Source: Anaerolineaceae bacterium (GTDB taxonomy: Bacteria > Chloroflexota > Anaerolineae > Anaerolineales > E44-bin32). Taken from it: a stretch of 64,000 bases of DNA. Positions within the stretch are counted from its first letter, which is position 1; every line of letters begins with the position of its first letter. Both the position numbers and the translations under genes were made by a program. Below the pieces are notes generated by a model. It made no database searches and was not told the DNA's origin. It was given only the letters and a program-made list of their open reading frames with translations. Of this stretch, positions 1 to 64,000 are shown in pieces. The DNA lies in the NCBI GenBank assembly GCA_020350285.1, contig CP070708.1, positions 1,156,246-1,220,245 on the forward strand, given 5' to 3'.

Positions 1-27
1 TTACCACTTCTCGTTGTTTTCTTACTT

Positions 28-606
28 ATGATGATGAAGATCGTGCGCCATTTTTTCAAAGGCCCCATGCCTGAGTTCATGGCCGGATTGATTGATAACC
101 CATGGAGACGTAGGATTATTCAACCTCCTGACAAAACGGCGATCAGACATGGAATTATGCCCGGGATGACCGTCCTTGAGATCGGACCCGGAACGGGGAC
201 CTATACCATCGCCTCTGCTCGACGCGTTGGGGATCATGGTAGAGTCATGGCGATCGATATTGAGCCTAAAATGATCGAGCGGGTCCAGAAGAAGATGGCC
301 CAAGAAGAGGTGAACAACATAGAAGCTCAGGTTGCCAATGCTCACGACATCCCTTATGAAGACGGGACCTTCGATGTGATTTACATGATCACCGTCATGG
401 GTGAAATTCCATCACCCGAAAGAGCGCTTCGCGAATTTCATCGGGTGTTATCATCGAACGGCACGGTGGTCTTCAGTGAGCTATTTCCCGATCCTGATTA
501 TCCAAGAGCAAGCACTCTCATTCGATGGGCAACTGGAACCGGATTTAAATTGAAACAGAAGATAGGGAATTTCTTCTACTACACACTCATTTTTGAGAAG
601 GATTGA
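28..606 (+). CDS. Class I SAM-dependent methyltransferase (type 11-like)
   Basis: A 192-residue protein with a SAM-binding motif I, VLEIGPGTGTYT, near residue 49, followed by an acidic strand end (AIDIEP, near residue 75) and a post-II segment (EDGTFDVIYMITVMGEIPS). This is the Rossmann-fold core of small class I methyltransferases, as in UbiE/type 11 proteins. The residues before motif I (MPEFMAGLIDNPWRRR) resemble the N-terminus of small methyltransferases annotated as SAM-dependent in Chloroflexota. The substrate cannot be read from the sequence. The gene opens with three consecutive ATG codons and the first was taken. It lies alone on the plus strand, 262 bases before a lipoprotein gene, so there is no operon context. 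Confidence 0.8.
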   Translation: MMMKIVRHFFKGPMPEFMAGLIDNPWRRRIIQPPDKTAIRHGIMPGMTVLEIGPGTGTYTIASARRVGDHGRVMAIDIEPKMIERVQKKMAQEEVNNIEAQVANAHDIPYEDGTFDVIYMITVMGEIPSPERALREFHRVLSSNGTVVFSELFPDPDYPRASTLIRWATGTGFKLKQKIGNFFYYTLIFEKD

Positions 607-868
607 CGATTGTCAAATTGTCACAAAAGGCAATTCGGTCTCCTAAAGATCAACTTCATAATTCCAGTGCCATTACAAGTGTAGTAGAGGTGGCTTCCAT
701 GTAGATCCTGAGCAGAGTCGAAGGACCGCCCCACGGTCTTTGGCTTGAAGCGATCTGTAGATCCGTACGTGATGTAGGTTGAGATTATCCTCGCGACGAA
801 CATAATAGCCCTCCTTTTCCGCGTTGGCAGAGCGAAAGGCACATGGGATAATGTTCAGCGGATAAATC

Positions 869-2539
869 ATGAGATCACCTCGTTACCCTCAGGCGTATCT
901 GGTCATCGCGTTGGGACTTTGCGCTACGATCTTGGGAGCTTGCACTCCTTCAGTGGAACCAGAAGATCCGGTCGTTCCTACAACGGCCATCCCCATTCCC
1001 ACAGCTGTCGAACCTACCGAAACCGCTTTTCAACCACTTGCACCTACATCTACGGCAGTTCATGTAAGGGTATGGCTCTCTCCTGCTTTACCGGCGGCGC
1101 TCCGGGAACCACTCGAGGCGCTTGCCTCTGACCGGAAACTGGGGGTCGAATTGGTCGATGACGCTGCCTCGGCACAGCTTCGTGTCGAACCCAATCCTGA
1201 GATACCTATTTCTACATGGGTCTATGCCTTTGTGGCTCCATTTCCCACCGTACAAGATGGAGGAAGTCTTGATGGGTTGAGAGGAGTGTGGGCGACAGTT
1301 GGAAGCCCCGCAGTTCAAGTGTTCGCTTCGGCATCGACCGCGGCTGCGATGGAGGGGATTCTCGGACAGGCCTCAGACGATGGTGTTCCTATCTTCTCTG
1401 AGGAGGTCCTGCTCGATAAGGCATGGGACGGTCGGCCTTCTTTTGCTATTGTGCCTTTTGAAGATTTAGAACCGCGTTGGAAGGTGCTTGAAATCGATGG
1501 GGATTCCCCTATCCGTAAAACCTTCGACCCAATGGTCTACCCCTTGGTGGTGATCTTCGGTCTATCTGGTGAGCCCAGTGCTATAGCAAGCGTATCTGAA
1601 GCGTTGAACTGGCCAGCAACCAATAGGGATCCTAATCGGCTAACGGTATTAGTGATGACGGGCACGACTGCCCTTACACGAACCACAGCATGGAAGATGG
1701 ACCTCTATGGTGCAACTTACCCTGGCGAACTTATCGGCTATTGGCTGGCGGAGGCCGATCTAGCGCATGTCAGCAATGAGGTGGCTTTTACCGAGACATG
1801 CCCTCCACCAGATCCGTTCCAAGATGATCTTCTCTTCTGTAGTTCAGTCCGCCACCTGGACTTACTGAAGGTGATCGGGGTCGACTTGATCGAACTGACG
1901 GGCAATCATGTGATGGATTGGGGGGCGGAGGCGTTTCTCGAATCTCTTGAATTGTTTCATAAGAATGGTTGGGTGACATTTGGGGGTGGAAAGGACCTGG
2001 ACGCTTCTTGGATGCCAGCTCTCTTCGAGCATAACGGGAACCGTTTGGGGTTCCTTGGTTGCAATGCAGCAGGGCCTGAGCGTGCGTGGGCGACGTATTC
2101 TTCACCTGGCGCGGCACCATGCGATTTTGATCGGCTATCTTCTGGGATTGCTTATCTCCTTGAGGAAGGTTATCTACCCGTGATTACCTTTCAGTGGGCC
2201 GAGGGAGCAATAGTCTTACCAGCTCAGAGGGTTGCCTTCAGGGATGTCGTCGACGCCGGGGCGGTGATCGTCAGTGGAAGCCAAGCCCATCAACCCTTGG
2301 GGATGGAATTCTACGGGAACGCTTTTATCCACTACGGTTTGGGTAATCTATTTTTCGATCAGATGCAGTCATTACGCTTGAGGGAAGAACTCATTGATCG
2401 TCATGTGTTTTATGACGGGAAGCACATCAGCACGGAATTATTGACCGCTATCTTGGAGGATTATGCCCAACCGAGGCCGATGACCCCAACTATGCGCGCA
2501 AGATTTTTGGGTGATATTTTCACAGTAAGTGGTTGGTAA
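869..2539 (+). CDS. CapA/PgsA-like metallophosphatase-fold lipoprotein
   Basis: 556 residues. A lipoprotein signal peptide ends in the lipobox ILGAC (Cys near residue 25), followed by a Pro/Thr-rich linker to about residue 65. The first half (65-260) looks like a degenerate periplasmic binding-type domain. The second half carries PGA_cap (CapA) motifs: ELTGNHVMDWG, a GGGKDL segment, and near the end SQAHQPLG followed by HYGLGNLFFDQ. CapA-type proteins have a calcineurin-like metallophosphatase fold and are linked to poly-gamma-glutamate or cell-surface polymer handling, though their enzymatic role is poorly established. Here it is an isolated gene with no capB/capC neighbours, so a capsule role is not supported. 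It is probably anchored on the outer face of the cytoplasmic membrane. Confidence 0.72.
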   Translation: MRSPRYPQAYLVIALGLCATILGACTPSVEPEDPVVPTTAIPIPTAVEPTETAFQPLAPTSTAVHVRVWLSPALPAALREPLEALASDRKLGVELVDDAASAQLRVEPNPEIPISTWVYAFVAPFPTVQDGGSLDGLRGVWATVGSPAVQVFASASTAAAMEGILGQASDDGVPIFSEEVLLDKAWDGRPSFAIVPFEDLEPRWKVLEIDGDSPIRKTFDPMVYPLVVIFGLSGEPSAIASVSEALNWPATNRDPNRLTVLVMTGTTALTRTTAWKMDLYGATYPGELIGYWLAEADLAHVSNEVAFTETCPPPDPFQDDLLFCSSVRHLDLLKVIGVDLIELTGNHVMDWGAEAFLESLELFHKNGWVTFGGGKDLDASWMPALFEHNGNRLGFLGCNAAGPERAWATYSSPGAAPCDFDRLSSGIAYLLEEGYLPVITFQWAEGAIVLPAQRVAFRDVVDAGAVIVSGSQAHQPLGMEFYGNAFIHYGLGNLFFDQMQSLRLREELIDRHVFYDGKHISTELLTAILEDYAQPRPMTPTMRARFLGDIFTVSGW

Positions 2540-2576
2540 AGGTGATCTAGAGTAGGAAAGTCCGCACTCTGCAGCT

Positions 2577-4097
2577 CTACAAGTCTAATCCCGCCCGTTC
2601 GCCCAATGTCTTAGATAGCCCCGTTTCACTGGTCCTGATCTTCTCTCTTAATTCCTGGATTTCCTCTAGCCAGCCTTTTGTTAGCTTCTCATCAGAGATC
2701 TCACGGGCATTGATCTCAACGTTTAGAATGGCTGCGCTGAATGAAGCCCTAGCCAAGAGACCTGCTGCGCCAGCATCTGTTATGGCATTGATGTTCCCAC
2801 TCTCGGCTACTTCAATCGCTATCTCAAGTACATCAGCGGCGTGACGGGCGACATGGAGTGGTACGATGGCTGCATTAATTGTGGCTTTTTCGATAGCTTC
2901 GACCCGCGCCTGTTCTTCAACCGCCGAGCCCTTCGGCATGCGATAAGCCCTCATGACAGCGTCGAAGGCCTGAGCATCAAGGATGACCGCACCCTCGAGG
3001 GAAGATCGTATCTCATCAGCACGGTCAATGATCTCTGACATTCGGTCTTCAACCTGCGCGTATTTCTTCTTGCCAATCGTCAGGCGCGCGACCATGGCCG
3101 CCAACGCCGCTGCCATGGCGCCTGCGTACGCAGCGGCCGATCCACCTCCTGGGGTAGGTGTTCCGGCTGATAACTTTTCTACAAAGGATGGCTCTTGGCT
3201 GAGAGCGGTATACATTCGCGTCTCGAGGATTTGGCCGGATTCGAATGGATCAAGTTGTAAGTACCACTGGGCGGCGTCTACTAACGCAGCCTGGGGGATC
3301 AATCCCACCAACTCCGAGTGATGGATCGAAACACCGAAGTCCTCTGCTTCACGGCGGATAGCTTCCACAACCTGCGCGATGGGTGTCTGTGTGTGGTCTG
3401 TCAGGTTCATCGAGACTTGGGCTTTACCTTCTACGAGCATTCCTAAAGCTTTGACATGGGGCAGGCCGCCCGAGGATTGACGGACGGAACGAGCGATGTT
3501 CTTGGCGATCGAGACATCATCGGTAGTGAGATAGACATTGTATGCGATAAAGGGGGGTCGGGCGCCGATCACGGTCGCCCCTGCGGTCCCCATGCGGGAT
3601 GGTCCGAAGTCAGGAGTCCGATCAGGGTCATCCTGGATGCTCTCTCTCAGCTTTTCGTATTCTCCCTTACGGATTTTCTCCAGGTTCTTCCGATCCGGAC
3701 GTGTTGCTGCGTTTTCATAAAGATAGACCGGGATGCCTAACTCATCACCCACGCGTTTCCCCAGAGACTTCGCCAATTCGACACATTCTTCCATCGTCAC
3801 GCCGGAGATGGGCACGAAGGGGACCACGTCTGTAGCACCAATTCGTGGGTGTTCGCCTTGGTGCTTATCCAGATCGATCAACTCGGCTGCGATCTCGATC
3901 GCTGAGAAAGCAGCTTGAGTGACAGCTTCCGGCGATCCGATAAATGTGATCACCGATCGGTTGTGATCCTCATCGCTATGAAGATCGAGGATATGAACAC
4001 CAGCGATCGCAGCTATGGCGCTTTCAATGGCGTTGATGACCTCACTGTTCCGTCCTTCAGAGAAGTTGGGTATGCATTCGACAATTTTCTGGATCAT
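2577..4097 (-). CDS. ftcD: Bifunctional formiminotransferase-cyclodeaminase
   Basis: 506 residues with two domains: a formiminotransferase (roughly 1-300, starting IVECIPNFSEGRN, with DLHSDEDHNRSV and HQGEHPRIGATDVVPF) and a formiminotetrahydrofolate cyclodeaminase (roughly 310-490, with SAGTPTPGGGSAAA). The protein transfers a formimino group to tetrahydrofolate and deaminates it to 5,10-methenyl-THF. Fused versions are close to this length. The usual donor is formiminoglutamate from histidine degradation, but no hut gene is in the window. Because the window also holds a purine-catabolic island and folD, a formimino donor from purine breakdown is a possible alternative (inference). It is transcribed alone and divergently from the selenoprotein gene. 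Confidence 0.93.
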   Translation of the reverse strand: MIQKIVECIPNFSEGRNSEVINAIESAIAAIAGVHILDLHSDEDHNRSVITFIGSPEAVTQAAFSAIEIAAELIDLDKHQGEHPRIGATDVVPFVPISGVTMEECVELAKSLGKRVGDELGIPVYLYENAATRPDRKNLEKIRKGEYEKLRESIQDDPDRTPDFGPSRMGTAGATVIGARPPFIAYNVYLTTDDVSIAKNIARSVRQSSGGLPHVKALGMLVEGKAQVSMNLTDHTQTPIAQVVEAIRREAEDFGVSIHHSELVGLIPQAALVDAAQWYLQLDPFESGQILETRMYTALSQEPSFVEKLSAGTPTPGGGSAAAYAGAMAAALAAMVARLTIGKKKYAQVEDRMSEIIDRADEIRSSLEGAVILDAQAFDAVMRAYRMPKGSAVEEQARVEAIEKATINAAIVPLHVARHAADVLEIAIEVAESGNINAITDAGAAGLLARASFSAAILNVEINAREISDEKLTKGWLEEIQELREKIRTSETGLSKTLGERAGLDL

Positions 4098-4316
4098 GGT
4101 GCCCCCGAGGTGAAACGATATGCATGATTATAGCCTTTTCGATCTTTTTGATCTCAAAGCATGGTGTTGTCCTAATCAAGTTCACAGATGAATCAGCTGA
4201 GGTTGGTCAACCATGGGAGGGGGACCAGTATATGTGGGGGAGCATCTGTAGGGGGCTTATGGCATGATAGAATTAGGATTTCAATATCGTATTTTATTAA
4301 AGGTAGAGGTAGTGAG
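4098..4316. other. Divergent intergenic region ftcD / selenoprotein
   Basis: 219 bases between two divergent genes, so promoters for both should lie here. A short inverted repeat (GGTTGGTCAACC, 4201-4212) and a -10-like TAGAAT (4268-4273) ahead of the selenoprotein gene are visible. No convincing -35 element pairs with the latter. No small gene is supported. Confidence 0.35.
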
Positions 4317-4862
4317 ATGAGACAATCGATGCGTTTTGTGGCAATTATCTTCTTGATCACCCCGATATTGTTAACCGCATGTAAGGGAGATCGAACTGCA
4401 ACAGAAAGTACGCCTCTCATGGTTGAGGAGCCCACTCAAGAACCAATATCTCAAATCGAGAGTCCAGAGGTACCTGCACCTGCTTTTGCGGCCACACCCG
4501 AGACGGAAGCCTCGCCAGATGTCGACCCCACACCGCGCCAGGGTCTTGAGGCTACGGATCCTTCGACGGTCCTGTTGGCATCCGGTAAACCTACATTGGT
4601 TGAATTCTTTGCTTTCTGGTGACCTACTTGCCGGAGCATGGCGCCCGTCGTGCACGGGCTCGAAGCTCAATGGGGACGCGAGATCAATTTTGTGTACCTC
4701 GATATCGACGACGTCCGGAATGATGACTTCAAGAGGGAGCTTGGTTACCAGTATCAACCTCACTTCTTCCTTCTAGACGCTGAAGGGGAAATTATTCAAC
4801 AATGGGTCGGTCCTGTTCCTGAGGCTGAGTTCGAAGCCGCTTTCGAGAGTGTAACCCAATAA
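4317..4862 (+). CDS. Thioredoxin-fold lipoprotein with in-frame TGA (probable selenocysteine)
   Basis: Read through the TGA at 4620-4622, this is a continuous 181-residue protein. It has a lipoprotein signal peptide (lipobox LLTAC, Cys22), a Pro/Glu/Thr-rich linker (about 24-85), and a thioredoxin fold starting near TLVEFFAFW. The TGA falls exactly at the first cysteine of the redox motif, giving W-U102-P-T-C105 where thioredoxins have WCxxC. Downstream comes RSMAPVVHGL, the expected helix, then FVYLDIDD and a cis-Pro-like YQPHFFLLD strand. No frameshift exists and both halves share one frame. The most economical reading is a selenocysteine-containing extracytoplasmic thioredoxin; a nonsense mutation or sequencing error from TGT/TGC is the alternative. 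The ATG at 4317 was chosen because it gives a standard lipoprotein signal peptide and follows a purine-rich GAGGTAGTGAG stretch. The selenocysteine machinery is not in the window. Confidence 0.8.
4643..4659 (+). promoter_or_regulatory. Candidate bacterial SECIS hairpin
   Basis: A perfect 6-bp stem, GCCCGT (4643-4648) with ACGGGC (4654-4659), closes a 5-nt loop CGTGC. The loop begins 26 nt after the TGA, and G is its second base. As I recall the published bacterial SECIS consensus, it asks for a short apical loop with a G in its first two positions, at roughly 16-37 nt from UGA; this hairpin fits. The structure lies inside the reading frame, as bacterial SECIS elements do. It was found by eye, not by a folding program. 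Confidence 0.5.
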
Positions 4863-4908
4863 AAGGACCCCAAACCAGAGTAACCCCCTAATAATTCAGA
4901 AGTACTGG

Positions 4909-4937
4909 TTGCTTATTTCCTCATTTCAGTCTAGTAT
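4909..4937 (+). promoter_or_regulatory. Candidate sigma70-type promoter
   Basis: TTGCTT (4909-4914), a 17-nt spacer, then TAGTAT (4932-4937), each matching the consensus at four of six positions. It sits 35 bases before the small membrane protein start and just after the end of the selenoprotein gene. Confidence 0.4.
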
Positions 4938-4972
4938 CACCTAAGGAAAGTCCACATAAAGGAGGAAGGGCA

Positions 4973-5194
4973 ATGTCCGACGAGAAGACCAGGTTGCTTA
5001 ATTTAATGCGCTTCTGGTTATTTGGGACCTTCATTATCGTGTGGGCAGCAATTACGCTCTATATCGGGCTCTTCACTGATAATGACTGGTGGTGGGCCAT
5101 CCGTGCAGGCTTCCCGATTTGGGGCATCGCTGGAGCCTTATGTATTATCTGGTATATTGGCTACAGTTGGTGGCTGAATCGTAAGCCAGAGTAA
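4973..5194 (+). CDS. Small two-helix membrane protein, unknown function
   Basis: 73 residues preceded by a strong ribosome binding site (AAAGGAGGAAGG, 8-9 nt upstream). Two hydrophobic segments are obvious: about residues 15-33 (FWLFGTFIIVWAAITLYIG) and 44-67 (a long tryptophan- and isoleucine-rich stretch). They are joined by a short acidic, Trp-rich turn (DNDWWW). The C-terminus is basic (NRKPE), suggesting it stays in the cytoplasm. I do not recognise a named family. The gene has its own candidate promoter and a good intrinsic terminator, so it is probably a monocistronic unit. That clean gene architecture is the main support for it being real. Confidence 0.7.
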   Translation: MSDEKTRLLNLMRFWLFGTFIIVWAAITLYIGLFTDNDWWWAIRAGFPIWGIAGALCIIWYIGYSWWLNRKPE

Positions 5195-5239
5195 GCACTA
5201 TAGTTCTGTAAACCTTCTGTTTTTCCCTCTTAATAAATT

Positions 5240-5267
5240 AGCCGGCAGGTGCCGGCTATCAGTTTTT
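5240..5267 (+). terminator. Intrinsic terminator of the small membrane protein gene
   Basis: A GC-rich perfect stem (AGCCGGC, 5240-5246, with GCCGGCT, 5251-5257, loop AGGT) followed within six bases by five T residues (5263-5267). It lies 45 bases after the stop codon. Confidence 0.8.
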
Positions 5268-5382
5268 AGATCGATTCCATCTATCCTGTTGAGGTTGTTT
5301 CTTAGAGGTCGGCCTCACCCAGTGGGTTCCCTGAGGTCTCCTCTGCCTCAGTTGATCGGATCAGTTGGAAGCTACCAACGAA

Positions 5383-6528
5383 TTACGAGATCACTCGTTT
5401 CGCGATAACCATTCTTTGGATCTCGCTCGTGCCCTCACCTATCGTCATCAATCTCACATCGCGGTACATTCTTTCGATCGGATATTCGCTGCTGTACCCG
5501 TAAGCGCCGTGGATCTGGATCGCATTCCGACAGACCTCTTCTGCCATCTCGGATGCAAAGAGTTTGGCGATCGAGGCTTCTTTTGAGAAAGGCTTACCGG
5601 AGTCCTTAAGCCAAGCAGCTTGATAAATCAACAGTAGAGCTGCCTCGATCTGGGTGGCGGCGTCAGCGATCATCCACTGAATCGCTTGATGTTTTATGAG
5701 AGGGACTCCGAATGTCTCCCGTTCTTTTGCATATCCGATGGCCTCTTGAAGCGCAGCTTGAGCGAGTCCAATGGAGATCGCACCAATACCGATCCGCCCT
5801 CCATCGAGAACCTCTAAGGTTTGGTACAGACCACGACCTGCCTCGCCTAACAAATGATCCTTTGGTACACGTACATTCTCGTAGCTGATGGCGTTGGCGG
5901 GTGAGGCTCGCACGCCCATCTTCTTCTCTGCTGGGTGAATGTGTAAACCATTTGTATTAGTGGGCACAACGATCAAGCTGAGGGATCGCGAACCGCCGGC
6001 GGGATCTGTACGGCAAAGGGTGACGATCAGGGACGAGACACCGGCATTTGTGATCCAAGCTTTATCACCATTGATCACCCATTCGTCCCCCTCGAGCTCA
6101 GCTCTTGTCTTCACACCGCCAACCAGATCGGATCCGGTTCGCGACTCAGTAAGTGCCAAAGCGGCAAGCCCGTCTGTTCCCATAGCCAATGTTGGTAGCC
6201 AATTGCGCTTCTGCTCCTCCGATCCGAAAAGGGAGATCGGAGCGCATCCCAATCCGCTGTGAGCAACTACCGATAGAGCCGTACCACCGCATGTCATACC
6301 CAGCTCCATGAGGGCGATGGCGGAACTCACGGAATCCACTCCGGCGCCGCCGTATTCCTCAGGGATATCCATCCCTAAAAGCCCGAGAGGTCCCATTTTT
6401 TGAAAAGCTTCGGTGTTGAATTCGGCTAAGGCGTCGAGTTCAGCCGCCTTTGGCTTGACCTCTTGTTCACAAAAGTCGTGAACCGCCTTACGCCACATTC
6501 GTTGTTCTTCAGTGAGTTCGAAATTCAT
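5383..6528 (-). CDS. Acyl-CoA dehydrogenase
   Basis: 381 residues, the standard length for short/medium-chain acyl-CoA dehydrogenases. Visible hallmarks are FELTEEQRMWRKAVHDF at the N-terminus, ALTESRTGSDLVGG and KAWITNAG in the beta domain, and the C-terminal GEGTSEIQR. The Glu of the last motif (YEGT in MCAD) is the catalytic base for alpha-proton abstraction. The enzyme is FAD-dependent and passes electrons to electron-transfer flavoprotein. No etf, enoyl-CoA hydratase or thiolase genes adjoin it, so the acyl chain cannot be assigned. The ATG is preceded by GAGGTGA at good spacing. Confidence 0.93.
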   Translation of the reverse strand: MNFELTEEQRMWRKAVHDFCEQEVKPKAAELDALAEFNTEAFQKMGPLGLLGMDIPEEYGGAGVDSVSSAIALMELGMTCGGTALSVVAHSGLGCAPISLFGSEEQKRNWLPTLAMGTDGLAALALTESRTGSDLVGGVKTRAELEGDEWVINGDKAWITNAGVSSLIVTLCRTDPAGGSRSLSLIVVPTNTNGLHIHPAEKKMGVRASPANAISYENVRVPKDHLLGEAGRGLYQTLEVLDGGRIGIGAISIGLAQAALQEAIGYAKERETFGVPLIKHQAIQWMIADAATQIEAALLLIYQAAWLKDSGKPFSKEASIAKLFASEMAEEVCRNAIQIHGAYGYSSEYPIERMYRDVRLMTIGEGTSEIQRMVIAKRVIS

Positions 6529-6697
6529 TGGTTTTCACCTCATGCTGATTTCATGTATGGATCCACTACAACAAGGCAAATCGGATAGGAGGATTGGAAG
6601 TGTGAGAGTTTGAGCGTAGCCCAGACGCCTATACCCCCCTTTCTTTACATGATGTAATCATAGCCATTCCCATGGAAGTGCTATGTAATCGAATCCC

Positions 6698-9265
6698 CTA
6701 CTGGCTGCTGTTTATTCGTGGGTACCAATACCATAACACGTCGCTTGCAGGTTTACCATTTACCGAGGCTGACATGTCGTGTAATACCACCACCGGGTTA
6801 TACCCGCGTGAATAAAAACCCAAGATCTCCTGGCGGTTGAAAGCCTCAAGAAGCACGGCGTTGATCGCATGTGCTTGGCCTTCCATGTCGAGTTGTAGAT
6901 CGGGATCGACCAACGAGCCTTGATCGAACTGATGTGAGGGTCGGCAGCTTCCATCTGGTGCCATTGCACAGGCCGTGGCACTTGTCCCCACTGACAAATA
7001 CCCAACATCCAAAATGATTGGACGCCCATGTAATGCGGGGTTGGCAAGTATCGTATCCACGAGCCAAGATCTTGCAGCTCTCCTCATTTCCGGGATCGTA
7101 GGATCTTCATTTGTGGTGAGTGGAGCGTGCCAATATATGTGTACTTCGTCGAATGCGTCGATGATCGCAGGGATCGGTTGAAGCTCTTGACCTAACTCGA
7201 TTTCAAAAGCCAATTTGCCAGAGAAGAACTTGCGTATGTCCTCGACCATGGTTCGCCATTGATCTTCAGCGTTTGCAGGGACGCCTGATGCCGTCCCGTC
7301 TGGCAGTTGTCCGTCTGGTAAAGAGGGTGTGATTTCTGGACCTCCGAGTACGAGTTTGCGGACCCCCGCAGCTTGAGCCTGACGAGCGATGGTCATGAGC
7401 ATCGCTCGATATTCCTCGAACCAAACCGTCCACCATGGTTCATCACGAGTTGCGTCCATCCACCATGCATCAACTTCGCCATCCAAATACCGCAAGCTGG
7501 GCCGCAGGACCACCTGTACACCATTGTCGATAGCATCGGAAGCCATCGATCGGAGATCATTACTAAAGGGGGCGAAAGCAGGATCAAAGGTAAGAACTGG
7601 AGTTGGGTTATTTGAGCGAAGGATCCAGGTTGATGACAGTACAACGCTGTCGGTCCCGAGGCTTGCGAGCTGGATCATCGCGCTCTCATTGAAGGGCACC
7701 CAATTTGGTCGAAATGCCGACAGGAAAGAGATCCCGGTCTCAAATTCAGGGCGAGGAGTAATATCTGGCGCGACCACGGTGATACTGGGCCGATCAGGAT
7801 CCAACCACTGCCAAGCACTCACTTCATCTTGTACATCCTGGGGTGTTTTCAAACCAGTGATCTGTCTCCCAGCGTGATTCGGACCAGGGGTATCGGCATC
7901 GTCAGCGCTTCCACATTGTCCGTTGCGACAATAGCGGTATCGAAGTTCCTGTTCTTGTTCTAATGGACCATAGAGGACGTAGTACCAATTGTTTTCATCA
8001 AGGAGCCACATCGGTATCGGCTCATGCCAATCGGAAAGATTGAATTGGATGCTGATGTGATCGGAGGTGGGCGTGTTTTCAGGTATGTTGAGGTGGAACC
8101 GTATGCTGCCTGTATCCCTTTCGTGCCAGGTGGAGATGACATCCCTGATCACAAGGTCATGATCAGGGACGATCATTTGCCGTGTGATCAAGTTACCCTT
8201 GTTGTCACGTTCTGCATTCCAAAGGCTATCACCCAGACTGTACTTGTAACGAAGATCCGTACCAGCGTAGAAGGTGATAACTGTGAGGTAGTGAGTGGGA
8301 TCAATCAGTGTAAGCTGAGGCATATGACTATTGGCAACACTGATCCCACCTTCAAGCGTGCTGAATCGGTTCCCTAATTGCTGCACGTTCCCTGCGATCC
8401 GCACAGGAGTTCCTGGGATGGTGTCCGATGGGACAATGACCTCAAATGTGACCTGAACGGCTTTTGCTGGCTGCAAACCTAATTCGACGGGGGTCATACT
8501 CTCTGCAGCGACAATGGCCCCTTGCTGAGCCGTTTGATAAGAGCCATCTGGGCTGAAGACGACTAAGTTGTGTAATCCTGGTGGGAGACCGTCTAACCGG
8601 AAATATCCTTCGCCGTCCGTGAATTCTGTCACTCCTGCTGCGGAGACAATGACTTCAGGTAACGCCTCTCCGGTATTGGCATCATGAATACGACCTGTAA
8701 TGCGCCCCACGGCTCCCTGGTAGGAGATATCTGACCACGAGGCGATAATGTCATCGATTTGAATGGGGCCGGGAATATGAGCGACTCGGTAGAGGATTGA
8801 TGCCCCTGAAGTGGTCACCTCATGAGCCAGGGAGGGTTTGTTACGGATATATCGGTATCGCAAGAGGGATCCCACCGGTGGAGTTAGTCGTACCTGCCAG
8901 TGCCCGTCCGCCAACCTTTTCATGGGGATTGTCGTCGTGTGATGTACAAGGCTGGTGACCTCGTCCAGTAAGACCAACGCCAGATCATCTCTATTTGAGG
9001 TACCTTCAGGTGGGAGCACATTGAATATCACCTCAGCAGCTGGAAGTGGCGTCGGGCTTGGAACGGGGACCGGAGTTGGACCATACTCAGAGGTGGATGA
9101 GTCCATAAGCGAAGAACAAGCACTGCACAAGAGAATCAAGCACAACCCGAGTATCCATGCTGGTCGATGGATTCTCTTGAGAAACACCCTGCCAGGGTTA
9201 ATGGCTCGAATCTGATGAGGTATCTGTGAGGGATCAAGCCTATGGTTAACTGCCAACGTTATCAT
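6698..9265 (-). CDS. Large lipoprotein with starch-binding-like domains and a TIM-barrel-like C-terminus
   Basis: 855 residues from an ATG with a strong AAGGAG ribosome binding site; the longer frame would overlap the upstream gene by 113 bases. A membrane-spanning signal ends in LLCSAC (Cys near 50), then a PTPVPVPSPTP linker. Several beta domains follow: a carboxypeptidase-regulatory-like repeat (GRITGRIHDANTGEALPEV) and CBM20-like modules (VTFEVIVPSDTIPGTPVRI). The C-terminal 330 residues (from FLSAFRPNWVPFNESAM) resemble a glycoside-hydrolase TIM barrel such as GH113-like proteins, with LVLGGPEITPSL and a final FYSRGYNPVVVLHD. It is probably a surface glycan-binding or glycan-cleaving lipoprotein. 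The substrate is not evident and the GH assignment is tentative. It overlaps the stop of the upstream PH-like gene by 20 bases, suggesting co-translation. Confidence 0.68.
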   Translation of the reverse strand: MITLAVNHRLDPSQIPHQIRAINPGRVFLKRIHRPAWILGLCLILLCSACSSLMDSSTSEYGPTPVPVPSPTPLPAAEVIFNVLPPEGTSNRDDLALVLLDEVTSLVHHTTTIPMKRLADGHWQVRLTPPVGSLLRYRYIRNKPSLAHEVTTSGASILYRVAHIPGPIQIDDIIASWSDISYQGAVGRITGRIHDANTGEALPEVIVSAAGVTEFTDGEGYFRLDGLPPGLHNLVVFSPDGSYQTAQQGAIVAAESMTPVELGLQPAKAVQVTFEVIVPSDTIPGTPVRIAGNVQQLGNRFSTLEGGISVANSHMPQLTLIDPTHYLTVITFYAGTDLRYKYSLGDSLWNAERDNKGNLITRQMIVPDHDLVIRDVISTWHERDTGSIRFHLNIPENTPTSDHISIQFNLSDWHEPIPMWLLDENNWYYVLYGPLEQEQELRYRYCRNGQCGSADDADTPGPNHAGRQITGLKTPQDVQDEVSAWQWLDPDRPSITVVAPDITPRPEFETGISFLSAFRPNWVPFNESAMIQLASLGTDSVVLSSTWILRSNNPTPVLTFDPAFAPFSNDLRSMASDAIDNGVQVVLRPSLRYLDGEVDAWWMDATRDEPWWTVWFEEYRAMLMTIARQAQAAGVRKLVLGGPEITPSLPDGQLPDGTASGVPANAEDQWRTMVEDIRKFFSGKLAFEIELGQELQPIPAIIDAFDEVHIYWHAPLTTNEDPTIPEMRRAARSWLVDTILANPALHGRPIILDVGYLSVGTSATACAMAPDGSCRPSHQFDQGSLVDPDLQLDMEGQAHAINAVLLEAFNRQEILGFYSRGYNPVVVLHDMSASVNGKPASDVLWYWYPRINSSQ

Positions 9266-10049
9266 TGTCTCCTTGTCTTGCCCTAAGATGTTCGATGAGT
9301 TGGGTGCATATTTCAACATTCGGCACTTGATGTGCCGGAATCCGAATCCTTTGACCATCGATCAGCTCCAGAGACAATATGCCTCGACCAAGAGAGATGC
9401 TTCCCAGATCCTCCCATTGAAGTATTTGATCCTTGCGTTGGATACCTTTAGTGGTGAGGATGAGGGGCCCAAATGATAGTGGATCACCCTGGTTATATTC
9501 TTGCCGATAACCTTCCAATAAGTCAGGATAAACTTGACTCTTGATGAATTCCGCGAGCCCGCTCATATCGGTTAAGGCGTGGGTGAGACGCAGTTGGCGA
9601 CCATCGTTCAAGTATATTCTCAAGATAGTCTGAGCCCCCCAAGCATATTTTGAGAATCCGTAACTAACGGCAGAGGTGTGGATTCGCTGGATCTGTTTCC
9701 AGAGGATTTTCTCCTCATAGCGCCCTTGTCGGTAGACCATACCTGATGAGTGCAGATTTATACGTAAACCCCGTGATCGCCAAGTGAGGACAAGTCCAAG
9801 GATACCTAAACTTGCGAAGGCGAGAACGGTTAATAGGGCCGGTGTGGTCCAACGCCATATGGCAGCTGAACCGTAATTATTAAAAGCGAAGAGCCAACGC
9901 CATGCAGTCCACACCGCCGCGATGGCTGTTCCACTCAAGCCTACGATCACGAGGGCTGGATAGAGGATGGCTAACTCCCGTCGCAAACGGTGCTCTCTGA
10001 GAAGGCCCCCAAGGTTTTGATGAGGCTGATATGTGTTGTTGTCAGTCAA
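9246..10049 (-). CDS. Membrane protein with PH-like domain repeats
   Basis: 267 residues. Two transmembrane helices lie near residues 28-50 (ILYPALVIVGLSGTAIAAVW) and 65-90 (WRWTTPALLTVLAFASLGIL). They are followed by a cytosolic part with two PH-like segments: VYRQGRYEEKILWKQIQRI and, near the end, GIQRKDQILQWEDLGSISL. The second is followed by a dipeptide-rich strand and PNVEICTQLIEHL. This pattern resembles the DUF6585-type or bacterial PH (YdbS-like) membrane families. Function is unknown. It is coupled by overlap to the large lipoprotein gene downstream, so the two may act together at the membrane. Confidence 0.6.
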   Translation of the reverse strand: MTDNNTYQPHQNLGGLLREHRLRRELAILYPALVIVGLSGTAIAAVWTAWRWLFAFNNYGSAAIWRWTTPALLTVLAFASLGILGLVLTWRSRGLRINLHSSGMVYRQGRYEEKILWKQIQRIHTSAVSYGFSKYAWGAQTILRIYLNDGRQLRLTHALTDMSGLAEFIKSQVYPDLLEGYRQEYNQGDPLSFGPLILTTKGIQRKDQILQWEDLGSISLGRGILSLELIDGQRIRIPAHQVPNVEICTQLIEHLRARQGDNDNVGS

Positions 10050-10142
10050 CTAACCTAATATCCTTTGTGGCGAAAAGTATTGTCAGCCTCAAGGTGGCGA
10101 TCATTCCAGATGCGACAATGAGTGTTCGGCTTTTCGCTTTAG

Positions 10143-11000
10143 TCAATCGCGACTACGAAGCCTCCGGCGTTGTGCAAGCGCTGCTAACCCGATGCTGACG
10201 AAATAGAGCACGATCATAGGTGCCATCACTAAAGCCATATTTATAGGGTCGATGGTTGGCGTGATCATCGCGGCAAAAATTGCTATGCCCAACACAGCGA
10301 AGCGCCAGCCGCTAATAAGGGTCTGGGCTTGGAGGATCCCCAGAGCAGCAAGCACGTAAATCACCAGCGGAAACTGGAAAGAAATACCAGTCCAGAACAT
10401 CACACCGGTGACAAAGCGGATGTAATTCGACGGTCTCGGAACCGTTGTGATGTCCATGAAATCGAGGAGAAAGGGCAGCGCGATCGGTAACATAAACTTA
10501 TATGCGAACACCAAACCGGCGATGAATAAAAGAGTTGCGACCGGGATCGCAATCAACAACATCAATCGTTCTCGGCGACGTAAACCGGGGTTGACAAAGG
10601 CGAACATCTCGATCCCGATATAAGGGAATGCGATCGCAAAACCTGTCAACAATGAGACCCTCATAAATGCCCCGATGGATTCGGTGACCTCAATCGCTTG
10701 AAGTGCTTCAGTTCCACCGATCGGTTGGGATAGCCAATTCAGGATGCGCTGGGCGAAAATGGTGCTGACCGCGACGGTCAGGATGAGGACGAGAAGTGAG
10801 CGGAATAGGTGCCCACGAAGTGCTTCGATGTGTTCGATAAGCACTGAAGGGTTCTCAATTGTGCGGGCAAATACATCTTCTAAGGCGGCGTCCTCAGGTT
10901 CGTGCGAGAGGAAATTTCTGATCGCGATGAAAGGTTTGGCGATCAGACGGAAGGGGGCGGTGATCAAACGCCATAATCTTCTGAAGAAGGAGCGAATCAT
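10143..11000 (-). CDS. tatC: Sec-independent translocase subunit TatC
   Basis: 285 residues with six hydrophobic segments and the family N-terminal signature LIEHIEALRGHLFRS before helix 1, plus the FPYIGIEMFAFVNPGL segment of the second helix pair. TatC forms the twin-arginine signal peptide receptor in the cytoplasmic membrane. The 55-residue N-terminal cytosolic extension before the signature is longer than in E. coli TatC. The gene follows tatA/B by 78 bases on the same strand, so the Tat genes probably form one unit. Confidence 0.92.
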   Translation of the reverse strand: MIRSFFRRLWRLITAPFRLIAKPFIAIRNFLSHEPEDAALEDVFARTIENPSVLIEHIEALRGHLFRSLLVLILTVAVSTIFAQRILNWLSQPIGGTEALQAIEVTESIGAFMRVSLLTGFAIAFPYIGIEMFAFVNPGLRRRERLMLLIAIPVATLLFIAGLVFAYKFMLPIALPFLLDFMDITTVPRPSNYIRFVTGVMFWTGISFQFPLVIYVLAALGILQAQTLISGWRFAVLGIAIFAAMITPTIDPINMALVMAPMIVLYFVSIGLAALAQRRRLRSRD

Positions 11001-11078
11001 ATCGGTGTGGGGATGCTTACAATTCTCAGTCTAGTATCGTCGTTTTTACTCATTGCTGCTAACAGCCATGAATACCGA

Positions 11079-11498
11079 TCACGCTGTTTCTTGATCCGGT
11101 TGGGTATCGGATGATTTCTCTGGCTCATCTGGCTCGTCAGTATAACCTTCCGCCACTATTCCAGCTTCTCGAATCTCTTGATCCAATACTTCAACTTCCT
11201 TGCTGATCTCCTTTCCGATCTTTCCCGTACTTTGGCGTACTGCCTCAAGCTCTTGTATTGCGGCCTCGCGAGCTTGTTGTAATTCTTCTAAGGCCGCTTC
11301 GCGAGCCAGTCTCTCGGGTAAGTTACGCAAGGTGCGTGATGTATCGAGGAGCATGCGCCAGGTATCTGATTTATAGAGTCGGTTCAAAAAACGACCCATG
11401 GAGCGTGCGGCTTTACCAATATCACGTGGACCGATCACCACCAAAGCGATGATGAAGATGAAGATCAGCTCCATTGGACCAACACCTAAAAAGTCCAT
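11079..11498 (-). CDS. Tat translocase subunit TatA/TatB family
   Basis: 139 residues. A single N-terminal helix (MELIFIFIIALVVIGP) is followed by the Gly-Pro hinge, an amphipathic helix (IGKAARSMGRFLNRLYK) and a long charged, coiled-coil-prone tail rich in Glu and Lys. This is the TatA/TatB architecture. The length and the GPRDIGKAARSMG region look more TatB-like, but the split is not certain by eye. The ATG abuts the nusB stop codon (TAG-ATG) and the ribosome binding site AAGGAG lies within the end of nusB, so translation is coupled to it. Confidence 0.88.
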   Translation of the reverse strand: MDFLGVGPMELIFIFIIALVVIGPRDIGKAARSMGRFLNRLYKSDTWRMLLDTSRTLRNLPERLAREAALEELQQAREAAIQELEAVRQSTGKIGKEISKEVEVLDQEIREAGIVAEGYTDEPDEPEKSSDTQPDQETA

Positions 11499-11951
11499 CT
11501 ACTCCTTCCTGGAGTCGTTGCGTTGCAGTTGACGGCGGATTTCCGCCTCGCGGTCAGCTAAAGTGCCGAGTACGCCATTGACGAAACGAGCGGAACTATC
11601 GGAACCGAAACGTTTCGCCAACTCAACGGCTTCGTTGATCGCAACTTTGAGTGGTGTCTCTCCGGCAGCAGCGAACTCCCACAACGCTAGGCGAAGGATG
11701 TTGCGGTCAAGGATAGCCAATTCATCAACCGGCCATTCCGGTGCGCAACTGGCAATGAGGTCGTCTAGTTCGGATGCATAATCTATGGCACCAAGAACTA
11801 AACGTTGCATAAATGCTTGTGCTTCCTCCCCGAGAGACTCGTCCTTCGCGAGGTGAAACGCAATTACCTCCTCAGCCGGGTGGTCAACACTATCTACTTC
11901 GTAAAGTACTTGGAGCGCAAGGCTCCGTGCTCGTCGTCGTTCGCGTTTCAT
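11499..11951 (-). CDS. nusB: Transcription antitermination factor NusB
   Basis: 150 residues from the internal ATG (MKRERRRARSLALQVLYEVD), preferred because longer starts overlap the upstream Asp23 gene. The arginine-rich N-terminus, the ILDRNILRLALWE motif and the C-terminal KRFGSDSSARFVNGVLG motif are diagnostic. NusB with NusE binds boxA RNA in rRNA antitermination. Gene order Asp23-nusB-tatA-tatC suggests one operon. Confidence 0.95.
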   Translation of the reverse strand: MKRERRRARSLALQVLYEVDSVDHPAEEVIAFHLAKDESLGEEAQAFMQRLVLGAIDYASELDDLIASCAPEWPVDELAILDRNILRLALWEFAAAGETPLKVAINEAVELAKRFGSDSSARFVNGVLGTLADREAEIRRQLQRNDSRKE

Positions 11952-11967
11952 CGCGGTTGGGTGAAAC

Positions 11968-12336
11968 CTAGCTGACCTCGTAATCGTAGTCGATGTCTTC
12001 GATATGAACATCTATGCGTTGGACCTGCATCCCAACCATGTCCTCAATCGCTCGGCCAACCTCTGCCTGTACTTTCCTGCTGACCTCACGCACATTGGTA
12101 TTTCGTGCCAAGATGAGATATAGATCAACCGACACCGCATCTTCATCGATCTCAATCCGTACTCCCTCGCCTGAGCCGCGCCTGAATAGCCGGTTAACCC
12201 CGCCGGGTATTGACGCAATCGTGGCAACACCGGGGACACTTAAGGCCGTCAAACGGGCGATGGTTATCAGTACACCCGGTGCAATGGTGGTGGTTCCGGG
12301 GGCTCGACCGGTATTCTGACCCTGCTCGTCCATCAT
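11968..12336 (-). CDS. Asp23/Gls24 family envelope-stress-type protein
   Basis: 122 residues from an ATG preceded by GAGGGAGAAAT. The family pattern is visible: GTTTIAPGVLITIARLTALSVPGVA at the start of the domain, a loop with GGVNRLF, and then VSVDLYLILARNTNVREVSRKVQAEVGRAIEDMVGMQV. Asp23 proteins are small cytosolic or membrane-associated proteins of unclear molecular function, commonly found just upstream of nusB in Gram-positive-like genomes, as here. Two ATGs are adjacent (12336 and 12333); the first was used. Confidence 0.87.
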   Translation of the reverse strand: MMDEQGQNTGRAPGTTTIAPGVLITIARLTALSVPGVATIASIPGGVNRLFRRGSGEGVRIEIDEDAVSVDLYLILARNTNVREVSRKVQAEVGRAIEDMVGMQVQRIDVHIEDIDYDYEVS

Positions 12337-12428
12337 ATTTCTCCCTCTGTATCTCTCATCGAGATATTTTTCCATACCTGCCCTTACCATCCGAATAACG
12401 GGTGGGTGATCCTTCAAGGATGAATCCT

Positions 12429-13184
12429 TTAGTACATTCCCAATCCACCGTCTACGCTGAGGACATGTCCAGTGATATAAGCTGCGTCATCGGAGGCAAG
12501 AAAGCTAGCAGCCTTGGCGATATCTTCTGGTTGACCGACTCGATTGAGTGGGATCAAGTCTTGCATGTTATCGAGATGCTCTTGAATTGCATCGGGGACA
12601 TTGGCCCATATGTCGGTTTCAACAAAACCGGCTGCGATTGCATTAACGGTGATATTCCTGCGTGCGACCTCGCGAGCTAAGGCCTTGGTGAAACCTATTT
12701 GTCCTGCCTTGGAGGCAGAATAATTCGTCTGCCCTGGGTTGCCCATCTGTCCCGACACGGAGGTGATGTTGATGATCCGGCCGTACCGGCGACGCATCAT
12801 ATGACGCACTGCCACTTTAGAGCAATTGAAAGCTGCTTTGAGGTTGGTCTGGATCACACGATCCCAGTCTTCCTCTCGCATCGTCATAATCAAGCCGTCG
12901 CGAGTGATCCCGGCGTTGTTCACAAGAATGTGGAGGTCGTCGAATTCTTGTATCGCGAATTTGATCAGCTTCTCGGCTTGATCGTACTCGCCCACATCCG
13001 CCTGGAAGGCTACCGCATGACCTCCAGAAGCTTCGATGGTTTGAACCACCTCGTCTGCTGCCTCATTGTTCGAGTGGTAGTTAACGACGACCTGGGCGCC
13101 CTCCTTTGCCAGTTCTATCGCGATCGCGCGCCCGATACCGCGTGAGGCTCCGGTGACGACAGCAGATTTTCCATCAAACTTCAT
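12429..13184 (-). CDS. fabG: 3-oxoacyl-[acyl-carrier-protein] reductase
   Basis: 251 residues, a classical short-chain dehydrogenase. It has the NADP-binding GASRGIGRAIA near residue 13, NNAGITRDGLIMTM, the catalytic Ser in INITSVSGQMGNPGQ, the YSASK pair, and the C-terminal SVDGGLGMY. The NNAGITRDGLI and SGQMGNPGQTNYSASKAG strings are typical of FabG rather than of generic SDRs. It reduces beta-ketoacyl-ACP in fatty acid synthesis. It stands at the head of the Asp23-nusB-tat series. Confidence 0.92.
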   Translation of the reverse strand: MKFDGKSAVVTGASRGIGRAIAIELAKEGAQVVVNYHSNNEAADEVVQTIEASGGHAVAFQADVGEYDQAEKLIKFAIQEFDDLHILVNNAGITRDGLIMTMREEDWDRVIQTNLKAAFNCSKVAVRHMMRRRYGRIINITSVSGQMGNPGQTNYSASKAGQIGFTKALAREVARRNITVNAIAAGFVETDIWANVPDAIQEHLDNMQDLIPLNRVGQPEDIAKAASFLASDDAAYITGHVLSVDGGLGMY

Positions 13185-13808
13185 CTCTTCTCCTTCGAGT
13201 TAGGTGGGTTGCCCCAATCCGCTTTGGGGATTATACCCAGAAAAAGGTAAGGACGTTTGATTGATAGCTATCAGCGATCAGCCATCAGCACACAGCGAAG
13301 AAAGGACATCATCATGCAGTCTGACCGGTAGTTTTAATTCCGCTGAGGGCTGTAAGCTGAAAACTGGTAACTCTTATGATGCGTCATTCTTCCCTAGAAT
13401 TTACACATCCAGGTCTGAAATCGTAGGGGCGAACGGCTAGTCGCCCCTACAACATTCTCATTGAATGTCATTCTGAGCGCCGTAAGGCGCGAAGAATCCC
13501 TATGATGCAGCATTATGAACGCATCATCCCAGGGATTCCTCGCTCACGTTGCTCGCTCGGAATGACATAGGAGGTGATGCGTCATTCATTCCTCTAAGAT
13601 CCATGCATCCATTCTAAAATCGTAGGGGCGCTTCGCGAAGCGCCCCTACGACATTGTTGAAGGGGATCAACTTATGGCGTCATTCTTCCCTAGGATTTCC
13701 ACATCCAGTCACGAAATTGTAGGGGCGGGGTTACCCCGCCCCTACATGGATAGACTTTCACTCCTCCAGGACGTTGTTTATGACGATGTCCGCACAAAGC
13801 TTAGATGT
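13185..13808. repeat. Repeat-filled intergenic region
   Basis: 624 bases without a gene. It holds three GTAGGGGCG-type palindromes (13423-13450, 13621-13650, 13718-13746) and one longer element (13465-13568) bounded by inverted ATGTCATTC/GAATGACAT ends with complementary AATCCCT and AGGGATT arms inside. The ATCAG-type iterations near 13265-13292 are another repeat seen elsewhere. Two near-identical short strings (TCATTCTTCCCTA) precede the first and third palindromes. No promoter or reading frame of note was seen. Confidence 0.85.
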
Positions 13809-14846
13809 TCAACCCAGCCCGGGTACACCCGCCTCCACCGCCCGTTGAATCAACTGCTCGGGTCGTCCGCGGAATTGATCATGTGCTACTCTGCCCTCGA
13901 CCAGGTCGAGCAGTATCTCCGTGAGGACGTGGTTGGCAGGTGTAGGAACACCCGACTGAGCACCCTGTTGAACGACGGCACCGTTAAGCCAGCGTACTTC
14001 GCTTCGACCTCGGCCTATGTCGTAGTTAAACGAGGGCAGTTTATCACCTCGACCCCTGGATACCACACGGCGCAAAAATGGTTGGATCAGGGACGCGGGG
14101 AGGTTTATCGCCCGCCCTAGTAGACCGACCGGGACATCGGGCAGGTTTTGGGGCGAGAAGCCCATCTGACGCATGACACGTACGGTTTCTCGCAAAGCCT
14201 CGATCTCTATCCGAAAGAGCTCTCGATGAACGAGGATCTGCGCCGGCAGCCAACCCATGATGGCCGATGTGGCGTTGGTGACGATGTTCGTCAGTAGCTT
14301 GGACCACTTCATCCGATCAGGATTGGGATAAAGGTGAGGGTCTAAGCCCGCCTGAGATAACTCGTTTAGGAGCTTTGGAAGGATGGCGTGATCGCCAGCC
14401 AGACCGCAGCCCCGTTGACGCTCAACCCGAAGAACTCCGGGTTCGATCATTTGCACCGCGGTTGTCAATGTAGCAGGAATGACATGCTCTGCACCGATAG
14501 CGGTCGCAAGCGTGGTCTCATTATTGATGCCATTTAATAAGCAGACGACATCTAGTGGACGGGAGGTTCCCCGTATAAGTTCAGCCGCTTCATGGCAGTC
14601 GTACGCTTTTACAGAGAGAAGGATGATATCCGGTGGGTGAGGGTCAAATGCCTGTTCCAAGGTGGTGACCACGGATGGTGTCAGCAATCGCCACGCAGGA
14701 CCGTCTCCAATGACTACCATCCCTTGAGCTTGCATCACTCGAGCCAACTTTGGTCGAGCGAGAAAGGTCACCTGATGTCCTGCCAATGCCAGTCGAATGC
14801 CGAACAATCCCCCGACGGCCCCGGTTCCAAAGACCAGGTAGTGCAC
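13809..14846 (-). CDS. Ketopantoate reductase family protein (ApbA/PanE)
   Basis: 345 residues. The N-terminal Rossmann motif FGTGAVGGLFGIRLALAGH, the DIILLSVKAYD segment and the LLNGINNE loop match ApbA/PanE. The C-terminal helical domain has KWSKLLTNIVTNATSAI, where the Lys is the family's catalytic residue. Canonical PanE reduces 2-dehydropantoate to pantoate for CoA synthesis; many paralogues of this family act on other 2-keto acids and no panB/panC is nearby, so the substrate is open. Its stop is one base from the parB stop-side boundary and it is read in the same direction, probably as the last gene of the pfkB-parA-parB unit. Confidence 0.85.
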   Translation of the reverse strand: MHYLVFGTGAVGGLFGIRLALAGHQVTFLARPKLARVMQAQGMVVIGDGPAWRLLTPSVVTTLEQAFDPHPPDIILLSVKAYDCHEAAELIRGTSRPLDVVCLLNGINNETTLATAIGAEHVIPATLTTAVQMIEPGVLRVERQRGCGLAGDHAILPKLLNELSQAGLDPHLYPNPDRMKWSKLLTNIVTNATSAIMGWLPAQILVHRELFRIEIEALRETVRVMRQMGFSPQNLPDVPVGLLGRAINLPASLIQPFLRRVVSRGRGDKLPSFNYDIGRGRSEVRWLNGAVVQQGAQSGVPTPANHVLTEILLDLVEGRVAHDQFRGRPEQLIQRAVEAGVPGLG

Positions 14847-14847
14847 T

Positions 14848-15717
14848 TCAGGATCCTGACGAGTCGCTCAGTAAACGGTCAACGATGGCGTTTAATTCCT
14901 CATCTGAATAGAAATGGATGACCAAACTGCCGCCTCTCCGACCACGCTTGACCGTGACACGGGTTTCGAGTAGTTCACTCAGTTGATCTTCAAGGGCGAC
15001 TTCTTCGGGGGATCGAGATGGAGGTGGACGAGATGGTCTGCGCTCCCCACATAAACGTCGGACCAACTCCTCAGTTTGACGGACGTTTAAACCGCGCTTA
15101 ATAACTGTCTGCAGTGCTGCTGATTGGGCTTGATGAGAGGACAGCGCTAGTAAAGCGCGGGCATGCCCTTCGCGAACAGCCCCCTCCGCCAACGCTTGGC
15201 GCACGGCAGGGGAGAGATTTAGCAACCGTAATGTGTTGGTAACTGTGGTGCGACTCTTTCCTACGCGGACAGCGATCTCTTCATGTGAGAGACCGAAGTC
15301 TTGTGCGAGTTGCCGATATCCCTCGGCGGCTTCAAGGGGGTTAAGATCGGATCGTTGTAGGTTTTCGACCAGTGCCCACTCGAGGCCCTGGCGTTCATCC
15401 GCTTGACGGATGATGACAGGCACCCTGCTCAAACCGGCCATCCGTGCGGCTTCGAGTCGTCGTTCACCTGCTATGAGCAGATAACCTGTTCCGGCCTTCG
15501 GTTTGGCGACGATCAGCGGCTGGAGTACGCCATGTTCCTCAATCGAATCTGCCAACTCTTTCAGACCTTCGGCATCAATATCCGACCGCGGTTGCCGCGG
15601 GTTGGGTCGAATATCATCTGTCGATACTTGAAGCACACCCCCAGTTGGAGCGGGAAATTCCTCTCCAGCAGGGATGAGGGCATCGAGTCCTTTTCCCAAA
15701 CCACTTTTACGGCTCAT
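14848..15717 (-). CDS. parB: Chromosome partitioning protein ParB
   Basis: 289 residues from the ATG beginning MSRKSGLGKGLDALIP, the typical ParB N-terminus, with GAGGAGAG ahead of it. Next come the box I region (IRPNPRQPRSDID), the CTPase/ParB box II GERRLEAARMAGL, the helix-turn-helix SHEEIAVRVGKSRTTVTNTLRLL, and a C-terminal dimerisation segment rich in Glu and Arg. ParB binds parS and loads as a CTP-dependent clamp. The start overlaps the parA stop by 11 bases. I did not find a clear parS 16-mer by eye. Confidence 0.94.
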   Translation of the reverse strand: MSRKSGLGKGLDALIPAGEEFPAPTGGVLQVSTDDIRPNPRQPRSDIDAEGLKELADSIEEHGVLQPLIVAKPKAGTGYLLIAGERRLEAARMAGLSRVPVIIRQADERQGLEWALVENLQRSDLNPLEAAEGYRQLAQDFGLSHEEIAVRVGKSRTTVTNTLRLLNLSPAVRQALAEGAVREGHARALLALSSHQAQSAALQTVIKRGLNVRQTEELVRRLCGERRPSRPPPSRSPEEVALEDQLSELLETRVTVKRGRRGGSLVIHFYSDEELNAIVDRLLSDSSGS

Positions 15718-16522
15718 CTCTCTCCTCAACACTGGTGATCGGCTCTTGATTGGGGATGCCATCCCCCTGGAGCAGTTCTTCAGCCAGTGATCGATACGCG
15801 ATGGCTCCCGACGATGAGGGACTATAACGCGAGATCGGTATTCCGTGCGAGGGAGCTTCGGCTATTCGAACACTGCGCGGTATCACGGTGCGAAAAACCA
15901 TTCCCGGGAAGTGGCGTCTGACCTCAGCCGCTACATCCCGAGCCAAATTAGTACGGCGATCGAACATCGTGAGTATCAGCCCGCGTATCGAAAGATCAGG
16001 GACAAGATTGGACTGTACTCTCCTGAGGGTGTGGATCAATTGCGTGAGACCTTCTAAGGCCAGGTACTCACATTGAACAGGGATGAGTACACCATGGTAG
16101 GCGGCTAGAAGACCGTTTAATGTAAGTAAGCCCAGGGAGGGAGGGCAATCGATCAAGATGTAATCATAAAGGCCATTGATGGGGTTCAAGGCTTGCCGCA
16201 ATAATCTCTCACGATCCGGAAGCCCAACCATCTCTACCTGAGCACCGGCTAACGCAGTGGAAGACGGAAGTAAGGATAACTTTAATTTTGGGTTGTGAAG
16301 GATGATCTCGGAAGCGGGTATCCTGCCGATTAAGGCATCGTAGGTTCCAGAGTTGATCGTGATGTGGTTAACGCCGAGACAGGAGGTTGCATTTGCCTGA
16401 GGGTCGAGATCGATGATCAAGGCTTTTTGCCCCATCTCGGCCATGTAGGCTGCGATATTGATCGCGGTGGTCGTCTTACCCACGCCACCTTTTTGATTGA
16501 CGAGGGCGTAAATCTTCGTCAT
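15707..16522 (-). CDS. parA: Chromosome partitioning ATPase ParA (Soj)
   Basis: 271 residues with the deviant Walker A KGGVGKTTTAINIA near residue 11, LIIDLDPQANATSCLG and DYILIDCPPSLGLLTLN for Walker A' and B. This is the short chromosomal Soj type without an N-terminal DNA-binding domain. It overlaps pfkB (upstream) by 4 bases and parB (downstream) by 11, so three genes are translationally coupled. Confidence 0.95.
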   Translation of the reverse strand: MTKIYALVNQKGGVGKTTTAINIAAYMAEMGQKALIIDLDPQANATSCLGVNHITINSGTYDALIGRIPASEIILHNPKLKLSLLPSSTALAGAQVEMVGLPDRERLLRQALNPINGLYDYILIDCPPSLGLLTLNGLLAAYHGVLIPVQCEYLALEGLTQLIHTLRRVQSNLVPDLSIRGLILTMFDRRTNLARDVAAEVRRHFPGMVFRTVIPRSVRIAEAPSHGIPISRYSPSSSGAIAYRSLAEELLQGDGIPNQEPITSVEERDEP

Positions 16523-17358
16523 CGCATCACCTGGTGGTAGGCGTCCTGGATTTCATCCGCCGTTGGTGTGCTGGCCAAGCCTTGACGCGTAACAGAGGTA
16601 GCTGCCAGATAATTCGCGAAACGAGCGGCCTCGAGCGGATCGTCCGTTTGGTAGAGGCGTACGAAAAACGCCGCCGCGAAGATATCTCCTGATCCGGTTG
16701 GATCGACCTCTTCGACCGTCGGTGCGGGCACATCTTGTCGTTGGCCGTTCCAGAACACCTTTGCCCCTCTTGCGGCATCTGTGACTGCCAGGACCTTACA
16801 TCGATCCGCCATTTCCTGTGCGGCCCGAACCTCGCCGGCCAGATCTTCTATGCTGATCACTACTGAGTCAGCGCTCGGAAGCAGGTCACGGATGTGATCC
16901 CATCCCCTACTCTCGACTCTTCCCATCTCATCCCAATGTCGCAGCCAACCCTGGGGTGTAATGCACATCAGTGCGTCGGGGAAAGATTCTATCAGGGTTG
17001 CGTCGACCTCATCTGCGATAGGACAGAGGTGCACGATATGAGCGCTCTGCCACTCTTGAGGCACATCCTGATAGCTGATGTCTGATGCCCGCCCATGGAG
17101 GATTTGAACACGACCTGCTGATGTGTAACGGTTCTCAAAGGTGGTCGATTGATTCGCTGTTATATTGTGGATCTCGATGTCCTCCAACTGGCTAAGGTCG
17201 ATATTTTTTTCTGCGGCGGTGACAGCCCTGACCCGTAAATCGAGAGCCTGAGCCGTTCGCCCTGCGTAGGCCACCGTTCCTCCCAAGATGGGACCCTTCG
17301 GTGTCATGTCATTGGAGACGTGACCGATAACGAGATAGTCGATTGGAGTATCGATCAT
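16519..17358 (-). CDS. PfkB-family carbohydrate/nucleoside kinase
   Basis: 279 residues from ATG at 17358 (MIDTPIDYLVIGHVSND). The early GGTVAYAGRTAQALD matches PfkB signature 1, and the C-terminal VDPTGSGDIFAAAFFVRL matches signature 2 with the catalytic Asp and anion hole. Substrate-side residues are too divergent to name a sugar or nucleoside. The 4-base overlap with parA is notable: the kinase is the first gene of the parAB unit. The family and short length fit ribokinase-like enzymes that lack the beta-lid variations. Confidence 0.82.
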   Translation of the reverse strand: MIDTPIDYLVIGHVSNDMTPKGPILGGTVAYAGRTAQALDLRVRAVTAAEKNIDLSQLEDIEIHNITANQSTTFENRYTSAGRVQILHGRASDISYQDVPQEWQSAHIVHLCPIADEVDATLIESFPDALMCITPQGWLRHWDEMGRVESRGWDHIRDLLPSADSVVISIEDLAGEVRAAQEMADRCKVLAVTDAARGAKVFWNGQRQDVPAPTVEEVDPTGSGDIFAAAFFVRLYQTDDPLEAARFANYLAATSVTRQGLASTPTADEIQDAYHQVMR

Positions 17359-17526
17359 AGGTGGGATTATATCCCAGGGTAGCCCGAGGACCAATGAGGG
17401 CTACTTTTACTACTCTTGTCGGGGGTTGAGGTCGGGTCCGCTACAGCGAATAAGCAGTAACTAATGAAAGAAGAGACTCTGCCTTCACGAAATCACCCGA
17501 ATAGCCTGTCTGCGTGGATCGACTTA

Positions 17527-17928
17527 TCAAGGTGAATACCGAAGATAAAATTTATTGATCATCTCCTTTTCACGGACGCTGCATGGATCTTCAACCTTTT
17601 TGAAGATGAGATTCCACGACCCTTCTTCTGGAAATGTTATTTCATAGATTCCAGTCTGGCCTGAACAGTCTCTGGATTCCTCATCAGTGAACATTGTGAG
17701 TAATTTTCCATCGAATGTAAATGTCCCCCAATTAATAGGGTTTCTTCCGACACTGGCACCACCGCTCGTACTAATAATGTCCACCCTGGACCATGAGCCA
17801 TCTTCATTAAACTTGTATCTGACAAATTGGTAGTCCCAGCTGCCGTAGAGTGATTTCTCAGTTTGTGCCTGTTGGCAAGCAGATAATATGAGGACGCTAG
17901 CACAAACCACAACCAATAGCCTCTTCAT
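17527..17928 (-). CDS. Small lipoprotein, unknown function
   Basis: 133 residues with a strong ribosome binding site (GGGAGGGG) and a textbook lipoprotein signal (MKRLLVVVCASVLILSAC). The mature part reads as a small beta protein with a lipocalin-like start (LYGSWDYQFVRYKFNEDGSW) and regular strands. That pattern, GSW...F..DG.., is common in small bacterial calycin-type lipoproteins, but no named family is recognised. Two cysteines (RDCSGQTG and EDPCSVRE) may form a disulfide outside the cytoplasm. It sits between khpB and pfkB, separated from khpB by a hairpin/terminator region. Confidence 0.75.
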   Translation of the reverse strand: MKRLLVVVCASVLILSACQQAQTEKSLYGSWDYQFVRYKFNEDGSWSRVDIISTSGGASVGRNPINWGTFTFDGKLLTMFTDEESRDCSGQTGIYEITFPEEGSWNLIFKKVEDPCSVREKEMINKFYLRYSP

Positions 17929-17962
17929 TTTCCCCTCCCTCTCGGACCATTAAGTCCGAATC

Positions 17963-17983
17963 AAAAAAACCTCGGCTGAGGTC
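17963..17983 (-). terminator. Probable terminator downstream of khpB
   Basis: Read on the minus strand, ACCTCAGCCGAGGT forms a short stem followed by seven T residues (A-run 17963-17969 on the plus strand). A second hairpin, TCGGAC/GTCCGA (17942-17959), lies just after it. Both are between khpB and the small lipoprotein gene. Confidence 0.5.
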
Positions 17984-18184
17984 GGGTTACCACGAAAAAT
18001 GTTTGAATCCCCGCTTTGATGAAGCTCTGCGGTGTAATTACCATATTACGCTATTTAGGTGGATGCTTCAATAGAACATAAAATCGCCCCCAAACTGAGG
18101 GGGTCAGTCTAGAAGATATTCCTCAAGAAGCCACAGATTGGGATCATATCTGGGTCACCTGCGGACCAAGGGGGTTTGTTTTTG

Positions 18185-18928
18185 TTACTCTTGTTGGGGG
18201 ATGACGGTGACTTTACGGCGATTGCCTTCACCAATGCTGAGGGTCTCAACCTTCGGATTGTCTTTCAATTCGACATGGATGATGCGGCGCTCGTTGGCCG
18301 GCATCGGCTCCAGATTCATGGTGCGGCCGGTCTCGATCGCCTGTTCAGCGATCTTGCGTGCTAAGCGCCGTAATTGTCCTTCCCTGCGGGCGCGATAGCC
18401 TTCAATATCGATCACCACAGCCACAGGGCGCTTGAGTTCCTTTCCGACGATGAGGCGCGTGATGTACTGTAGCGCGGAAAGCGTTTCACCTCGACGACCG
18501 ATGAGGATGCTCAAGTCGTCCCCACGGATGTCGATCAACAAGGGTCTAATCTTGCCAGGGGGCTCCAACTCGCCCCATTGGGCGGTGACGTTCGCCCTGA
18601 TGCCCATTCGTTGCAGCAGCTCTTCAACCGTTTCGTGGGCGATACGCACGGCTTCATCATCGTCCACATCTGAGGGCTCTTCATATCGAATTGGTTCTTC
18701 AACTTGAGGGGCTTCTTCTTGAAGGATTTCTTCACGCGGCTCTTCGATGCGAACGGTCAAGCGTATGCGTACTTGGCGAGTACCTAATCCAAGGAAACCT
18801 TTGCTGCCTTCGTCTAACACCTCGACTTCGAGTTCTTCTTCCGGTATGCCAAGCTCTTCGACCCCTTGAGCTATCGCTTCCTCTACGCTTGGAGCGATCA
18901 CTTCTAGGCTTGTTCTCATTTCCGACAT
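18185..18928 (-). CDS. khpB: RNA-binding protein KhpB/Jag
   Basis: 247 residues from ATG at 18928 (MSEMRTSLEVIAPSVEEAI), chosen because the longer frame runs into yidC and an AAGGA lies just upstream. The domain order is Jag-N (1-52, ending GFLGLGTRQVRI), an acidic linker, a KH-II domain (LLIDIRGDDLSILIGRRGETLSALQYI) and an R3H domain (RRLARKIAEQAIETGR, then PMPANERRIIHVEL). KhpB is an RNA chaperone-like protein in cell-division and elongation control, typically next to yidC as here. Confidence 0.93.
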   Translation of the reverse strand: MSEMRTSLEVIAPSVEEAIAQGVEELGIPEEELEVEVLDEGSKGFLGLGTRQVRIRLTVRIEEPREEILQEEAPQVEEPIRYEEPSDVDDDEAVRIAHETVEELLQRMGIRANVTAQWGELEPPGKIRPLLIDIRGDDLSILIGRRGETLSALQYITRLIVGKELKRPVAVVIDIEGYRARREGQLRRLARKIAEQAIETGRTMNLEPMPANERRIIHVELKDNPKVETLSIGEGNRRKVTVIPQQE

Positions 18929-18962
18929 TTCATGTCCTTCTCGCATTAAACGGCTGTGGGTG

Positions 18963-19751
18963 TCACTTTTTGGCCGGCTTTCCGCCAGGGTTCTGACGCA
19001 TCCTCTGCATGACAAATCCCTGAACGATCCCCAGGAGGTTTGAAGCGACGAAGTAGAGGGCCAAGCCGGAAGCGAAGCTGTAAGCCAAGTAGCCAATGAA
19101 CAGTGGCATGTAAAGCGACATCATTTGTCCCATCGCTGCGCCCTGTCCATCCGTCGAGGGTGGCGTGGTGAGTTTAGTTTGCAGATAGCTGGTAATCACG
19201 ACCAAGATGGCCAGCACAGGTAGACCCTCGCCAATAATCGGGAAGTTTGACGGAATGAATGGGAGGGGCAAACGCTCCGGCTGACCGAGGTTCATGTAAC
19301 CCAGGAATTGGTTGTTAAGAGGTATGAGCGAGCTGGGGATGATTGAGTAGATATGGCTGGAAAGGTCGAGTAGTTGAATTGGTGCTGCAGCCATGGTGCG
19401 GATGATAGCCTGGTAGAGGCCTATGATGATGGGGAATTGGATCAGTAGAGGCAGACAGCCACCGAGAGGGTTGATACCCAACTCCTGATAGAGCTTCATT
19501 TGTTCTTCCTGCTGCTTCTGCTTGTTGTCCTTGTACTTCTCTTGGATCTTCTGCCATTTCTTGGATTGTTGAATTTCAGCCATCATCAGCGAGCTTTTCT
19601 GCTGCCTGTACGTCAAGGGTAGCGTGATCACCCGTATCAGGGCGGTGAAGATGATGATGGCAAATCCAAAGGAATTTGGACCCGCCCCAAAGAGCTGGTA
19701 GATCCATAGCAGTGCATTGATCATCGGATCAAGAATGAGTGTATTCCACAT
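18963..19751 (-). CDS. yidC: Membrane protein insertase YidC
   Basis: 262 residues, the short Gram-positive/Oxa1-type form without the large periplasmic domain. The conserved core includes GFAIIIFTALIRVITLPLTYRQQKSS, where the Arg in the groove is functionally important, then QKIQEKYKDNKQKQQEEQMKLYQELGINPLGGCLPLLIQFPI. The C-terminus is basic (RMRQNPGGKPAKK). Genes around it (rnpA, yidD, khpB) are its usual partners. Confidence 0.95.
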   Translation of the reverse strand: MWNTLILDPMINALLWIYQLFGAGPNSFGFAIIIFTALIRVITLPLTYRQQKSSLMMAEIQQSKKWQKIQEKYKDNKQKQQEEQMKLYQELGINPLGGCLPLLIQFPIIIGLYQAIIRTMAAAPIQLLDLSSHIYSIIPSSLIPLNNQFLGYMNLGQPERLPLPFIPSNFPIIGEGLPVLAILVVITSYLQTKLTTPPSTDGQGAAMGQMMSLYMPLFIGYLAYSFASGLALYFVASNLLGIVQGFVMQRMRQNPGGKPAKK

Positions 19752-19766
19752 AGTCTTTATCCCTAA

Positions 19767-20885
19767 CTATTCCTCGAACTGGAGCAAGCAACGTACGGCG
19801 CTTGTCTCTGTTTCAACTGCGGAGATGACGCATGGGTTGTCCATCGTGGCGACGAGCAGCGTGTCGCCGGACAACACCGGATCAGAAAGCAATCTGCCAT
19901 TCAGGACTGGATTGCTGGTCCAAAATGGTTTAGCGGAGTCGGTTTCGAAAGCATAGACTGTGCCTGCTTCTGTGACGAAGAAGACCACGCCATCTTTGTA
20001 CGCTGGTGTGGTCGTGACGGGGCCATCCAATGTCACCCGCCATACTTCCTGACCATTATTGATATCCACAGCGTAAGCCAATCCCAAATAATCACCGAAG
20101 AAGGCAAGATCGTCAGCGACCGCAGGACTGCCCCAAATCCAGCCTGATGTGTCGAAAGACCAGGCTATCGCCCCCCTTCTTTCTGTGTCCACTGCAACCA
20201 CTTGTGAATTAAATGTGCCGACCAGAACCAGATCTCCAGCCAGCGTTGGCGTATCCGCGATCGCGCCGTTGAGGGGCTCCGTTTTCCAGAGTTCCCTCCC
20301 AGTAGGAAGATCAATGGCGTATACCCGGTGATCGAGGGATGCGAGATAAATGACATCCTCTTCCACCAAAGGTGCTGACCAAAGCGCTTCTTCTGTTGTG
20401 AAGGGTTGCGTCCAGACCGGGTCACCGGTCGCTAGATCGAGCGCGTAAAGATTGTTATCTGCGGAGGGGACCAAAACGATGTCCCCGGCCACTACAGGTG
20501 CACCGATGATGTTGGCTGAAGCGCCCTCAAAGATCCAAGCTGAGCGCACATCGCCACCCATGGTTGGATCCAACGCGTAAACCATGCTGTCATACCCGCC
20601 AACGATCACCAAACCACCTTCATAAGGTGCGGGAGACGCGTAGAACGATGCGTTTCGAATCGGTTCTGAAGGGTAGTGCCAATTTTCCCTGTTGGTGGTC
20701 AGGTCGATGGCATACACAGTTGGGCCATAAGCCAGGTAAGCGTTCGTGTCGTCGATCGATAAACCGGGCCAACTGGCTGCGGAAAGCATACTCCCACCTC
20801 CACAACCGGCCAGGAGGACGGATGAGATCAGGATAAGACCCAAAAGTAAGATCGATCTCCGAGTTGGATGAGGTAATGTCGACAT
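19767..20885 (-). CDS. PQQ-like beta-propeller lipoprotein inserted in the yidD-yidC operon
   Basis: 372 residues from ATG 20885 with a TTAGGAG ribosome binding site. The signal peptide ends in VLLAGC (Cys28). The mature protein is a repeat propeller with YALDLATGDPVW, YAIDLPTGRELW, YAVDINNGQEVW and similar Trp/Gly-ended blades, like BamB and the PQQ_2 families. The quinone-binding ring residues of true PQQ dehydrogenases are not evident, so a structural or scaffold role is likely. Its position, 7 bases after yidD and 15 before yidC, suggests an envelope-assembly role alongside the insertase (inference). Confidence 0.85.
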   Translation of the reverse strand: MSTLPHPTRRSILLLGLILISSVLLAGCGGGSMLSAASWPGLSIDDTNAYLAYGPTVYAIDLTTNRENWHYPSEPIRNASFYASPAPYEGGLVIVGGYDSMVYALDPTMGGDVRSAWIFEGASANIIGAPVVAGDIVLVPSADNNLYALDLATGDPVWTQPFTTEEALWSAPLVEEDVIYLASLDHRVYAIDLPTGRELWKTEPLNGAIADTPTLAGDLVLVGTFNSQVVAVDTERRGAIAWSFDTSGWIWGSPAVADDLAFFGDYLGLAYAVDINNGQEVWRVTLDGPVTTTPAYKDGVVFFVTEAGTVYAFETDSAKPFWTSNPVLNGRLLSDPVLSGDTLLVATMDNPCVISAVETETSAVRCLLQFEE

Positions 20886-20892
20886 AAGACTC

Positions 20893-21180
20893 CTAAGGTA
20901 CTGGGTCGTAACCCCCGGGATTGAATGGTTGACAGCGTAGGATACGGCGGAAAGCCAGCAAGCCACCTTTCAACAAGCCGTACTTAGCGATCGCTTGGTA
21001 TCCGTAATGTGAGCAGGATGGCGTAAAACGGCAGACATCAACGGGCATCGCGCGTCCGATCGTCTTTTGATAGAAACGGATCAGCGCCAATGCTGGCAGG
21101 CGAGCTAGATTACCCCATGTAATTGGGATATCACTCAAAGCTGGCTCTGAAACATCCTGATGATCAGTTTCAACGGTCAT
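20893..21180 (-). CDS. yidD: Membrane protein insertion efficiency factor YidD
   Basis: 95 residues, with the family core [58 protein letters not shown]. The conserved cysteines (two in the CRFTPSC block and one in RCQPF) are present. YidD assists insertion of YidC-dependent proteins. It starts two bases after the rnpA stop. Confidence 0.95.
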
Positions 21181-21182
21181 AA

Positions 21183-21521
21183 TTACTCTTCAAGCAATCC
21201 GGCGTGCTCCAGAAGGGTTGTTAGTGCGTTGAGCACATCGGACCATTTGGCTTCATTTAGCGCTGGTCGAGCGATGAGTACGATATCTTGTCCGCTGGCT
21301 ATTCTGGGCATGAACCTACGCAGTGCTTCTCGTAGCCGTCGCTTCGCTCGGTTACGCCGCACTGCGTTTCCCAGTACCCGACCCGCTGTCACTCCAAAGC
21401 GAGAGATGGTCAAGTCGTTGGGGCTTACGACAAGAATAGCTAGCGGGTGGGCATAGGACTTTCCAGTACGCCGCACCCGCTTGAAGTCGGTCGAGCTGGT
21501 GAGCCGATATTTGCGGTTCAT
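21183..21521 (-). CDS. rnpA: Ribonuclease P protein component
   Basis: 112 residues from ATG 21521 ([18 protein letters not shown]), preferred to the longer frame because it matches the family N-terminus. The RNR motif appears as [18 protein letters not shown], with [18 protein letters not shown] upstream. It binds the RNase P RNA for tRNA 5' processing. Its usual neighbour rpmH is directly upstream. Confidence 0.95.
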
Positions 21522-21581
21522 CCGCCTGGCCGGCCAAGGGCGTCCATCGGGTTGGCTTCCAATCACAAAATACCGGCTTGG

Positions 21582-21758
21582 TTAAGACTTCCAATTGATC
21601 TTCTTGACGTGCTCGTTCATGCGGACGGATAAGCGACTACGCTTCTTCCGGCGCCTTGCCTTTATGATAGCTCGCCCCCCACGCGATGACATGCGGGCAC
21701 GAAAACCATGCACCCGCAATCGACGTCGTTTTTTCGGTTGATATGTTCGCTTCGGCAT
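21582..21758 (-). CDS. rpmH: Ribosomal protein bL34
   Basis: 58 residues from [19 protein letters not shown], continuing [25 protein letters not shown]. The core is unmistakable. At 58 residues it is longer than the usual 44-47, with a C-terminal extension [14 protein letters not shown]. It heads the rpmH-rnpA-yidD-propeller-yidC-khpB series. Confidence 0.95.
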
Positions 21759-22153
21759 TAAAACCAATCCAAGTTCGTAATTTGCTGGCCGATTATACCC
21801 TATGGCTGGGGGTCGGTCAATTTTAGTCGGATAAAAAGCCTCAAGTCACAAGGCGCAAGTCACAAGCTACAAGCTACAAGCCTCAAGCTGCAAGCTACAA
21901 GCTTCAAGCCACAAACTGTAAGCTGTGGTCGCAGGCTTTAGCCTGCGGTAATAGAAATGGGGCCCCATTTGTGTCATTCCGAGCGAATATAATGAGCGAG
22001 GAATCCCTATGATGTATCGATTAGGTAAGTATCCTCATAGGGATTCCTCGTCGCATGGCTCCTCGGAATGACATTTTGGAAAGGTTGGGGGCGCAATTAA
22101 TTGCGCCCCTACCTATCTCGTCAATCACATGTAGCCGTAGGCTTTAGCTACAT
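21759..22153. repeat. Repeat-filled intergenic region upstream of rpmH
   Basis: 395 bases between rpmH and the murA stop. It has a run of AAGCTACAAGC-like direct repeats (21839-21925), a CGCAGGCTTTAGCCTGCG palindrome (21930-21947), a larger inverted element bounded by TGTCATTCC/GGAATGACA (21972-22073), and a GGGGCGC-palindrome (22088-22109). No reading frame is supported. The promoter of the rpmH operon must lie here but was not resolved, and no DnaA-box cluster was seen. Confidence 0.85.
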
Positions 22154-23440
22154 TTATTCTTCAAGGCGTTGGATCTGAGCGCCGAGATCACGCAGCTTTT
22201 CGTCGATCCGCTCGTATCCGCGTTCGATTTGGCCGATATTACGAATGCGTGAGGTCCCCTCAGCAGCCAAAGCAGCCAGGGTGAGAGCCAGCCCTGCACG
22301 GATGTCAGGGCTCTCAAGGGTCTCACCGATGAGTAGGCTTGGGCCTTGTACGATGGAACGATGAGGATCACATAGGATGATGCGGGCTCCCATGGAGGCC
22401 AATTTATCGATGAAGAACATCCGAGTTTCATACATCCAATCGTGAAAGAGCACCGTGCCGTTGGATTGCGTGGCGATGACGATGGCGATGCTCATCAGAT
22501 CGGTCGGAAACGCAGGCCAGGGCATGACGTTGATCTGTGGGATCTTTCCCCCAACATCAGGTTTGATGTCCAGTTTCTGTTCTTTGGGGACGAAGATATC
22601 ATCTCCCTCTACTTCCCACGAAACCCCCAGCCGTCCAAGTACAAGCCGAGTCATATCCAGGTGGTGTGGCGCAGCTTGGCGGATGCGGAGTTCCCCTCCT
22701 GTGACAACTGCTGCGCCGATGAAGCTGACAACCTCCAAGTAATCCGGACCGATCGTAAACTCACCCCCATGTAATTTCTCGACTCCTTCAATATGGAGGG
22801 TGTTAGAGCCGATGTTTTCGATATTGGCCCCAAGCGTATTCAGGAAATTGCACAGATCTTGGACATGTGGTTCGGAGGCCGCGTTGCGTATGATCGATTT
22901 TCCTTGAGCCTTGACCGCTGCCATGATGGCGTTTTCCGTCGCGGTCACGCTGGCCTCATCGAGGAGCACCTCAGTTCCCTTTAGCCCCTTTGGCGCGTTC
23001 AAATGAAATTCGCGCTCACTGTAGTTCACCTCAGCGCCAAGAGCGCTAAGTGCGAGTAAGTGCGTGTCTACCCGGCGACGCCCGATCACATCCCCGCCCG
23101 GTGGTGGGAGATCGATGCCTTCGTTGCGTCCCAACATCGGGCCAGCCAGGAGGATCGAGGCTCGGATCCGACGGCAAAGTTCAGGGTCGAGATCAGCTCG
23201 ACGTATCTGACGCGCATGCAGTCGCCATGAATGGTGATTGAGCACCTCAATCGACATTCCCAAACTCTCCAACAGGTGACGCATTGTTTGCACATCGCCA
23301 ATGTTGGGGACATTGTGTAGGATCACGGGTTCATCTGTAAGGAGGCAGGCGGTCAACAAGGGCAAAGCCGCATTCTTATTACCTGATGGGGTGACTTCGC
23401 CTTGAAGTGGATGACCGCCTTCAATAAGAAAGCTGGGCAT
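22154..23440 (-). CDS. murA: UDP-N-acetylglucosamine 1-carboxyvinyltransferase (Asp-type MurA)
   Basis: 428 residues, the normal length. The family opening GNKNAALPLLTACLLTDEPV and the later RIRASILLAGPMLGR are clear, as is HDWMYETRMFFIDKLASMGA. MurA transfers enolpyruvate to UDP-GlcNAc in the first step of peptidoglycan synthesis. The residue at the reactive-loop position, usually Cys115 in E. coli (GGCxIGxRP), is Asp117 here (GGDVIGRRRVD; codon GAT at 23090-23092 on the minus strand). Asp-type MurA enzymes are active but insensitive to fosfomycin. Its presence argues that the organism makes peptidoglycan. Confidence 0.9.
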   Translation of the reverse strand: MPSFLIEGGHPLQGEVTPSGNKNAALPLLTACLLTDEPVILHNVPNIGDVQTMRHLLESLGMSIEVLNHHSWRLHARQIRRADLDPELCRRIRASILLAGPMLGRNEGIDLPPPGGDVIGRRRVDTHLLALSALGAEVNYSEREFHLNAPKGLKGTEVLLDEASVTATENAIMAAVKAQGKSIIRNAASEPHVQDLCNFLNTLGANIENIGSNTLHIEGVEKLHGGEFTIGPDYLEVVSFIGAAVVTGGELRIRQAAPHHLDMTRLVLGRLGVSWEVEGDDIFVPKEQKLDIKPDVGGKIPQINVMPWPAFPTDLMSIAIVIATQSNGTVLFHDWMYETRMFFIDKLASMGARIILCDPHRSIVQGPSLLIGETLESPDIRAGLALTLAALAAEGTSRIRNIGQIERGYERIDEKLRDLGAQIQRLEE

Positions 23441-23443
23441 GAT

Positions 23444-24283
23444 TCATCCTTTGTAGCTTAACACGACTTCTTGGCCGATCGTGACCGGCAAGACATCGAT
23501 GGCGCGCGCCTGATTCACGGCGATCTCAAGAAGACCTAAGCTTCCAATGTAGGAAACTGCTTCACCTGGAGAGACATCAGCATAGGTTGAGCTGATCGAT
23601 AGATATGCTCCATTAGGGAGACGTAGACGTAAACCGGTAGCTGGAAGGCGTGCAGGTGGGCAATGCGGTAGCCATGGTTCGAGCAGCACATCATCGCCTT
23701 CAATCCGTAGCACACCAATGCTGGTGATTAGGTTACCAAATCGGTCAGTATGTAGGATCTCACCTTTCACTAAAGGTCCTTCGATGAGCTCCAGGCGGGG
23801 CAGGGGAAACCGGAATAGCTCTTTCACCGTAGGTCCGAGTTCCTCCAATTCCACGCCACGGGCGAGATGCGCAGCCGCTGGCGCAAAGATATCCCGACCA
23901 TGGAAGGTATTGCTGACCTGTTCCAATCGATGGGTACTGGAAGTGAGTTCAACGGCAGTTGGCTCTCCCCCGGCCGCTAAAAGATAGGTGAAAATCCCAT
24001 TGTCTGGTCCAACGCACACCCTTTCGGGCCACGAAATAGCAACCGGAAGTCGAACGGTGCCGACTCCAGGGTCAACAACCGCGAGGAAGATTGTGCCTAG
24101 TGGGAAGTACGCGACCGCTCGATAGAGTTCAAAAGCCGCTTTTGCGATATCTCCTGGAGGGATGTTGTGGGTGAGATCGATCATTTGGGCATGAGGAGCG
24201 ATGTCGTTGATGACGCCCTTCATCATCCCAACATATACATCCTGTTCGCCAAAGTCTGTCAGAAGCGCGATTGTGGCCGTCAA
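23444..24283 (-). CDS. SAM hydroxide adenosyltransferase (DUF62 family)
   Basis: 279 residues starting TATIALLTDFGEQDVYVG. It has the DUF62 features VVDPGVGT, CVGPDNGIFTYLL and NTFHGRDIFAPAAAHLA, which hold the Asp-Arg-His side chains used to activate water, and the C-terminal LHTDRFGNLITSI with a beta-barrel end. These enzymes hydrolyse S-adenosylmethionine to adenosine and L-methionine; related SAM chlorinases and fluorinases share the fold. It is 3 bases from murA, so probably co-transcribed. The released adenosine could feed purine salvage (inference). Confidence 0.9.
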   Translation of the reverse strand: MTATIALLTDFGEQDVYVGMMKGVINDIAPHAQMIDLTHNIPPGDIAKAAFELYRAVAYFPLGTIFLAVVDPGVGTVRLPVAISWPERVCVGPDNGIFTYLLAAGGEPTAVELTSSTHRLEQVSNTFHGRDIFAPAAAHLARGVELEELGPTVKELFRFPLPRLELIEGPLVKGEILHTDRFGNLITSIGVLRIEGDDVLLEPWLPHCPPARLPATGLRLRLPNGAYLSISSTYADVSPGEAVSYIGSLGLLEIAVNQARAIDVLPVTIGQEVVLSYKG

Positions 24284-24631
24284 GTTCGACTCCCGAGTGC
24301 GATTCTAACGAAGGTATTTGAGAGGGTCAAACACCAATTTACAGCGCAGATGTTCTATGGAGCGAAACTGTAAGCTTCAAGCTTCAGACCGCAAGCTAAG
24401 ATCTACAGCTAAGATAGAACGTGGATAAGTGGATCCCCTCGGTCTTAACGATGTCTATTAACGCTGTAGGGGCGTAATTAATTGCGCCCCTACGATGATT
24501 TCGGAGTAAATCTGTGCTCTCGGGCAGGTGTGATCCAATGGAGCCGCCCCTTTAGGGTTCGCAAAATTTCGCAGGTTTTAGCCAGCGGATACAGTTTGCA
24601 GCCTGTGACATGAGGCCTGAAAAGGCTCCCT
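24284..24631. other. Divergent intergenic region at the strand switch
   Basis: 348 bases between the last minus-strand gene of the left block and a plus-strand gene. It contains a GTAGGGGCG-type palindrome (24466-24493), a short AAGCTTCAAGCTTCAG stretch (24370-24385), and a degenerate CAGGTTTTAGCCAGCGG (24572-24588). One DnaA-box-like CGTGGATAA (24420-24428) is present but single. No gene is supported. Confidence 0.6.
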
Positions 24632-25702
24632 ATGGTAGAATCAAGGTTTGTGGACGATCCCCTTGGTAAGGCCCCAGTCAAACCAATCGGTGTACTGGCA
24701 GCCTTTGTTGCCGGGTTTGATCGTGTCGCAGCAAAGCCGATTTTAATCTTGCCGCCACTTGTTTTAGATCTGTTCCTTTGGTTTGGTCCCCACCTTACGC
24801 TTCCATTTCTGGCACAAATGGTACCGGATATGCTTTCAGCGTTAGGGGATATGATTGGGCCCGATTCAGGGATTACCGATATGACCATGATTCAACTTAT
24901 GTTGACGTCAATTATCGAGCGGTACAACGTGATGAGTGCGTTAAGTAGTTTTCCCTGGGGAACACCGTTTAACCTTCTTCTCAACATCACAAGCATTCCG
25001 GCGGGATTGCCGAGCGTAATGGCAGGGCTTATGCCCGTCCACACACCACTTGGCCAGCCGTACATTATCCCTTTGGGGAGTTTATCTGAGGGCGTGACCC
25101 TGTGGGTCGTTTTGATCACCATCGGTCTTGGGTTGGGCGTTTTTTATCATCGATGGCTTGCGCAACAGACATCCCCTGACGCTGAATTGCTTTCAGGTTG
25201 GCAAGCTTGGGGTCGGATGGTCCTGCTTTTCTTGGCGATCTACTTTGGGGGATTTCTTGTGCTGATGGTTTCAGGTATCATGACGATGATTATCGGGCTC
25301 TTGATGCCCTTCTTCAGTGGGATCGTGCCTATGCTTTTACTGGTCTTCTTATTCTGGGTTACGGTTTACTTTGCATTTACGACGCATGGGATTGTGCTCT
25401 ACCGTTTTCGTGTCGTAAAGGCGATGTTAGAGAGCGCTAGGGTAGTTCGGTTGAACCTTCTTAGTTCTATCGGATTTTTATTCATATGTTTCATCATCAC
25501 ATGGTTTGGTTCACAGATATGGATCCGAGCCGGTGAGGAAACATGGTATAGCCTTCTTGGCTTGGTCGGGCATGCCTTTGTCAGTACGACGCTCATCGCG
25601 GCAAGTTACATTTTCTACCAAAGCCGGCGTACATGGCTGCTGAATGTTCAGGCCTCGCTGGCTGCGAGTGCCCAGGGCCCAGTTGATGGTGACAGTTCAT
25701 GA
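24632..25702 (+). CDS. Multi-pass membrane protein, unknown function
   Basis: 356 residues with at least six hydrophobic segments, for example ILILPPLVLDLFLWFG (37-52), TLWVVLITIGLGLGVFYHRW, MVLLFLAIYFGGFLVLMVSG and MLLLVFLFWVTVYFAFTTHG, with an amphipathic loop between the first and second helices. The N-terminus up to residue 35 is cytosolic-like. The C-terminal tail ends in a short soluble segment (QASLAASAQGPVDGDSS). No family is recognised; it superficially resembles DUF-type membrane proteins with PGF-pre-PGF-less loops. It is directly upstream of gyrB on the same strand, 108 bases apart. Confidence 0.7.
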   Translation: MVESRFVDDPLGKAPVKPIGVLAAFVAGFDRVAAKPILILPPLVLDLFLWFGPHLTLPFLAQMVPDMLSALGDMIGPDSGITDMTMIQLMLTSIIERYNVMSALSSFPWGTPFNLLLNITSIPAGLPSVMAGLMPVHTPLGQPYIIPLGSLSEGVTLWVVLITIGLGLGVFYHRWLAQQTSPDAELLSGWQAWGRMVLLFLAIYFGGFLVLMVSGIMTMIIGLLMPFFSGIVPMLLLVFLFWVTVYFAFTTHGIVLYRFRVVKAMLESARVVRLNLLSSIGFLFICFIITWFGSQIWIRAGEETWYSLLGLVGHAFVSTTLIAASYIFYQSRRTWLLNVQASLAASAQGPVDGDSS

Positions 25703-25783
25703 GAGGTGAAAGAGGGACAAATCTAGCATTTTATCTAGGGCAATCAATCAAGAGAGTAACAAATATCTCAAGTAGGCAAATAA

Positions 25784-27736
<1,953 letters not shown>

Positions 27737-27946
27737 GAGTCGCAAGTCGCAAGCTTCAAGCTTCAGGCTACAAACTCCAGGCTGCAGGCTTCGAACTATA
27801 GTCGCAGGCTTTAGCCTGCGACCTGAATGTACCCTAAAGGGTGCGACTATTGTTGAAATTATCGTAGGGGCGCAATTCATTGCGCCCCTACGGTATTAAT
27901 TCATCTTGCGGGGATAGTGAGTGTTATCGACACAAAAGAGGTCGAG
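27737..27946. repeat. Repeat-filled intergenic region after gyrB
   Basis: This gap has AAGTCGCAAGCTTCAAGC-type direct repeats (27738-27790), a GTCGCAGGCTTTAGCCTGCG palindrome (27801-27822) and a CGTAGGGGCG-type palindrome (27863-27892). The palindromes may act as transcription terminators between converging genes, as gyrB (plus) and the NfuA-like gene (minus) converge here. Confidence 0.8.
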
Positions 27947-28540
27947 CTATCCCATAGGTGATTGACCAGGTCCACCTGATTGGTAATAGGGATTGGTCCC
28001 TCCTGCATGGTCGGTTGTATCAAGGACCTGTTTTATCTCGGGGATGGCTTCTCGGATCTTGACCTCAACACCTTGTTTTAATGTCACATCGGCCATTCCA
28101 CACCCCTGACAACCACCACCAAAGGTTATGTAAGCCACACCGTCTTTGACGTCGAGTAAGGTAACGAAGCCTCGATGCATCGCAATACTAGGGTTGATTT
28201 CAGAGTCAAGCACATCTTGCACCGCTTGAGCAAGCGGTTCATCCCAAAGAGGGTTTGGGTTGTCAATCATAAACCCGTGCTGAAAGTTGTCCTCGAGGTA
28301 ATCCACCGTGGCACCTTCAAGTTTGAGTGCGCTCTCGGGATCAATAAACACTTGGAGTTCCCCAAAATCCCCGACGACATCCTCCGAACCCTTCTCGGAA
28401 AGGGGGACAAAACCCATGGAGTATCGAAAGCCTACAGGTCCGCGGCCGACGATCGCCAAACGCAATGCCATGCCCTTCGCATCTTTGGCTTCCATAGTTG
28501 TGAGGATTTTCTCCTTAGCTGTATCCGTGATTGTTATCAT
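27947..28540 (-). CDS. NfuA-like Fe-S carrier (HesB-like + NifU C-terminal domain)
   Basis: 197 residues from ATG 28540 (MITITDTAKEKILTTMEAK, with GGAG 7 nt ahead). The N-terminal half is an A-type/HesB-like domain without the conserved cysteines, as in NfuA. The C-terminal half is a NifU domain with the CxxC motif in GGGCQGCGMADVTLKQGVE. This arrangement fits an iron-sulfur cluster carrier that delivers to apo-proteins. It is followed by a short Gly/Pro-rich tail (GGTNPYYQSGGPGQSPMG). The gene is monocistronic and converges on gyrB. Confidence 0.87.
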   Translation of the reverse strand: MITITDTAKEKILTTMEAKDAKGMALRLAIVGRGPVGFRYSMGFVPLSEKGSEDVVGDFGELQVFIDPESALKLEGATVDYLEDNFQHGFMIDNPNPLWDEPLAQAVQDVLDSEINPSIAMHRGFVTLLDVKDGVAYITFGGGCQGCGMADVTLKQGVEVKIREAIPEIKQVLDTTDHAGGTNPYYQSGGPGQSPMG

Positions 28541-28727
28541 TTGTTTCTCCTCAATACGATCTTCTTTCATCAGCCATCATTATACTTGACAAATAGGAGC
28601 TAATAAGGTGACCTTCTTCGGCTCTCGAAGATGAATTCATCAGGTCTGTCTCTTCAACAAACTCATCTGGTCTCATATGGTTATGGTTCATCAATGATGT
28701 TTCGGGTAACATCGTGCTGGAAATCTC

Positions 28728-29306
28728 TCATAGGCTTTCATGTTCAGCGTACAATTCATCTAACAAACTTTGCAAGATTTCTGATGCTTCCTCCAGTCTT
28801 GGTTTCATGACATCTTTTAACTGCCCCAATTCCTCAATCCCTTGCTGTGTGATGCGGTAGAAACGCCGTGTGCGACGGTCCGGATCTTCCCATTCTCCTT
28901 CAACAAGCCTCTGTTCCTCCATGACATTCAATAAGGGGTAAATCACACCTGGGTTGTTTACCCAACGACCATTAGTATGATCCTGAAGCGCCTTCATGAT
29001 CTCATTTCCATAGCGGGGTTGTTCTTCTAATAAGTGGAGAACTAGAAGAGGGAGCAGGCCGCCGCCTTTCGCCAACATCAGACCGACAAAAGGGTTGAAC
29101 TTTCCAGGAACTGAAGATACCCATTTTTTGAATCTCCGTCCCCTGAAGAACCAGTGGTCTTCCGGCTCCATGCCAAAGGACTCACGGAAGTGGGTCCGCC
29201 ACATCTCTCTCAGCTTGTGGGGAGGATGTCGATGACCACGGCATCGCTGATGCCAACCATGCCAGAAGGGAGTCTCTTCCTGTGACTCTTTTCGACGTGA
29301 GCACAT
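28728..29306 (-). CDS. PadR-family transcriptional regulator
   Basis: 192 residues. The PadR winged-helix domain is visible from LPLLVLHLLEEQPRYGNEIMKALQDHTNGRW through NPGVIYPLLNVMEEQRLVEGEWE and DRRTRRFYRITQQGIEELGQL. The 75-residue N-terminal part is rich in Arg, His and Trp and precedes the wing, unlike minimal PadRs. PadR proteins usually repress efflux or stress genes and dissociate on ligand binding. The target is unknown; palindromes upstream (29401-29438) may be its operator. Confidence 0.85.
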   Translation of the reverse strand: MCSRRKESQEETPFWHGWHQRCRGHRHPPHKLREMWRTHFRESFGMEPEDHWFFRGRRFKKWVSSVPGKFNPFVGLMLAKGGGLLPLLVLHLLEEQPRYGNEIMKALQDHTNGRWVNNPGVIYPLLNVMEEQRLVEGEWEDPDRRTRRFYRITQQGIEELGQLKDVMKPRLEEASEILQSLLDELYAEHESL

Positions 29307-29400
29307 GTTCGCATCCTTTCAGAATCTGTGTTGTGTCAACTGAGAGGAGTCGCAATCCTTCGAGAATGGATATCCTGCACCCTTGATCAAACATCCTCTC

Positions 29401-29438
29401 TGACATAACTGTTACAGTCAATAATATTGAATTCAATA
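29401..29438. promoter_or_regulatory. Palindromic candidate operator upstream of padR
   Basis: Two palindromes are close together about 95-130 bases before the padR start: ACTGTTACAGT (29408-29418) and the perfect 14-mer TATTGAATTCAATA (29425-29438). PadR proteins bind short inverted repeats and commonly autoregulate, so this is a plausible site; sequence alone cannot prove it. Confidence 0.3.
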
Positions 29439-29577
29439 CAGCAAAGATTTATTTTCGATGCTCGGTAGCGATTTGTCAAGACGCATGATTGGTAGGTATA
29501 GGTCGACATGCGGGTATCGTTGTCTTTGCAGGTTTTCGCGAGGTTCGTGACAAAAAAAGTGCGGATCATCAGCTGCT

Positions 29578-30531
29578 TTATCGACGCCAATTGAGAAACG
29601 CCGTCAGAATGATTAAGTTTTCCCGGAGATCTGTGGAGGAGTGTGTGCTGAGTTCGATATCGATCGCGGCAATGCCGTTCAAGGAGGCCCAGTCAATAAG
29701 TTGACCTGTGTATTGACAACCCGTGTCAAGCGGTGGGTAGGGATAATCACTTACCCCAGCGATGGTATCAGCGAGATTTAGAGAAGCAGAATCGGGGGGC
29801 TGACCTCCAGGAAAGATCCCCAAAGCTGCGCTGTGGTAATTTATCAAAGCGTCCACATGTTGATTAAGTAAAAACTGCATCAAAGCTTGGGTTTCCGGTT
29901 CTGAAGCAGGGAAAGTGCCTGCCGTAGTGGGCAGGAGATTCCAACAACCCTGCTGAGGCCATTCCGCTTGCCAATACGCAGGCCAGTTCCTGTTTAGGTC
30001 GACCTCATTCTCGTTCGTGCGTCCATAGATACCATGCCCACGATGGTCCCCGTCTGGATTAAGGGACCGGAGAATAAACAACGTCACATCTTGCGGGATG
30101 AGATCCCTTCGCCCTGGGAGGATGGTGATCAGTTGATCTGCCAACGCGATGGTATTCCATTCATATCCACCGTGTATTCCAGCAATGATCATCCGTTTGA
30201 TGGGTCCTGAACCGAATTGGTATACCTCCAACGGACGTCCCTGGACGGAGTGTCCTATGACAATCGGACCCAAACTGAAAGGGACCTGGGTTACGGTCGA
30301 TGTGGGATCCGGGTTTGTCGTGGGGATAACAGTGGGTGTTTCGCTCGGAGGGGGTGATCCTGTAGGTTGTACCGTGGCGAGTGATTGTGAGGCTTCACCC
30401 GACGCCTCCAATTGTTTCACCTCTGGTGATGGCTCCATTGTAAGAGGGATGGAGCACGATGCGATAGCGATCGCTAGAAGGGACAACAACATCAATCTTA
30501 AAGGAAAGAGTCTGGGGAATAGATAACTCAT
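29578..30531 (-). CDS. M14-family zinc carboxypeptidase-like lipoprotein
   Basis: 317 residues with a signal and lipobox AIASC (Cys near 26), then a Pro/Thr linker. M14 motifs follow: GIHGGYEWNT (Zn ligands His and Glu), SLNPDGDHRG, RTNENEVDLNRNWP (substrate Asn-Arg), the third Zn His in NYHSA, and the catalytic Glu in AIDIELSTH. M14 lipoproteins cleave peptide or peptidoglycan-derived substrates outside the cell, e.g. gamma-D-glutamyl-meso-diaminopimelate peptidases. The ATG at 30531 lacks a clear ribosome binding site, and a TTG two codons upstream is an alternative. Confidence 0.87.
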   Translation of the reverse strand: MSYLFPRLFPLRLMLLSLLAIAIASCSIPLTMEPSPEVKQLEASGEASQSLATVQPTGSPPPSETPTVIPTTNPDPTSTVTQVPFSLGPIVIGHSVQGRPLEVYQFGSGPIKRMIIAGIHGGYEWNTIALADQLITILPGRRDLIPQDVTLFILRSLNPDGDHRGHGIYGRTNENEVDLNRNWPAYWQAEWPQQGCWNLLPTTAGTFPASEPETQALMQFLLNQHVDALINYHSAALGIFPGGQPPDSASLNLADTIAGVSDYPYPPLDTGCQYTGQLIDWASLNGIAAIDIELSTHSSTDLRENLIILTAFLNWRR

Positions 30532-30785
30532 GATCAACTTTTGTCAAGAATTATTGTATGTGTCACTGATTTTGGACCACAGTGACCTCAACGATCGTCT
30601 ACCGGCCTTTGCGATCTCTCCTACGAAGGATTCGATCAGCATACTATAGCATGGCTGACTCCACGAAAAAACAGCTGACCACGAGATGAGGTCTCAGGAG
30701 TCAGGATCTGCATTTCAGCGGAATCATGCTTTAAAACAAACCAGGACTACTTTACGGTAGTCAAATCGTATCCCATTTGTTAAAA

Positions 30786-30814
30786 TTGACCCGGTATGGC
30801 GCTATCCGTATTAA
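30786..30814 (+). promoter_or_regulatory. Candidate sigma70-type promoter of the kinase gene
   Basis: TTGACC (30786-30791), a 17-nt spacer, then TATTAA (30809-30814). The transcription start would be near 30821, leaving only about 11 bases before the ATG at 30832, so the message may have almost no leader. Confidence 0.5.
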
Positions 30815-30831
30815 CTTCGATTGAGTTCTAA

Positions 30832-32919
30832 ATGCCCCTCAAATCTGGCTCTTATCTCAAGAACCGCTACCGCATTGAGAGCGTCCTTGGACAGGGTGGT
30901 ATGGGCGCTGTCTATGAAGCGTTTGATGTTAATTTGGGCGTGAAGGTGGCGGTAAAAGAGAATCTCTTCACCACTGAGGAGTATGCACGGCAGTTCCGTC
31001 GTGAAGCCACGATTCTAGCCAGTTTAAGGCATCCCAATTTACCGCGCGTAACGGACCATTTCGTCATCGAAGGTGAAGGCCAATACTTGGTAATGGATTT
31101 CATTGAGGGGATGGACCTGCGCGAGAGGCTTGAGAAAGGTGGTCCCGTACCAGAGGACGAAGCGTTGCCTTGGTTTCTTGCCATCTCGGATGCGCTCGCA
31201 TATTTACACAGCCGCAAACCTCCTATCCTGCATAGAGATATTAAACCGGGGAACATAAAAGTCATGTCCGGTGGTCGAGCGATGCTCGTCGATTTCGGAT
31301 TAGCGAAGGTAGCCGAAGATGGGGGAATCACGAGTACGGGGGCGAAGGCGATGACCCCTGGTTTCTCTCCACCAGAACAATACGGCACCGGTCGTACGGA
31401 ACGCAGGACGGATGTTTATTCATTAGGGGCGACGATGTACGCGGCTTTGACCGCAGCAATCCCGGAGGATTCAATCCAACGCGCGATGGGGCGTGAGAAG
31501 CTTACCCCGATACGTAAGCGAGTTCCCGAAGTTTCTTCGGGTGTAGCGAGAGTGGTCGAGAAAGCGCTTGCGGTACACCCAGAAGATCGCTATCAATCCG
31601 TGAGGGAGATGGCGAACGCATTGAGCTCGGTTGCTGGTGCCGCCCAGCCCACTGTCGTTCGAAGTTATCCTTATCTCGAACGCACCAAGGTAACACCGGC
31701 TCAAGGATTAGAGAGGGATTTAATTGATCGGAGATTGAAGAAGACTAGTCGATGGCGTCGATTACCATTAGTCATTCTCATCGCCCTCACCATCGTATTG
31801 ATCGGTGTCGGCGCCAGATATGCAGTACCGGACTTGATCCCTCGCTTGGCAAGTTTGTTTTCCCCCGAGTCCACCGAATTCATCCCGGGGGGCGTACAGG
31901 AGACCAACACGCCAGAAGCATCCCCATCCCCATCAAGTGAATTTGATCTCTTTCCTGAATCTCCCAGCCCGGAGGCCAGCCAGGCGTCGACGCAAGCCCC
32001 ACCAGCGAACGGGACTGAAACCGCAGCGCTAATTCCCCTTGATACCCCTCAAGGCGGAGGTGTGGGTCAAATCGCGTATGTCTCCGAGAAAAGCGGTGTT
32101 CCCCAAATCTACCTCATCAACGTGGACGGCACTGGAGAGATACAACTGACGTTCACCAACGATGGCGCTTGTCAACCGGCATGGTCACCTAACGGAATGC
32201 AATTGGTGTATACCTCCCCTTGTCATGACAATGTCGAGCAGTATCCGGGTTCCGGTTTGTGGCTCATTTCCTTTGATGAGAATGATAACTTTTCTGACCC
32301 GGAGCCTGTTCCAACAGGACCAGGAGCGGGTGGGGATTACGATGCAGCTTGGGCTCCTAACGGAGAGTTCATCGCCTTTACCTCGCGGCGAGATGGCATA
32401 CCCCAAATCTACATCGTGAACGTCGCAGATGGATCGGGTTTGGTTAACTTAAACGAAGACAGAGCGTTCAACCGGCAACCAACGTGGTCTCCGGACGGAA
32501 CGAGATTAGCTTTCACCTCCAGCCGTGGTGGAATTCGTAAGATATGGATCATGCCTGCAACTGGTGGTGAGGTGGCACAATTCTCCTATGGTGAAGGGGC
32601 GGAGGACACCTATGCGGACTGGTCAGGAGATGGCGAGTTGATCGTATTTCAACGCCGAGAGGGCTCTATTCCGTACCTTGTTACAGGACGATTCAAAGAA
32701 GAACGTTTTGAATCTCGCCTCTGCCAGAGCGGGAAAGTTTTCTCTTATCCGATGGCGGAGCCCGATTGGTCCCCAGATGGATGGTGGATCATCTTTGAGA
32801 CTTGGCCGGATGGGGAAAACCATAATATTGCCATTGTCACCAATGACTGCACGGAATTTACACAATTAACTTTCGATCTTGCACGGGACTATGATCCCGC
32901 TTGGCGTCCCCTCCCATAA
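30832..32919 (+). CDS. Serine/threonine protein kinase fused to a TolB-like propeller
   Basis: 695 residues. The N-terminal kinase (about 10-270) has GQGGMGAVYEA, catalytic Lys in VAVKEN, HRDIKPGNIKV and DFGLAKV, with a Ser/Thr-type activation loop (PGFSPPEQYGTGR). After a basic stretch a single transmembrane helix (LPLVILIALTIVLIGVG, near 310) leads to a Pro/Ser linker and an outer sensor part of WD40/PD40 (TolB) blades: YVSEKSGVPQIYLINVDG, WSPDGTRLAFTSSRGG. The layout is a membrane kinase with an extracytoplasmic ligand-sensing propeller. No PASTA or forkhead partner genes are nearby. Confidence 0.92.
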   Translation: MPLKSGSYLKNRYRIESVLGQGGMGAVYEAFDVNLGVKVAVKENLFTTEEYARQFRREATILASLRHPNLPRVTDHFVIEGEGQYLVMDFIEGMDLRERLEKGGPVPEDEALPWFLAISDALAYLHSRKPPILHRDIKPGNIKVMSGGRAMLVDFGLAKVAEDGGITSTGAKAMTPGFSPPEQYGTGRTERRTDVYSLGATMYAALTAAIPEDSIQRAMGREKLTPIRKRVPEVSSGVARVVEKALAVHPEDRYQSVREMANALSSVAGAAQPTVVRSYPYLERTKVTPAQGLERDLIDRRLKKTSRWRRLPLVILIALTIVLIGVGARYAVPDLIPRLASLFSPESTEFIPGGVQETNTPEASPSPSSEFDLFPESPSPEASQASTQAPPANGTETAALIPLDTPQGGGVGQIAYVSEKSGVPQIYLINVDGTGEIQLTFTNDGACQPAWSPNGMQLVYTSPCHDNVEQYPGSGLWLISFDENDNFSDPEPVPTGPGAGGDYDAAWAPNGEFIAFTSRRDGIPQIYIVNVADGSGLVNLNEDRAFNRQPTWSPDGTRLAFTSSRGGIRKIWIMPATGGEVAQFSYGEGAEDTYADWSGDGELIVFQRREGSIPYLVTGRFKEERFESRLCQSGKVFSYPMAEPDWSPDGWWIIFETWPDGENHNIAIVTNDCTEFTQLTFDLARDYDPAWRPLP

Positions 32920-33011
32920 CCAACTGTAGGGTCTTGGCGTAGCCCTATTTTCAGTCTTGCCATCTTACAAGCAATGAGGAAGAGTGTCAGGTAGGGTGTG
33001 GAACTCTGTAC

Positions 33012-33040
33012 TTGATGCATTTACTCGCTTGTTGCATAAT
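33012..33040 (+). promoter_or_regulatory. Candidate sigma70-type promoter of folD
   Basis: TTGATG (33012-33017), a 17-nt spacer, then CATAAT (33035-33040), with four and five matches to consensus. It is 95 bases before the folD ATG. Confidence 0.5.
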
Positions 33041-33135
33041 CGATGTGTCTGGTGACCCTCTATTATTTCAGAGTGAATTCTATCAAGTGCGTATGATCAA
33101 ACCGACGATCCACGGAGAATGAACGGGAGCGAATC

Positions 33136-34014
33136 ATGACAGCAAGGTTGATTGACGGAAAAACAATCGCAGCAGATATTCGACAAGAAGTTGGGGAAGG
33201 CGTTGAGGAGTTGATCGCTGCTGGAGGACCACGACCCGGCTTGGCAACGGTCCTGGTAGGCGAAAATCCTGCCTCTCAGACTTATGTCCGAATGAAACGT
33301 AAAGTCTGCGGTGAGTTGGGCATCGAATCCTTTGGACATGAGCTTCCAGCTGATGCCTCCCAAGAAGAGGTCGAAAAGCTGGTCAAAGAACTCAACGCGG
33401 ACCCGAAGGTCCACGGCATATTGGTCCAATTACCCTTGCCGGCTGGTCTGGATGAAGAAGCGATCTTAAGAGCGATCGACATAGAGAAAGATGTGGACGG
33501 GTTCCATCCCGTGAACATCGGCCGGTTGGCGCAAAAAGGACGCGAACCGTTGTTCGTGCCCTGTACCCCTGCAGGATGTATCACGCTACTTAAGAAAGCC
33601 GGTGCGGAATTAGAGGGCGCAAACGCAGTTGTGGCTGGTCGCTCGAACATCGTTGGCATGCCAGCTGCACTTCTACTCGTGAAAGAAAATGCTACTGTGA
33701 CGATTTGTCACTCACGCACCCGCGACTTAGCATCCGTATGTCGTGAGGCTGATATCCTCATTGCGGCCATCGGACGCCCAGAAATGATCCGCGGCGATTG
33801 GATCAAACCCGGAGCGTATGTGATTGATGTTGGGATCAATCGAGTGGACGATCCAGAGGCAAAACGAGGATACCGTTTGGTGGGTGATGTGGCTTTTGAT
33901 GAAGCGAAGGAGATCGCTGAGGCGATCACACCTGTGCCAGGTGGGGTCGGACCGATGACCATCGCTGGTTTGATGCAGAACACCCTGCGTTCTGCCCGTC
34001 GCGCGATGTCCTAA
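33136..34014 (+). CDS. folD: Bifunctional methylene-THF dehydrogenase/methenyl-THF cyclohydrolase
   Basis: 292 residues. Family motifs: [18 protein letters not shown] (with the catalytic Lys), [46 protein letters not shown] and the terminal [16 protein letters not shown]. FolD interconverts 5,10-methylene-THF, methenyl-THF and 10-formyl-THF in one-carbon metabolism. With FtcD elsewhere in the window, formimino groups could be carried on to formyl-THF. It precedes the purine-related genes but is separated from them by a terminator-like hairpin. Confidence 0.95.
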
Positions 34015-34035
34015 TGCGACATAAGAGTACCCAAT

Positions 34036-34068
34036 CACCGCACCGCTCATTCACCGAGCGGTGCGGTG
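34036..34068 (+). terminator. Strong hairpin after folD
   Basis: A perfect 13-bp stem, 34036-34048 with 34056-34068 (CACCGCACCGCTC and its complement), loop of 7, starting 22 bases after the folD stop. The T-run after it is weak (GTTAATCATTC), so it could be a terminator or an mRNA 3' stabiliser. Confidence 0.6.
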
Positions 34069-34269
34069 CGTTAATCATTCAGGTTTGAAGACCTCAACAA
34101 TCTACGAGATCTTGTTTGTAGCATGCAGCCTATGGCTGTAATGATGATTTCAAAGCCTAATGCAGCCGGATCCTATAAAACATGAATAGATGCACAGGCG
34201 AAAGCCTGCGGGTACAGATTGGGGCTTGAAGCTTGTGACTAGCAAATTGCAGCTTAAGACTTGCCTCAA

Positions 34270-34298
34270 TTGACGCTCATTCCACCCGATGTTAGACT
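34270..34298 (+). promoter_or_regulatory. Candidate sigma70-type promoter of the 8-oxoguanine deaminase-like/ade/ygeW unit
   Basis: TTGACG (34270-34275, five of six), 17-nt spacer, TAGACT (34293-34298, four of six), 26 bases before the ATG at 34325. A short CCCGCACCGGG hairpin lies between it and the GGGAGG ribosome binding site. Confidence 0.55.
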
Positions 34299-34324
34299 TC
34301 CCGCACCGGGTGAAGGGAGGATCG

Positions 34325-35704
34325 ATGGCCACGCTCCTCATTAAAAACGCTACCGTGCTGGTCACCATGGATGAAGATCGAACGGAGATCCATGACGGTG
34401 CCCTCTTCGCTCGAGATGGCTGGGTTGAGCAGGTTGGACCCACGGACACACTCCCCAAGGAAGCGGACGAAATCCTCGATCTGACCGACCATTTGGTGCT
34501 TCCTGGGTTGATAAACACCCACCATCATTTCTACCAAACGCTCACCCGAGCCGTTCCAGCAGCACAAGATGCCGATCTCTTCCACTGGCTAAAGACGCAT
34601 TACCCAATTTGGGCCGGTTTGTTGCCGGAGGATATCCAAATCTCAACCAAACTTGCCCTGGCTGAATTAGCGCTTTCAGGCTGTACAACAGCTTCCGATC
34701 ATCTCTACATTTTTCCAAATGGGTGCCGCTTGGATGATGAAATCGACGCTGCGAGGGAATTGGGTGTACGCTTGCATGCCTCACGTGGCTCGATGAGCCT
34801 AGGAGAAAGCCAGGGTGGGTTGCCTCCCGATAGCGTGGTTGAAAATGAGGCGGACATCCTAGAGGACACTCGCAGGGTGATCGAAACGTATCATGATCCT
34901 CAACCAGGGGCTATGACCCAGATCGTCGTCGCTCCTTGCTCACCTTTCTCCGTTACGCCAGACCTGATGCGTCAATCCGCAGCTCTCGCACGATCCTATG
35001 ATGTTCCTCTGCACACGCATTTAGCAGAAACGCTAGATGAGGAGACATTTTGCCTTGAACAATTCGGCCATCGACCCTTAGCATATGCTGAGGAACTGGA
35101 TTGGTCAGGCGAGGATGTGTGGTTTGCGCACGCGGTGCATATCAACCCAGAGGAAGTGGGCAGAATGGCAAACACGGGTATTGGGGTTGCCCACTGTCCA
35201 TCATCCAACATGCGTTTGGCATCGGGGATCGCTCCGATTCGTCGCTATCTTGCGGCGGGCGTGAAGGTCGGATTGGGAGTGGATGGATCGGCCAGCAATG
35301 ATGGCTCCCATCTGCTGGCTGAGGCGCGTCAAGCGATGCTGATCTCGAGAGTCGGAGCTGTTACCGCACCGGAATTAGATGGCCAGGGTGGACTGTTAAC
35401 AGCACGTCAAGCGCTTGAAATGGCAACACGAGGAGGAGCAGCGGTTCTCGGTAGGGAGGACATCGGATCGCTTGAGCCCGGTAAATGTGCTGATTTCATT
35501 GCCATCGACCTCAACCGGGTGGAGTTCGCCGGTGGATTGCATGACCCGGTAGCTTCCGTTGTGTTCTGTGCATCTGTACCAGTTGATTTCAACTACGTCC
35601 ATGGCAATCCGGTGGTGGTAGAGGGTCGATTGGTGACAAGCGATTTGGCAGGTCTTATCGAGGCGCACAATCAGTCAGCTGATCGTCTTGTGAATGGTGG
35701 TTAA
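34325..35704 (+). CDS. 8-oxoguanine deaminase-like amidohydrolase
   Basis: 459 residues from ATG 34325 (GGGAGGATCG before it). Amidohydrolase metal motifs are seen: LINTHHHFYQTLTRAVP near the N-terminus, HTHLAET, HAVHINPEE and GVDGSASND. The segment GSMSLGESQGGLPPDSVVE resembles what I recall of characterised 8-oxoguanine deaminases of the COG0402 group. It is therefore likely to deaminate an oxidised or plain purine (8-oxoguanine to uric acid), though guanine or isoxanthopterin remain possible. It opens a unit with adenine deaminase and two carbamoyltransferases; ribosome binding sites and close spacing support co-transcription. Confidence 0.82.
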   Translation: MATLLIKNATVLVTMDEDRTEIHDGALFARDGWVEQVGPTDTLPKEADEILDLTDHLVLPGLINTHHHFYQTLTRAVPAAQDADLFHWLKTHYPIWAGLLPEDIQISTKLALAELALSGCTTASDHLYIFPNGCRLDDEIDAARELGVRLHASRGSMSLGESQGGLPPDSVVENEADILEDTRRVIETYHDPQPGAMTQIVVAPCSPFSVTPDLMRQSAALARSYDVPLHTHLAETLDEETFCLEQFGHRPLAYAEELDWSGEDVWFAHAVHINPEEVGRMANTGIGVAHCPSSNMRLASGIAPIRRYLAAGVKVGLGVDGSASNDGSHLLAEARQAMLISRVGAVTAPELDGQGGLLTARQALEMATRGGAAVLGREDIGSLEPGKCADFIAIDLNRVEFAGGLHDPVASVVFCASVPVDFNYVHGNPVVVEGRLVTSDLAGLIEAHNQSADRLVNGG

Positions 35705-35741
35705 GGGCGGTAGCCCTTTCCTCATAAATAGGAGGGCTTGA

Positions 35742-37538
35742 ATGGGTACAGAATCTTGGAGCGAGATTAGTCGTGGCTTGGTGGATGTCGCCATGGGCCG
35801 AAATCCGGCCACTTTGGTTATCAAGGGTGGGCGTTGGGTTTGTGTTCAGTCAGGTGAAATTATCGAGGCCACCGATATCGCGATCTTGGGTAAGCGTATC
35901 GCCTACGTAGGTCCGGATGCTGGCCATACGATCGGTCCAGAGACAAAGATCATCGAGGCTCAAGGCCGCCATTTGGTCCCAGGTTTGTTGGATGGTCATG
36001 TGCATGTCGAATCGGGGATGTTGACAGTCACCGAATTTGTGCGCGCAGTTCTGCCTCACGGAACGACGGGGATGTTTGTCGATCCCCATGAAATCGCGAA
36101 TGTATTTGGGTTGAAGGGTGTGCGGATGATGGTTGATGAAGCCGCGATCCAACCCATTCATGTGTGGGTTCAAATGCCATCATGTGTGCCCTCTGCACCT
36201 GGGTTGGAGACGCCCGGAGCTGAGATTGGTCCTGCAGAGGTAGCTGAAGCGATGAACTGGCCGGGCATCATCGGGCTAGGCGAGATGATGAACTTCCCTG
36301 GTGTCTATTTCAGTGATGTGAAGATGCACGAGGAGATGGCGAAAACCCGAGATGCGAAAAAAGTGATTGGGGGACACTATGCCTCTCCGGATCTCGGTTT
36401 GCCCTTCCATGGGTATGTGGCTGGAGGACCGGAAGACGATCATGAAGGCACACGTTTGGAGGATGCCGTCGCTCGAATCCGCCAGGGGATGAAGGCTATG
36501 CTTCGTTATGGTTCTGGTTGGCTTGACGTCGCCGCCCAAATCAAAGCGGTGACCGAGCTGGGCTTGGATCCAAGACATTTCCTCCTCGTGACCGATGACA
36601 TTCATTCCGGCACCTTGGTCCACGAAGGACATATGGATCGGGTCCTACGCCACACCATGGAACAAGGCGTGAGCCCGATGACAGCGATTCAGATGGCCAC
36701 GCTCAACACCGCGGAGCATTTTGGCGTTGCACGTGATGTGGGACAGATCGCCCCCGGTCGTTTCGCCGATATCTTGCTTGTAAGTGATCTACCTAACTTG
36801 GTGATCGATATGGTGATCGCGCGGGGAGACGTGGCAGTTGAGAATGGTGAGTTTTTAATCAACCTACCAGAATTCGAATATCCACCAGAAATTAAGTCCT
36901 CCGTACACGTTGGACGAATGTTATCCAGTGAGGATTTTATCCTCCCCACATCTCGCGAGGGTGAGGTGGAGGTAAATGTTATCGGTGTGATTGAGAATCA
37001 AGCACCCACAAAACATCTCAAACTCAAGCTTCAAGCTGAGGATGGTCAATTAATGGTGGACATGGAGCGCGATCTCGCCAAAGTCGCTCTCGTCGAGCGT
37101 CATCGAGGTACAGGGGATATCAGTGTCGCCCTGGTCCAGGGATTTGGCTTTGACGTTCCATGCGCCATCGGATCGACCGTTGCCCATGATTCCCACCACA
37201 TGATCGTCGTCGGTACGGATGAATCAGATATGGCGGTGGCTGCCAATGAATTAGCCCGAGTCGGAGGAGGACAAGTTGTTGTTCGCCAAGGAGAGATCCT
37301 CGCGCTGGTTGAGTTACCTATTGCTGGATTGATGTCCGATGAACACGCGGAGATCGTAGCTGAGAAAGCCGAAAGTATTTTAGAAGGCTTTCGCCAATGT
37401 GGCTGTACGCTAAACAATGCTAATATGCAATTAAGTCTCTTAGCGTTGGTGGTCATCCCAGATCTTCGGATTTCTGATAAAGGGCTGGTCGATGTCAATC
37501 GATTTGAAGTCATCCCGATCATTGAAAGTGAGACCTGA
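35742..37538 (+). CDS. ade: Adenine deaminase
   Basis: 598 residues, the usual length of the long Ade family. The metal site HVHVESGMLTVTEFVRAVLPHGTTGMFVDPHEIANVFG, together with GHYASPDLG, LVTDDIHSGTLVHEGHMD and the C-terminal EEVNVIGVI-type domain, are diagnostic. It hydrolyses adenine to hypoxanthine and ammonia using Fe(II)/Mn(II). The start follows AGGAGGGCTTGA at good spacing. It is the second gene of the purine unit. Confidence 0.93.
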   Translation: MGTESWSEISRGLVDVAMGRNPATLVIKGGRWVCVQSGEIIEATDIAILGKRIAYVGPDAGHTIGPETKIIEAQGRHLVPGLLDGHVHVESGMLTVTEFVRAVLPHGTTGMFVDPHEIANVFGLKGVRMMVDEAAIQPIHVWVQMPSCVPSAPGLETPGAEIGPAEVAEAMNWPGIIGLGEMMNFPGVYFSDVKMHEEMAKTRDAKKVIGGHYASPDLGLPFHGYVAGGPEDDHEGTRLEDAVARIRQGMKAMLRYGSGWLDVAAQIKAVTELGLDPRHFLLVTDDIHSGTLVHEGHMDRVLRHTMEQGVSPMTAIQMATLNTAEHFGVARDVGQIAPGRFADILLVSDLPNLVIDMVIARGDVAVENGEFLINLPEFEYPPEIKSSVHVGRMLSSEDFILPTSREGEVEVNVIGVIENQAPTKHLKLKLQAEDGQLMVDMERDLAKVALVERHRGTGDISVALVQGFGFDVPCAIGSTVAHDSHHMIVVGTDESDMAVAANELARVGGGQVVVRQGEILALVELPIAGLMSDEHAEIVAEKAESILEGFRQCGCTLNNANMQLSLLALVVIPDLRISDKGLVDVNRFEVIPIIESET

Positions 37539-37616
37539 TAAGGAATAAATTTCATTATTTAGTTTCGTGAGGTTGTTCCTGATCTATATCAACTGGAACG
37601 ACGAGGAGGTTATGCG

Positions 37617-38567
37617 ATGCGTAGTTTTGCGGGACGCGATATCCTTTCTCTGAAGGGGTTTGAGCGTGAAGAATATTTTCGGGTCTTCGAAGTCTGCGAT
37701 AAGTTGGCGCCTATTGCACGGGATCGTCTGATATCCGATTTGTTGGCAAACAAGATTTTGGTAACCGCCTTCTATCAACCGAGTACCAGAACCCGTTTGG
37801 CACACGAGGCTGCGATGCTTCGTTTGGGCGGACAAGTTACGGGCTTTTCCGATGTCAAGATGACCCGAGCTGGGGATTTCTACCAGGAATCGATCAAAGA
37901 TACGGTTCACATGTTGGAATACTATGGCGATGTGATCGTCATGCGTCATTTTCAGCAAGGTGCGCCAGCGGAAGCAGCTCGCTGGGCGAGCATACCCGTT
38001 ATCAACGCAGGGGATGGTTGGGGAGAGCACCCCACACAGGTGCTGACCGATATGTACACAATCTTCAAGGAAATGGGTCGCTTGGATGGCTTACATTTCG
38101 TGCTGGTGGGTGACATGCGTATGCGTACTATGCATTCGATGAGCTACGCGATGGCGCAATTTGATATCGAAGCGACCTACATATCTCCACCAGAGATGTC
38201 CTTAACGGATGAATTTAAAGTGGAAATCGATGAGCTCAATCTGCGTTATCGAGAGGTGGAGCATATCGAGGAGGCCATCGCCGACGCCGACGTGATCTAT
38301 ATGGAACCCGTGGTTCAGCCTGACTATACTAAGAGTCGTGACGAACGCGAAGGCGATGTTGGACTCACCCCTGCTAACTATCAAGTTACCAAGAAGCTGA
38401 TGCGAAGTGCCAAACCGGATTCGATCATCCTGCATTCACTGCCTCGGATGGATGAGTTATTGGAGGAGGTTGATTACACGCGTCATGCTCGATATTGGGT
38501 TGAGGCCTTTAACGGCGTTGTGATGCGTATGGGACTACTGGCATTGGTTTTGGGAGCGATGGAGTGA
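37617..38567 (+). CDS. Aspartate-transcarbamylase-like carbamoyltransferase with altered substrate site
   Basis: 316 residues, clearly homologous to PyrB catalytic chains. Carbamoyl-phosphate residues are kept: PSTRTR, VMRHF, HPTQ, GDMRMRTMHS and the HSLPR end motif. Against E. coli PyrB, however, the 80s loop (SLGKKGE, with Lys84 that contacts aspartate) reads RAGDFYQES here, without a Lys, and the RVQKER segment (Arg229, Gln231) reads PVVQPDY. The aspartate-binding residues are thus missing or displaced. Probably it carbamoylates, or decarbamoylates, another compound. Its placement between ade and ygeW in a purine island supports a catabolic carbamoyl-transfer role (inference). Confidence 0.85.
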   Translation: MRSFAGRDILSLKGFEREEYFRVFEVCDKLAPIARDRLISDLLANKILVTAFYQPSTRTRLAHEAAMLRLGGQVTGFSDVKMTRAGDFYQESIKDTVHMLEYYGDVIVMRHFQQGAPAEAARWASIPVINAGDGWGEHPTQVLTDMYTIFKEMGRLDGLHFVLVGDMRMRTMHSMSYAMAQFDIEATYISPPEMSLTDEFKVEIDELNLRYREVEHIEEAIADADVIYMEPVVQPDYTKSRDEREGDVGLTPANYQVTKKLMRSAKPDSIILHSLPRMDELLEEVDYTRHARYWVEAFNGVVMRMGLLALVLGAME

Positions 38568-38585
38568 GGTAGGGATTAGGGATCA

Positions 38586-38632
38586 GTGATCAGGATGCAT
38601 CTTATTCCACCTAATCCCTGATCCCTGATCCC
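38586..38632 (+). repeat. GATCAG-type inverted repeat between the two carbamoyltransferase genes
   Basis: A run of GGGATCAG/GATCAGG units is answered by CCTGATCCCTGATCCCT 20-odd bases later, giving an imperfect stem of about 16 bp. It resembles the GATCAG iterations near 13280 and may affect mRNA stability between the two genes. Confidence 0.45.
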
Positions 38633-38675
38633 TTTCCACCATTTTCATCTATCAGATTTAGGGGAGAGGATCCCA

Positions 38676-39656
38676 ATGCAAACTGATCTTAGAGGTAGAA
38701 ACCTCATCAGCGATCTTGATTTCAGCAAAGAAGAAGTCGAGACTGTGATCGATGTAGCCTTTGATTTGAAGCGTAAACGCGCCTTGGGCGAGCCACATCC
38801 ATACTTGCGTGATAAGGTGCTAGCGATGTTGTTCTTTTTCTCCAGCACACGCACTCGTGGCTCCTTCGAAGCAGGGATGGCGCAACTCGGTGGGCATGCC
38901 GCCTTCATTGAATCAAGGACCACCCAGATATCGCATGGAGATACCGAAAAAGAGATGGGAGACATCTTCGGTCGCTATTTCGATGGGATTGCGATCAGGC
39001 ATGTTGACTGGGGAATTGGAAATCGTTATCTCAATCTTGTTGCCGAAGCGTCTCGCGTGCCAGTCCTCAACATGCAATGTGACTTCTATCATCCCTTTCA
39101 GATATTGGCTGATCTGATGACCATCATGGAGAAAAAGGGTCGCGACCTGAGGGGAAGGCGTATGGTGGTCTCCTGGGCCTACGCGGCCTCCTATTTGAAA
39201 CCCATTTCCGTGCCACAGTCACTCATCCTGCAGATGCCGCGCTTTGGCTTAGATCTCGTACTGGCGCACCCATCGGAATTCAAACTTATGCCGGAGATCA
39301 TGGAACAAGCGCAAGAACAAGCACGGAAGTACAGCACTGCCTTTGATGTAGTGGATGACATGGACACAGCGTTCAAGGACGCCGATATCCTTTACGCCAA
39401 GTCTTGGGGTCCATTGTTGACAACCACCGATCCTGATGAAGGCAAGCGTATCCAAGATCAGTATCAGGACTGGATCACGGATGAGCGAAAGGTAGCCCTT
39501 GCCAAGCAGGATGCGATCTACATGCACCCACTCCCAGCCGATCGCAACATTGAGGTCACCGATGAGGTGATCGATGGACCCCATAGCGTTGTCTTCGATG
39601 AGGCGGAGAACCGTCTGCATGTTCAGAAAGCGGTGATGGCGCTGACGATGGGTTGA
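38676..39656 (+). CDS. ygeW: YgeW-type carbamoyltransferase
   Basis: 326 residues. It has the carbamoyltransferase motifs SSTRTRGSFEAGM, HPFQILADLMTI and MHPLPADR. The central block MVVSWAYAASYLKPISVPQ and LAHPSEFKLMPEIME resembles, as I recall it, the YgeW block WAY.PSY.KP.SVPQ, and SHGDTEKEMG matches its IAHGET region, so this is a YgeW orthologue rather than OTCase or ATCase. In E. coli YgeW belongs to the yge/ygf anaerobic purine-degradation cluster. The protein is about 70 residues shorter than E. coli YgeW. A GGGGAGAGG ribosome binding site precedes the ATG. Confidence 0.85.
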   Translation: MQTDLRGRNLISDLDFSKEEVETVIDVAFDLKRKRALGEPHPYLRDKVLAMLFFFSSTRTRGSFEAGMAQLGGHAAFIESRTTQISHGDTEKEMGDIFGRYFDGIAIRHVDWGIGNRYLNLVAEASRVPVLNMQCDFYHPFQILADLMTIMEKKGRDLRGRRMVVSWAYAASYLKPISVPQSLILQMPRFGLDLVLAHPSEFKLMPEIMEQAQEQARKYSTAFDVVDDMDTAFKDADILYAKSWGPLLTTTDPDEGKRIQDQYQDWITDERKVALAKQDAIYMHPLPADRNIEVTDEVIDGPHSVVFDEAENRLHVQKAVMALTMG

Positions 39657-39966
39657 GATGTATCATCGTAGGAGAACGATCATTCCTTACGAAGTTTAAC
39701 TGACCAGAAGCGGTTGATCATTAAACTTAGGGTATTTGGCAAAGTCCGCCATCAAGAATATGATAGGGCAATGATCTGCAAGGTGTTAAAAAAGCGCCGA
39801 ACGCATGCACATCATATGTCCACTAGCTAATGAGATGGGAAAATGGATAATCTCATAAAGAGAGTGTTACAAATGCTGAGAGGAGGTGATTAGGCGGCCA
39901 ACTTGAACAGTTAAGATCACACCCAACTTACCACTTTGGTTGATAGATCATGAGGAGGAGTCTCAG
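39657..39966. other. Structured leader and intergenic region before the BMP gene
   Basis: 310 bases. It holds an 8-bp inverted repeat AAGTTTAA (39692-39699) / TTAAACTT (39721-39728) near the ygeW end, the promoter above, a 7-bp inverted repeat ATGAGAT (39830-39836) / ATCTCAT (39850-39856), and a full-length Shine-Dalgarno-like AGGAGGTGAT (39881-39890) with no start codon nearby. Its complement-like ATCACACC follows at 39916-39923. No known riboswitch could be matched by eye. Confidence 0.5.
39736..39764 (+). promoter_or_regulatory. Candidate sigma70-type promoter of the BMP transporter operon
   Basis: TTGGCA (39736-39741), 17-nt spacer, TATGAT (39759-39764), five of six matches in each hexamer, the best promoter-like match I found. 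It predicts a leader of nearly 200 bases before the BMP gene. Confidence 0.6.
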
Positions 39967-41196
39967 ATGTCAGATAAAAAGATATGGCATGTCATTGCCC
40001 TATCACTGATCTTGGTCATGCTTACCGCAGCTTGTGCACCAGAACCTGTGGTTGAGACCGTGATTGTCCCCGAAGAGGTCGAAGTCGAGAAAGAAGTAGC
40101 GCCAACGATGAAGGCCTGCTTCATTTATGTTGGGCCCATTGGCGATTATGGCTGGACCCACGCGCACAATGAGGGCAGGCTCTATGTCGAAGAACAATTC
40201 GATTGGCTGGAGACGGCGTATGCCGAGTCCGTTGTCGAGGCCGACGTAGATCGCTTTCTTGATCGGTTTGTGGTGGAAGAGGCGTGCGATGTGGTTTTCA
40301 CCACCAGTTTCGGGTTCATGGATGGGACGCTGGCTGCGGCCCAGAAATATCCGGACACGTTGTTCTTCCACTGCTCCGGTTTTATGCGCGCCCCGAACTT
40401 GGGGAATTACATGGCCGATTTCTATCAGGTTTACTATCTTAATGGCCTGATGGCAGGCGCATTGAGCCAAACAGGAAAGATCGGTTATGTGGGAGCACAC
40501 CCGATCCCCGAAGTGGTCCGCCACATCAACGCTTTCACCTTGGGGGTTCAGGAGGTGAATCCTGATGCCACGGTGGATGTCCGCTGGCTGTTTTCATGGT
40601 ACGACCCAGCCGCAGCACGCGAGGCCTCCGAGGCGCTCATCGCAGCTGGTGTCGACACATTAGCCTTTACGGAGGACTCACCCGCTGTTGTCGAGGTCGG
40701 TCAGGAGTACACAGAGGCTGGAACACCTATTTACACCTTCAGTCACTACAGTCCCATGGGAGATTTTGGACCAGATTCGGCTGTGAGCGGCCAACTCGTC
40801 GATTGGGGGATCATCTATGAGGACGTCCTGATGAAGGCGTATCTGGGGGTATACGACAACTCCAACCTGCAAGATATCGACTACTGGTATCTGATGCGTG
40901 AGGGCGGTGCGATTCTCGGTGCTCGCTTTGATGAGCCGATCAATCCGATTTTCGAGGACGATCTTAAAGCAGTCACCGTGACAGATGCGTTCCTTGGCGA
41001 GATCAGCGTCTATGATCTGATTTTCACACGCATCGATCAAATGAAAGATCCAGCGATGCTGTTTGATCCGTTCAGCGGTCCTATATATGACCAGGATGGA
41101 AATCTCATGATCGAGGCTGGTCAGCGGGCGAGTTATGGCGAATTACTGAGCATCGATTGGTTCGTCGAGGGCAACATCGGCAGCATCCCTCGGTAG
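39967..41196 (+). CDS. BMP-family (PnrA-like) ABC transporter substrate-binding lipoprotein
   Basis: 409 residues from ATG 39967 with GAGGAGGAG upstream. The signal ends in LTAAC (Cys near 21). The mature part shows the BMP/Med family features: KACFIYVGPIGDYGWTHAHNEGR, DVVFTTSFGFMDGTLAAAQKYP, GKIGYVGAHPIPEVVRHINAFTLG. BMP-family proteins bind nucleosides or nucleobases (PnrA, BmpA), less often riboflavin (RfuA). With ade, ygeW and xdhD around it, a purine ligand is likely here (inference). It starts the transporter operon. Confidence 0.9.
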   Translation: MSDKKIWHVIALSLILVMLTAACAPEPVVETVIVPEEVEVEKEVAPTMKACFIYVGPIGDYGWTHAHNEGRLYVEEQFDWLETAYAESVVEADVDRFLDRFVVEEACDVVFTTSFGFMDGTLAAAQKYPDTLFFHCSGFMRAPNLGNYMADFYQVYYLNGLMAGALSQTGKIGYVGAHPIPEVVRHINAFTLGVQEVNPDATVDVRWLFSWYDPAAAREASEALIAAGVDTLAFTEDSPAVVEVGQEYTEAGTPIYTFSHYSPMGDFGPDSAVSGQLVDWGIIYEDVLMKAYLGVYDNSNLQDIDYWYLMREGGAILGARFDEPINPIFEDDLKAVTVTDAFLGEISVYDLIFTRIDQMKDPAMLFDPFSGPIYDQDGNLMIEAGQRASYGELLSIDWFVEGNIGSIPR

Positions 41197-41233
41197 CATA
41201 TAGGAAGTAGTAAAAACAGATTCCAGAGAGTGA

Positions 41234-41262
41234 CCTGGGGGTACCACCCTGGTACCCCCAGG
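41234..41262 (+). promoter_or_regulatory. Perfect 12-bp hairpin between BMP and ATPase genes
   Basis: CCTGGGGGTACC (41234-41245) pairs exactly with 41251-41262, loop ACCCT. No T-run follows, so it more likely stabilises the upstream mRNA or sets relative expression than terminates. It lies 37 bases after the BMP stop and 20 before the ATPase start. Confidence 0.65.
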
Positions 41263-41282
41263 TTGGTAAAGAGGGATTGGCA

Positions 41283-42818
41283 TTGAGCGAAGAAGTCATT
41301 CCTGTGGTGTCGATGCGCGGTATCGAAAAACGCTTCCCCGGCGTGTTGGCCAATGATCGGGTCGATTTTGAGGTACGCCCTGGGGAGATCCATGCCTTGC
41401 TTGGGGAGAACGGTGCCGGAAAAACGACGTTGATGAATATCCTCTATGGCATCTATCAACCCGATGGGGGAGAGATACTGATTCGGGGTGAATCGGTAGT
41501 CATCCATTCACCCCGAGAGGCCATCGAGCTTGGCATTGGCATGGTTCATCAACACTTCCGTTTGGTGACCTCACATTCAGTGGCGGAGAATATTGTCCTG
41601 GGGTTGCCGGGAAACCTCTTCTTTCCTGAGCAGGCAGCACGAGAGAAAATTGAGGAGTTTTCAGATCGGTACAATCTCACCGTCGATCCCGAGGCTCGAA
41701 TTTGGCAGCTCTCTGCCGGTGAACAACAGCGGGTTGAGATCATCAAGGCGCTTTATCGTGGGGCTGAGATCTTGATCATGGATGAGCCGACCTCCATGCT
41801 GACACCGGGTGAGGTGGAAGATCTATTCACTGTCTTACGGCGGATGGCCAACGAAGGGAACACGATCATCTTCATCAGTCATAAGTTGGACGAGGTGATG
41901 GCTGTGAGCGATCGGGTTACCGTGCTTCGTCAGGGGCGTGTTGAAGCCACGCTTGAGACAGCTCAGACGGAAAAACGCGAGCTTGCACGGTTGATGGTAG
42001 GGCGTGAGGTCCTCTTCCGGATCGAGAAAAATGAAATCAAGCTGGGTGAGGAGGTTCTCCGTATTGAGGGGTTGCATGCGCTGAATGACAAGGGATTGCC
42101 TGCAATTTCGGGCGTTTCGTTAAGGATTGCACGAGGGGAGATTCTAGGGATCGCTGGGGTAGCTGGTAACGGACAACGTGAGTTGGTAGAGACCATCGCC
42201 GGATTGAGGCCTGCAACAGGTGGTCATATCTTCGTCAGTGGTCACGAGATCACCAGCAGATCACCACGTGAGATCATCGAGAAAGACGTTTGCTTTGTTC
42301 CCGGTGAAAGGCTTACGGCTTTAGTGCCCGAGATGAGTGTGACCGAAAACCTGATCTTAAAGACATATCGAGATCAACGCTTTATCCGTGGATTATTTTT
42401 TAATACGCGTGAAATTAACTCTCATGCTGATGATTTGATAGAACGTTATGCAGTAACTACACCTACCAGGGATACCCCTCTGAAATTACTCTCTGGTGGG
42501 AACATTCAACGCGTGATGTTGGCACGCGAAACATCCGGTAAGCCCGCGCTTCTTATCGCAGCACATCCAACCAGTGGTCTTGACGTGGGAGCCATCGAAT
42601 ACATTTGGCAATTGCTTTTAAAAGAACGTGAGCGAGGTACCGCCGTTTTGTTGGTCTCTGAAGATCTGGAGGAAGCGCTTACTTTGAGCGACAGGATCGC
42701 GGTTATCTTCGAGGGTGAGTTAATGGGTATAGTCCCCTCTGTTGATACTGATTTGGAGGAAATTGGGTTAATGATGGCAGGTGCGCATCGTCTCCCAGTG
42801 CCGGAGGCGGGGGAGTGA
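41283..42818 (+). CDS. Duplicated ABC ATPase of nucleoside/nucleobase transporter
   Basis: 511 residues starting at a TTG (41283) with GAGGG seven bases upstream; an alternative TTG at 41277 is too close to it. Two ABC domains: the first has LGENGAGKTTLM, SAGEQQRVEI and ILIMDEPTSML; the second has the altered P-loop GVAGNGQREL, LSGGNIQRVMLARE and AAHPTSGLDVGAIE. This is the YufO/RbsA-like pattern of BMP-family systems. Stop overlaps the next gene by 4 bases. Confidence 0.93.
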   Translation: MSEEVIPVVSMRGIEKRFPGVLANDRVDFEVRPGEIHALLGENGAGKTTLMNILYGIYQPDGGEILIRGESVVIHSPREAIELGIGMVHQHFRLVTSHSVAENIVLGLPGNLFFPEQAAREKIEEFSDRYNLTVDPEARIWQLSAGEQQRVEIIKALYRGAEILIMDEPTSMLTPGEVEDLFTVLRRMANEGNTIIFISHKLDEVMAVSDRVTVLRQGRVEATLETAQTEKRELARLMVGREVLFRIEKNEIKLGEEVLRIEGLHALNDKGLPAISGVSLRIARGEILGIAGVAGNGQRELVETIAGLRPATGGHIFVSGHEITSRSPREIIEKDVCFVPGERLTALVPEMSVTENLILKTYRDQRFIRGLFFNTREINSHADDLIERYAVTTPTRDTPLKLLSGGNIQRVMLARETSGKPALLIAAHPTSGLDVGAIEYIWQLLLKERERGTAVLLVSEDLEEALTLSDRIAVIFEGELMGIVPSVDTDLEEIGLMMAGAHRLPVPEAGE

Positions 42819-43903
42819 ATGGCTTTCCGGCCCTTGAGGTAGAAAAACGGCGCACTGTTCCCCGTTGGCTGCAATTCATCGCACCGATAATCTCACTGGT
42901 CCTAGCTTTGGTGGCAATTGGGATCATTTTTCAAGCCTTAGGTATCGATCCGCTATTCGCATACGAAGAGATCTTTAACGGTGCGTTTGGCTCCTCTTAT
43001 GGGTTCTCCGAGACGGTGGTCAAATCCATCCCGTTGATGCTGACCGGCATCGGCCTTACTTTGGCGTTTCGAGCTCGTTTCTGGAATATTGGTGCTGAAG
43101 GCCAATTGTTGATTGGAGCCACGTGCGCTACCGGTTTGGCTTTGGCATTCCCCGATTGGCCGAGATGGTTGATCATGCCACTGATGTTCATCATCGGCTT
43201 CATCGGCGGTGCACTTTGGGGGATCATACCGGCTTTGCTTAAAGCGCGTTGGCGTGTAGATGAGGTGATTACCAGTTTGATGTTGGTGTACATCGCTAGC
43301 AACTTGGTAAATTATCTCGTCTATGGTCCTTGGAAGGGTCCTGAGGAGATGGGGTTCCCTTATACATCAAAATTCTCCGAGGCGGCACAACTACCACGCT
43401 TATCCTGGACCAGGATACATTACCCTACGCTTATCATAGGCATCGTGATTGCTGTGGTCATTTATCTCCTTCTCACTCGTACGAAATGGGGCTATGAGAT
43501 ACGTGTCACCGGTGAGAACCCCTCCGCGGCACGATACGCCGGGATGAGCTATCTAAAAACGCTTCTCTTGGTCATGATCATTAGCGGTGGCTTAGCCGGG
43601 TTGGCTGGCGTGGGTGAAGTGGCAGGGATTCATTTCCGCTTACGTTATCCTGAGGGCATCTCACCGGGCTACGGTTTCACGGCTATTATCGTGGCCTGGC
43701 TCGCACGTCTAAATCCTATTGGTGCAGTGTTGACCTCATTGCTTTTAGGAGGCTTACTCGTAGGTGGCGATGCGATACAGATATCACTTGGTTTGCCGGG
43801 GGCGACGATCTTTGTCTTTAATGGCACGATCCTGTTATTTGTGCTTGGGGGGGATTTATTTGCCCGATACCGAATTCGGGTGAAGAGCAAGACAGAGGGT
43901 TAA
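42815..43903 (+). CDS. ABC transporter permease (BPD_transp_2)
   Basis: 362 residues from a GTG that overlaps the ATPase stop. Many hydrophobic segments; family hallmarks are the ALGIDPLFAYEEIFNGAFGS opening and FRARFWNIGAEGQLLIGATCATG. The EAA-like region NPSAARYAGMSYLKTLLLVMIISG is followed by LAGLAGVGEVAGIHFRL. It pairs with the next gene as a heterodimeric permease (YufP/YufQ type). Confidence 0.92.
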   Translation: MNGFPALEVEKRRTVPRWLQFIAPIISLVLALVAIGIIFQALGIDPLFAYEEIFNGAFGSSYGFSETVVKSIPLMLTGIGLTLAFRARFWNIGAEGQLLIGATCATGLALAFPDWPRWLIMPLMFIIGFIGGALWGIIPALLKARWRVDEVITSLMLVYIASNLVNYLVYGPWKGPEEMGFPYTSKFSEAAQLPRLSWTRIHYPTLIIGIVIAVVIYLLLTRTKWGYEIRVTGENPSAARYAGMSYLKTLLLVMIISGGLAGLAGVGEVAGIHFRLRYPEGISPGYGFTAIIVAWLARLNPIGAVLTSLLLGGLLVGGDAIQISLGLPGATIFVFNGTILLFVLGGDLFARYRIRVKSKTEG

Positions 43904-43905
43904 TC

Positions 43906-44826
43906 ATGCAATTCATCCTGTCCGCTTTACGTGCAGCGATCCCCGCCGGCACACCACTCTTGTTCGGAACACTAGGTGAAGTTTACACAGAACGTTCCGG
44001 TGTATTGAACCTAGGGATAGAAGGCATGATGATCATGGGTTCTGTCACGGCATTTGGGGTAGCACACACGACCGGAAACGTTTGGCTAGCAATTCTCTTG
44101 GCAGCGTTGGCAGGTGGGCTCCTGGCTCTTTTACACGCGTTTGCCAGCATAACGCTGAAGGTGAATCAAGTGGTTTCGGGGTTGGCCATCACGATGCTTG
44201 GCCTCGGTGTGAGCGGGATGATGGGCAAGCGGTACATCGGTCAGCCGTTAGATGCCGGCTTTACTGCAGTGGACATTCCCTTATTAAGTGACATTCCAAT
44301 CTTTGGCCCACTCCTTTTCCAATTTGATCCCCTTGTCTACCTCGCAATTCTCCTCGTCCCCTTATTGTGGTTTGTGCTTTATCGAACTCGCTGGGGCCTT
44401 TCCCTGCGTTCTGTGGGTGAGAGCCCAGCCACTGCGGATGCCTTGGGTGTAAATGTCGTGGCTGTGCGATACGGCGCGGTTTTCTTCGGGGGTTTGTTAG
44501 CTGGGGTGGGTGGAGCGTATCTTTCGGTTGTCTACGCACCCGCCTGGATCGAAGGGATGACAGCAGGAGCGGGATGGATCGTGATCGCTTTGACGATCTT
44601 TGCTATGTGGGATCCCTTGCGCGCTCTATTAGGAGCATATTTATTTGGTGGCGTTCGAGTACTTCAATACCGCCTTCAACCGCTGGGAATTTCCCCGAAC
44701 TTACTGGCGATGCTGCCTTTTATCTTCACCATCCTTGTTTTGGTGGCCAGCGCTGGAGAGGCAATGAGGCGGCGGATAGGTGCTCCTGCAGCTTTGATGC
44801 AGCCTTATACGCGGGAAGAAAGGTAG
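43906..44826 (+). CDS. ABC transporter permease (BPD_transp_2), second subunit
   Basis: 306 residues, beginning two bases after the previous stop. Core features: GTPLLFGTLGEVYTERSGVLNLGIEGMMIMGS, SGLAITMLGLGVSGMMGKRYIG and SVGESPATADALGVNVVAVRYGAVFFGGLLAGVGGAYLSV. It completes a four-gene importer (binding lipoprotein, ATPase, two permeases). Confidence 0.92.
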   Translation: MQFILSALRAAIPAGTPLLFGTLGEVYTERSGVLNLGIEGMMIMGSVTAFGVAHTTGNVWLAILLAALAGGLLALLHAFASITLKVNQVVSGLAITMLGLGVSGMMGKRYIGQPLDAGFTAVDIPLLSDIPIFGPLLFQFDPLVYLAILLVPLLWFVLYRTRWGLSLRSVGESPATADALGVNVVAVRYGAVFFGGLLAGVGGAYLSVVYAPAWIEGMTAGAGWIVIALTIFAMWDPLRALLGAYLFGGVRVLQYRLQPLGISPNLLAMLPFIFTILVLVASAGEAMRRRIGAPAALMQPYTREER

Positions 44827-44906
44827 AGGCTCGTCCTGATAGAGCAGAACGGCAGTGGGGGAAAAGGCGAAAGAATTATCTTGGGTCTAGATCAGCCTTA
44901 TAACGA

Positions 44907-46190
44907 GTGAGTTTCGACAAGATGGGTACATTTCTCGGTTACCGCTGTTCAATCTGTGGTAAGGATTACAGCCCGGAAGCGGTTACCTACACGTGTCCAA
45001 ATGATGGTGGTAATCTCGACGTCACCCTAGATTACGATCGCATTCGTGCTGAGATCGATCCTTCATATGTGATGGCTTCAAAGGATGGTTCGATTTGGCG
45101 CTACTTACCGCTTCTCCCGGTAGATGATCCTGGTCATTTCGATACTCCCTTGCGCGCCGTTGGTTGGACACCGTTCTACGCTCCCACAAGATTGGCGGAT
45201 GACCTAGGTCTCTCCAATTTGTGGTTGAAAGACGATGGGCGAAATCCCACTGCGTCGTTCAAAGATCGTGCCAGTGCGGTCGTTGTAGCGAGAGCGCAGG
45301 CCATCGGAGCCGAGGTCGTAGTCACGGCCTCGACCGGGAACGCCGGCGCCGCACTGGCAGGGATGGCCGCAGCCGTCGACATCCCGGCGGTGATCCTTGC
45401 TCCCCAAGACGCCCCACAAGCCAAAGTTGCTCAATTATTGATTTTTGGTGCTCAAGTGTTCCTGATCGAGGGCAGCTATGATGAAGCCTTTGACCTCACC
45501 CTAGAAGCGGCTGAAGCTTTCGGGTGGTACTGTCGCAATACCGGATATAACCCCTTTACTGCCGAGGGAAAGAAGACAGCCGCCTTTGAGATTTGTGAGC
45601 AGTTGACCTTCAATCTCGGGGCGGTTCACGAACCGCCCCATCAATGGGAAGCCCCCGATGCGGTGTTCGTCTCCGTGGGTGATGGCAACATCATCTCAGG
45701 GCTGCATAAAGGGTTTAAAGACTTATTTGAGCTAGGGTGGATAAAATGTGTCCCCCGTTTGTACGGCGTTCAATCACATGGATCCGCAGCGATTTACAAT
45801 GCTTTTACGAACGGCACAGAAGAGATCAAGCCCGTGCAGGCGCAGACTTTAGCTGATAGTATCTCGGTAGATATGCCACGTGATGGATTGCGTGCCGTGC
45901 GAGCAGCGACCGAGACAGGTGGGGCATTCCTCGCGGTGCAAGATGAGGATATCCTAGAGGCAGTGCGGGAATTGGCCCAAAAAGCGGCGGTCTTCGCAGA
46001 ACCGGCGGGTGCAACCTCGTACGCTGGATTGATCAAAGCCGTGTCCGAAGGTCATGTTGAGCCGACGGACAATATTGTCCTTCTCAACACCGGGAATGGA
46101 TTGAAGGATGTGAAAGCCGCATTGAAGGCTGCTGGTGAGGCAATCGTTATCAAACCAACACTAGAGGCTCTCGAACGGGCTTTGAACTAG
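44907..46190 (+). CDS. Threonine synthase-like PLP enzyme
   Basis: 427 residues, fold-type II PLP enzyme of the threonine-synthase family. An N-terminal rubredoxin-like zinc ribbon (CSIC..CPNDGG) precedes the core, with PLP Lys119 in ASFKDR, Asn-rich substrate loop [18 protein letters not shown], and [14 protein letters not shown] and [15 protein letters not shown] for the phosphate region. It could make threonine from phosphohomoserine. In this island it might instead act as a lyase, as YgeX (2,3-diaminopropionate ammonia-lyase, same fold) does in the E. coli cluster. Starts GTG at 44907 or ATG at 44922; neither has a clear ribosome binding site. Confidence 0.82.
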
Positions 46191-46216
46191 CTGATGCTCG
46201 ATGTAAGAGGCGAAAA

Positions 46217-47179
46217 ATGGAATCGAAAAGACCTGTGACTTTCTCGATCGCGGTTCCTGTATACAACGAGGTCGAATCACTCCCCGAGCTCTACCCCCGG
46301 GTTCGTGCCGTGATGGAAAGCTTGGATGAACCTTGGGAGTTGATTCTCATTGACGATGGCAGCACAGATGGTTCCACGGAAGTCATTCGATCGTTATCCG
46401 CTGATGATGATCATGTTCGACCGGTCATCTTTGCACGTAACTTTGGTCATCAGATCGCCATCACCGCAGGATTGGATCACGCCCGAGGTGAGGTGGTCAT
46501 CATCATGGATGCTGATCTGCAGGACCCACCTGAGGTGATCACCGACTTGGTGGCAAAGTGGCGAGAAGGATATGAGGTCGTTTACGCGGTACGTGAAGAG
46601 AGGGAGGGGGAATCCTGGTTCAAACGGGTCACGGCGGCGTTTTTCTACCGGCTGATAAACCGCATAACAGATGTAAACATTCCACTTGACACAGGTGATT
46701 TTCGATTATTGGATCGCAAAGTGGTAGATACATTGAATACCATGCGGGAGCGGCATCGGTTCCCGCGCGGAATGGTGGCCTGGGTGGGATTTCGACAGAT
46801 CGGTGTTCCTTATAAACGGGCAGCGCGCTATGCGGGGGAAACCAAGTATCCGTTTCGTAAGATGCTACGCCTTGCGCTGAACGCCATCACAGGGTTCTCG
46901 TATTTTCCACTCCAACTTGCGACATACTTTGGATTTATATGCGCTAGTATTAGTGCACTCGCCATCCCTGTCGTGATTGTGCTGAGGTTAGCAGGGAATC
47001 AGGCTTTCTTTGGACAGGCAACCACGCTGATCGCCGTACTCTTCTTGGGTGGGGTCCAATTGATTTCGCTAGGAATATTGGGCGAGTACGTGGGCCGCTT
47101 ATATGATGAGGTTAAAGTAAGACCGCTGTATATCCTGCGCGAAGCACCTGAAGTATCGGAATTCGATTCGGAAGACTAG
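46217..47179 (+). CDS. Family 2 glycosyltransferase (GtrB/DPM-like)
   Basis: 320 residues. The GT-A core has [37 protein letters not shown] and [12 protein letters not shown] (the DxD). Two C-terminal transmembrane helices ([23 protein letters not shown] and a second at [18 protein letters not shown]) fit polyprenyl-phosphate glucosyl/mannosyl transferases such as GtrB. It transfers a sugar from NDP- to polyprenyl-phosphate at the membrane. Its presence inside the island has no obvious purine link. Confidence 0.88.
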
Positions 47180-47199
47180 GAAAGGAGCCCATCGGTAAA

Positions 47200-48663
47200 A
47201 TGATTGATCTTTCAGTTTACCAAGAGCGGTTGGAACGAACGGTTGAACGGGCACGGGAGCGGGATATCATCATCCCCACCTTCGCACAAATGAAAGATCC
47301 ATCATTAATCCCCGAAAGGATCAAGGAGGAGCTGCAGGGCATTGGGCTTTGGGATTTGGCCTCCCGCAACCTCTTCCGCATCACATGGAAGAACGAACCC
47401 GTATCCAAGGGCGGTTTATTTGGAGGAGCGAATTATCTCGAAATCCCTCAGAGCCTGACAGGGGTAGAAGCCCGAATTATCGCCCTGGTAGGAAAATGGT
47501 TTCCCACAGGATCTCATAAAGTCGGAGCGACTTTCGGTTGCCTTGTCCCACGCTTGGTTACCGGTCAGTTCGATCCGACGACCGACAAGGCGGTATGGCC
47601 ATCGACCGGGAATTATTGCCGCGGCGGAGCATATGATTCGTCCTTGTTAGCCTGTGAATCGATAGCAATCCTTCCTGAAGGCATGAGTCGTGAGCGCTTC
47701 GAGTGGCTTTCAAAAGTCGCTGGTGAGGTGATCGCTACCCCTGGAAGCGAATCCAACGTCAAGGAGATCTTCGATAAAACATGGGAGTTGAGGCGCACGC
47801 GGGATGACGTCGTGATCTTCAATCAATTCGATGAGTTCGGCAACTACCTTTGGCACTATGAGATAACTGGACACGCGATGGAAGAAGTGCTGGAAGTTGA
47901 GCTTGGCCCTCATGACGCATACCGAGGTGTGGTGTTGACTACCGGTTCGGCAGGTACGATCGGTTGTGGCGATTATATGAAGCAAGTCTTTCCCGCCAGT
48001 AAGATCGCGGCCGGTGAAGCACTTCAATGCCCGACACTTATCGAGAATGGCTTCGGGGAACACCGCATTGAGGGGATTGGTGACAAGCATGTGCCTTGGA
48101 TCCATAATGTCAAGAACACCGATATTGTGATGGCACTTGATGACAATGTGATCGTTAATCTGGCTCGGTTGTTCAACGAACCGACAGGGAAGGCATACCT
48201 GGTAGATCAGGGCGTTCCAAAAACCATTGTTGAACAATTGGACTTACTAGGTTTTTCTAGTATTGCCAACCTATCGATGGCGATCAAGTTTGCCAAGTAT
48301 TACGAATTAGGTCCAAATGATGTCATCTTGACTGTCTTTACGGATTCAATGGAACTCTATCAAAGTAGGTTGCAGGAGATGCGCGAGGAGCACGGTGAGT
48401 ACACTGAGTGTGAAGCCGCAGCTGATCAAGCTCGCTACCTATTAGGTTTGACGACGGACAACTTACTTGATTTACGTTATACAGATCAACGCCGCATTCA
48501 CAACTTAAAATATTTCACCTGGGTTGAACAACAGGGTAAGACCTACGAAGAGATCATGGACCAGTGGTATCTGGGTAATTATTGGACGAACATTCAAAGC
48601 CAGGTTCCTGAGATCGACGATTTGATCATTTCATTCAACGAGAGGGTAGGTTTAAACCCTTAG
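47200..48663 (+). CDS. Fold-type II PLP-dependent lyase/synthase
   Basis: 487 residues. The PLP lysine is probable Lys107 in FPTGSHKVGATFG, the substrate loop is PSTGNYCRGGAYDS and a glycine-rich phosphate loop VLTTGSAGTIGCGDY follows. The family resembles tryptophan-synthase-beta/cysteine-synthase proteins annotated simply as PLP-dependent. The exact reaction is not visible. It follows the glycosyltransferase by 20 bases and a GAAAGGAGC ribosome binding site is present. A second fold-type II enzyme in one island suggests a linked lyase step in amino-acid fragment turnover (inference). Confidence 0.72.
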   Translation: MIDLSVYQERLERTVERARERDIIIPTFAQMKDPSLIPERIKEELQGIGLWDLASRNLFRITWKNEPVSKGGLFGGANYLEIPQSLTGVEARIIALVGKWFPTGSHKVGATFGCLVPRLVTGQFDPTTDKAVWPSTGNYCRGGAYDSSLLACESIAILPEGMSRERFEWLSKVAGEVIATPGSESNVKEIFDKTWELRRTRDDVVIFNQFDEFGNYLWHYEITGHAMEEVLEVELGPHDAYRGVVLTTGSAGTIGCGDYMKQVFPASKIAAGEALQCPTLIENGFGEHRIEGIGDKHVPWIHNVKNTDIVMALDDNVIVNLARLFNEPTGKAYLVDQGVPKTIVEQLDLLGFSSIANLSMAIKFAKYYELGPNDVILTVFTDSMELYQSRLQEMREEHGEYTECEAAADQARYLLGLTTDNLLDLRYTDQRRIHNLKYFTWVEQQGKTYEEIMDQWYLGNYWTNIQSQVPEIDDLIISFNERVGLNP

Positions 48664-48755
48664 AATTTGTATTTCTCTTGAATACGCAATCTTATAAAAC
48701 CCCATAAATTCTGTAATGTGAATGTGATTGGGGCGTCCTCGGACATAGCCTATGC

Positions 48756-48761
48756 TACAAT
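48756..48761 (+). promoter_or_regulatory. Extended -10-like element
   Basis: TGCTACAAT (48753-48761) is a good extended -10 element (TGn plus a five-of-six -10). No matching -35 is visible at 17 bases. It lies 65 bases before the 48826 start. Confidence 0.3.
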
Positions 48762-48825
48762 GAGCTCGATCTCTACGATCAAGCTTTTCACCTGAATGTA
48801 TATCCGGTCATGGAAAGGGGGAGAG

Positions 48826-49287
48826 ATGACCGAAATCCACCCTGACGATCTTATTCTTGTGGCTGTAATGACTGATCCGCGCGATCTCGAGATTGCGCGA
48901 GTGTTGGGATGGTATCGGATTCCAGTGGCGTTTGCTCCCAAGACGTTGCGTGTGGATTGGATCGCGTTCTACCTGACAAGTGCTTTTGGGGACGAGAAAT
49001 GGTCTATCCGCTACCTTGCGCGCGTCAAGGGGCATGAACTTGTACGACGACGTGAACTGCTTCGCGATGAACCCGATCACCTGCGCGCGAATGAGCCTTA
49101 TTTTAAAGTCCAATTAGGACCGCTTGTACAACTAACAAAGCCGATACCTTCCCGGCGATGGCGACGGTTTACATTTCTCTACACAACTGGCGAACGCCTC
49201 GTGAGGGCACACGAGATCAGGGATTTACGTGTACCGCCATCACGGACGCGCGATCTGCTGTTGCGGGAAAGGGGCACGAAAGCCTAG
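48826..49287 (+). CDS. Hypothetical protein
   Basis: 153 residues from ATG 48826 (GGGGGAGAG before it). The first half starts TEIHPDDLILVAVMTDPRDLEIARVLGWYRIPVAFAPK; an alpha/beta pattern follows with conserved-looking IAFYLTSAFGDEKWSIRYLARVKGHELVRRRELLRDE. The rest is Arg- and Leu-rich, ending DLLLRERGTKA. I do not recognise a family. The alternation of strands and helices and the acidic/basic clusters suggest a small soluble nucleotide- or RNA-binding domain, which is guesswork. It stands between the PLP enzyme and hyuA, 161 and 253 bases away. Confidence 0.6.
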   Translation: MTEIHPDDLILVAVMTDPRDLEIARVLGWYRIPVAFAPKTLRVDWIAFYLTSAFGDEKWSIRYLARVKGHELVRRRELLRDEPDHLRANEPYFKVQLGPLVQLTKPIPSRRWRRFTFLYTTGERLVRAHEIRDLRVPPSRTRDLLLRERGTKA

Positions 49288-49456
49288 GGAATTACACCTA
49301 CCGAATCTTGGTTTCTCACCGCGCGATGGACTTTCCTGGTTTCTTCATGAACAAATTACATTGATTTCACTATCACTCGAGGAATGGGGAAGGGGTGGAG
49401 GCGCAGCTCCTACACCGATTGCACTACCCCTTCTCATAGGGGTGACCTTTTATCGG

Positions 49457-49485
49457 TGGAGTCATTATCTATTCACGACTATAAT
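49457..49485 (+). promoter_or_regulatory. Candidate promoter of hyuA
   Basis: A perfect -10 TATAAT (49480-49485) is preceded at 17 bases by TGGAGT (49457-49462), a weak -35. A perfect -35, TTGACA (49485-49490), overlaps it, with TATTCG at 49509-49514 as a poor -10. One of the two probably drives hyuA. Confidence 0.4.
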
Positions 49486-49540
49486 TGACAGATATTAGTG
49501 AACTGCTGTATTCGAGAAGTATGATCAGGGGTAAGGAACT

Positions 49541-50962
49541 TTGGCATATAAACTCATTCGCTCAGGGACGCTAGTTGGTGCAGGAGGGACGATCAAGGCC
49601 GATCTTTTGATCGAAGGTGAGAAGATCGTCGCCACCGGCCAGGACATGGATGTGCCTGATGCTGAGATCATCGACGCCTCCGGAAAATTCGTGATGCCGG
49701 GGGGAATCGATCCTCATACGCACTTTGACCTGCCGATGTTTGATACCGTCTGCTCGGATGATCACTATACCGGTCTAAAGGCAGCCGCATTTGGAGGCAC
49801 AACGACCGTTATCGATTTTGCCCCTCAGGATTACCCCACGCTCCAGGAATCCATCGAGAAGTGGCACGAAAAGGCTGATCACAAGGCTGCCATTGACTTC
49901 AGCTTCCACATGAACATCACAAACCTGGACGAGGGTGTCATTACAGAGATCCCGCGCTTGATCGACCAAGGAATTACCTCGGTTAAGGTGTTTACGGCAT
50001 ATAACGACCGACTGAGGCTACAGGATGGCGAGATCTTAAAGGTCATGCGGTTAAGTTCGAAGTATGGCATCTTGACCCTGATGCATGCTGAAAACGGAGA
50101 TGTGATTGAGGTCCTTACCGCTGATGCCTTAGCTGCGGGTCACACTGAACCCATATGGCATGCCCACACCAGACCAGCTTGGGGAGCAGTGGAATCCGTG
50201 TTGCGCGGGATTGCGTTGGCAGAACAGGCTAATGCGGCGCTATACATCGTGCATGTCAATACCGCTGGTGGCTTGGACCAGATCCGCTACGGACGAGCCC
50301 GGGGATTGCCCGTGATAGGAGAGACCTGTCCACAGTATCTCTTCTTCACAGAAGAGTATCTCGAACGGCCAGATGGGGCGAAGTGGATCTGTTCGCCTCC
50401 GCTTAGAAAAGAAGAGGACAACGAAGCCCTGTGGGATGGGTTAGTTGATGGGGGGCTTCAAACCATTGGAACAGACCATTGTCCGTTCTTCTTCGATGGA
50501 ACGCGTGCAATAGAGTATGAGGGTGAATGGATCTCGATTCCGGGTAAAGAATTAGGTGTCAATGACTTTACGAAAATCCCAAACGGCCTACCTGGTGTTG
50601 GCGATAGATTGCCGATCATGTGGACTTATGGGGTCGGGAAAGGGCGGCTCACACTAAATCAATTCGTGGCGTTGACGAGCACAAACCCGGCTAAGATCTT
50701 TGGACTTTATCCCCAGAAAGGTGCGTTACTCCCTGGATCAGATGCTGACATCGTGATCTGGGACCCCCAGCGACCGCTCAAATATGGGATAAATCATGCT
50801 CATCACCGCACAGACTACAATCTTTATGAGGGATGGGAGTTGGTAGGTTATCCCGAAAAGGTGTTCCTCCGTGGTCAAGTCATTGTGGATGATGAACAGT
50901 GGTTTGGCAAAGCCGGGATGGGACGCTATATCATGAGGCAACCGACCGACGGGGTGATTTAA
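49541..50962 (+). CDS. hyuA: Hydantoinase/dihydropyrimidinase (HyuA-type)
   Basis: 473 residues starting at TTG with AAGGAAC upstream. Cyclic amidohydrolase hallmarks: DPHTHFDLPMFDT (metal His pair), the carbamylated Lys in VKVFTAY, LMHAENGDVI, LYIVHVNTAGG, GTDHCPFF (Asp). HyuA opens dihydropyrimidine or hydantoin rings; E. coli HyuA acts on phenylhydantoin and belongs to the anaerobic purine cluster, where it likely acts on a ring-opened purine product. A pyrimidine role is equally possible by sequence. Confidence 0.88.
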   Translation: MAYKLIRSGTLVGAGGTIKADLLIEGEKIVATGQDMDVPDAEIIDASGKFVMPGGIDPHTHFDLPMFDTVCSDDHYTGLKAAAFGGTTTVIDFAPQDYPTLQESIEKWHEKADHKAAIDFSFHMNITNLDEGVITEIPRLIDQGITSVKVFTAYNDRLRLQDGEILKVMRLSSKYGILTLMHAENGDVIEVLTADALAAGHTEPIWHAHTRPAWGAVESVLRGIALAEQANAALYIVHVNTAGGLDQIRYGRARGLPVIGETCPQYLFFTEEYLERPDGAKWICSPPLRKEEDNEALWDGLVDGGLQTIGTDHCPFFFDGTRAIEYEGEWISIPGKELGVNDFTKIPNGLPGVGDRLPIMWTYGVGKGRLTLNQFVALTSTNPAKIFGLYPQKGALLPGSDADIVIWDPQRPLKYGINHAHHRTDYNLYEGWELVGYPEKVFLRGQVIVDDEQWFGKAGMGRYIMRQPTDGVI

Positions 50963-51016
50963 CGGTGATGGAATCGCATTATCAGGGTCAGCGTGGAAGA
51001 CGATCGGGGAGGCGGG

Positions 51017-51646
51017 ATGTCTGAGGGTATATCACGCTGGTTGGAATGGGCTCGCGAGATACATGCCCTGGCGGAAACAAGTCTTCATTATGCAAAGAAT
51101 GACTTCGAACGCTCGCGTGCCGAGCGATTGCGTGAGATTGCAGCCGAGATCGTATCCGCTCACAGTGTGATGTCGAAGCAGGAGGTTGAAGTTGCTTTCT
51201 CTGCACAACCAGGGTACATAACACCTAAGGTAGATGTGCGGGGTGCGGTTTTTCGTGAGGATAAGATCCTCTTGGTTCGTGAAAGATTGGATGATGGTTG
51301 GACCCTCCCGGGTGGTTGGGCCGATGTGGGAGAATCGCCTCGCGTAGCCGTCGAGCGTGAGGTCTTCGAAGAAGCTGGAATGTCGGTTGAAGCCACCAGG
51401 CTCGTTGGCGTCTATGATGCGAACCGCATTGAAACTGCGCTTCCCCTGTACCATGCATATAAACTCGTCTTTCTTTGTGAACCTCTTTCTGATACGCTCT
51501 CAACGAGCAGTGAGACCAGTGAGGTGGGCTTCTTTCCATTCGATGATCTGCCCCACCCATTATCAGCTCACCGCACCCTACCGCGTCATCTCGAAGATGC
51601 AGTCGCTTCGTACCGTGATCCAGGCCGTGCAACGGGTTTTGATTGA
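51017..51646 (+). CDS. NUDIX hydrolase with N-terminal domain
   Basis: 209 residues from ATG 51017 (GGGGAGGCGGG ahead). A 60-residue helical N-terminal domain (RWLEWAREIHALAETSLHY..) resembles the Nudix_N group. The NUDIX box is GGWADVGESPRVAVEREVFEEAG, with the Glu metal ligands. These enzymes hydrolyse nucleoside diphosphates linked to another group, for example ADP-ribose. It lies between hyuA and ssnA, 54 bases after the former and 14 before the latter. Confidence 0.85.
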   Translation: MSEGISRWLEWAREIHALAETSLHYAKNDFERSRAERLREIAAEIVSAHSVMSKQEVEVAFSAQPGYITPKVDVRGAVFREDKILLVRERLDDGWTLPGGWADVGESPRVAVEREVFEEAGMSVEATRLVGVYDANRIETALPLYHAYKLVFLCEPLSDTLSTSSETSEVGFFPFDDLPHPLSAHRTLPRHLEDAVASYRDPGRATGFD

Positions 51647-51660
51647 TCTTGGAGCTGGAA

Positions 51661-53016
51661 ATGCTGATTCATAACGCCCGTATTGTCACATGGGGAACAC
51701 CAAATCAAATCCTGAACGACCACGCGATCGTTCTGGAGGATGGTCTCATAAAGGAGCTAGGACCCACACAGGAAGTAGTAGCTGCACATCCGGACTCCGA
51801 GAAACTAGATGCTCAAGGTCAGTTGCTTATGCCTGGGAACATCTGTGCACATACGCATTTCTATGGGGCATTTGCACGAGGGATGGCGATACCAGGGAGA
51901 TCACCGAAGGATTTTCCTGATATCCTGGCTAAACTTTGGTGGCCATTGGATAAATCGTTAACCGAAGAGGATGTCCGTTACTCGGCGTTAGTTTGTTTGG
52001 TAGATGCGATCAAACACGGTACCACGACCTTGATCGATCATCATGCATCACCAAACGCGATCGAAGGCTCACTGGATGTCATCGCTGAAACGGTGGATGA
52101 AGCTGGGTTGAGGGGTGTGCTTTGCTACGAGGTAACGGACCGAGACGGGGTTGAAAAATCAAAAGCAGGTATCCAGGAGAATGTGCGATTCATCGAGCGG
52201 TGTCGTGAAGAAGAGGTCGCCGATGGCCGTGTCGCGGCTACATTTGGGTTGCATGCTAGTCTAACAGTATCTGATGAAACACTCGATACGTGTCGTGCGG
52301 CGGCTCCTGCTGATATCGGCTTCCACCTACATGTGGCGGAACATCCCGTAGACGAGTACGATAGTCTTGCGAAGTCGGGGATGAGGGTCGTCGATCGTTT
52401 AGAGAAGCACGGCATCCTGGGAGATCGTACAATTGTGGTGCACGCGGTGCATGTGGATGCGCGCGAGATCGAACTCTTAGCAGACAGCAAGACTTGGGTT
52501 ACACATCAACCTCGATCCAACATGAATAACGCTGTCGGCATCTCAGATGTAGAATCTATGATGCGGGCAGGGGTTCGGGTATGTTTAGGGAACGATGGAT
52601 TTTCAAACGCCATGTGGGAGGAATGGAAGACGGCATATTTAGTTCACAAGGTTTGGCATCGGGATCCTAGAAGGATGTCAGGAGGAAAGATTGTCGAGAT
52701 GGCAATTGACAACAATGCGTCCTTAGCGGGTTCGTTCTTCCCCGAAGCCCCCATAGGTGTGATTAAACCAGGGGCGCATGCTGACATTATCTTGGTCGAT
52801 TACAATCCAACCACACCCTTAAACGAAGGGAATTTACCCTGGCACATCCTGTTCGGCTTCCATGAATCAATGGTTACCACAACCATTGTCGCCGGGCGAC
52901 TCCTGATGCATGATCGACAGTTGTTGACATTGGACGAAAAGGCAATCTCTGCCCGAGCACAAGAAATTGTGCCGGATGTTTGGGAACGTTATCAATCTTT
53001 CGTGCCGGATGACTGA
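51661..53016 (+). CDS. ssnA: SsnA-type aminohydrolase
   Basis: 451 residues from ATG 51661 (GGAG at 51651-51654). The amidohydrolase core has ICAHTHFYGAFARGM, LWWPLDKSLTEEDVRYSALVC, TTTLIDHHASPNAIEGSLDV, AVHVDAREIELLADS and RSNMNNAVGIS. The WW.LD..L.EE...YS.L and DHHASP strings are typical of E. coli SsnA, a component of the anaerobic purine-degradation cluster. It is distinct from the 8-oxoguanine deaminase-like gene at 34325. Confidence 0.87.
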   Translation: MLIHNARIVTWGTPNQILNDHAIVLEDGLIKELGPTQEVVAAHPDSEKLDAQGQLLMPGNICAHTHFYGAFARGMAIPGRSPKDFPDILAKLWWPLDKSLTEEDVRYSALVCLVDAIKHGTTTLIDHHASPNAIEGSLDVIAETVDEAGLRGVLCYEVTDRDGVEKSKAGIQENVRFIERCREEEVADGRVAATFGLHASLTVSDETLDTCRAAAPADIGFHLHVAEHPVDEYDSLAKSGMRVVDRLEKHGILGDRTIVVHAVHVDAREIELLADSKTWVTHQPRSNMNNAVGISDVESMMRAGVRVCLGNDGFSNAMWEEWKTAYLVHKVWHRDPRRMSGGKIVEMAIDNNASLAGSFFPEAPIGVIKPGAHADIILVDYNPTTPLNEGNLPWHILFGFHESMVTTTIVAGRLLMHDRQLLTLDEKAISARAQEIVPDVWERYQSFVPDD

Positions 53017-53045
53017 TCACTGGCACCAATCGAGCTGGAGTGAAT

Positions 53046-53732
53046 ATGAGCGAGCGACTAATTCTCACATTAGCTATCTTAGGGGGAACCGGAAGAGTTG
53101 GCCCCGGTCTGGCTTATCGCTGGTCTAAGGCCGGCTACCATGTGATCATCGGTTCACGCACACCGGACAAAGCGAATATGGTGGCACAGGAAGTCAACGA
53201 ACGCTTGAATCGCGATGTGGTCCAGGGCATGGCCAATGAGGAAGCTGTTGAAGCCTGCGATATCGCCGTGCTCACGGTTCCGTATGAAGCACAGAAAGCG
53301 ACGCTAGAATCGTTGAAGGACCATCTTCAAGGAAAGGTGCTTGTGGTTACTACCGTTCCCCTCGTTCCACCAAACGTTAGTTTGGTACAGTTACCAGAGG
53401 CTGGTAGTGCAACGCAAGAAGCACAAGACACCCTCGGTGACGGGGTTAATGTCGTGGCCGCTTTTCAGAATGTGGCCGAGGTGCATTTGAAGGAGGACCA
53501 CCCGATCCCGTGCGATGTGCTCGTTTGTGGAAATAATGAAGATGCACGCGAACAGGTCCTGCGTTTGGTGGCGGCGGCGAAACTCGTGGGATGGGATGCA
53601 GGGCCACTCCAAAACGTTGCTGTCGTTGAGGGTCTCTCATCGATTCTGATCGGCATCAACGATCGCTACAAGATTAAAGGGGCTGGTATTCGCATTACGG
53701 GAGATCCGGTGGAGGATCGATCCAGCTCGTAA
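53046..53732 (+). CDS. NADPH-dependent F420 reductase (Fno)
   Basis: 228 residues from ATG 53046 with GGAG at 53037-53040. The N-terminus has the short Rossmann GGTGRVGPGLAYRWSKAGY and the NADP-binding SRTPDKA, characteristic of F420H2:NADP+ oxidoreductase. The C-terminal RITG..., NERL and AVVEGLSSILIG fit. The enzyme moves hydride between F420H2 and NADP+. It starts 29 bases after ssnA and two bases before cofE. Confidence 0.87.
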   Translation: MSERLILTLAILGGTGRVGPGLAYRWSKAGYHVIIGSRTPDKANMVAQEVNERLNRDVVQGMANEEAVEACDIAVLTVPYEAQKATLESLKDHLQGKVLVVTTVPLVPPNVSLVQLPEAGSATQEAQDTLGDGVNVVAAFQNVAEVHLKEDHPIPCDVLVCGNNEDAREQVLRLVAAAKLVGWDAGPLQNVAVVEGLSSILIGINDRYKIKGAGIRITGDPVEDRSSS

Positions 53733-53734
53733 GC

Positions 53735-54508
53735 ATGACCTCACAAATGATTTATACAGCCCTGCCAGGGCTTCCCCTCGTCCAACCGGGGGACGACCTC
53801 GCCACAATGATCCTGGAGGGTCTTGAGCGCGCCTCTTTGGTTCTACAAAACGGTGATGTGATCGTGGTGGGCCAAAAGGTCGTCTCCAAAGCTGAAGCGC
53901 GGTTGATAAACTTGTACCACGTAACGCCGTCAACAGACGCCCTCCTTCTGGCTGAGGAGACGAAGAAGGACCCGAGATTGGTTGAAGTAATCCTTCGTGA
54001 AAGCAACCGCGTGGTACGAAAACGGGTTGATCTGATCATCGTCGAACATAAATTAGGTTTTATCTGTGCTAACGCTGGGGTTGATCACTCAAATATTCGG
54101 GGTATGGGAGACAGACCGGGGGAATGGGTCTCTATGTTGCCCGAAGATCCAGATGCCTCTGCTCAGAAACTCCGTCAACGCATCCATGATGCCACAGGTG
54201 CCCAAGTCGGTGTTTTGATCATCGATTCTCAAGGGCGCGCCTGGAGGCTTGGCACGGTAGGGACCGTTATTGGCGTTGCCGGCTTTCCAGCGCTGCTTGA
54301 CCTGAGAGGGCAACCAGATCTATTTGGTGATCTCTTGAAAACAACTGAAGTCGGATTGGCAGATGAGGTCGCTGCTGGGGCCTCTGTTCTTATGGGTCAA
54401 GCGGACGAATGTCGTCCTGTTATCCATGTGAGAGGGTTGCCATACGACTTGCGTGAGGGATCATTGAGTGAAATCTTGAGGCCGAAGGAGTTGGATTTGT
54501 TTCGTTAG
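53735..54508 (+). CDS. cofE: Coenzyme F420-0:L-glutamate ligase
   Basis: 257 residues. CofE features are VVGQKVVSKAEARLINL, IICANAGVDHSNIRGMG and GVLIIDSQGRAWRLGTVGTVIGVAGFPAL. It adds the first glutamates to F420-0 in a GTP-dependent reaction. The FbiB-type fusion with a nitroreductase is absent, since the nitroreductase is a separate gene downstream (54659). An inverted-repeat terminator between the two marks separate transcription. Confidence 0.92.
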   Translation: MTSQMIYTALPGLPLVQPGDDLATMILEGLERASLVLQNGDVIVVGQKVVSKAEARLINLYHVTPSTDALLLAEETKKDPRLVEVILRESNRVVRKRVDLIIVEHKLGFICANAGVDHSNIRGMGDRPGEWVSMLPEDPDASAQKLRQRIHDATGAQVGVLIIDSQGRAWRLGTVGTVIGVAGFPALLDLRGQPDLFGDLLKTTEVGLADEVAAGASVLMGQADECRPVIHVRGLPYDLREGSLSEILRPKELDLFR

Positions 54509-54580
54509 ATGCTGAAGCCGCCAAGATGCAAGGCATTCGCACAGTTAAGATCGCGATCATCACAGAGAGGAAATGAATAA

Positions 54581-54617
54581 AAGTAGTTCAAGAAGAGCAC
54601 CCTGAACTACTTGTTTT
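54581..54617 (+). terminator. Intrinsic terminator after cofE
   Basis: Stem AAGTAGTTCA (54581-54590) with TGAACTACTT (54603-54612), 12-base loop, followed by TTTT (54614-54617). It splits the F420 genes into two transcription units. Confidence 0.6.
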
Positions 54618-54658
54618 ATATCCGTCCAAGAGTCGCTCGTTCGGTGTAGAGAGGCAAG

Positions 54659-55294
54659 ATGGCCCAACTTCGTGGTAGTCCGTCTGAAGATGCTAGAAGA
54701 TTTTACGATACCCTTACCACGCGAAGATCCATTCGCGATTTCGATCCCCAGGAAATAGCGGCAGAAGTCATCGAACGCTTGCTAACTGCAGCTTGCAGTG
54801 CACCATCGGCTCATAACCGACAACCCTGGCGTTTTTGTGTGATCCTCGACGAACCGCTTAAGGTGAGGCTCGCAAAGTCAATGGGTGCGGCGTTATGGAT
54901 TGATCGAATATCAGATGGTGTCGATCAGGAAGAAATCCAGGCAGAGGTAGATCGATCTTATCATCGCATAACTGGAGCGTCCGTTGTTATTGTTATCTGT
55001 CTCACCATGGAGGACATGGACCGATATCCCGACGAAGCTCGTTCTCATGCTGAGCACCTGATGGCTGTCCAAAGTGTAGCTATGGCAGGGGAGAACCTTC
55101 TCCTCATGGCTCATGCCGAGGGGCTTGGGGCTTGTTGGATGTGTGCACCGTTGTACTCACAGGACATTGCGAGAGATGTCCTAGATCTCCCCTCTTCATG
55201 GGAACCGCAAGGTATGATCATTGTAGGTCAACCATCAGGTGAAGGTCGGGACCGTAGTAGGATGTCATTGGACAAGGTCGTTATATGGCGCTAA
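54659..55294 (+). CDS. Stand-alone nitroreductase-fold dehydro-F420 reductase candidate
   Basis: 211 residues with the nitroreductase features FYDTLTTRRSIRDFDPQE, PSAHNRQPWRF and QSVAMAGENLLLMAHAEGLGACWM. In mycobacteria the FbiB C-terminal domain of this fold reduces dehydro-F420-0. Stand-alone nitroreductases for this step have been reported in Thermomicrobia. Here the gene overlaps cofD by 10 bases, which supports that role rather than a general nitroreductase. The FMN-binding residues are not examined in detail. Confidence 0.83.
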   Translation: MAQLRGSPSEDARRFYDTLTTRRSIRDFDPQEIAAEVIERLLTAACSAPSAHNRQPWRFCVILDEPLKVRLAKSMGAALWIDRISDGVDQEEIQAEVDRSYHRITGASVVIVICLTMEDMDRYPDEARSHAEHLMAVQSVAMAGENLLLMAHAEGLGACWMCAPLYSQDIARDVLDLPSSWEPQGMIIVGQPSGEGRDRSRMSLDKVVIWR

Positions 55295-56226
55295 ATGTCG
55301 TCGCGCTCGCCGGCGGTGTCGGTGGATCGAAGTTAGTTCACGGGTTGGCAGAGATACTGCCAGAGGGTAAATTGACCGTGATTGCGAACACGGGGGACGA
55401 TTTTGAGCACCTTGGTCTAACCATCTGCCCCGATCTGGATACTTTGGTCTACACCCTGGCGGGATTGGCTAACCCTCAAACTGGATGGGGGCGAGCGGGT
55501 GAGACATGGGGTTTCCTGGAGACACTCGAAACGTTGGGCGGGCCGACTTGGTTTCAGCTAGGCGATCGTGATCTCGCGTTGCATCATGAACGGACAAGGC
55601 GCTTGAAAGAAGGTCAGTCGCTCAGCGAGGTCACACGGCATATCTGCCAGGCACTTGATATATCTATTAATCTTCTTCCCATGTCAGATCATCCGGTACG
55701 AACGATCGTGGACACGGACGACGGGGAGTTGGCTTTTCAAGATTACTTTGTCGCTCGCCGTTGCGAACCTAGAGTGAAGGGGTTTCGGTTCGCTGGCGTT
55801 GAAACCGCCTCCCCGGCACCAGGTGTGATCGAGGCGCTTGGTACGGCGGATCTTGTTGTTCTTTGCCCTTCAAATCCATGGGTGAGCTTAGATCCGATCT
55901 TAGCCGTGAAGGGAATTCGGGACGCAGTGGTTGAGAAGGCAGTCGTTGGTGTCTCACCGATTGTGGGGGGCAAGGCGATCAAGGGGCCAGCAGCAAAGAT
56001 GTATTCAGAATTAGGCATCCAGCCTTCCGCGCTTACTGTCGTTGAGCATTTTGGTGATCTACTGAAGGGTATGGTGATCGATACGCAGGATGAGCATCTT
56101 GCGATTGACATCGAGGCTTTAGATGTCCATGTTCGTGTTACAAATACAATAATGATGAACGTACGGGATCGGATAAGGATTGCGGAAGAAGTCTTAGAAT
56201 TTGGAACGGAGATGATGGCAAGATGA
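55285..56226 (+). CDS. cofD: 2-phospho-L-lactate/PEP transferase CofD
   Basis: 313 residues. The opening GGVGGSKLVHGLAE, ANTGDDFEHLGLTICPDLDT and PSNPWVSLDPILAV, IVGGKAIKGPA segments are CofD/FbiA marks. The protein joins the lactyl or enolpyruvyl diphospho-guanosine to the flavin Fo to give F420-0 or its dehydro form. It overlaps the nitroreductase and cofC. Confidence 0.94.
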   Translation: MALNVVALAGGVGGSKLVHGLAEILPEGKLTVIANTGDDFEHLGLTICPDLDTLVYTLAGLANPQTGWGRAGETWGFLETLETLGGPTWFQLGDRDLALHHERTRRLKEGQSLSEVTRHICQALDISINLLPMSDHPVRTIVDTDDGELAFQDYFVARRCEPRVKGFRFAGVETASPAPGVIEALGTADLVVLCPSNPWVSLDPILAVKGIRDAVVEKAVVGVSPIVGGKAIKGPAAKMYSELGIQPSALTVVEHFGDLLKGMVIDTQDEHLAIDIEALDVHVRVTNTIMMNVRDRIRIAEEVLEFGTEMMAR

Positions 56227-56849
56227 CAATCTGGGCGATTGTACCCGTAAAACCACTGCGTCGGGCGAAATCCAGGTTGTCCTCTGTGCTTTCAAGGGAA
56301 GAAAGAGCCAGCTTGAGTCGGCAGATGCTTGTCCACACACTTGAAGTACTCTCACAGGTGCCAAGTGTTGAACGGACTCTTGTGGTTAGCAGGGATTCAC
56401 GTGCTTTAGCCCTGGCGCGTGAACATAATGCGAGAACGGTCACAGAGCGAGGTTCACCACAATTGAATCAAGCCTTGGTCCGAGCGACCCTGCTGGCGCG
56501 TGGGTACGGCGTGTCAGGAGTGTTGGTTTTGCCAGCTGATCTGCCCTTGCTCACGAAGGAGGGAGTTGACCAACTCATCTCCATGGCCACAGATCCTCCT
56601 GTGGTGGTGATCGCCCCCGATCGTCACCAAAAGGGAACCAATGCGCTCTTATCGTCACCTCCAGGTTTGATAGAATATGATTTCGGACCCGATAGTTTTT
56701 CCAATCACCTCTCCCACGCGAAAACTGCCGGGGTTCGGGTGGAGATTTGTAACTTACCTTCTTTCGGCTTAGATATTGATATTCCAGAGGATCTTGAGGC
56801 CTTTCAGGAGGGACGTTTTCACAAACTCACCTCATCCAATGAGGAGTAA
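56223..56849 (+). CDS. cofC: 2-phospho-L-lactate/PEP guanylyltransferase CofC
   Basis: 208 residues. The MobA-like nucleotidyltransferase start AIVPVKPLRRAKSRLSSVLS and the LPADLPLLTKEGVDQLI and FGPDSFSNHLSHAK segments are CofC/FbiD-like. It activates phosphoenolpyruvate or 2-phospholactate with GTP. It overlaps cofD by 4 bases and is three bases from the LLM gene. Confidence 0.92.
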   Translation: MTIWAIVPVKPLRRAKSRLSSVLSREERASLSRQMLVHTLEVLSQVPSVERTLVVSRDSRALALAREHNARTVTERGSPQLNQALVRATLLARGYGVSGVLVLPADLPLLTKEGVDQLISMATDPPVVVIAPDRHQKGTNALLSSPPGLIEYDFGPDSFSNHLSHAKTAGVRVEICNLPSFGLDIDIPEDLEAFQEGRFHKLTSSNEE

Positions 56850-56852
56850 ATT

Positions 56853-57857
56853 ATGACCATGGAACAAGTTGCGCTCTATCTACAAGATGCCCACGATTTG
56901 AGGGACGGTTTGGATTATGTTCGTTACGCCGAGGAACGGGGATTCGACGCTGTCTGGCAAGCAGAATCACGCCTCGTTCGGGATGCCATCGTGCCGATGG
57001 CAGCTTATGCAGCTGTTACGGAACGCATTAAGGTAGGATCGGGAGTGATCAATAATTGGACTCGCAACATTGGCTTGCTTGCGGCTACCTTCCTTACGCT
57101 TGATGACCTTGCCCCAAATCGGATCTTGTGCGGCATCGGTGCTTGGTGGGACCCACTAGCGAAGAATGTTGGCATTGAGAGGCGAAGACCTCTCTTGGCG
57201 ATGCGCGAGACCGTCGAGGTCTTTCGCCGTTTGATGGCAATGGAACGCGTGACCTTTCATGGCGAGTTCCACCATGTAGATGAGATCGAGCTCGACGTGG
57301 TTCACGGACGTCGGGAACCGCGTCACGTTCCTATCTACATCGGTGCAACAGGCCCAAAAATGATGGAGTTAACGGGGGAGATCGCTGATGGTGTGGTGTT
57401 AAATTACTGTGTTCCCCCTGAGTACAACGATCAAGCGATGGAACGGCTCGAAGCTGGAGCAAAGAAAGCAGGGAAGAGGCTAGAAGATATTGACCGTCCG
57501 CAATTGGTGGTTTGCTCAGTAGATCATGACCGCGAAGTAGCTCTCGATACGAGTCGGGAATTGCTCACACAATACTTAGCTCAACAACCGCATATTGCCA
57601 AAGCCAGTGGTGTTTCTCAGGATGTCGTGGGAGAAATCCAATCGATCTTGGGCTGGCCGGCGACCCACGAACAGATCCAACGCGCGAAGCACTTTGTGTC
57701 AGATGATCTCATAACCAGGATCACCGCTTCCGGCACACCTGAGGAGGCACGGGAAAAGGTGGGTGAATATCTCGATCATGGGGCGACCTGCCCGATCCTC
57801 TATCCAGTGGGAGGCGATGTAAAACTGCTGATCGACACATTCAGCCCGATGGCATAA
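56853..57857 (+). CDS. F420-type LLM-class oxidoreductase
   Basis: 334 residues, bacterial luciferase-like TIM barrel of the LLM class. [37 protein letters not shown] and [26 protein letters not shown] are familiar from the Mer-like and F420-dependent branches. Adjacency to cofC and cofD argues for F420 rather than FMN. Substrate is unknown; in this island it could reduce a purine intermediate (inference). Confidence 0.85.
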
Positions 57858-57896
57858 GTATGTTTACTGGATATCCATTCGCTAGGAGAGAAGAAT

Positions 57897-58373
57897 TTGT
57901 CTAGCAAAGAAGGAACGAAACAGCCCAATTCACGTTATTGTTTTGCCTGTGGTGTGGAAAACACCTACGGCCTCGGTATGACGTTTTATGAGGTTGGGGC
58001 TGGACATGTTTTAGCCGAATACTCAGTACCAGATGTCTACCAAGGCTATCCAGGTGTCGTTCATGGGGGGATCGTATTTACTATGCTCGATGAAGTCTTG
58101 GGGCGGGTTACCATGCTTGGTGATCCTACAAGGTTCACGATGTCAGCTAAGGTTGAAGTACGATTTCGTAAACCCGTCCCTACCGGGGAACCATTGCAAA
58201 TTCATGGCAGGGTCGAAAAAAGACGCGGCCGTTTATCCTTCGCCAGCGTAGAATTGCGATTGCCTGACGGTAGCATAGCCGCGGAAGCGAAAGGCATGAT
58301 GGCTGAGGCACCTGACCAAACCATGACCACTGAACAGCTCGAAACGCTCGGTTGGAAGGTCTACCCAGATTGA
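57897..58373 (+). CDS. PaaI-family thioesterase
   Basis: 158 residues starting at TTG (AGGAGAG about 9 bases upstream). The hot-dog fold features YQGYPGVVHGGIVFTMLDEVLGR and the strand pattern FTMSAKVEVRFRKPVPTGEPLQIHGRV are visible. Acyl-CoA thioesterases of this group hydrolyse short- or medium-chain or aromatic CoA esters. N-terminal CFACG is an extra Cys-rich piece. It sits between LLM and FAD genes, with no clear pathway tie. Confidence 0.84.
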   Translation: MSSKEGTKQPNSRYCFACGVENTYGLGMTFYEVGAGHVLAEYSVPDVYQGYPGVVHGGIVFTMLDEVLGRVTMLGDPTRFTMSAKVEVRFRKPVPTGEPLQIHGRVEKRRGRLSFASVELRLPDGSIAAEAKGMMAEAPDQTMTTEQLETLGWKVYPD

Positions 58374-58398
58374 GCCTTGACTAAGATAGGTTGGAGCA

Positions 58399-59181
58399 AT
58401 GTGCCCTTTTGAATATTACCGACCGAAGACAGTAGCTGAAGCTCTAAAGCTTCTTGATCACGGAGTTCCGCTCGCTGGCGGGACAGATCTGATTCCCCGT
58501 CGTGATGAGGTGCAGGCAGTTATCGATCTGCAAGATCTTGGTTTGGATACGATCGAATCGCAGGACGACATCATCACAATGGGCGCAGCTGTTAAACTGC
58601 AGGCGATGGTCGAAGATAAGGATATTGTGCCGTCTGCACTGAGGGAAGCGTGTTGTTTGGAAGCGAGTTTGAACCTGCGAAATATGGCTACTCTTGGTGG
58701 AACGGTCATGTCTGCTGATGGTCGATCACCAGTGGTCACAGTTTTGTTGGCGATGGACGCGATAGCCATTCTGGAGCCGGGAAATAAAAGGCTGTCGCTT
58801 GAGGAATTGCTTGATCAACGGGAAAAGGATGACTTGCACGGTTTAATCACTGAAATAAGGTTGAAGCAACCTGATTTCTTAGGTTATGAGCAGGTCTCCC
58901 GTGCGCCCGCGGATCGTCCATTGGTCTGTGTTGCCATGGCAAGGCTCCCGAGTGAGGAAGCTGAGAAGAGGTATCGAGTTGTAGTGGGGGGAGTCGGTTC
59001 TTCACCGGAGCGGATCAAGGAGGCAGAAAATGGCTTGTCTGAGGGTGAGGACATCAACACGGCAGTCGATGCAACTCGTCGGATTTACACCTCTGCTAGC
59101 GATGAGTGGGCAAGTGGTGAATACCGTGCACACACCGCAGGCGTACTAGTAGGACGTTTAGCCACGGAGATGATAAGTTGA
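58399..59181 (+). CDS. FAD-binding subunit of molybdenum hydroxylase (YgfM-like)
   Basis: 260 residues. The FAD/CO-dehydrogenase-M family signature is PFEYYRPKTVAEALKLL, LAGGTDLIPRRDE, LRNMATLGGTVMSADGRSP. The usual RN.ATLGGN stretch is RNMATLGGT, with Asn replaced by Thr. It receives electrons from the Mo and FeS centres. The gene is one base overlapped with the fused Fe-S/Mo protein, and order FAD then fused Fe-S/Mo matches ygfM-xdhD. Confidence 0.9.
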   Translation: MCPFEYYRPKTVAEALKLLDHGVPLAGGTDLIPRRDEVQAVIDLQDLGLDTIESQDDIITMGAAVKLQAMVEDKDIVPSALREACCLEASLNLRNMATLGGTVMSADGRSPVVTVLLAMDAIAILEPGNKRLSLEELLDQREKDDLHGLITEIRLKQPDFLGYEQVSRAPADRPLVCVAMARLPSEEAEKRYRVVVGGVGSSPERIKEAENGLSEGEDINTAVDATRRIYTSASDEWASGEYRAHTAGVLVGRLATEMIS

Positions 59182-62180
59182 TGCGCATTCAATTCATGCT
59201 TAACGGCGAATCAGTCGAGCTCGAGGTATCGCCCGATGCGACGCTGCTTTCGGTCCTACGTGAGGAAATGGGTCTGTTCGGCGTAAAACATGGTTGTGAG
59301 ACAGGGGAATGTGGAGCTTGTGCCATTTTGCTTGATGGGGTACCGGTAAACACATGTGTGATGTTGGCTGCACAGGTGGATGGGCATGAAGTCACCACGA
59401 TTGAGGCACTTGGCGAGCATCCGGAACGTGGTTGGCGGGATACGGGTGGTCTGGATCCCATCCAACAGGCTTTCGTTGAAACGGGTGCCATCCAGTGTGG
59501 CTTCTGCACTCCGGCGATGATCCTGGCAGCCCGAGCTTTAATCGATCGCGTTCCTGATCCCTCCGAGGAACAGGTTCGGGATGCGCTTTCAGGTGTGCTT
59601 TGTCGATGTACCGGCTATATAAAGCCTGTGCAGGCGGTCCTTCGAGCGGCAGCGTTATTACGAGGTGAGGAGGTCCAACCCATTGAGGCTCCCATCCCCG
59701 TTCCTCCAGAGTTCCTGGAATCACCCCCGGAAGATCCGACTGCAGGTGAGGGCTTCCTCGGTGGTCCAGAGGTGCTCACCCGCACCGATGTGATGCCGCG
59801 GATTCATGTTGCACCGCGGATCAAGCCACACGCTGTCGTGGGTCAACCGGAGGTGAAGGTAGATGCTATCAAGTTAGCACAGGGTAAACCGGCCTTCGCC
59901 GCAGATATTGAAATGCGAGGCATGTTGGTTGCCAAGATCCTCCATAGCCCTGTTGCCCATGCTCGGATCAAACGAATTGACGCCACCAAAGCACGTGAGT
60001 TACCCGGTGTCGCTGCTGTGCTTACATGGGAGGACATACCCCGAGTCATCTACTCAACTGCCGGTCAATCGGATCCGATCCCGGGACCTCTCGATTCCTT
60101 CTCCTTGGATAACAAAGTCCGTTTTGTCGGTGATCGTGTTGCGTTTGTCGCAGCTGAGACCGAAAGTCTCGCGCTGCAAGCCCTCGAACTGATCGAAGTT
60201 GAGTATGAACCCATAGCGGCGATCCTCGATTCCGGCCAGGCGTTGGCCGAAGACGCGCCCCAAATTCACGATGAACCGGAGTATGTTGGGTTCGCTGATT
60301 CGGATCCGAAACGGAACCTAGCGGTAGAGATTCGCATTGACATCGGCGATGTAGAGAGCGGTTTCGCTGATGCGGATATGATCATCGAAGGTACGTATCA
60401 AGTCCCCAAGGTGCAGCAAGCCCATATCGAGCCGCACGTTGTGGTTACCTATTGGGATGAAGACGATCGTTTGGTCATTCGCACTAGCACGCAGGTTCCA
60501 TTCCATATTCGTCGTCTACTGGCACCGGTACTATGTCTGCCACCGAAACGTATCCGAGTGATCAAGCCTCGCATTGGTGGCGGGTTCGGTGGTAAACAAG
60601 AGTTGCTGGTCGAGGATGTGGCCGCACATCTGACGATCGCGACAGGGAGACCGGTACGTTTCGAATACACTCGGGCGGAGGAGTTTTTCGCCTCTCGATC
60701 CCGTCACCCAATGCGGATCCAAATGAAGACTGGTGTAAAGCGTGACGGCACGATCACCGCCAATGATATGTATGTCTTAAGCGACACGGGCGCTTATGGC
60801 TGCCATGCTCTCACCGTTACAGGGAATACCGGACATAAGTCGATGGCGCTTTATGTTGGTGATGGTCGCTACCGTGAATCTCCCAATATCCGTTTCTACG
60901 CGGACATTGTCTACACCAACACCGCCCCTAGTGGTGCATACCGTGGCTATGGTGTTCCTCAAGGCTTCTGGGCAGTCGAGCGGCATATGGAAATCGTCGC
61001 TCGGCAACTTGGATTAGATCCACTGGCTTTCAGGCTGAAAAACACGCTGCGAGCGGGAGAACTCCATCCCTTCAGTACGGCGTGGTCGGAGGGACGCGAA
61101 CCTCGACCGGAGACGATTAACACATGCGGGTTAGCGGATTGCGTTGAGCAAGGATCAGTAGCCATAGGCTGGAGCGATAAATACGGTAATGATGACTGGC
61201 ATCGTGTAGAAGGCAAACCTCATTTACGTCGTGGAATTGGTGTGGCTCTGGTCATGCAGGGCACAGCCATCCCTTACCTTGATATGGGTGGGGCCAGCAT
61301 CAAGATCAACGACGATGGGTCCTTCAATCTGCTCGTCGGTGCCACTGATCTGGGAACGGGATCGGATACGGTGTTGGCTCAACAAGCGGCGGAAGTGCTC
61401 GGTGTGCCATTGGAAGATATCATCATCTACTCCTCGGACACTGACTTCACCCCTTTTGACAAGGGCGCTTATGCATCAAGCACGACCTATATCTCTGGTG
61501 CGGCGGTTGTGAAGGCGGCACAACAGGTAGCGGAGCGTATTCGCATTCGTGCAGCACGAATGCTTACCGAGGAAACTGGTGAGAAGATCGCGCCCGATGA
61601 GATCCAGCTAGTTGATCGTTCAGCTCAAGCACCCGATGGGCGTTCAGTCTCTCTAGCCGAGGTTGCTTTAAACGCGCTTCACCATGAAGACCAAGAGCAG
61701 ATCATGGGCACTGCTTCTTTTGTGTCGCCCGTGTCACCACCACCGTTCGCTGCACAATTTGCTGAAGTGACCGTCGACATTGAAACGGGTCAAGTAACTG
61801 CCGATGCATTAATCATGGCCGTCGACGCAGGCGTGATTGTTAACCCGCTCACTGCATCAGGGCAGGTTGAGGGTGCTATGACGCAAGCATTAGGTTATGC
61901 CCTCTGCGAGGAAATGGTCTACGATGAAAACGGTCGCTTACGCGAGATCGATTTCCGCGATTATCATATATTTGCTGCTCACGAAATGCCGGAATTAGGA
62001 ACGATCTTTGTGGAAACGGTGGAACCATCGCATCCCTTTGGGGTGAAAGCCGTAGCTGAGATTCCAATGGATGGGGTGGCGCCGGCTGTGGGAAATGCTG
62101 TTATGGACGCTTGTGGAGCGAACATAGTTAAGGCCCCGATCACTCCGGAGCGTGTTTGGAAGGCGTTGCAGGCGAAATGA
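59181..62180 (+). CDS. xdhD: XdhD-like FeS-molybdopterin hydroxylase (fused)
   Basis: 999 residues from ATG 59181 (a TTG one codon earlier is less likely). N-terminal [2Fe-2S] domain: Cys39, 44, 47, 59; second all-helical cluster Cys106, 109, 141, 143. A linker rich in Pro and Glu (165-205) leads to the molybdopterin domain, with GGGFGGKQE, the substrate Arg in GAYRGYGVPQG, and the catalytic Glu in GVKAVAEIPM. This fused arrangement, like E. coli XdhD (hypoxanthine oxidase type), differs from separate XdhA/B/C enzymes. Purines are the likely substrate. E. coli XdhD is regarded as selenium-dependent. Confidence 0.9.
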   Translation: MRIQFMLNGESVELEVSPDATLLSVLREEMGLFGVKHGCETGECGACAILLDGVPVNTCVMLAAQVDGHEVTTIEALGEHPERGWRDTGGLDPIQQAFVETGAIQCGFCTPAMILAARALIDRVPDPSEEQVRDALSGVLCRCTGYIKPVQAVLRAAALLRGEEVQPIEAPIPVPPEFLESPPEDPTAGEGFLGGPEVLTRTDVMPRIHVAPRIKPHAVVGQPEVKVDAIKLAQGKPAFAADIEMRGMLVAKILHSPVAHARIKRIDATKARELPGVAAVLTWEDIPRVIYSTAGQSDPIPGPLDSFSLDNKVRFVGDRVAFVAAETESLALQALELIEVEYEPIAAILDSGQALAEDAPQIHDEPEYVGFADSDPKRNLAVEIRIDIGDVESGFADADMIIEGTYQVPKVQQAHIEPHVVVTYWDEDDRLVIRTSTQVPFHIRRLLAPVLCLPPKRIRVIKPRIGGGFGGKQELLVEDVAAHLTIATGRPVRFEYTRAEEFFASRSRHPMRIQMKTGVKRDGTITANDMYVLSDTGAYGCHALTVTGNTGHKSMALYVGDGRYRESPNIRFYADIVYTNTAPSGAYRGYGVPQGFWAVERHMEIVARQLGLDPLAFRLKNTLRAGELHPFSTAWSEGREPRPETINTCGLADCVEQGSVAIGWSDKYGNDDWHRVEGKPHLRRGIGVALVMQGTAIPYLDMGGASIKINDDGSFNLLVGATDLGTGSDTVLAQQAAEVLGVPLEDIIIYSSDTDFTPFDKGAYASSTTYISGAAVVKAAQQVAERIRIRAARMLTEETGEKIAPDEIQLVDRSAQAPDGRSVSLAEVALNALHHEDQEQIMGTASFVSPVSPPPFAAQFAEVTVDIETGQVTADALIMAVDAGVIVNPLTASGQVEGAMTQALGYALCEEMVYDENGRLREIDFRDYHIFAAHEMPELGTIFVETVEPSHPFGVKAVAEIPMDGVAPAVGNAVMDACGANIVKAPITPERVWKALQAK

Positions 62181-63520
62181 GTAAGATCTACGTCATCGGT
62201 CATGTCAACCCAGACACGGACGCGATCGCTTCTGCGATGGGCTATGCCTGGCTGCTGAGCACTCAAGATGAGAACGAGGTAGTACCGGCTCGGGTAGGAC
62301 CGATCAACCTACAAACCTCGTGGGTCCTAGATCGTGTAGGTTTAGAACCTCCGGAATTACTTGCGGATGCCTCGCCTCGGTTTGAGAGCGTCGCTCGCCG
62401 TTTGGACACGGTGACTCCTGACCGACCCTTGAGTGAGGCTTGGGCCATCGCGAGCCGTACAGGGACCGTGGCGCCAGTTGTGGAGGCGGATGGCGAACCC
62501 TATGGCTTAATTACAGGGTTCAGCTTATTTCGTTCGTTGAGTCAATTGGTCGGCACGCATCCTGATCGACAAAAGATGCAACTGTCGAAGATATTTGAAA
62601 TGCCAAGTCGGGAGGCCGCGGACGTCGAGGTCCCTGAGTTCCAGGCTGGTTCGCGTATTCGAGATGCGTTGCCCAGGATCTTGCGTGAAGAACGTAATGA
62701 CTTCTGGGTTGTTGATGAGGACGGACGGTATCTTGGGGTCTGTCGTCAACCCGATTTGCTAAACCCTCCGCGCATGAAAGTTGTCCTCGTGGACCATAAT
62801 GAGGTCGGCCAGTCGATCGGTTCTCTGGATGAAGCGGAACTTCTGGAAGTGCTCGACCATCATCGCCTAGGCGCTGATCCTACCTGGCTTCCTATTCGCT
62901 TCCGTATCGATCCAGTCGGCAGCACGAGCACGTTGGTCTCGGAGAGGATCGAGAACGCTGGTCTCAGCGCTCCACCTGCGTTGGCCGGTCTATTGCTTGC
63001 AGGTCTGCTTGCTGATACGCTTCAACTCACCTCACCAACAACGACAGAGCGCGATCATCAAGCAGCAGAGCGGTTGGCGAGATGGGCATTTGTTGGCGGT
63101 AGCCCACTAGAAGGTGAGGACATTGCCTCCTTCGGAGAAGCCTTGTTGGACGCAGGGAGCGGGTTAGACGCTCGTGATCCGGATGAAGTGGTAACGAGCG
63201 ATTTGAAGGTTTATGAAGCTGCAGGAAAGCATTTCGGCATCGCCCAGGTGGAGGTGACCGATTTACTTAGAGTATCCGATCATCTTGAAGTGCTGGCTCA
63301 GGCGTTGGATCGCCTGATCGATAAACGCGGCTTGGATTTCTCGCTTCTGATGATCACAGATGTTGTCGATGGCGCTAGCCGCATCTTGATGCAAAGTGCG
63401 CCAATGGTGCTCGAAGAGCTTCCATATAAGCGATTACCCGACGGAACCTTGGACGCGAGAGGTGTTGTTTCGCGCAAGAAGCAGTTGCTGCCAGTGGTTC
63501 TCGCTTTGTTGGAGGAGTGA
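62177..63520 (+). CDS. CBS-domain family II inorganic pyrophosphatase
   Basis: 447 residues. DHH-type family II pyrophosphatase motifs are GHVNPDTDAIASA, VLVDHNE, LDHHRLGADPT and DPVGSTST; the C-terminal DHHA2-like SRKKQLLPVV is present. A long insert (about 75-190) contains paired CBS-like segments (for example AWAIASRTGTVAPVVEADGEPYGLITGFSL), so adenine nucleotides may regulate it. ATG overlaps the xdhD stop. It cleaves pyrophosphate made, for example, by CofC. Confidence 0.9.
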   Translation: MSKIYVIGHVNPDTDAIASAMGYAWLLSTQDENEVVPARVGPINLQTSWVLDRVGLEPPELLADASPRFESVARRLDTVTPDRPLSEAWAIASRTGTVAPVVEADGEPYGLITGFSLFRSLSQLVGTHPDRQKMQLSKIFEMPSREAADVEVPEFQAGSRIRDALPRILREERNDFWVVDEDGRYLGVCRQPDLLNPPRMKVVLVDHNEVGQSIGSLDEAELLEVLDHHRLGADPTWLPIRFRIDPVGSTSTLVSERIENAGLSAPPALAGLLLAGLLADTLQLTSPTTTERDHQAAERLARWAFVGGSPLEGEDIASFGEALLDAGSGLDARDPDEVVTSDLKVYEAAGKHFGIAQVEVTDLLRVSDHLEVLAQALDRLIDKRGLDFSLLMITDVVDGASRILMQSAPMVLEELPYKRLPDGTLDARGVVSRKKQLLPVVLALLEE

Positions 63521-64000
63521 ATGAGGATTTTCGAACGGCTGGCGGACTTAGAGCGTAAAGGTGAGACCGTTGCGATAGCCACCGTAATTCGTGCTCAAGG
63601 ATCCGTTCCCAGACACGAAGGGAGCAAGATGCTGATCTACCCGGGAGGCGGAATTGAAGGGACGATCGGCGGTGGCGAACTGGAGAGTCGCGTGATCGAG
63701 GAGGCGCTCCAGGTGCTGAAGGATGGGAAGCCTCGGATTCTACATTACGCTTTCCGAGATCCTGAAGAGGGGGATGTAGGCGTATGTGGTGGAGAAATGG
63801 AGGTCTTCGTGGAAGCCTTACGTCCAAGCTCTACTCTCGTGGTGGTTGGTGGTGGGCATGTTGGGAAAGCGGTCGCTCACCTGGCGAGTTGGTTGGGATT
63901 TCGCGTTGTTGTTTCAGATGATCGTCCAGAATACGCTTCTTCCCAGGCTGTACCAGATGCTGATGAGTACATCCACTGCGAGTTAGGTCAGTTGCCGGAG
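63521..64000 (+). CDS. XdhC/CoxI-family molybdenum-enzyme maturation factor (partial, runs off the window)
   Basis: At least 160 residues visible and no stop inside the window. The ATG immediately follows the pyrophosphatase TGA and GGAGGAG lies upstream. The N-terminal domain has RAQGSVPRHEGSKMLIYPGGGIEGTIGGGELESRVIEEA, typical of XdhC, and GDVGVCGGEMEVFVE; next comes a Rossmann-like VVVGGGHVGKAVAHLASWLGF. XdhC proteins insert the sulfurated cofactor into Mo hydroxylases, fitting the xdhD partner. The C-terminus lies beyond 64000. Confidence 0.9.
   Translation, partial: MRIFERLADLERKGETVAIATVIRAQGSVPRHEGSKMLIYPGGGIEGTIGGGELESRVIEEALQVLKDGKPRILHYAFRDPEEGDVGVCGGEMEVFVEALRPSSTLVVVGGGHVGKAVAHLASWLGFRVVVSDDRPEYASSQAVPDADEYIHCELGQLPE

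Follow-up and report, generated by a model that had tools for sequence, protein, structure and literature searches.

Gene layout and predicted product

Direct translation of positions 4317-4862 of the window, by which we mean the whole stretch of 64,000 nucleotides analysed here, yielded a single frame of 181 residues (MRQSMRF...VEFFAFW*PTC...SVTQ*) whose sole internal stop is a TGA at 4620-4622 and which ends at TAA 4860-4862, in agreement with the original prediction of one frame uninterrupted apart from this TGA. The TGA is the exact first-cysteine codon of a thioredoxin WCxxC motif (FWCPTC). Upstream of 4317 the frame is also open; the ATG at 4317 begins the signal peptide and agrees with the start of the homologue L019. 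No match was found in the window with Rfam at gathering thresholds, and scans for sigma-70 promoters and terminators returned nothing. The features assigned to the locus are the following.

4317..4862, + strand: whole gene of a thioredoxin-fold selenolipoprotein with predicted selenocysteine (Sec) at residue 102 (one frame; PF00085 match; TGA shared at this codon by homologues)
4305..4309, + strand: AGAGG, possible ribosome-binding site, 7 nt 5' of ATG 4317 (direct reading)
4317..4382, + strand: predicted signal peptide and lipobox LTAC, lipidated residue Cys22 (direct reading; homologue conservation)
4383..4556, + strand: Pro/Glu-rich tether of variable length (AlphaFold2 model; variable in the alignment)
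4557..4859, + strand: thioredoxin domain, residues 81-181 (AlphaFold2 model; PDB structure matches)
4620..4622, + strand: TGA, predicted to be read as Sec, residue 1 of the U-P-T-C active site (TGA/TGC/TGT comparison in 76 homologues)
4629..4631, + strand: resolving Cys105 (TGC) of UxxC (Cys in all homologues except one with a second TGA)
4643..4659, + strand: bacterial SECIS hairpin, stem 4643-4648/4654-4659, loop 4649-4653 (CGUGC) with invariant G4650 and U4651 (covariation, loop conservation)

With the TGA read as a residue, the thioredoxin model PF00085 matches residues 86-175 (8e-12; 45.5 bits against a gathering cut-off of 23.5), a span that includes both flanks of the TGA, where thioredoxin-fold structure had originally been proposed. 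The AlphaFold2 model reaches a pLDDT of about 97 over residues 81-180 and shows strand-helix-strand-helix-strand-strand-helix, the thioredoxin order, while the tether (4383..4556) is modelled at lower confidence and free of secondary structure. Structural comparison of this model revealed thioredoxins as the closest PDB structures (Z 16.4, 1.8 Å over 102 residues). Residue 102 lies at the start of the first active-site helix, which we take to be the position of the thioredoxin nucleophile. Invariant positions in the alignment include Cys22, the active-site residues 102 and 105, F125, G157 and G165, among others, and P148, where a cis-proline is expected, hardly varies. By its signal peptide and LTAC lipobox the product is predicted, on motif grounds, to be a lipoprotein; Cys22 is invariant in a 36-sequence alignment and a simple lipobox rule holds in 73 of 76 homologues, in keeping with the earlier proposal of a secreted lipoprotein.

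The active-site codon in homologues and the SECIS hairpin

A scan with one genome for each species yielded 13 loci, 11 of which were taken as homologues: L019 (79% identical to the window protein), L020 and L021, all three from other assemblies, carry TGA at the homologous codon, and L022 to L029 carry TGC or TGT. Extension of the search to 396 genomes of the class detected homologues in 62, and in a phylum-wide sample matches were confined to the class. In the resulting set of 76 homologues, which includes the window gene and omits L030 and L031 (weak or unrelated scan matches) as well as L032 (the window's own duplicate), the first-cysteine codon is TGA in 65 and TGC or TGT in 11, with no other codon present. 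The alignment with Cys homologues called for at the outset thus placed TGC or TGT opposite the TGA in 11 of 76 sequences, and the assignment of the TGA to the first Cys of WCxxC was borne out. The proteins of L028 and L078 are identical and probably represent the same gene.

A lone TGA in an otherwise intact frame resembles a fresh mutation or a base error, and TGC to TGA is a change of one base; the TGA could accordingly be a nonsense mutation in a pseudogene or a miscalled TGC/TGT. Against this, the 65 homologues that share the TGA come from separate assemblies, many families and about 60 genomes, which excludes a sequencing or assembly error in practice. Comparison of the window gene with L019 furthermore gave dN 0.192 and dS 0.876 for the 79 codons 5' of the TGA, counted from the lipobox on, versus dN 0.058 and dS 1.217 for the 79 codons 3' of it. 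The low dN relative to dS past the TGA argues that this region is translated and is constrained more than the region before. Recurrence at the homologous codon and strong purifying selection past the TGA refute a pseudogene or sequencing error, as does the covarying SECIS hairpin described below, and we regard this explanation as having a negligible chance of being correct.

Two variations of the active site deserve mention. L082 (G207:C213, about 13326-13637) has TGA at both active-site codons (UPTU) and is a possible double-Sec thioredoxin; its congener L087 reads UATC. In homologues from one family of the same order (L038, L041, L042, L044, L052, L053, L059-L061, L064, L066, L068, L069, L071 and L075), Thr precedes Sec (FRFT-U) instead of the usual thioredoxin Trp.

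For analysis of the RNA, the Sec sequences were aligned without gaps from the UGA, with its U counted as nucleotide 1. A common stem of 6 bp pairs nucleotides 24-29 with 35-40, corresponding to window positions 4643-4648 and 4654-4659. Across 40 sequences, 96.3% of the pair cells hold standard pairs, five of the six stem pairs show changes on both sides, and 32 doubly changed cells were observed versus 9.3 in shuffles; the covariation signal was gone once the partner was slid by 1-3 columns, and RNAalifold predicted the same helix unaided. All 63 distinct Sec sequences have G and U at loop nucleotides 31 and 32, whereas G31 occurs in 4 of 10 Cys sequences. The inner four pairs are kept in 59 of the 63 Sec sequences; 10,000 within-column codon permutations, which preserve protein conservation, gave on average 33 such sequences and at most 44. 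The helix is broken in 9 of the 10 Cys sequences. The published bSECIS model describes an apical loop of 3-9 nt, a stem of 4-16 bp, a G in loop positions 1-2 and a UGA-loop distance of 16-37 nt (PMC13188914), and the window hairpin fits it with a 6-bp stem, the loop CGUGC, G at position 2 and 26 nt from UGA to loop. When a longer stretch of the window was folded alone, however, the minimum-energy structure was a competing hairpin. The single-sequence fold (z -1.3) is no proof of the SECIS, the case for which rests on comparison.

The hairpin also appears to leave a mark on the protein. In L089, L090 and L092, pair 29-35 is changed from U-A to C-G through replacement of Ile by Thr and of His by Arg; RNA structure apparently steers protein sequence here. 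In the family, residues opposite each other across the hairpin covary, Ile-Val-His with Thr-Val-Arg, and the Leu codon 3' of the hairpin turns from CTN to TTA upon a change of its partner base. A Cys homologue with an intact SECIS hairpin was found at L027:3001-3627 (GCGCCCGTCGTGCACGGG); this hairpin is likely the fossil of a recent Sec-to-Cys conversion.

Decoding machinery and the selenocysteine assignment

The source genome consists of a single contig of 3.4 Mb with a completeness estimate of 80.5%; catalogue entries for its near relatives name them as Anaerolineae and Chloroflexi bacteria. It encodes a tRNA-Sec with anticodon UCA (77 bits), SelA (E 3e-139), SelB (358 bits versus a curated cut-off of 242) and two SelD genes. 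Hence all four of selA, selB, selC and selD, for which the original prediction had called for a search, are found, and the Sec reading survives the original check for an absence of selA, selB or selC. A second match to the tRNA-Sec model at 46 bits proved to be a tRNA-Ser on checking. In the class, SelA was detected in 334 of 396 genomes; among the sampled genomes it accompanies the TGA form in 59 of 60 cases and was found in neither of the two genomes with Cys forms only (Fisher p 0.0016). The one exception, G315, has the TGA form and is 78% complete, and SelA probably went undetected in it through incompleteness. The Cys forms L022 to L027 and L029 sit in genomes with SelA. Many SelA-bearing genomes of the class lack the lipoprotein gene, which is therefore not essential to the Sec trait.

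Other in-frame TGA codons were observed in the same genome. One of the SelD genes, L017 (G000:C1:1925758-1926687), has a TGA at the known Sec site of the protein (LATCAGUASK, UASK), and the second, L016, lies elsewhere in the genome and has no in-frame TGA. L124 (G000:C1:602800-605600) contains a gene at 603904 for a DsbA-like protein with TGA in the motif DFQUPYC and a SECIS-like hairpin 3' of the TGA; the counterpart in the genome of the nearest relative (L126) also has the TGA. L124 is a candidate for a second extracytoplasmic redox selenoprotein of the source genome. Taken with the lipoprotein, the SelD and DsbA-like genes raise the number of credible Sec codons in the genome to three or more.

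Some bacteria use codes with UGA as Trp, or have unusual tRNAs, and the UGA might in principle be decoded as Trp under a changed code, or as Cys through a suppressor tRNA or one resembling SelC*. However, TGA commonly terminates long frames in the window, the UCA tRNA is a standard tRNA-Sec at 77 bits with a tRNA-Ser as the next-best model match, SelA, SelB and SelD are present, and a SECIS hairpin stands at the right distance. On these grounds a reassigned code was rejected, and decoding as another amino acid is considered highly improbable.

For 4317-4862 the computed evidence covers the Sec codon and its decoding machinery, the SECIS hairpin, the thioredoxin fold, the lipobox, and selection before as well as after the TGA. 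The original selenoprotein reading is upheld by the recurrent TGA, by SelA, SelB, SelD and tRNA-Sec, by the covarying SECIS and by downstream selection. We concluded, with a probability of roughly 96%, that 4317-4862 encodes a selenoprotein, and infer that Sec is actually incorporated at residue 102.

Relation to known families, proposed function and history

Sec-containing thioredoxin (Trx, PF00085, UxxC) is listed among the experimentally verified prokaryotic selenoprotein families (PMC13188914). Sec in place of the first Cys of thioredoxin-fold proteins, earlier called a known theme, is indeed well established. The window protein shares with this family its fold family, the Sec replacing the first Cys of CxxC and the existence of Cys homologues, but differs as an exported lipoprotein with a long tether and the motif UPTC. 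Its score with the thioredoxin equivalog TIGR01068 is 44.8 bits, below the cut-off of 96.8. Another Sec-containing thioredoxin-fold lipoprotein family is the Rcas_1661 thioredoxin-like (seleno)lipoprotein (NF041057), named after a gene of Roseiflexus (Chloroflexota). Unlike the window protein, this family has a DsbA/DsbG-type domain, and the window protein matches its model over residues 12-107 only (18.9 bits versus a cut-off of 190); the family has been termed DsbG-like (PMC13188914).

UxxC selenoproteins assigned to Trx-like 3 (weak cd02950) were recorded in the Global Ocean Sampling survey (PMC2398784). The window protein resembles them in its UxxC, a likeness drawn from their description. 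Through cd02950 they are related to the TxlA type of membrane-anchored thioredoxin. The CcmG/ResA/TlpA and HCF164/TxlA proteins likewise have membrane-tethered extracytoplasmic thioredoxin domains, with HCF164/TxlA again likened by description, and are reduced through CcdA/DsbD; in contrast to the window protein, their active site contains Cys where it has Sec. With the DsbE (CcmG) and TlpA models the window protein falls well below the family cut-offs.

According to an inventory of 2026, prokaryotic selenoproteins fall into 119 families and subfamilies, the majority of which have a thioredoxin-like fold (PMC13188914). None of the curated NCBIfam selenoprotein models fits the window protein, with one or two of 36 members matching, and weakly, and a description of the lipoprotein family was not found in the searched literature on Chloroflexota/Anaerolineae selenoproteins. 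Given the scores below the TIGR01068 and NF041057 cut-offs and the weak, rare matches to selenoprotein models, we consider the lipoprotein a putative new family among the known thioredoxin-fold UxxC selenoproteins; to the extent covered by NCBIfam and the searched literature, the epithet "new" of the original prediction therefore holds for the lipoprotein family.

We propose that the ribosome would insert selenocysteine at UGA 4620-4622, with SelB and tRNA-Sec bringing the residue and the SECIS at 4643-4659 directing its insertion. The product would then be exported and lipidated at Cys22, and a flexible tether would keep it anchored to the cytoplasmic membrane, facing outward. In its UPTC active site, Sec102 could act as the exposed nucleophile, with Cys105 as its resolving partner, in a cycle via a selenenylsulfide; the most likely action is the reduction of disulfides, or of other oxidised thiols, in proteins outside the cytoplasm. 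Cytoplasmic electrons might be passed to it by either of two CcdA/DsbD-type membrane proteins (DsbD_TM) encoded at assembly positions 2103925 and 2801243, neither of which adjoins the lipoprotein gene. A search of 18 loci for a conserved neighbourhood linked no redox partner; a downstream acyl-CoA dehydrogenase is common to near relatives, and other metabolic genes are common to a few groups of close kin. As no neighbourhood is conserved beyond close relatives, substrate and partner can be suggested with low confidence only, and the direction of electron flow is likewise our conjecture.

We favour the reductase role by a modest degree. A less probable but serious reading accepts Sec insertion but gives the protein a role other than general disulfide reduction: oxidation or isomerisation in the manner of DsbA/DsbC, cytochrome c maturation as a factor of the ResA/CcmG type, or reduction of peroxide or selenite. 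Residues 86-137 weakly match the DsbE (CcmG) model (35.5 bits versus a cut-off of 123), and UPTC is unlike both CGPC of Trx and CPHC of DsbA; however, thioredoxins come first by fold and by profile, and conserved neighbours in the relatives examined give no indication of cytochrome c maturation.

The best tree of 76 rows, built with the Sec/Cys column masked out, implies five or more switches between the two residues. This tree is short and poorly resolved with an arbitrary root, and its well-supported branches alone force only one change; both the number and the direction of changes are tentative. Repeated loss of Sec is the simplest account in view of Sec in most lineages and of the fossil SECIS in L027. 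We lean, by a narrow balance, toward a family of surface thioredoxins spread across the class, with Sec as the normal and probably ancestral state. Cys forms would then have arisen by several losses (with the SECIS intact in L027), the SECIS would constrain the protein, and L082 would have Sec at both active-site positions.

Gene callers that treat TGA as a stop would end the gene at the TGA or begin a second gene after it, so that many Anaerolineae genomes probably carry wrong annotations of the family. The searched literature says little of selenoproteins in this phylum, to which the lipoprotein adds a selenium-dependent redox protein of the cell surface. The family also offers a clean natural experiment, in which kindred Sec and Cys forms, some with a SECIS and some lacking it, occur both in genomes that have SelA and in genomes that do not.
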